Below are positions 1 through 12,358 of a stretch of DNA of 12,358 nt, piece after piece. Source of the DNA: an uncultured Oscillibacter sp. (GTDB lineage: Bacteria > Bacillota > Clostridia > Oscillospirales > Oscillospiraceae); assembly GCA_905236835.1 (NCBI GenBank), contig CAJOQY010000344.1, positions 1 to 12,358 on the forward strand. The letters run 5' to 3'. The position numbers and the translations under genes were made by a program. Below the pieces are notes generated by a model, which was not told where the DNA came from, made no database searches, and was given only the letters and a program-made list of their open reading frames with translations. Positions within the stretch are counted from its first letter, which is position 1. Each line of letters starts with the position of its first letter.

Positions 1-756
1 GCCCGGCGGGACCTGACGCCCCGTCAACGCCTGACAAAGCTGTTTTTCTCCGCCCTGCGGGTAACGGCATCTCAACGGAATGACTTGCACGGACGCGCTT
101 TGATTCGCGATCTCTTGGTTTAATTTATCAATTCCGTTTTGCTTGTTGTCCTCCACGCCGATTAATATTTTATCCGTGCCAAACATCTTGCCCAGATAGA
201 CGGCGCCGCGAATAATCTCCTCCGGACGCTCCAACATCGTCCGATGATCCCCCGTAATATACGGCTCGCACTCCGCGCCGTTGATAATCACGGTGTTGAC
301 CTTGCCGATTCCGCCGGATATTTTCACATGGGTCGGGAACGTCGCGCCGCCCATGCCGACAATGCCGGCGTTTTTGACCAGTTCCACCATTTCCGCCGGC
401 GTCAGCGCGTCCGGATTTTCCGGCGCTTTGACTTCCTCGCTCAACGTGTCCTGAAAGTCATTCTCGATAATCACGGACATCATATTTCCGCCCATCGAAT
501 AAGGCCGCGGCTCCACGGCTTTCACTTTACCCGATACGCTGGCGTGAATCGGCGCGCCAAGTCCGCGAAACTCGCCGATTTTCTGTCCCACTTTCACCGC
601 GTCGCCTTTTTTTACCAAAGGCGTACACGGCGCCCCAAAGTGCATTGACATGGGGATGACCACTTCCACCGGCGGCGGGATCCGCTGGATCGGCTTTTCA
701 TTGGTCAGGGCTTTCATGTCGCTCGGATGAACGCCGCCAAAGAAAGCGTTTGCCAT
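1..756 (-). CDS. rnfC: Electron transport complex subunit RnfC (partial, 3' end beyond window)
   Basis: RnfC is the peripheral subunit of the membrane Rnf complex, which couples electron transfer between ferredoxin and NAD to ion translocation; it carries the NADH/FMN-type domain and Fe-S clusters. The visible 252 residues start MANAFFGGVHPSDMK, the usual RnfC opening. A barrel-sandwich (lipoyl-like) region follows at about residues 30-85, with the turn LVKKGDAVKVGQKIGE near 47-62. The glycine-rich nucleotide/flavin motif GMGGATFPTHVK is at 134-145, then GAECEPY at 160-166. The SLBB part and the C-terminal 4Fe-4S motifs lie past the edge, so integrity cannot be judged. The ATG at 754-756 is preceded by GAGGTGA at good spacing. 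In most genomes rnfC is followed by rnfD, G, E, A and B, which would lie to the left. It is separated from the quinate/shikimate genes by an opposing gene, so co-transcription is excluded. Confidence 0.93.
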   Translation of the reverse strand, partial: MANAFFGGVHPSDMKALTNEKPIQRIPPPVEVVIPMSMHFGAPCTPLVKKGDAVKVGQKIGEFRGLGAPIHASVSGKVKAVEPRPYSMGGNMMSVIIENDFQDTLSEEVKAPENPDALTPAEMVELVKNAGIVGMGGATFPTHVKISGGIGKVNTVIINGAECEPYITGDHRTMLERPEEIIRGAVYLGKMFGTDKILIGVEDNKQNGIDKLNQEIANQSASVQVIPLRCRYPQGGEKQLCQALTGRQVPPG

Positions 757-792
757 TGTTTCACCTCATTTTTTCTCCCGGATTTTTCCGGA

Positions 793-826
793 CGGCCTGA
801 AAATATCATACGGATTTATCAGGCCG
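793..826 (-). promoter_or_regulatory. Inverted repeat in the rnfC leader
   Basis: CGGCCTGA (793-800) and TCAGGCCG (819-826) are perfectly complementary 8-bp arms around an 18-nt AT-rich loop. They lie inside the predicted rnfC 5' leader, between promoter and ribosome binding site. No U-run follows, so it is not an intrinsic terminator. It could be an operator dyad or an RNA hairpin; the sequence does not decide between these. Confidence 0.4.
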
Positions 827-841
827 CCTCACAGCGATTTT

Positions 842-870
842 ATTATAACCCCGATAACAACAAATGTCCA
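842..870 (-). promoter_or_regulatory. Promoter of rnfC
   Basis: On the minus strand TGGACA (865-870) and a perfect TATAAT (842-847) are separated by exactly 17 bp, a near-consensus sigma-A/sigma-70 promoter pointing at rnfC. Transcription would start near 835, leaving a leader of roughly 80 nt. This and the plus-strand promoter at 994-1022 account for most of the gene-free stretch 757-1115. Confidence 0.72.
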
Positions 871-993
871 GTGCGTTTTTTATCCTGAATATGATAATAT
901 AATAATCACCTGTGACAAATAGTAAAAATCCGTATCAATCCGGTTACAAAAAGTTTATAAAAATCACAAATTATTACAGTTTCGTTCAGGATA

Positions 994-1022
994 TTGACTT
1001 TTAAATCTGATTGGATTATTCT
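994..1022 (+). promoter_or_regulatory. Promoter of the M23 peptidase gene
   Basis: TTGACT (994-999) and TATTCT (1017-1022) are 17 bp apart on the plus strand. The -35 is near consensus and the -10 matches 4 of 6. Predicted start is near 1029, giving a leader of about 87 nt that carries the hairpin at 1074-1094. Confidence 0.55.
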
Positions 1023-1073
1023 ACCATTAACGAACGGCCCGCGAAAAAAACGGCGGGACGTGAAACGCGAAAG

Positions 1074-1094
1074 GCGTCCGGCGGATCCGGACGC
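1074..1094 (+). promoter_or_regulatory. Leader hairpin just before the peptidase ribosome binding site
   Basis: GCGTCCGG (1074-1081) and CCGGACGC (1087-1094) form a perfect 8-bp GC-rich stem with loop CGGAT. It ends 3 nt before the AAAGGA ribosome binding site (1098-1103). A second small GC stem is possible upstream (1038-1042 with 1053-1057). The position suggests an effect on translation or mRNA stability; no known riboswitch consensus was recognised. Confidence 0.5.
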
Positions 1095-1115
1095 GGGAAA
1101 GGATGTTAAAGCGAT

Positions 1116-2432
1116 ATGAAAAAGACGGAAAAAGGCATGGTCAAAAGATGGCTGGCGAGCCTGCTGATGGTATGCGTCATGGCCGGGTGTTTCGCCGCGT
1201 GGCCGGGCGCGATGGCGCGGGCGGTCACGCCGGTGAGCGTGGTGGGACGCGATGACGGAATCTGGCTGTTCCCGCTGGACAAGAAGTTTTATAACCAGTT
1301 CACGGACTGGGCGGGCTGTCCCGGACACGGGGAATGCCCTTTCGGGGACGGCTGTGACAACAAAGACCCGGCTGACATCTGGGCGCATGACGCGAATCCC
1401 AAGGGACACACCGGCGTGGATATTTCGGGCGAGGGAATCTGGGACGCGCCTGTTATGGCCGCCGCGGACGGCGTGGCCTATCGCCGGGGATACTGGAACG
1501 GCGATCGCGGTTATTACGTCGTGATCGAGCATAAAATCACCGGCAGCAAGTCTTATTATTCCGTCTATCAGCATCTTAACGGCTTTAATATCAATGACGG
1601 GCAGTCCGTCAAGGCGGGCGACGTGATCGGATACGCCGGGAACAGCGGCAATGTCAAAGCGCATTTGCATTTCATGATCCTGCTGGGCGACGCCGGAGCC
1701 GGAGCGGACGGCGTGAAATATGAGATGTGGAAATACGAACTCGGCGAAGGCGAAACTTGGTGGATACGGGATCCCGGTTACGGCAAAAACGGACGCCTTG
1801 TGACCAATCCTTCTATTTACAGCCCGGCGGGCGTTGCCGGCGGATTCTACAACAGCATTCCCACCCATGGCGGATCCGTGCGCTATACGTTTGACAAATC
1901 ACAGGTTGACATCGGGGAGCATACATATCCGCCTTACGCGGCGACCATCAAAGAGGGGGATTATTTCCTCATCAATGATCGGGCGATCTTCCTGACCAAC
2001 CGCACGGACGGCAACGGCGGCAACGTGGAAGCGATGGGCAATATCAAGAGCGCGTCACAGCGGTTCACCGTGAAAAAAGCGTCCGGAAGCGCTTATACGT
2101 TCCAGTCCAAGCGCAACGGTTTGATGTTAAACGTCTACACGGCGGGCAACAGCAAAGCGTATGACAACGTGACCGTATGGGAGGCCACCGGCCACGCCAC
2201 ACAGTCATGGATTCTGGAAGAGAAAGACGGACGCTATATCATTCATCCCTCGGACAATCCCTCTCTGGCGTTGACAAAGACGGACGATGTCACCAAACAC
2301 AGCGCGCGGAATGTAAGATTAGAACCCTGCACCGGCGCGGACAATCAGTTATGGACCCTGCTCAAAATCCCGAATTTAAACAATATCGCCAAATCAGTAG
2401 GAGAAAAATGGAAACAAACTTACGGTCTCTAA
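1116..2432 (+). CDS. Secreted M23-family metallopeptidase with C-terminal ricin-type lectin domain
   Basis: This is a predicted zinc endopeptidase acting on peptidoglycan cross-links outside the membrane (438 aa). The N-terminus has a basic stretch and a hydrophobic core. C25 in the run VMAGC fits a loose lipobox, but cleavage by signal peptidase I after AMA (34) or ARA (36) is also possible. The M23 domain covers about residues 50-235: H98 and D102 in GHTGVD, H153 in YQHL, and H183/H185 in AHLHF are the expected metal ligands and catalytic histidines, so it looks active. Three cysteines (68, 74, 80) before H98 could form disulphides. Residues about 275-415 form a ricin B-like beta-trefoil with QRF, QSW and QLW repeats, which usually binds carbohydrate. 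AAAGGA lies 12 nt before the ATG, somewhat far. The gene stands alone, divergent from rnfC and convergent with dctP. Its biological target is unknown. Confidence 0.88.
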   Translation: MKKTEKGMVKRWLASLLMVCVMAGCFAAWPGAMARAVTPVSVVGRDDGIWLFPLDKKFYNQFTDWAGCPGHGECPFGDGCDNKDPADIWAHDANPKGHTGVDISGEGIWDAPVMAAADGVAYRRGYWNGDRGYYVVIEHKITGSKSYYSVYQHLNGFNINDGQSVKAGDVIGYAGNSGNVKAHLHFMILLGDAGAGADGVKYEMWKYELGEGETWWIRDPGYGKNGRLVTNPSIYSPAGVAGGFYNSIPTHGGSVRYTFDKSQVDIGEHTYPPYAATIKEGDYFLINDRAIFLTNRTDGNGGNVEAMGNIKSASQRFTVKKASGSAYTFQSKRNGLMLNVYTAGNSKAYDNVTVWEATGHATQSWILEEKDGRYIIHPSDNPSLALTKTDDVTKHSARNVRLEPCTGADNQLWTLLKIPNLNNIAKSVGEKWKQTYGL

Positions 2433-2444
2433 GCGTAAAACGCG

Positions 2445-2476
2445 AAACGCGCCGTCCGAAAGCGGGCGGCGCGTTT
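2445..2476. terminator. Bidirectional terminator between the peptidase gene and dctP
   Basis: A 14-bp stem (2445-2458 with 2463-2476; one G-U pair) closes an AAAG tetraloop 12 nt after the peptidase stop codon. It is followed by TTTT then an AT-rich stretch on the plus strand, and by a TTT...TTTT stretch on the minus strand. It lies between two convergent genes and probably stops both transcripts. Confidence 0.8.
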
Positions 2477-2518
2477 TGATATAAATTATTATAGCAAGAT
2501 CATGGCAATCTGACGGCT

Positions 2519-3529
2519 TTATTTGAAATACGCCTGATAAATATTCTCTTGTATGGATTGTTCGATGGCGTCATATACGCTTTGAGAGGCTTCGCGGATT
2601 TCGTCGCGCGTTTGAGGATCTAATATAAAAATCTCCGTGCCGGTGGCCTCAATCGCGGCGATCCGGTCTTTGATTCGTTCGTCATACGCCTCGCGGGCGT
2701 ATTCCGTCGCGATCTCCGCCGCTTCGGACATCACAGCCTGTTCATCTTCCGATAAACGCTGAAAGAAATCGTCATTCACAATCAGCGTGATTAAATGCGG
2801 CAGATGATTGGTTTCTATAATATAATCCTGCTGTTCATACAGCCGGTTGGATACGATGACTTCATAAGGGTTTTCCTGCGCGTCAATCGTATGCTGTTGT
2901 AATCCGACATAGACTTCCGAGAACGTCATAGGCGTGGGATTCGCGCCGAGCGCGGTCCAGAACGCCAAGTGAAACGGATTTTCCATCGTCCGGATTTTCT
3001 GTCCCCTGAAATCGGCGATACTCCGGACGGCTTTATTCGTACTCATGACGCGGAAACCCTGATCCGCGATCCCCAATAAATGATAACCGCCGTTTGTATA
3101 TACGTCATTGATCAGGGAATAAAACTCCGGATCGTCCATTTTGTCCCGGCAGTCCTCCAGAGAATCAAACACGCACGGCAGGTCAAACACGGATAAATCC
3201 GGCATAAACGCCACTTGCGGCGCGGTGTTCTGCACGATAAACGGAATATCGCCGTCCGCGCAGGTTTCCAGTAATTCCCGATCCCCGCCGAGCAGAGAAT
3301 TGGCGTAAACCTGAATTTTCATCTTTTCGCCGCTCAGACGATAAACTTCCTCCGCGAATTTTTCCGCGAAAATCTGCGTGACGGTATCTTCCGGGCTGGC
3401 CGTCGCCAGCGGCCACGCGTAACGCTGTTCGCCGGAATCGCCGCAGCCGGTCAGACATAATATCATGAAAAGCGTTAAAACGCCGCGTATGAAAAACTTT
3501 TCGCTTTTTCCGCGCGTTTTCACCATCAT
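2519..3529 (-). CDS. dctP: TRAP transporter solute-binding lipoprotein, DctP family
   Basis: This is the extracytoplasmic receptor that delivers an organic acid to the DctQM membrane unit (336 aa, typical length). The N-terminus is a basic region, a hydrophobic core and lipobox LTGC, so C29 is probably lipidated and the protein membrane-anchored. The family core is clear: a GFRVMSTNK segment at 158-166, then GQKIRTMENP at 176-185, where R180 is the likely arginine that clamps the substrate carboxylate, and DAQENP at 216-221. ATG at 3529 or at 3526 could start translation; both follow the purine-rich AAAGGGGGG. It is last in the minus-strand run, after dctM by 86 bp and an AT-rich gap, and ends before the shared terminator. 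The substrate is not readable from sequence; linkage to aroE and aroD suggests quinate, shikimate or a related hydroaromatic acid. Confidence 0.9.
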   Translation of the reverse strand: MMVKTRGKSEKFFIRGVLTLFMILCLTGCGDSGEQRYAWPLATASPEDTVTQIFAEKFAEEVYRLSGEKMKIQVYANSLLGGDRELLETCADGDIPFIVQNTAPQVAFMPDLSVFDLPCVFDSLEDCRDKMDDPEFYSLINDVYTNGGYHLLGIADQGFRVMSTNKAVRSIADFRGQKIRTMENPFHLAFWTALGANPTPMTFSEVYVGLQQHTIDAQENPYEVIVSNRLYEQQDYIIETNHLPHLITLIVNDDFFQRLSEDEQAVMSEAAEIATEYAREAYDERIKDRIAAIEATGTEIFILDPQTRDEIREASQSVYDAIEQSIQENIYQAYFK

Positions 3530-3538
3530 TCGCCCCCC

Positions 3539-3569
3539 TTTATATTATTATATTATATTATATTAATTT
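3539..3569. repeat. AT-only simple-sequence run upstream of dctP
   Basis: Thirty-one consecutive A/T bases made mainly of a TATTA/TTATA-type pentamer repeat. It lies between dctM and the dctP ribosome binding site. On the minus strand it ends in AATATAAAGG and then G residues, much like the run before the MFS start. It may act as an unstructured mRNA segment that helps ribosome loading. Confidence 0.6.
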
Positions 3570-3570
3570 C

Positions 3571-3640
3571 TTTTATCACATCACAAGCGAAAGCGCGTAT
3601 AAATTTTATTAATTTTTATAACAGCGCAAGCGAAAGCGCG
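3571..3640. repeat. Tandem duplication of the dctM 3' end
   Basis: Unit 3571-3597 repeats unit 3614-3640 at a period of 43 bp with 24 of 27 bases identical, including a 14-bp exact match CAAGCGAAAGCGCG. The right unit encodes the last residues of DctM (PALSLALL and stop). The left unit lies beyond the stop codon, and a 2-nt difference after it puts it out of register. Confidence 0.75.
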
Positions 3641-4905
3641 GGTATAAAAGTAATCAACAACAGGGCGAACAGGAAAAAGACGATCATAGGCGCGGCCTTT
3701 TTGACAAGAGCCATAATCGGGACATCCGAAAGCGCGCTCGCGACGAATAAATTCACGCCAATCGGCGGCGTAACAAAGCCAATCGCCAGATTGACCACCA
3801 TCACAACGCCAAACTGTATGGGATTCATGCCGATTCCCTTGACAATCGGCAGTAAAATCGGCGTCAGAATCAAAATCGCCGGCGTGGTATCCATGACCAT
3901 TCCCACAATCAGCAGGAAAATATTAATCACGATCAAAATTACAACCGGATTCCGGAAGTTGTCTAAAATAAACGCGCTGACGGTCTGGGGAACCTGCATC
4001 AGCGTCAAGACCCGTGAAAACGCCGTGGACGCCGCTAATACAAATAAAATCGGCGTGTATGTCTTGACCGCCTCCACGAAAATTTTCCATAAATCTTTCG
4101 GCGTAATCGTCCGGTAGATAAACAAACTGACGGCGGCGGCGTAAAATACGGAAATCACAGCCGCTTCCGTGGGCGACGCCACGCCCGAATATATACAGCC
4201 TAATATAATCACGGGGCTTAATAACGCGAAAAAACTTTCTTTTAAGACATTTAATAATCCTTTTTGCCGTAACGAATCCACTTCCGCGCGGATTTTATTC
4301 TTATCCTCCCCGTATCGGATACAATGATAAACCGCGTAGAGCATTAATAACGCGCCGATCATAAGGCCGGGAATAATCCCCGCGAGAAACAGCGCGCTGA
4401 CGGATTCCCCCGACGCCATCCCGTACATGATAAACGGAATGCTGGGCGGAATAATCACGCCCAATCCGCCCGCGACGGCGACAATCGCCGTGCTGAATTC
4501 TTTATCATAGCCCAAATGGACCAATACGGGAATCGTCATGCTTCCCACGGCGGCGACCGTCGCCGGGGCGGAGCCGGAAATCGCGCCGTAAAACAAACAG
4601 GTCACAATCACGGCGCATGGCATCCCGGCGGTCAATCCGCCCAGAAAATACGAAAAGACATCAAATATTTTCTTGGAAATCCCGCCTTTGGCCATAATAA
4701 TCCCGGATAAGACGAACATCGGGACGGCCAGCAGCGGAAAACTGTCCAGACCGCCAAACATGGAACGGATCAAATATTTCGGCCCGACCGTGAAAGACGC
4801 GTCAAACAGTCCGGGCAGTACGGACGTAATCCCCAATGAAATCGAAACCGGAATCGCGATGATCAGCGCGACGGCAAAGAAAATAAATAATACAACAAGA
4901 GGCAT
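3616..4905 (-). CDS. dctM: TRAP transporter large permease subunit, DctM family
   Basis: This is the 12-or-so-helix channel subunit of a TRAP transporter, which drives uptake with an ion gradient (429 aa, normal length). It is hydrophobic throughout and carries the family signatures GAISGSAPATVAAVG and GVIIPPSIPFIMYG, and near the C-terminus a GFVTPPIGVNLFVA segment. The only long hydrophilic stretch is the cytoplasmic loop around RYGEDKNKIRAEVDSLRQ. The ATG follows the dctQ stop by 2 bp, with GGAGAAT inside the end of dctQ as ribosome binding site, so the two are translationally coupled. It is followed by dctP on the same strand. The final ten codons have a decayed tandem copy just downstream. 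Function as a TRAP permease is firm; the substrate is inferred only from context. Confidence 0.94.
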   Translation of the reverse strand: MPLVVLFIFFAVALIIAIPVSISLGITSVLPGLFDASFTVGPKYLIRSMFGGLDSFPLLAVPMFVLSGIIMAKGGISKKIFDVFSYFLGGLTAGMPCAVIVTCLFYGAISGSAPATVAAVGSMTIPVLVHLGYDKEFSTAIVAVAGGLGVIIPPSIPFIMYGMASGESVSALFLAGIIPGLMIGALLMLYAVYHCIRYGEDKNKIRAEVDSLRQKGLLNVLKESFFALLSPVIILGCIYSGVASPTEAAVISVFYAAAVSLFIYRTITPKDLWKIFVEAVKTYTPILFVLAASTAFSRVLTLMQVPQTVSAFILDNFRNPVVILIVINIFLLIVGMVMDTTPAILILTPILLPIVKGIGMNPIQFGVVMVVNLAIGFVTPPIGVNLFVASALSDVPIMALVKKAAPMIVFFLFALLLITFIPALSLALL

Positions 4906-4907
4906 GA

Positions 4908-5459
4908 TTAATTCTCCGAATTCGCTTCAATATAAGATTCCGGCGTATTGCGTTCGGGGTGGGCGGGGTCAAACACGTTTTCGCCTCTGGCGACGCGGAA
5001 TTCGATCATCCATCTTTGGAGAATCCGGAACGCCACCAGCAGGAACGAAAACAGCGGCGCGGCCTGTATATAATACATGGGAATCCCGCAGGCCGGGCTG
5101 ACCTGTCCGCTCTTCACCGCCGACATCATATAGGCATACGCGAACGGGATCATATAAGTGAAAAAAGCAAGCTCAAACGTATGATTCACGACTTTGAATA
5201 CGGCTTTCCCCCGGCGCGGAAACAACGCCACAAACTGTTCGATTTTAATCGACAAACAGCGTTTTGTGCAATAACTGACGCTTAAAAATCCGCTCCAGAT
5301 AAACAAATACCGCGTCAGTTCCTCTGTCCAAGACAGCGATTTATGAACCGCGTAACGGGAAAACACCTGAACGCCCATGATTAACGTCATGGCGATTAAT
5401 AATATTACTAATATAAATTCCTCAAGATTATGATTCAGCCAATGCAGATATTTTTTCAT
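4908..5459 (-). CDS. dctQ: TRAP transporter small permease subunit, DctQ family
   Basis: This is the four-helix small membrane subunit that pairs with DctM (183 aa). Hydrophobic segments lie near residues 14-36, 48-62, 88-112 and 126-148. The family pattern VFSRYAVHKSLSWTEELTRYLFIW is split across positions about 31-55 and is typical, with the WTEEL core and following aromatic-rich helix. After the last helix there is a longer than usual hydrophilic tail of about 35 residues ending ESYIEANSEN. The ATG is preceded by a strong GGAAGGAGGGG. The gene sits 132 bp after aroD; that gap holds a palindromic repeat that could act as a terminator or attenuator, so the TRAP genes may be expressed at a lower level or somewhat separately from the aro genes. 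Confidence 0.92.
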   Translation of the reverse strand: MKKYLHWLNHNLEEFILVILLIAMTLIMGVQVFSRYAVHKSLSWTEELTRYLFIWSGFLSVSYCTKRCLSIKIEQFVALFPRRGKAVFKVVNHTFELAFFTYMIPFAYAYMMSAVKSGQVSPACGIPMYYIQAAPLFSFLLVAFRILQRWMIEFRVARGENVFDPAHPERNTPESYIEANSEN

Positions 5460-5510
5460 GCTTCCCCTCCTTCCGGCGGAGATTGCTTTACTTTCTTTTC
5501 CCCCTCTTGA

Positions 5511-5571
5511 ATTAAAAAATCCCCCAGCCGCTCAGGTAGAAAATTTTACGCATACGACGCCGGGGGGATTT
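5511..5571 (-). terminator. Possible attenuator between aroD and dctQ (formed by the repeat)
   Basis: On the minus strand the arms 5563-5571 and 5517-5525 form a 9-bp stem ending in five G-C pairs and AAA/TTT, directly followed by TTTTTT overlapping the stem end and AAT. That is terminator-like, though the loop is long (37 nt). No convincing promoter was found between it and dctQ, so partial read-through is the most likely arrangement. Confidence 0.38.
5518..5570. repeat. Short copy (53 bp) of a palindromic intergenic repeat
   Basis: The ends are AATCCCCCAGCCGCT on the left and, read inward from the right, AATCCCCCCGGCGTCG. They match the two ends of the 115-bp element at 12238-12352: one end over AATCCCCC-AGCCGCT with one C fewer, including the outer TTAA-NA, and the other over AATCCCCCCGGCG. 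The interior is unrelated and AT-rich. This looks like an internally deleted member of the same family. Confidence 0.72.
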
Positions 5572-5591
5572 GATTGCTTGACCGGGGGATA

Positions 5592-6362
5592 TTATAACGC
5601 CTTATGCAGTAAATTTAAAACCACGCTCAAATCTTCCACGCCCATCTGTCCCGGCGCGGAGGCTTTTTTCGCCGCGCCGAATGTCAGCGCGGAGCCGAAT
5701 ACTTCGCCGCATAACCGGCTGATCACGCCCGTTCCCGCCATGGACATCGTAATAATAGGCCGGTCCGCGTATTCCGACGCCATTTCCTCCGTGGCCGACA
5801 GCAGGGTTAAAACATCTTTTTTATCGCGCGGCATGACGGCGATTTTGGGAATATCCGCGTCCATATTTTGCATTTTGCGCAGACGCCCGACAATATCGTC
5901 TTTGTCCGGGGTCTTGTCGAAATCATGATTCGACGCGACGACTTTCACGCCCGCCGCGTGCGCTTCCCGGATAATCCGGCTGACGACTTCATCCCCGGTG
6001 AAGATTTCCACGTCCACCAGATCGGCCAGACCGCTTTTCGCCGCCCGGATGTTTAATTCCGCGTAAGCGTCCGGCTCTATCGACTTTTCGCCGCCTTCTT
6101 TGGATGTCCGGAACGTGACCAGAATCGGCAGATCGCCCAATTCCGCCCGGAGCGCTTTCAGCGCGTCCAAAAACAGATCCGGATCAAATACGTTCTCGAA
6201 CCAGTCCACGCGCCATTCCACAACGTCCACGGGCAGGGATTTTAACGCTTTCGCCTCTTCCAGAATGTTTTCTTTCGTCACGCCGACGATGGGAACGCAA
6301 ATCTTGGGGATTCCCTCGCCAATCACGGTATTTCTGACTTTGACGGTTTTGATTTCTTTCAT
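5592..6362 (-). CDS. aroD: Type I 3-dehydroquinate dehydratase
   Basis: The cytosolic enzyme converts 3-dehydroquinate to 3-dehydroshikimate through a Schiff base (256 aa, normal for type I). All key positions are visible: E49 and R51 in VVEWRVDWF, E89 in FRTSKEGGE, H146 in SNHDF, the Schiff-base K173 in IPKIAVMP, the arginine of GVISRLCGEVFGS, and SAPGQ near the C-terminus. It is strikingly close to the enterobacterial AroD across its length. The ATG at 6362 is chosen over the upstream in-frame ATG at 6422 because AGGAGGG sits 6 nt before it and family members begin at this point. It lies between the MFS gene and dctQ. Other aromatic biosynthesis genes are absent nearby, so a role in quinate breakdown is likelier than in biosynthesis, although the same enzyme could serve both. 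Confidence 0.96.
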   Translation of the reverse strand: MKEIKTVKVRNTVIGEGIPKICVPIVGVTKENILEEAKALKSLPVDVVEWRVDWFENVFDPDLFLDALKALRAELGDLPILVTFRTSKEGGEKSIEPDAYAELNIRAAKSGLADLVDVEIFTGDEVVSRIIREAHAAGVKVVASNHDFDKTPDKDDIVGRLRKMQNMDADIPKIAVMPRDKKDVLTLLSATEEMASEYADRPIITMSMAGTGVISRLCGEVFGSALTFGAAKKASAPGQMGVEDLSVVLNLLHKAL

Positions 6363-6423
6363 GAACGGCCCTCCTGAAATTTTGATAAAATAAAATAAAA
6401 TCAAGCGTGAAATAATCAGCAAA

Positions 6424-6455
6424 CGCCTCCCCGGACGCGTGGGAACGGGGAGGCG
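6424..6455 (-). terminator. GC-rich hairpin after the MFS gene
   Basis: CGCCTCCCCG (6424-6433) and CGGGGAGGCG (6446-6455) form a perfect 10-bp stem around a 12-nt loop, 11 bp past the MFS stop codon. On the minus strand only a weak TTTGCTGATTATTTC follows, so full termination is doubtful. It may be a leaky terminator or a 3' stabilising hairpin that sets relative levels of MFS and aroD mRNA. On the plus strand seven T's follow 6 nt later, but no plus-strand gene ends here. Confidence 0.5.
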
Positions 6456-6466
6456 GAGAGATTTTT

Positions 6467-7681
6467 TTACGCTTGGACTTCCGCGTCCTGAAGCATTTTA
6501 TTATAATTAAAATTCACAAACAGCCCCAGCGCGACGCCAATGCCGGTTAAAATAATATTCATGACCATCACGCCGGAAGGGGTCATGCTGGACGCCGCCG
6601 TTAAAATCGTATAATTGCACAGGGACGACGCGATCATGACCAGCGCGGTAACGGTGCCTTTGATTTTCGGGAACAGCATATTGCAAACGGACGTGGCGAT
6701 TTGCAGCAATCCGCCCGCGCCGGCCCATCCGACGATGAACGCCCCCGCCATGCACAAAGCCTGACTGGGGATCAACAGCACGATGATCAAAGTCACCAGA
6801 CAGATCACGGGATACGCGACGATGAAACGCACGTCTTTGATCTTACGGGTCAGAAACGCCGTGACGATCAGGGCTAAAATCGTGCCGATAGAATAGAAAC
6901 TCTGCATAATGGACGGATTTTCCCATCCGACAACGGAGCGGGCGTAGTTCTGGGCGCAGTTCAGCCATAACTGGAATGTACCGGTACAGGTGAAGCCGAT
7001 TAAAATCATGGCGATAGAACCCAGTGAAAAACGGGTGTGCTTGAGGCTCTCGATCAGGCCCTCTTTTTTGGCGCCGCCGCCCTTGTCCGTATCCGGCAGG
7101 GGGAAAATAATAATCAACGCCAGCAGGATAATATACGCGACGCCGCAAATATAGAACAACGGATTATACGAAGTCATTCCGGCGGCTGTGGTCGTCACGG
7201 TGACGCCGAGGAAGAACGGCAGGAGCATTTGCGAAATGGCGATAAAGAATTTAATGCCCATGGTCGCCACGCCCGGCGCGGAATAGATAATCTCCGCCAC
7301 AGCCGGATAAATGCCCGTGTCCAAGAACGAGTTGGCCAGACCGCCGACAATCGCGCAGATATACGCCACCTGATAGCCGCCGTTGGGGCCGAGATTGAAC
7401 GCGAACGCGAGGCCGATTAAATAAATCGCGTAAGACGCGCTTCCGATCATGACGGATACGCGGCGGCCCAGTTTATCCGACAGCGGACCGGCGAAGGGGA
7501 GCGCGATCAGGCGGCCAAGTCCGAGGGCGGCGGAAATCGCCGTGATTGCCATTTCCTCCACGCCCCAGCTTGCCGCCAGCGCGGATTTAATCACGGCCTG
7601 CCCCAATACGGAACAGCCGACGCCGTGAATAAAATAATTTAAATACAGCACAAGCGCGCTGGGAAGATATTTTTTGTTCAC
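6467..7681 (-). CDS. MFS transporter, candidate quinate/shikimate transporter (YdiM/YdiN-like context)
   Basis: This is a major facilitator permease of 404 aa with about 12 hydrophobic segments. MFS motif A is GPLSDKLGRR at 65-74, after the second helix. A central hydrophilic loop near residues 200-212 (PDTDKGGGAKKEG) divides the two six-helix halves. The first codon is GTG, preceded by AAGGTGG about 10 nt upstream; there is no better in-frame start. It sits between the YdiB-like dehydrogenase and aroD. In E. coli the MFS genes ydiM and ydiN neighbour ydiB and aroD in the same way, so uptake of quinate or shikimate is a reasonable inference. Export or exchange of a pathway product is an alternative, since a TRAP importer follows in the same run. 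The 67-bp gap to the upstream aroE gene is almost entirely A/T. Confidence 0.88.
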   Translation of the reverse strand: MNKKYLPSALVLYLNYFIHGVGCSVLGQAVIKSALAASWGVEEMAITAISAALGLGRLIALPFAGPLSDKLGRRVSVMIGSASYAIYLIGLAFAFNLGPNGGYQVAYICAIVGGLANSFLDTGIYPAVAEIIYSAPGVATMGIKFFIAISQMLLPFFLGVTVTTTAAGMTSYNPLFYICGVAYIILLALIIIFPLPDTDKGGGAKKEGLIESLKHTRFSLGSIAMILIGFTCTGTFQLWLNCAQNYARSVVGWENPSIMQSFYSIGTILALIVTAFLTRKIKDVRFIVAYPVICLVTLIIVLLIPSQALCMAGAFIVGWAGAGGLLQIATSVCNMLFPKIKGTVTALVMIASSLCNYTILTAASSMTPSGVMVMNIILTGIGVALGLFVNFNYNKMLQDAEVQA

Positions 7682-7696
7682 AGTTGGGATTCCACC

Positions 7697-7753
7697 TTTA
7701 TATTTTTTATAATAATTTATAATAATTTTATATAATATTTATAATATATTAAT
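7697..7753. repeat. 57-bp A/T-only tract with a 10-bp tandem repeat, aroE-MFS junction
   Basis: Every base from 7697 to 7753 is A or T, including the aroE stop codon. Within it ATAATAATTT is perfectly repeated in tandem (7709-7718, 7719-7728). On the minus strand the tract leads into AATATAAAGGTGG, the MFS ribosome binding site. It is far more AT-rich than the genes on either side. Confidence 0.7.
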
Positions 7754-8627
7754 CGTCGTAGTTAATATTTAACACTTTCTTCATGTGTTCAATGGGCATG
7801 GGCTTGCCGGTCCATAACTCAAACGCCGCGGCGCCTTGGAAAAGCATCATGCCGAGACCGTTCATGGTCTTGCAGCCGACTTCTTTCGCCATCTTGCGCA
7901 TTTTCGTGCATAACGGGGAATACGGCACGTCCACGACGATCAAATCCGGGCGGAAGAAAGACTTGTCCGGCACGACGGAGACATCTTCCAGCGGCTTCAT
8001 GCCCGCGCCTGTGCCGTTGACGAAAATATAACTGGAATCCATTTCCTCTTTTAATTTTTTCGTGTCGGCCAAATCCGTCAACGTCGCCTTGCAATTGGTC
8101 TGCTCGTTGATTTTTCTCACGGTTTCCTCACCGTTGGCGTAGAACTGGTCTTTGATGTTAAAAATCGAGATTTCGGCCACGCCGTCGAGAGCGGCCTGAA
8201 TCTCAATCGCCGTCGCCGCGCCGCCGCAGCCCGCGATGGTCATTTTTTTGCCGATCGGGTCAATGTTGTTATCTTTCAGCGCGCTCATAAAGCCGATGCC
8301 GTCCGTGACATAGCCCGTCAGATGTCCGTTGTCATTGACAATCGTGTTGACGGAGCCGGTCAGTTTCGACGCCGGGGACAGTTCGTCAAGATATTTGCCC
8401 ACGAGCGTCTTATTGGGCATGGAGACGTTGGAGCCGCGCATTTTCAGCGTGCGGATCGCTTTGACGGCGTCCTCGATTTCCTTGTCGTCGATTTCAAAGG
8501 CAAGATACGCGTAATCAATGCCCAGCGCGGCGAAAGCCTCATTTTGCATGGCGGGCGAGCTGGAATGGCGGATCGGATAAGCCATCAGGCCGATAAGCTC
8601 CGTATGCCCCGTGATTCTTTCAGACAT
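7749..8627 (-). CDS. aroE: Quinate/shikimate dehydrogenase, YdiB-like AroE family
   Basis: The enzyme interconverts shikimate and 3-dehydroshikimate, and in the YdiB subgroup also quinate and 3-dehydroquinate (292 aa). The opening ELIGLMAYPIRHSSSP matches YdiB closely; S22 and S24 should bind the substrate carboxylate. K73 in NVSMPNK and D109 in TDGIG are the catalytic pair. The dinucleotide fold begins at GCGGAATA (133-140). The cofactor loop reads FNIKDQF: D160 and F162 correspond to the residues YdiB uses for NAD, and the arginines of the NADP-specific AroE loop are missing, so NAD and an oxidative role are likely. Valine 107 replaces the usual Asn before TD. The ATG at 8627 is preferred over 8747, because the upstream extension resembles no family member and overlaps the leader. 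Its ribosome binding site (GGGGA) is weak. It is the first gene of the minus-strand run. Confidence 0.93.
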   Translation of the reverse strand: MSERITGHTELIGLMAYPIRHSSSPAMQNEAFAALGIDYAYLAFEIDDKEIEDAVKAIRTLKMRGSNVSMPNKTLVGKYLDELSPASKLTGSVNTIVNDNGHLTGYVTDGIGFMSALKDNNIDPIGKKMTIAGCGGAATAIEIQAALDGVAEISIFNIKDQFYANGEETVRKINEQTNCKATLTDLADTKKLKEEMDSSYIFVNGTGAGMKPLEDVSVVPDKSFFRPDLIVVDVPYSPLCTKMRKMAKEVGCKTMNGLGMMLFQGAAAFELWTGKPMPIEHMKKVLNINYDD

Positions 8628-8691
8628 ATTTTTTCCCCATTTCTTCAATAATTTCCCAATAGACGATATGAAACAAAGGCCGCGAACACCC

Positions 8692-8708
8692 CATGACGCT
8701 CTGTCATG
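8692..8708 (-). promoter_or_regulatory. Hairpin in the aroE leader
   Basis: CATGAC (8692-8697) and GTCATG (8703-8708) form a perfect 6-bp stem with a 5-nt loop within the roughly 157-nt predicted leader of aroE. No U-run follows. It may be an RNA hairpin or a protein-binding dyad; nothing known was recognised. Together with the promoters and dyads below it covers what can be seen in the gene-free stretch 8628-9011. Confidence 0.35.
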
Positions 8709-8790
8709 ATTTCGCCGTGATTGATTCGGATGATTATCGTTCGTCAAAATACATAAACGCCGTCACAGTTTGTTCATAAAGCCTTTTATC

Positions 8791-8799
8791 ATTATAACA
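8791..8799 (-). promoter_or_regulatory. Extended -10 promoter of the aroE operon
   Basis: On the minus strand TGTTATAAT gives a perfect TATAAT with a TG extension. No good -35 hexamer is found 16-18 bp upstream, which suits an activator-dependent promoter under the divergent LysR regulator. Transcription would begin near 8785. Confidence 0.55.
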
Positions 8800-8856
8800 A
8801 ACGGATTGGATAAATCTAATGCCTTTCATAAATGATAATAATGCTTTTTGCGTATC

Positions 8857-8885
8857 AATCAAACGGATATTGACGCGCTTTGATT
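8857..8885. promoter_or_regulatory. Candidate LysR-type regulator binding dyad
   Basis: AATCAAA (8857-8863) and TTTGATT (8879-8885) are a perfect 7-bp inverted repeat with a 15-bp spacer, in the divergent region between aroE and the lysR-type gene. It is centred about 86 bp upstream of the predicted aroE start, a plausible place for a LysR-type recognition site. The assignment is inferred from position and symmetry. Confidence 0.42.
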
Positions 8886-8946
8886 CCAAGACAGGCGGAT
8901 TAAAATTAAAATTTCATGATAAATTTAATTATAGATATTCTCGCTG

Positions 8947-8975
8947 TTTCTTTTGATCAAAAATTATGCTATAAT
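8947..8975 (+). promoter_or_regulatory. Promoter of the lysR-type gene with overlapping palindrome
   Basis: TGCTATAAT (8967-8975) is an extended -10 with perfect TATAAT; the -35 region TTTCTT (8947-8952) is poor. The perfect 12-bp palindrome TTTTGATCAAAA (8951-8962) lies between the two, sharing the TTTGAT half-site of the dyad at 8857-8885. A protein bound there would block polymerase, so autorepression is likely. Confidence 0.55.
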
Positions 8976-9011
8976 AGCGAATATCACACAGGGGAGGATT
9001 GATATAATATT

Positions 9012-9917
9012 ATGACGCTGAATCAATTGAAATATTTCCAGACCGTCGCCCGGTTTGAGAATTTCCATCTCGCGGCTTCGGAATTATATATTTCCCAACC
9101 TTCCCTGAGCAGGTCTATCGCCGCGCTGGAAAAAGAACTGGGCGTGATTTTGTTTGAAAAGCGCGGACGCGGAATCAGACTGACGAAAAGCGGATTTTTA
9201 TTTCTGGAATATGTGGACAGGATTCTAAGCGAATATGAGATCGCCGTGTATAAAATGCGGGAACTGGCCAATTCCGGGGGCCGGATTGATGTCGGCTATG
9301 TGTTCCCGCTGGCGAATCAGTTCATTCCGCGCATGGTCCGGAAATTTCTGTCGCTGGAAGAAAATAAAAATATCACGTTCAGTTTTTTTCAGGACTGGAC
9401 GTTTTCAATCTTGGATGAGATCAAAAAAAGCCATCTTGACGTGGGATTCTGCGCCTATGTCGAACAGGAAGAGGAACTGGAATTTTTTCCGGTGGTGAAT
9501 CAGGAACTGGTTTTCATCGCGCCGTTACATTCCCCGCTGGCGGAATCTTCGGAAGCGTCTATTATGGAACTGACGAAATATCCCGTGATTGGCTATCATC
9601 GCCTCTCGTGGCTGGGCAGTTACACCCGGAAATTATATCGCCGTCTCGGCATCCAGCCGGAAATCGTCTGTGAATGCTCGGACGAAAACGCCATACAAGC
9701 CATGGTCAAAGACGGTTTCGGAATCGCGCTGATTACCAATGTACAGACGCTGGACGAAAACCACGTCCGGATTTTAAAAATCTCGGATATGGCGCTGTCC
9801 CATCAGATTTATATGGTCTGGATGAAAAATCATTATCATATCCCGGCGATTAACCGCTTTGTCAAATTCATGAAAAATCAGACGGATGCGGGATTAAATT
9901 TCAATCCTGAATCTTAA
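9012..9917 (+). CDS. LysR-type transcriptional regulator, likely controlling the quinate/shikimate genes
   Basis: This is a DNA-binding regulator of 301 aa, normal for the family. Residues about 3-62 form the winged helix-turn-helix, with AASELYISQPSLSRSIAALE as the recognisable HTH core and LGVILFEKRGRGIRLTKSG as the wing. From about residue 90 onward is the two-lobed effector-binding domain, with a GFGIALITN segment near the end. GGGGAGGA lies about 13 nt before the ATG, a long spacing. The gene is divergent from the aroE-led run and upstream of the reductase on the same strand, the standard arrangement for a LysR protein controlling its neighbours. In Listeria a LysR regulator (QuiR) responds to shikimate beside similar genes, from memory, which makes shikimate or quinate a sensible effector here. 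The effector cannot be read directly. Confidence 0.9.
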   Translation: MTLNQLKYFQTVARFENFHLAASELYISQPSLSRSIAALEKELGVILFEKRGRGIRLTKSGFLFLEYVDRILSEYEIAVYKMRELANSGGRIDVGYVFPLANQFIPRMVRKFLSLEENKNITFSFFQDWTFSILDEIKKSHLDVGFCAYVEQEEELEFFPVVNQELVFIAPLHSPLAESSEASIMELTKYPVIGYHRLSWLGSYTRKLYRRLGIQPEIVCECSDENAIQAMVKDGFGIALITNVQTLDENHVRILKISDMALSHQIYMVWMKNHYHIPAINRFVKFMKNQTDAGLNFNPES

Positions 9918-9945
9918 TCAATACATTCAGGCTATCAATCTTGCG

Positions 9946-9974
9946 GGCGAATGGCATTTTACAATTTCGCCTTT
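9946..9974 (+). terminator. Weak possible terminator after the lysR-type gene
   Basis: GGCGAA (9946-9951) and TTCGCC (9966-9971) can pair over a 14-nt loop, followed by only three T's. It lies 29 nt after the stop codon. The short stem and the lack of a real U-run make efficient termination doubtful, so read-through into the reductase gene is possible. Confidence 0.25.
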
Positions 9975-10024
9975 GTGGGTTATGATGAAAAAAGCGGGAT
10001 TTTTCCCCGGAATTTTCAGAATGT

Positions 10025-10054
10025 TTGAACATGAAAATATGAAAATTTTATATT
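10025..10054 (+). promoter_or_regulatory. Promoter of the enoate reductase gene
   Basis: TTGAAC (10025-10030) and TATATT (10049-10054) are separated by 18 bp, with transcription predicted near 10061. This gives the reductase its own promoter rather than relying on read-through from the regulator gene. Confidence 0.45.
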
Positions 10055-10063
10055 TTAATCATA

Positions 10064-10088
10064 TTTCAAATATCCTGAGAATTTGAAA
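10064..10088. promoter_or_regulatory. Candidate operator dyad at the reductase start site
   Basis: TTTCAAAT (10064-10071) and ATTTGAAA (10081-10088) form a perfect 8-bp inverted repeat with a 9-bp spacer. It falls just downstream of the predicted start of transcription. The half-site TTTGAAA is close to the TTTGAT elements of the aroE-lysR region. It could be an operator or an mRNA hairpin. Confidence 0.42.
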
Positions 10089-10140
10089 ATCTAATAAAAA
10101 CGCGAAATTGTGAGGGGTACGAAAGGAGGCATCGGCGGTC

Positions 10141-12144
10141 ATGAAAAACGATTATCCGAAGATTTTTGAACCGTTTACGGTGAAAACCATGACGCTCAGA
10201 AACCGGGTTGTCATGACGCCTATGGGCACCAATTACGGGGAGCCGTCCGGACATATGAGCGCGGGGCATATGAATTATTATAACCTGCGCGCGAAAGGCG
10301 GCGTCGGCCTGATTATCGTGGAAAACGCGAATGTGGATTATCCGCTTGGCTCCAACGGCACCAGCCAGATCCGCATTGACCATGACAGTTATATGCCGCG
10401 CTTTTATGAACTGACGGAAATGCTTCACCAGCAGGGCGCGTGCGTGGCGATTCAGATCAATCACGCCGGCGCTTCCGCGCAGTCCGCGCGAACCGGAATG
10501 CAACCCGCTTCCGCGTCCAATCTGCCGTCGAAAGAGGGCGGCGAAATTCCGCGTCCTCTCGAAAAAGAGGAAATTTATGAAATCGTCAAAAAATACGGAC
10601 AGGCCGCCAAACGCGCCCAGACCGCCGGTTTTGACGCCGTGGAGGTTCATTGCGGACATTCGTATTTAATCAGCCAGTTCCTTTCCCCCACGACGAACAA
10701 ACGCACGGATGAATTTGGCGGCTCCGCCGAAAACCGCGCGCGTTTCGCCCGTCTGGTACTGGAAGAAGTGCGCAAACAGGTCGGACCTTTCTTCCCGATC
10801 TTCGCCCGTATCAGCGCGGATGAGTTCATGGAGGGCGGCAATACATTAGATGACTGTCTGGAATATCTGCAATATTTCCAAGAATTCGTGGACGTAATCG
10901 ACGTATCCGCCGCGCTGAATGGATCGTTGCAATATCAGATTGATAATAATAACTTCCCGGACGGCTGGCGTTCTTATATGGCGCGCGCCGTCAGAGAGCG
11001 TTATAACAAGCCCGTCATGACCGCCGGAAACATCCGAAGTCCCAAAGTCGCCAATGAGATTTTAGAAAAAGGCGACGCGGATTTGATCGGCATGGGACGC
11101 GGTTTAATCGCCGAGCCGAACTGGGTCCGCAAAGTGGAAGCCGGACAGGAAGCCGATCTGCGCAAGTGCATTTCCTGTAACATCGGCTGCGCCGGGAATC
11201 GTATCGGCTCCAACCGTCCGATCCGCTGCACCGTCAATCCGTCCGTCATGTGGGGCGACGATGATTATAAAAAATTAAAAGTCAACAAGCCCTGTAATGT
11301 CGTGATCGTCGGCGGCGGCACGGCGGGACTTGAGGCCGCGTGTACGGCGGCGGAAGTCGGTTGCAATGCCTTTGTGATCGAGGAAAAAGATTATCTCGGC
11401 GGACTGTCCGCGCAGATTTCCCGGATTCCCGATAAAAACCGCCTCGCGGATTTCCCGAATTATTTAATCCGCCGCGCGAAAAAATTAAACAATGTTTATT
11501 TCTTCATGGGCAAGCCCGCGTCCGTTGATTTTATTAAAACTCTCAATCCGGATATTATTATCAATTCCACCGGCTCCCTCCCGGCGTATCCGCCGATCAA
11601 AGGCCTGAAAGAAAATCTCGGCGTCAAAGGCGGCAAATTAATGACCGTCTTACAGATGATTGAGAATTTATCCATCTTCCCGGAGGATATGAAAGGCCAG
11701 AGAGTTTCCATTGTCGGCGGCGGCGCGGTCGGTCTGGATGTTATCGAGTATTTCGCCCCCAGAGGCGCGGATGTGACTGTGATTGAAATGCTCCCCGGCA
11801 TCGCCAACGGGTCCGATCCTATCACAAAAGTCAATATCCATGCCATTATCAAGAAATACGGCGTCCATACGCGTCTGAAAACCGCGTTGCAGGAAGCGAA
11901 ACCGGATTCTTTCATTGTCAAAAATCCTGACGGCTCCATTGAGGAAATCCCGTTTGATTACGGCATGATCTGTATGGGTCTGAAAGCCTATAATCCGATT
12001 CTGGACGAACTCAAAGCCGCGTTTGGCGACACGGCGGAAATCCTGAACATTGGCGACTCTCAGCGCGCGCGCCGTATCATCGACGGGACCAGCGAGGGAC
12101 GCAATATCGTCAAAGTTCTGGAACGCAAGGGCTATTTTGATTAA
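10141..12144 (+). CDS. NADH:flavin oxidoreductase / enoate reductase (FMN, 4Fe-4S, FAD; Old Yellow Enzyme family)
   Basis: This three-part flavoenzyme of 667 aa reduces C=C bonds conjugated to a carbonyl or carboxylate, like 2,4-dienoyl-CoA reductase and clostridial 2-enoate reductases. Residues 1-335 form the FMN TIM barrel: QINHAG at 105-110, then FDAVEVHCGHSYL at 164-176 and LSPTTNKRTDEFGGSAENR after it. Y175 aligns with the active-site tyrosine of FadH; the second FadH residue (His in a GWHE segment) has no counterpart. C343, C346, C350 and C363 hold a 4Fe-4S cluster. Two dinucleotide folds follow: VVIVGGGTAGLEAA (387-400) for FAD and VSIVGGGAVGLD (522-533) for NAD(P)H. AAAGGAGG lies 11 nt before the ATG. 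Next to quinate/shikimate genes, a likely substrate is the enone 3-dehydroshikimate or a derivative, but this is inference. Fe-S content points to an anaerobe. Confidence 0.9.
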   Translation: MKNDYPKIFEPFTVKTMTLRNRVVMTPMGTNYGEPSGHMSAGHMNYYNLRAKGGVGLIIVENANVDYPLGSNGTSQIRIDHDSYMPRFYELTEMLHQQGACVAIQINHAGASAQSARTGMQPASASNLPSKEGGEIPRPLEKEEIYEIVKKYGQAAKRAQTAGFDAVEVHCGHSYLISQFLSPTTNKRTDEFGGSAENRARFARLVLEEVRKQVGPFFPIFARISADEFMEGGNTLDDCLEYLQYFQEFVDVIDVSAALNGSLQYQIDNNNFPDGWRSYMARAVRERYNKPVMTAGNIRSPKVANEILEKGDADLIGMGRGLIAEPNWVRKVEAGQEADLRKCISCNIGCAGNRIGSNRPIRCTVNPSVMWGDDDYKKLKVNKPCNVVIVGGGTAGLEAACTAAEVGCNAFVIEEKDYLGGLSAQISRIPDKNRLADFPNYLIRRAKKLNNVYFFMGKPASVDFIKTLNPDIIINSTGSLPAYPPIKGLKENLGVKGGKLMTVLQMIENLSIFPEDMKGQRVSIVGGGAVGLDVIEYFAPRGADVTVIEMLPGIANGSDPITKVNIHAIIKKYGVHTRLKTALQEAKPDSFIVKNPDGSIEEIPFDYGMICMGLKAYNPILDELKAAFGDTAEILNIGDSQRARRIIDGTSEGRNIVKVLERKGYFD

Positions 12145-12181
12145 AATCGAAAAAAATAATAAAAATAAACCTCATCCCCTG

Positions 12182-12210
12182 TCCCCTTCCCCTAAATTAG
12201 GGGAAGGGGA
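12182..12210. repeat. Perfect 29-bp palindrome after the reductase gene
   Basis: Arms of 14 bp (12182-12195 and 12197-12210), starting TCCCCTTCCCCTAA, surround a single A. It lies 37 nt past the reductase stop. Transcribed, it would be a strong hairpin, but no U-run follows (GAACGCAAAC), so it fits a dispersed intergenic palindrome better than a classical terminator. Read in one frame its flanks give PHPLSPSPKLGEGER, a peptide produced by dispersed repeats in many genomes. Confidence 0.7.
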
Positions 12211-12237
12211 ACGCAAACAATGTTATTCACTTAATTG

Positions 12238-12352
12238 AATCCCCCCGGCGCTGTCGCGCCACCCCCCTTTCACAAGGGGGGCAAAACGGGAGAAACCAAC
12301 CTCAAGCCCCCCTTGTCAAAGGGGGGAAAGCCGCGAAGCGGCTGGGGGGATT
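12238..12352. repeat. 115-bp MITE-like palindromic element, long copy
   Basis: Two inverted arms of about 45 bp flank a roughly 25-bp centre. Both arms start AATCCCCCC, contain a small GC hairpin (GGCGC-TGTC-GCGCC in one; AGCCGC-TTC-GCGGCT in the other) and then a second hairpin of C6TTT...AAG6 type. TTAA stands outside both ends (12231-12234, 12355-12358), possibly a target duplication. It encodes nothing. Its ends are shared with the 53-bp element at 5518-5570, so it belongs to a family in this genome. The window ends right after it. Confidence 0.75.
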
Positions 12353-12358
12353 TCTTAA

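Follow-up and report, generated by a model that had tools for sequence, protein, structure and literature searches.

Gene content of the window

The window is the whole stretch of DNA analysed here, 12,358 nucleotides of a contig from an uncultured Oscillibacter sp. Its features are as follows.

2519..3529, minus strand: TRAP solute-binding protein DctP (PF03480, 237 bits; TIGR00787 above cut-off)
3616..4905, minus strand: TRAP large permease DctM (PF06808, 355 bits; TIGR00786 above cut-off)
4908..5459, minus strand: TRAP small permease DctQ (PF04290, 114.5 bits)
5592..6362, minus strand: AroD, type I 3-dehydroquinate dehydratase (PF01487; TIGR01093 above cut-off)
6467..7681, minus strand: MFS transporter, candidate quinate/shikimate importer (PF07690, 76 bits)
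7749..8627, minus strand: AroE, YdiB-like shikimate/quinate dehydrogenase (NF001313 above cut-off)
8628..9011, no strand: divergent intergenic region between AroE and LysR, 34% GC
9012..9917, plus strand: LysR-type regulator (PF00126 and PF03466)
10141..12144, plus strand: FMN/4Fe-4S/FAD ene-reductase (OYE/FadH type) of clade A, candidate 3-dehydroshikimate C=C reductase

The genes for AroD, the MFS transporter, AroE, LysR and the reductase are all full length within 5592-12144, where the original prediction had placed them, while the TRAP genes that it had counted in the same range lie outside it, at 2519-5459. The reductase has 667 aa and is encoded on the strand opposite to the AroE operon, in divergent orientation. 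The domain scan covered 10 proteins of the window, and the remaining listed open reading frames overlap those genes. As stated in the original prediction, neither another aromatic-pathway gene nor any match to a dehydroshikimate dehydratase family was found among these 10 proteins. In addition, 38 promoter-like sites were found in the scan vs 13.0 in shuffled sequences, and 10 terminator-like sites vs 14.5.

AroE reached 493.9 bits against the shikimate dehydrogenase equivalog NF001313 (cut-off 431) and narrowly missed the YdiB model NF009390 (337.7 vs a cut-off of 349), a near miss that leaves the reading that it works like YdiB unaffected. Its best solved relative is 3tnl (396 bits), which we take to be a Listeria protein, followed by 3t4e, 1vi2 and 1npd. 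AroD scored 251 bits against TIGR01093 for type I dehydroquinase (cut-off 139), and its translation contains a His in 'SNHDF' and a Lys in 'PKIAVM', presumably the catalytic residues. The TTG starts listed for AroE at 8747 and for AroD at 6422 are probably too early, with internal Met codons at 8627 and 6362 as the better candidates. The MFS protein partially matches the aromatic acid/H+ symport model TIGR00895, far below its cut-off, and the LysR protein reached no NCBIfam cut-off among the best 25 of 54 matches. Solved relatives were uninformative about the TRAP substrate, the nearest chains of DctP being the sialic-acid protein SiaP and other DctP proteins.

The contig fits the genus of its genome, and mis-binning was rejected on the basis of the RnfC encoded at its left end, which is present in 32 of 36 genus mates with best copies at 67–86% identity. 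A clade A reductase was found in none of these 36 genus mates. Among the 11 that were fetched (L101–L111), the best AroE exceeded 44% in a single genome, the one having a clade B reductase.

Family and active site of the reductase

The reductase combines PF00724 with Pyr_redox and belongs to the FMN/4Fe-4S/FAD ene-reductase superfamily (OYE/FadH/TMADH), with an N-terminal OYE barrel and C-terminal FAD/NAD(P)-binding domains. The domains for passing electrons from a pyridine nucleotide, as predicted for an Fe-S/FAD reductase, are thus present. We compared the residues of 42 aligned sequences (28 of clade A, 4 of clade B and 10 others, L076 being counted among the others though it is clade B by the tree). 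The cluster cysteines C343, C346, C350 and C363 are invariant, as are H170 and Y175, and H173 is nearly so; the catalytic His/His/Tyr set is therefore kept. Over the whole reductase, 32 polar, Trp or Cys positions are specific to the clade and nine of them are near the active site. The clade-only polar residues (Asn, Gln, Asp, Arg) at the active-site side, near the His/His/Tyr set, suggest a pocket suited to a small polyhydroxy acid.

Membership in three described families was rejected: BaiCD (NF041087, 434.9 bits vs a cut-off of 825, yet the best-scoring NCBIfam model), the mycofactocin OYE 2 family (TIGR03997, 401 vs 793) and bilirubin reductase (NF045599, 346 vs 750). Since the BaiCD and mycofactocin models are both far below cut-off, the family gives no substrate. 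BaiCD substrates are cyclic enones. FadH (2,4-dienoyl-CoA reductase) and 2-naphthoyl-CoA reductase are FMN/4Fe-4S/FAD ene-reductases too, with 26% identity to the window reductase in the structural alignment, but they use CoA thioesters and, in the alignments, do not have its His pair 170/173.

Conservation of clade A and its linked genes

Among the matches listed, clade A is distinct, with members at 49% identity or more and the next relatives at 38% or less. It also forms a single branch in the midpoint-rooted reductase tree, which holds 105 proteins of at least 560 aa; shorter or broken copies, which among the clade loci are those of L045, L064 and L072, were left out. Linked genes were counted by tblastn on fetched flanks in a sample of at least 46 clade A loci, which are mutually non-independent. 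Among the matches listed, AroE was present in 35 of 46 clade A loci vs 2 of the 34 that carry distant reductases (Fisher p = 1.2e-10, to be read with the non-independence of the loci and with identity cut-offs chosen after inspecting the locus maps). The same comparison gave 31 of 46 vs 1 of 34 for AroD, 29 of 46 vs 1 of 34 for MFS, 29 of 46 vs 2 of 34 for LysR, and 21 of 46 vs 1 of 34 for DctM; one control locus, L069, carries a 33% AroE and a 40% AroD, both below the count cut-offs. These counts rule out a chance neighbourhood. Genome-wide, an AroE of at least 44% identity occurred in 45 of 46 clade A genomes among the matches listed vs 3 of 33 control genomes, a contrast that may be partly taxonomic since the control genomes come from other taxa. 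The predicted co-occurrence of the reductase clade with AroE, AroD and LysR was borne out across many lineages at the level of loci, and for AroE at the level of genomes too.

Close same-strand runs of the reductase (OYE) with AroE or AroD were found in 10 of 46 clade A loci among the matches listed. They comprise OYE-AroE-MFS-AroD in L039 (Paenibacillus), L052 (Enterococcus) and L054 (Megasphaera), OYE-AroE-AroD in L058, OYE-AroD-MFS-TRAP in L031 (Faecalicatena, whose genome has only an AroE of 32% identity), LysR-OYE-AroE in L034, L035 and L050, OYE-AroE in L038 and AroE-OYE in L048. The linkage is kept in the Actinomycetota loci L055, L056 and L061, at 49% identity. In L057, TelA-type and other unrelated genes follow behind the module. 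An even sample of the class contained a clade A member in 6 of 391 genomes, and for five of the six genes beyond the window's genome the short flank that was fetched includes AroE; L113 and L040 are probably one gene, which makes this sample overlap with the 46 loci.

When the 46 loci (among the matches listed) and the window were compared together, the only gene clusters present in at least four of the 47 were OYE, AroE, LysR, MFS, AroD, the three TRAP genes and a chorismate mutase-shikimate kinase fusion; no dehydroshikimate dehydratase cluster recurred in four or more clade A loci among the matches listed. In the AroE tree (86 proteins), the linked AroE of L040, L045 and L048 fall outside the main branch. 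L022 and one L050 copy are among the outgroups, probably through a reading-frame artefact, and the AroE nearest the L038 reductase, a contig-end fragment, was left out.

Neither AroE nor AroD was found in the fetched flanks of 10 of 46 clade A loci among the matches listed, some of them on short contigs. A clade lying mostly beside genes for unrelated substrates, such as bile acids or cinnamates, had been named as an outcome that would speak against the prediction. No bile-acid or cinnamate gene was found near eight of these 10 loci (all but L030 and L036; one to three neighbours each; several reading frames with no Pfam match), and in this respect the clade A neighbourhoods scanned differ from BaiCD. 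Regulators were found in three of the eight: one of the PRD type in L041, together with glycerate kinase, TetR in L043, together with a periplasmic binding protein, and LacI in L046. The neighbours in the other five were a Mur ligase (L037, where the TRAP genes occur as well), DAHP synthase with prephenate dehydrogenase (L042), CysS with an rRNA methylase (L047), DnaX (L049) and a prolyl oligopeptidase (L072). Four reading frames with no Pfam match (two in L046, one each in L049 and L032) may be spurious.

Clade B reductases

Clade B is a separate clade of the same superfamily, and a YdiB-type AroE is in the locus of all six tree members. A TIM barrel resembling Lmo2234 (306 bits against PDB 2g0w) and AroE accompany clade B in L004/L101, L026, L040, L058, L076 and L089. 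Since clade B adjoins this barrel, one locus can encode both a reductase and a possible dehydratase, and reduction and dehydration are not necessarily alternatives.

Relation to known systems

The Listeria qui loci contain the set of LysR, AroE and AroD, as in the window, and presumably an NADH oxidoreductase gene; we take their QuiC2 to be Lmo2234. They are further related to the present loci through 3tnl, the nearest solved relative of the window AroE, and through the Lmo2234-like barrel of clade B. The title of Xue 2020 (cited in PMC9324987) gives Listeria QuiC2 as a dehydroshikimate dehydratase, and no counterpart of this type was recognised among the 10 window proteins scanned. Aerobic quinate/shikimate catabolism via protocatechuate (QuiC, QsuB, Qa-4) shares the dehydrogenase and dehydroquinase steps to 3-dehydroshikimate, but its dehydroshikimate dehydratase was likewise unrecognised in the window.

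Work on dihydroshikimate in lactic acid bacteria dates from 1957 and the 1970s. These bacteria are stated to convert quinate to shikimate and then to dihydroshikimate, quinate serving as the hydrogen acceptor (PMC13204703, citing others); the reduction of quinate to dihydroshikimate is also given in PMC7427622, again citing others. This conversion is the chemistry proposed below for the window module, and the reductive chemistry itself is not new, being known from lactic acid bacteria in these secondary accounts. The gene for ring reduction is unnamed in the relevant passages of PMC13204703 and PMC7427622, and, among the open-licence papers listed, no title or abstract opening assigns one to the ring reduction of 3-dehydroshikimate.

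Proposed route and alternatives

The presence of the AroE, AroD, MFS, TRAP and LysR set, and its linkage in relatives, upholds the predicted quinate/shikimate module, and the original prediction as a whole is partly supported. We somewhat favour, from gene content and residues, the reading that the organism uses quinate or shikimate and saturates 3-dehydroshikimate, disposing of electrons in a product of the dihydroshikimate type. Points against this reading are the clade A loci that lack both AroE and AroD nearby, the linked AroE copies outside the main branch, the missing clade A in genus mates and the divergent orientation of the reductase in the window. In such an accessory utilisation module, hydroaromatic acids would be imported by the MFS and TRAP transporters. 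The YdiB-like AroE, as its family suggests, would act on quinate to give 3-dehydroquinate or on shikimate to give 3-dehydroshikimate, and AroD, also assigned by family, would dehydrate 3-dehydroquinate to 3-dehydroshikimate. By the family mechanism, electrons would pass from a donor, supposedly NADH, through FAD and the 4Fe-4S cluster to FMN, and the reductase would use hydride to saturate the C=C bond in the ring of 3-dehydroshikimate or of a closely related compound derived from it. His170 and His173 would hold the ketone oxygen, Tyr175 would give the proton, and the clade-specific Asn, Gln, Asp and Arg residues may bind the hydroxyls and the carboxylate. AroE could then reduce the saturated ketone to dihydroshikimate; from quinate, the route would be redox-neutral up to the saturated ketone, and the final step would be a sink for one NADH. 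The inducer of LysR is probably shikimate or a neighbouring intermediate.

The superfamily of the reductase includes 2-enoate and cinnamate reductases, and the enzyme could instead saturate the cinnamate side of caffeoylquinate in the manner of a 2-enoate reductase, with AroE and AroD handling the quinate half of chlorogenate. Besides those family members, L048 favours this: behind its reductase come genes for both ETF subunits, a pair of acyl-CoA dehydrogenases and an AMP-ligase, all called by Pfam except one of the dehydrogenases, which was assigned by clustering. We assume this set to resemble a hydroxycinnamoyl-CoA reductase operon. We consider such a role unlikely, as no esterase is among the gene clusters in at least four of the 47 loci and the residues found only in this clade on the side of the active site are polar. 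About equally improbable is that the reductase acts after dehydration or isomerisation of 3-dehydroshikimate, for example towards 3,4-dihydroxycyclohexanecarboxylate; the gene for a dehydratase would then lie outside the locus. Clade B reductases do lie beside an Lmo2234-like barrel and AroE, and in L031 a PF01261 barrel directly precedes the clade A reductase. But that L031 barrel is a different one, and the Lmo2234-like barrel was found among the 46 clade A loci (among the matches listed) only in L026, L040 and L058, each of which also has clade B; moreover, the one PF01261 protein of the window's genome, which is 71% complete, has no match at E 1e-12 to either barrel.

A still weaker case can be made for AroE and AroD as ordinary biosynthetic enzymes in an incidental neighbourhood. 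The window AroE is the sole AroE found in the 71%-complete genome, so a biosynthetic role is possible, but chorismate synthase was also not found there, and gene absence from this incomplete genome is thus uninformative. The chorismate mutase-shikimate kinase fusion (at least 44%) is near 8 of 46 clade A loci among the matches listed, with weaker kinase-like matches in four further ones; in L040 and L048 it stands beside the linked AroE, which may therefore be biosynthetic, and the reductase of L042 has the genes for DAHP synthase and prephenate dehydrogenase nearby. Against this, the genus mates mostly carry another AroE form (27–31% in L105–L111, 7 of the 11 loci, where kinase-like sequence adjoins it), TRAP, MFS and LysR are non-biosynthetic genes, and the linkage is conserved across phyla. 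Trimethylamine and histamine dehydrogenases, family members whose folds were matched here, oxidise their substrates, and the flavoenzyme might likewise run oxidatively, aromatising 3-dehydroshikimate or a derivative; we regard this as the least credible reading, since oxidation would be an improbable means of electron disposal in a fermenter and the His/His/Tyr set with which ene-reductases bind enones is intact.

Returning to the reductive reading, we tentatively suggest a broader form of it, which is doubtful at present. Clade A may be a dedicated 3-dehydroshikimate ene-reductase, the enzyme so far unassigned in non-aromatising quinate reduction, and may have spread between Bacillota, Actinomycetota and Zophobihabitans, which we take to be a gammaproteobacterium. 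Clade B, with the Lmo2234-like barrel and its own AroE, may constitute another, longer branch of reduction, leading for instance to dihydroxycyclohexanecarboxylate. Quinate and shikimate might then serve gut bacteria as terminal electron acceptors via two related, separately recruited reductases.

Quinate and shikimate are common dietary plant acids, and quinate is half of chlorogenate. If clade A does reduce 3-dehydroshikimate, it would be a candidate gene for the long-known phenotype of lactic acid bacteria, and it would give a substrate to a flavoenzyme family listed so far only as 'FAD-dependent oxidoreductase'. Gut bacteria that divert quinate and shikimate from aromatisation would then be predictable from sequence.

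Gene content and history of the module

The gene set of the original prediction (a YdiB-like dehydrogenase, MFS, aroD, TRAP, a divergent LysR and an FMN/Fe-S/FAD reductase) is present in the window.

Genes of the window
Left end, − strand: rnfC, cut; the first gene
1116–2432, + strand: M23 peptidase carrying a ricin-type lectin domain; it separates rnfC from the module
Right of the M23 peptidase, − strand: TRAP genes DctP, DctM and DctQ, in that order
Right of DctQ, − strand: AroD, type I dehydroquinase
Right of AroD, − strand: MFS
Right of MFS, − strand: AroE
9012–9917, + strand: LysR, divergent from AroE
223 bp beyond LysR, + strand: reductase, 667 residues

The AroE scores above the cut-off of the NCBIfam shikimate-dehydrogenase model and just under that of the YdiB model, and its closest solved structures are 3tnl, followed by 3t4e, 1vi2 and 1npd. 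Since RnfC of this contig (C344) is matched in 32 of 36 genus mates, with the best copy of each 67–86% identical, the contig fits its source genome (1.74 Mb, 71% complete). A search with the window reductase at E 1e-80 gave matches in 7 of the same 36 genomes, all at 29–36% identity, and in none of the 36 was a reductase of the window's own clade (clade A) found; the module was therefore either gained in the window's species or lost from many. Among 391 genomes sampled from the class, six possess a clade A member, the window's genome counted. In a red-deer Oscillibacter locus (L019), AroE, MFS and DctQ are 95%, 89% and 91% identical to those of the window, the reductase 77% and LysR just 56%, so divergence is uneven across the genes. 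Judged from these sequences, the LysR of the window may have been replaced or may be fast-evolving.

Linkage of clade A with AroE and AroD

We scanned a genome collection, obtained at least 572 reductase relatives and kept 80 loci. An identity gap from 49% to 38% separates 46 clade A loci (L019–L061, L064, L072 and L073) from the other 34, more distant, which served as control. Neighbors were counted by tblastn on fetched DNA, up to 10 kb either side and less where contigs were short. The linkage of clade A with AroE and AroD is strong: AroE (at least 44% identity) lies in the fetched flanks of 35/46 clade A vs 2/34 control loci, AroD in 31 vs 1, MFS in 29 vs 1, LysR in 29 vs 2 and DctM in 21 vs 1, with identity cut-offs set once the maps had been seen and Fisher values serving only as a guide, because the loci (many from Lachnospiraceae) are not independent. 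Beyond those counted, control locus L069 also has AroE (33%) and AroD (40%). Loci from Mogibacterium, Erysipelotrichaceae, Clostridium, Paenibacillus, Enterococcus, Megasphaera and Cellulomonas show the linkage too, and in 10 of the 46 loci the reductase and AroE and/or AroD form a single same-strand run with gaps below 320 bp.

Eleven clade A loci are without AroE. Nine of their genomes carry an AroE of 46–79% elsewhere, that of L036 has one of 73%, and the only AroE in that of L031 is 32%. At genome level an AroE of at least 44% identity is thus present for 45/46 clade A vs 3/33 control genomes (two control loci share one), the latter mostly from other taxa. Since no YdiB-type AroE was found in the L031 genome, the genes before its reductase (L031:6929-9952) may replace AroE; they are a PF01261 TIM barrel and two genes of one cluster, of which the one scanned is a zinc alcohol dehydrogenase.

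A chorismate mutase-shikimate kinase fusion lies near eight of the 46 loci (L021, L025, L029, L038, L040, L048, L050 and L057), and an AroE adjoining it may be biosynthetic. Such a fusion near the module could also mean shikimate salvage besides catabolism. Three linked AroE proteins, from L040, L045 and L048, do not group with the main branch of the AroE tree.

Several loci are unusual. Behind the reductase of L048 (8735-14360) are two ETF subunits, two acyl-CoA dehydrogenases (one of them domain-scanned) and an AMP-dependent ligase, which hint that one lineage continues through CoA-dependent steps, or that hydroxycinnamate is reduced there. In a Paenibacillaceae contig (L072:7730-9272) the reductase gene is in two overlapping pieces, through a frame change or an assembly error. 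In one genome (G224; L114 and L117) about 5 kb separates a pair of clade A reductases, and each has an AroE nearby.

Fold and active site of the reductase

The window reductase combines an OYE barrel with FAD/NAD(P) domains and has four cluster cysteines. Over its full length, the predicted model (pLDDT 94.2) matches 2-naphthoyl-CoA reductase, 2,4-dienoyl-CoA reductase and trimethylamine dehydrogenase. Across 42 aligned sequences H170 and Y175 do not vary, and H173 is almost invariant; we take H170/H173 to be the ketone-binding pair and Y175 the proton donor of ene-reductases. In the alignments with two acyl-CoA reductases, 1ps9 and 6qkg, both His positions are occupied by other residues. Across the reductase, 32 positions are clade-A-specific (polar, Trp or Cys; in 27 or 28 of 28 clade A sequences, and at most 1/4 and 2/10 of the rest). 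Nine of them (N107, S112, R117, S174, N260, Q266, D268, W276 and R277) lie near H170/H173/Y175, at strand ends and following loops, and we read these in the model as a putative pocket for a hydroxylated carboxylic acid. As a rule, a glutamate after the second dinucleotide motif goes with NADH preference; the residue there, E549, is invariant in A1, which suggests NADH as the donor.

A second reductase branch

In a tree of 105 reductases clade A is a single branch, and six reductases (L004, L026, L040, L058, L076 and L089) make up a second, clade B. The fetched locus of each of the six holds a YdiB-type AroE and an Lmo2234-like TIM barrel (segments L004/L101, L026:2222-5977, L040:15026-18715, L058:16737-20443, L076 and L089). 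The barrel (L040 copy as query) scores 306 bits against PDB 2g0w, which is Lmo2234, presumably the same protein as QuiC2. Clade B-like reductases of L124 and L125 adjoin AroE, and no barrel was found in their short flanks. QuiC2 of Listeria is a dehydroshikimate dehydratase according to a paper title in the reference list of PMC9324987. Clade B loci hold a reductase together with a possible dehydratase. As both clades occur with YdiB-type AroE, this ene-reductase superfamily appears to have been joined to it on two occasions.

Proposed route

The AroE and AroD families lead from quinate or shikimate to 3-dehydroshikimate, and the reductase family passes electrons from pyridine nucleotide through FAD and Fe-S to FMN. 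The titles and abstracts of the literature searched name no clade A substrate. Gene content, gene linkage, residue conservation and the modelled fold are what was observed; beyond these we infer, with grounds but no more firmly than that, that the reductase would reduce 3-dehydroshikimate. AroE would next reduce the resulting ketone to a dihydroshikimate, and the quinate/shikimate route would serve as an electron sink. The enzyme families and the phenotype were already known, and what is added here is the clade A reductase joining them.
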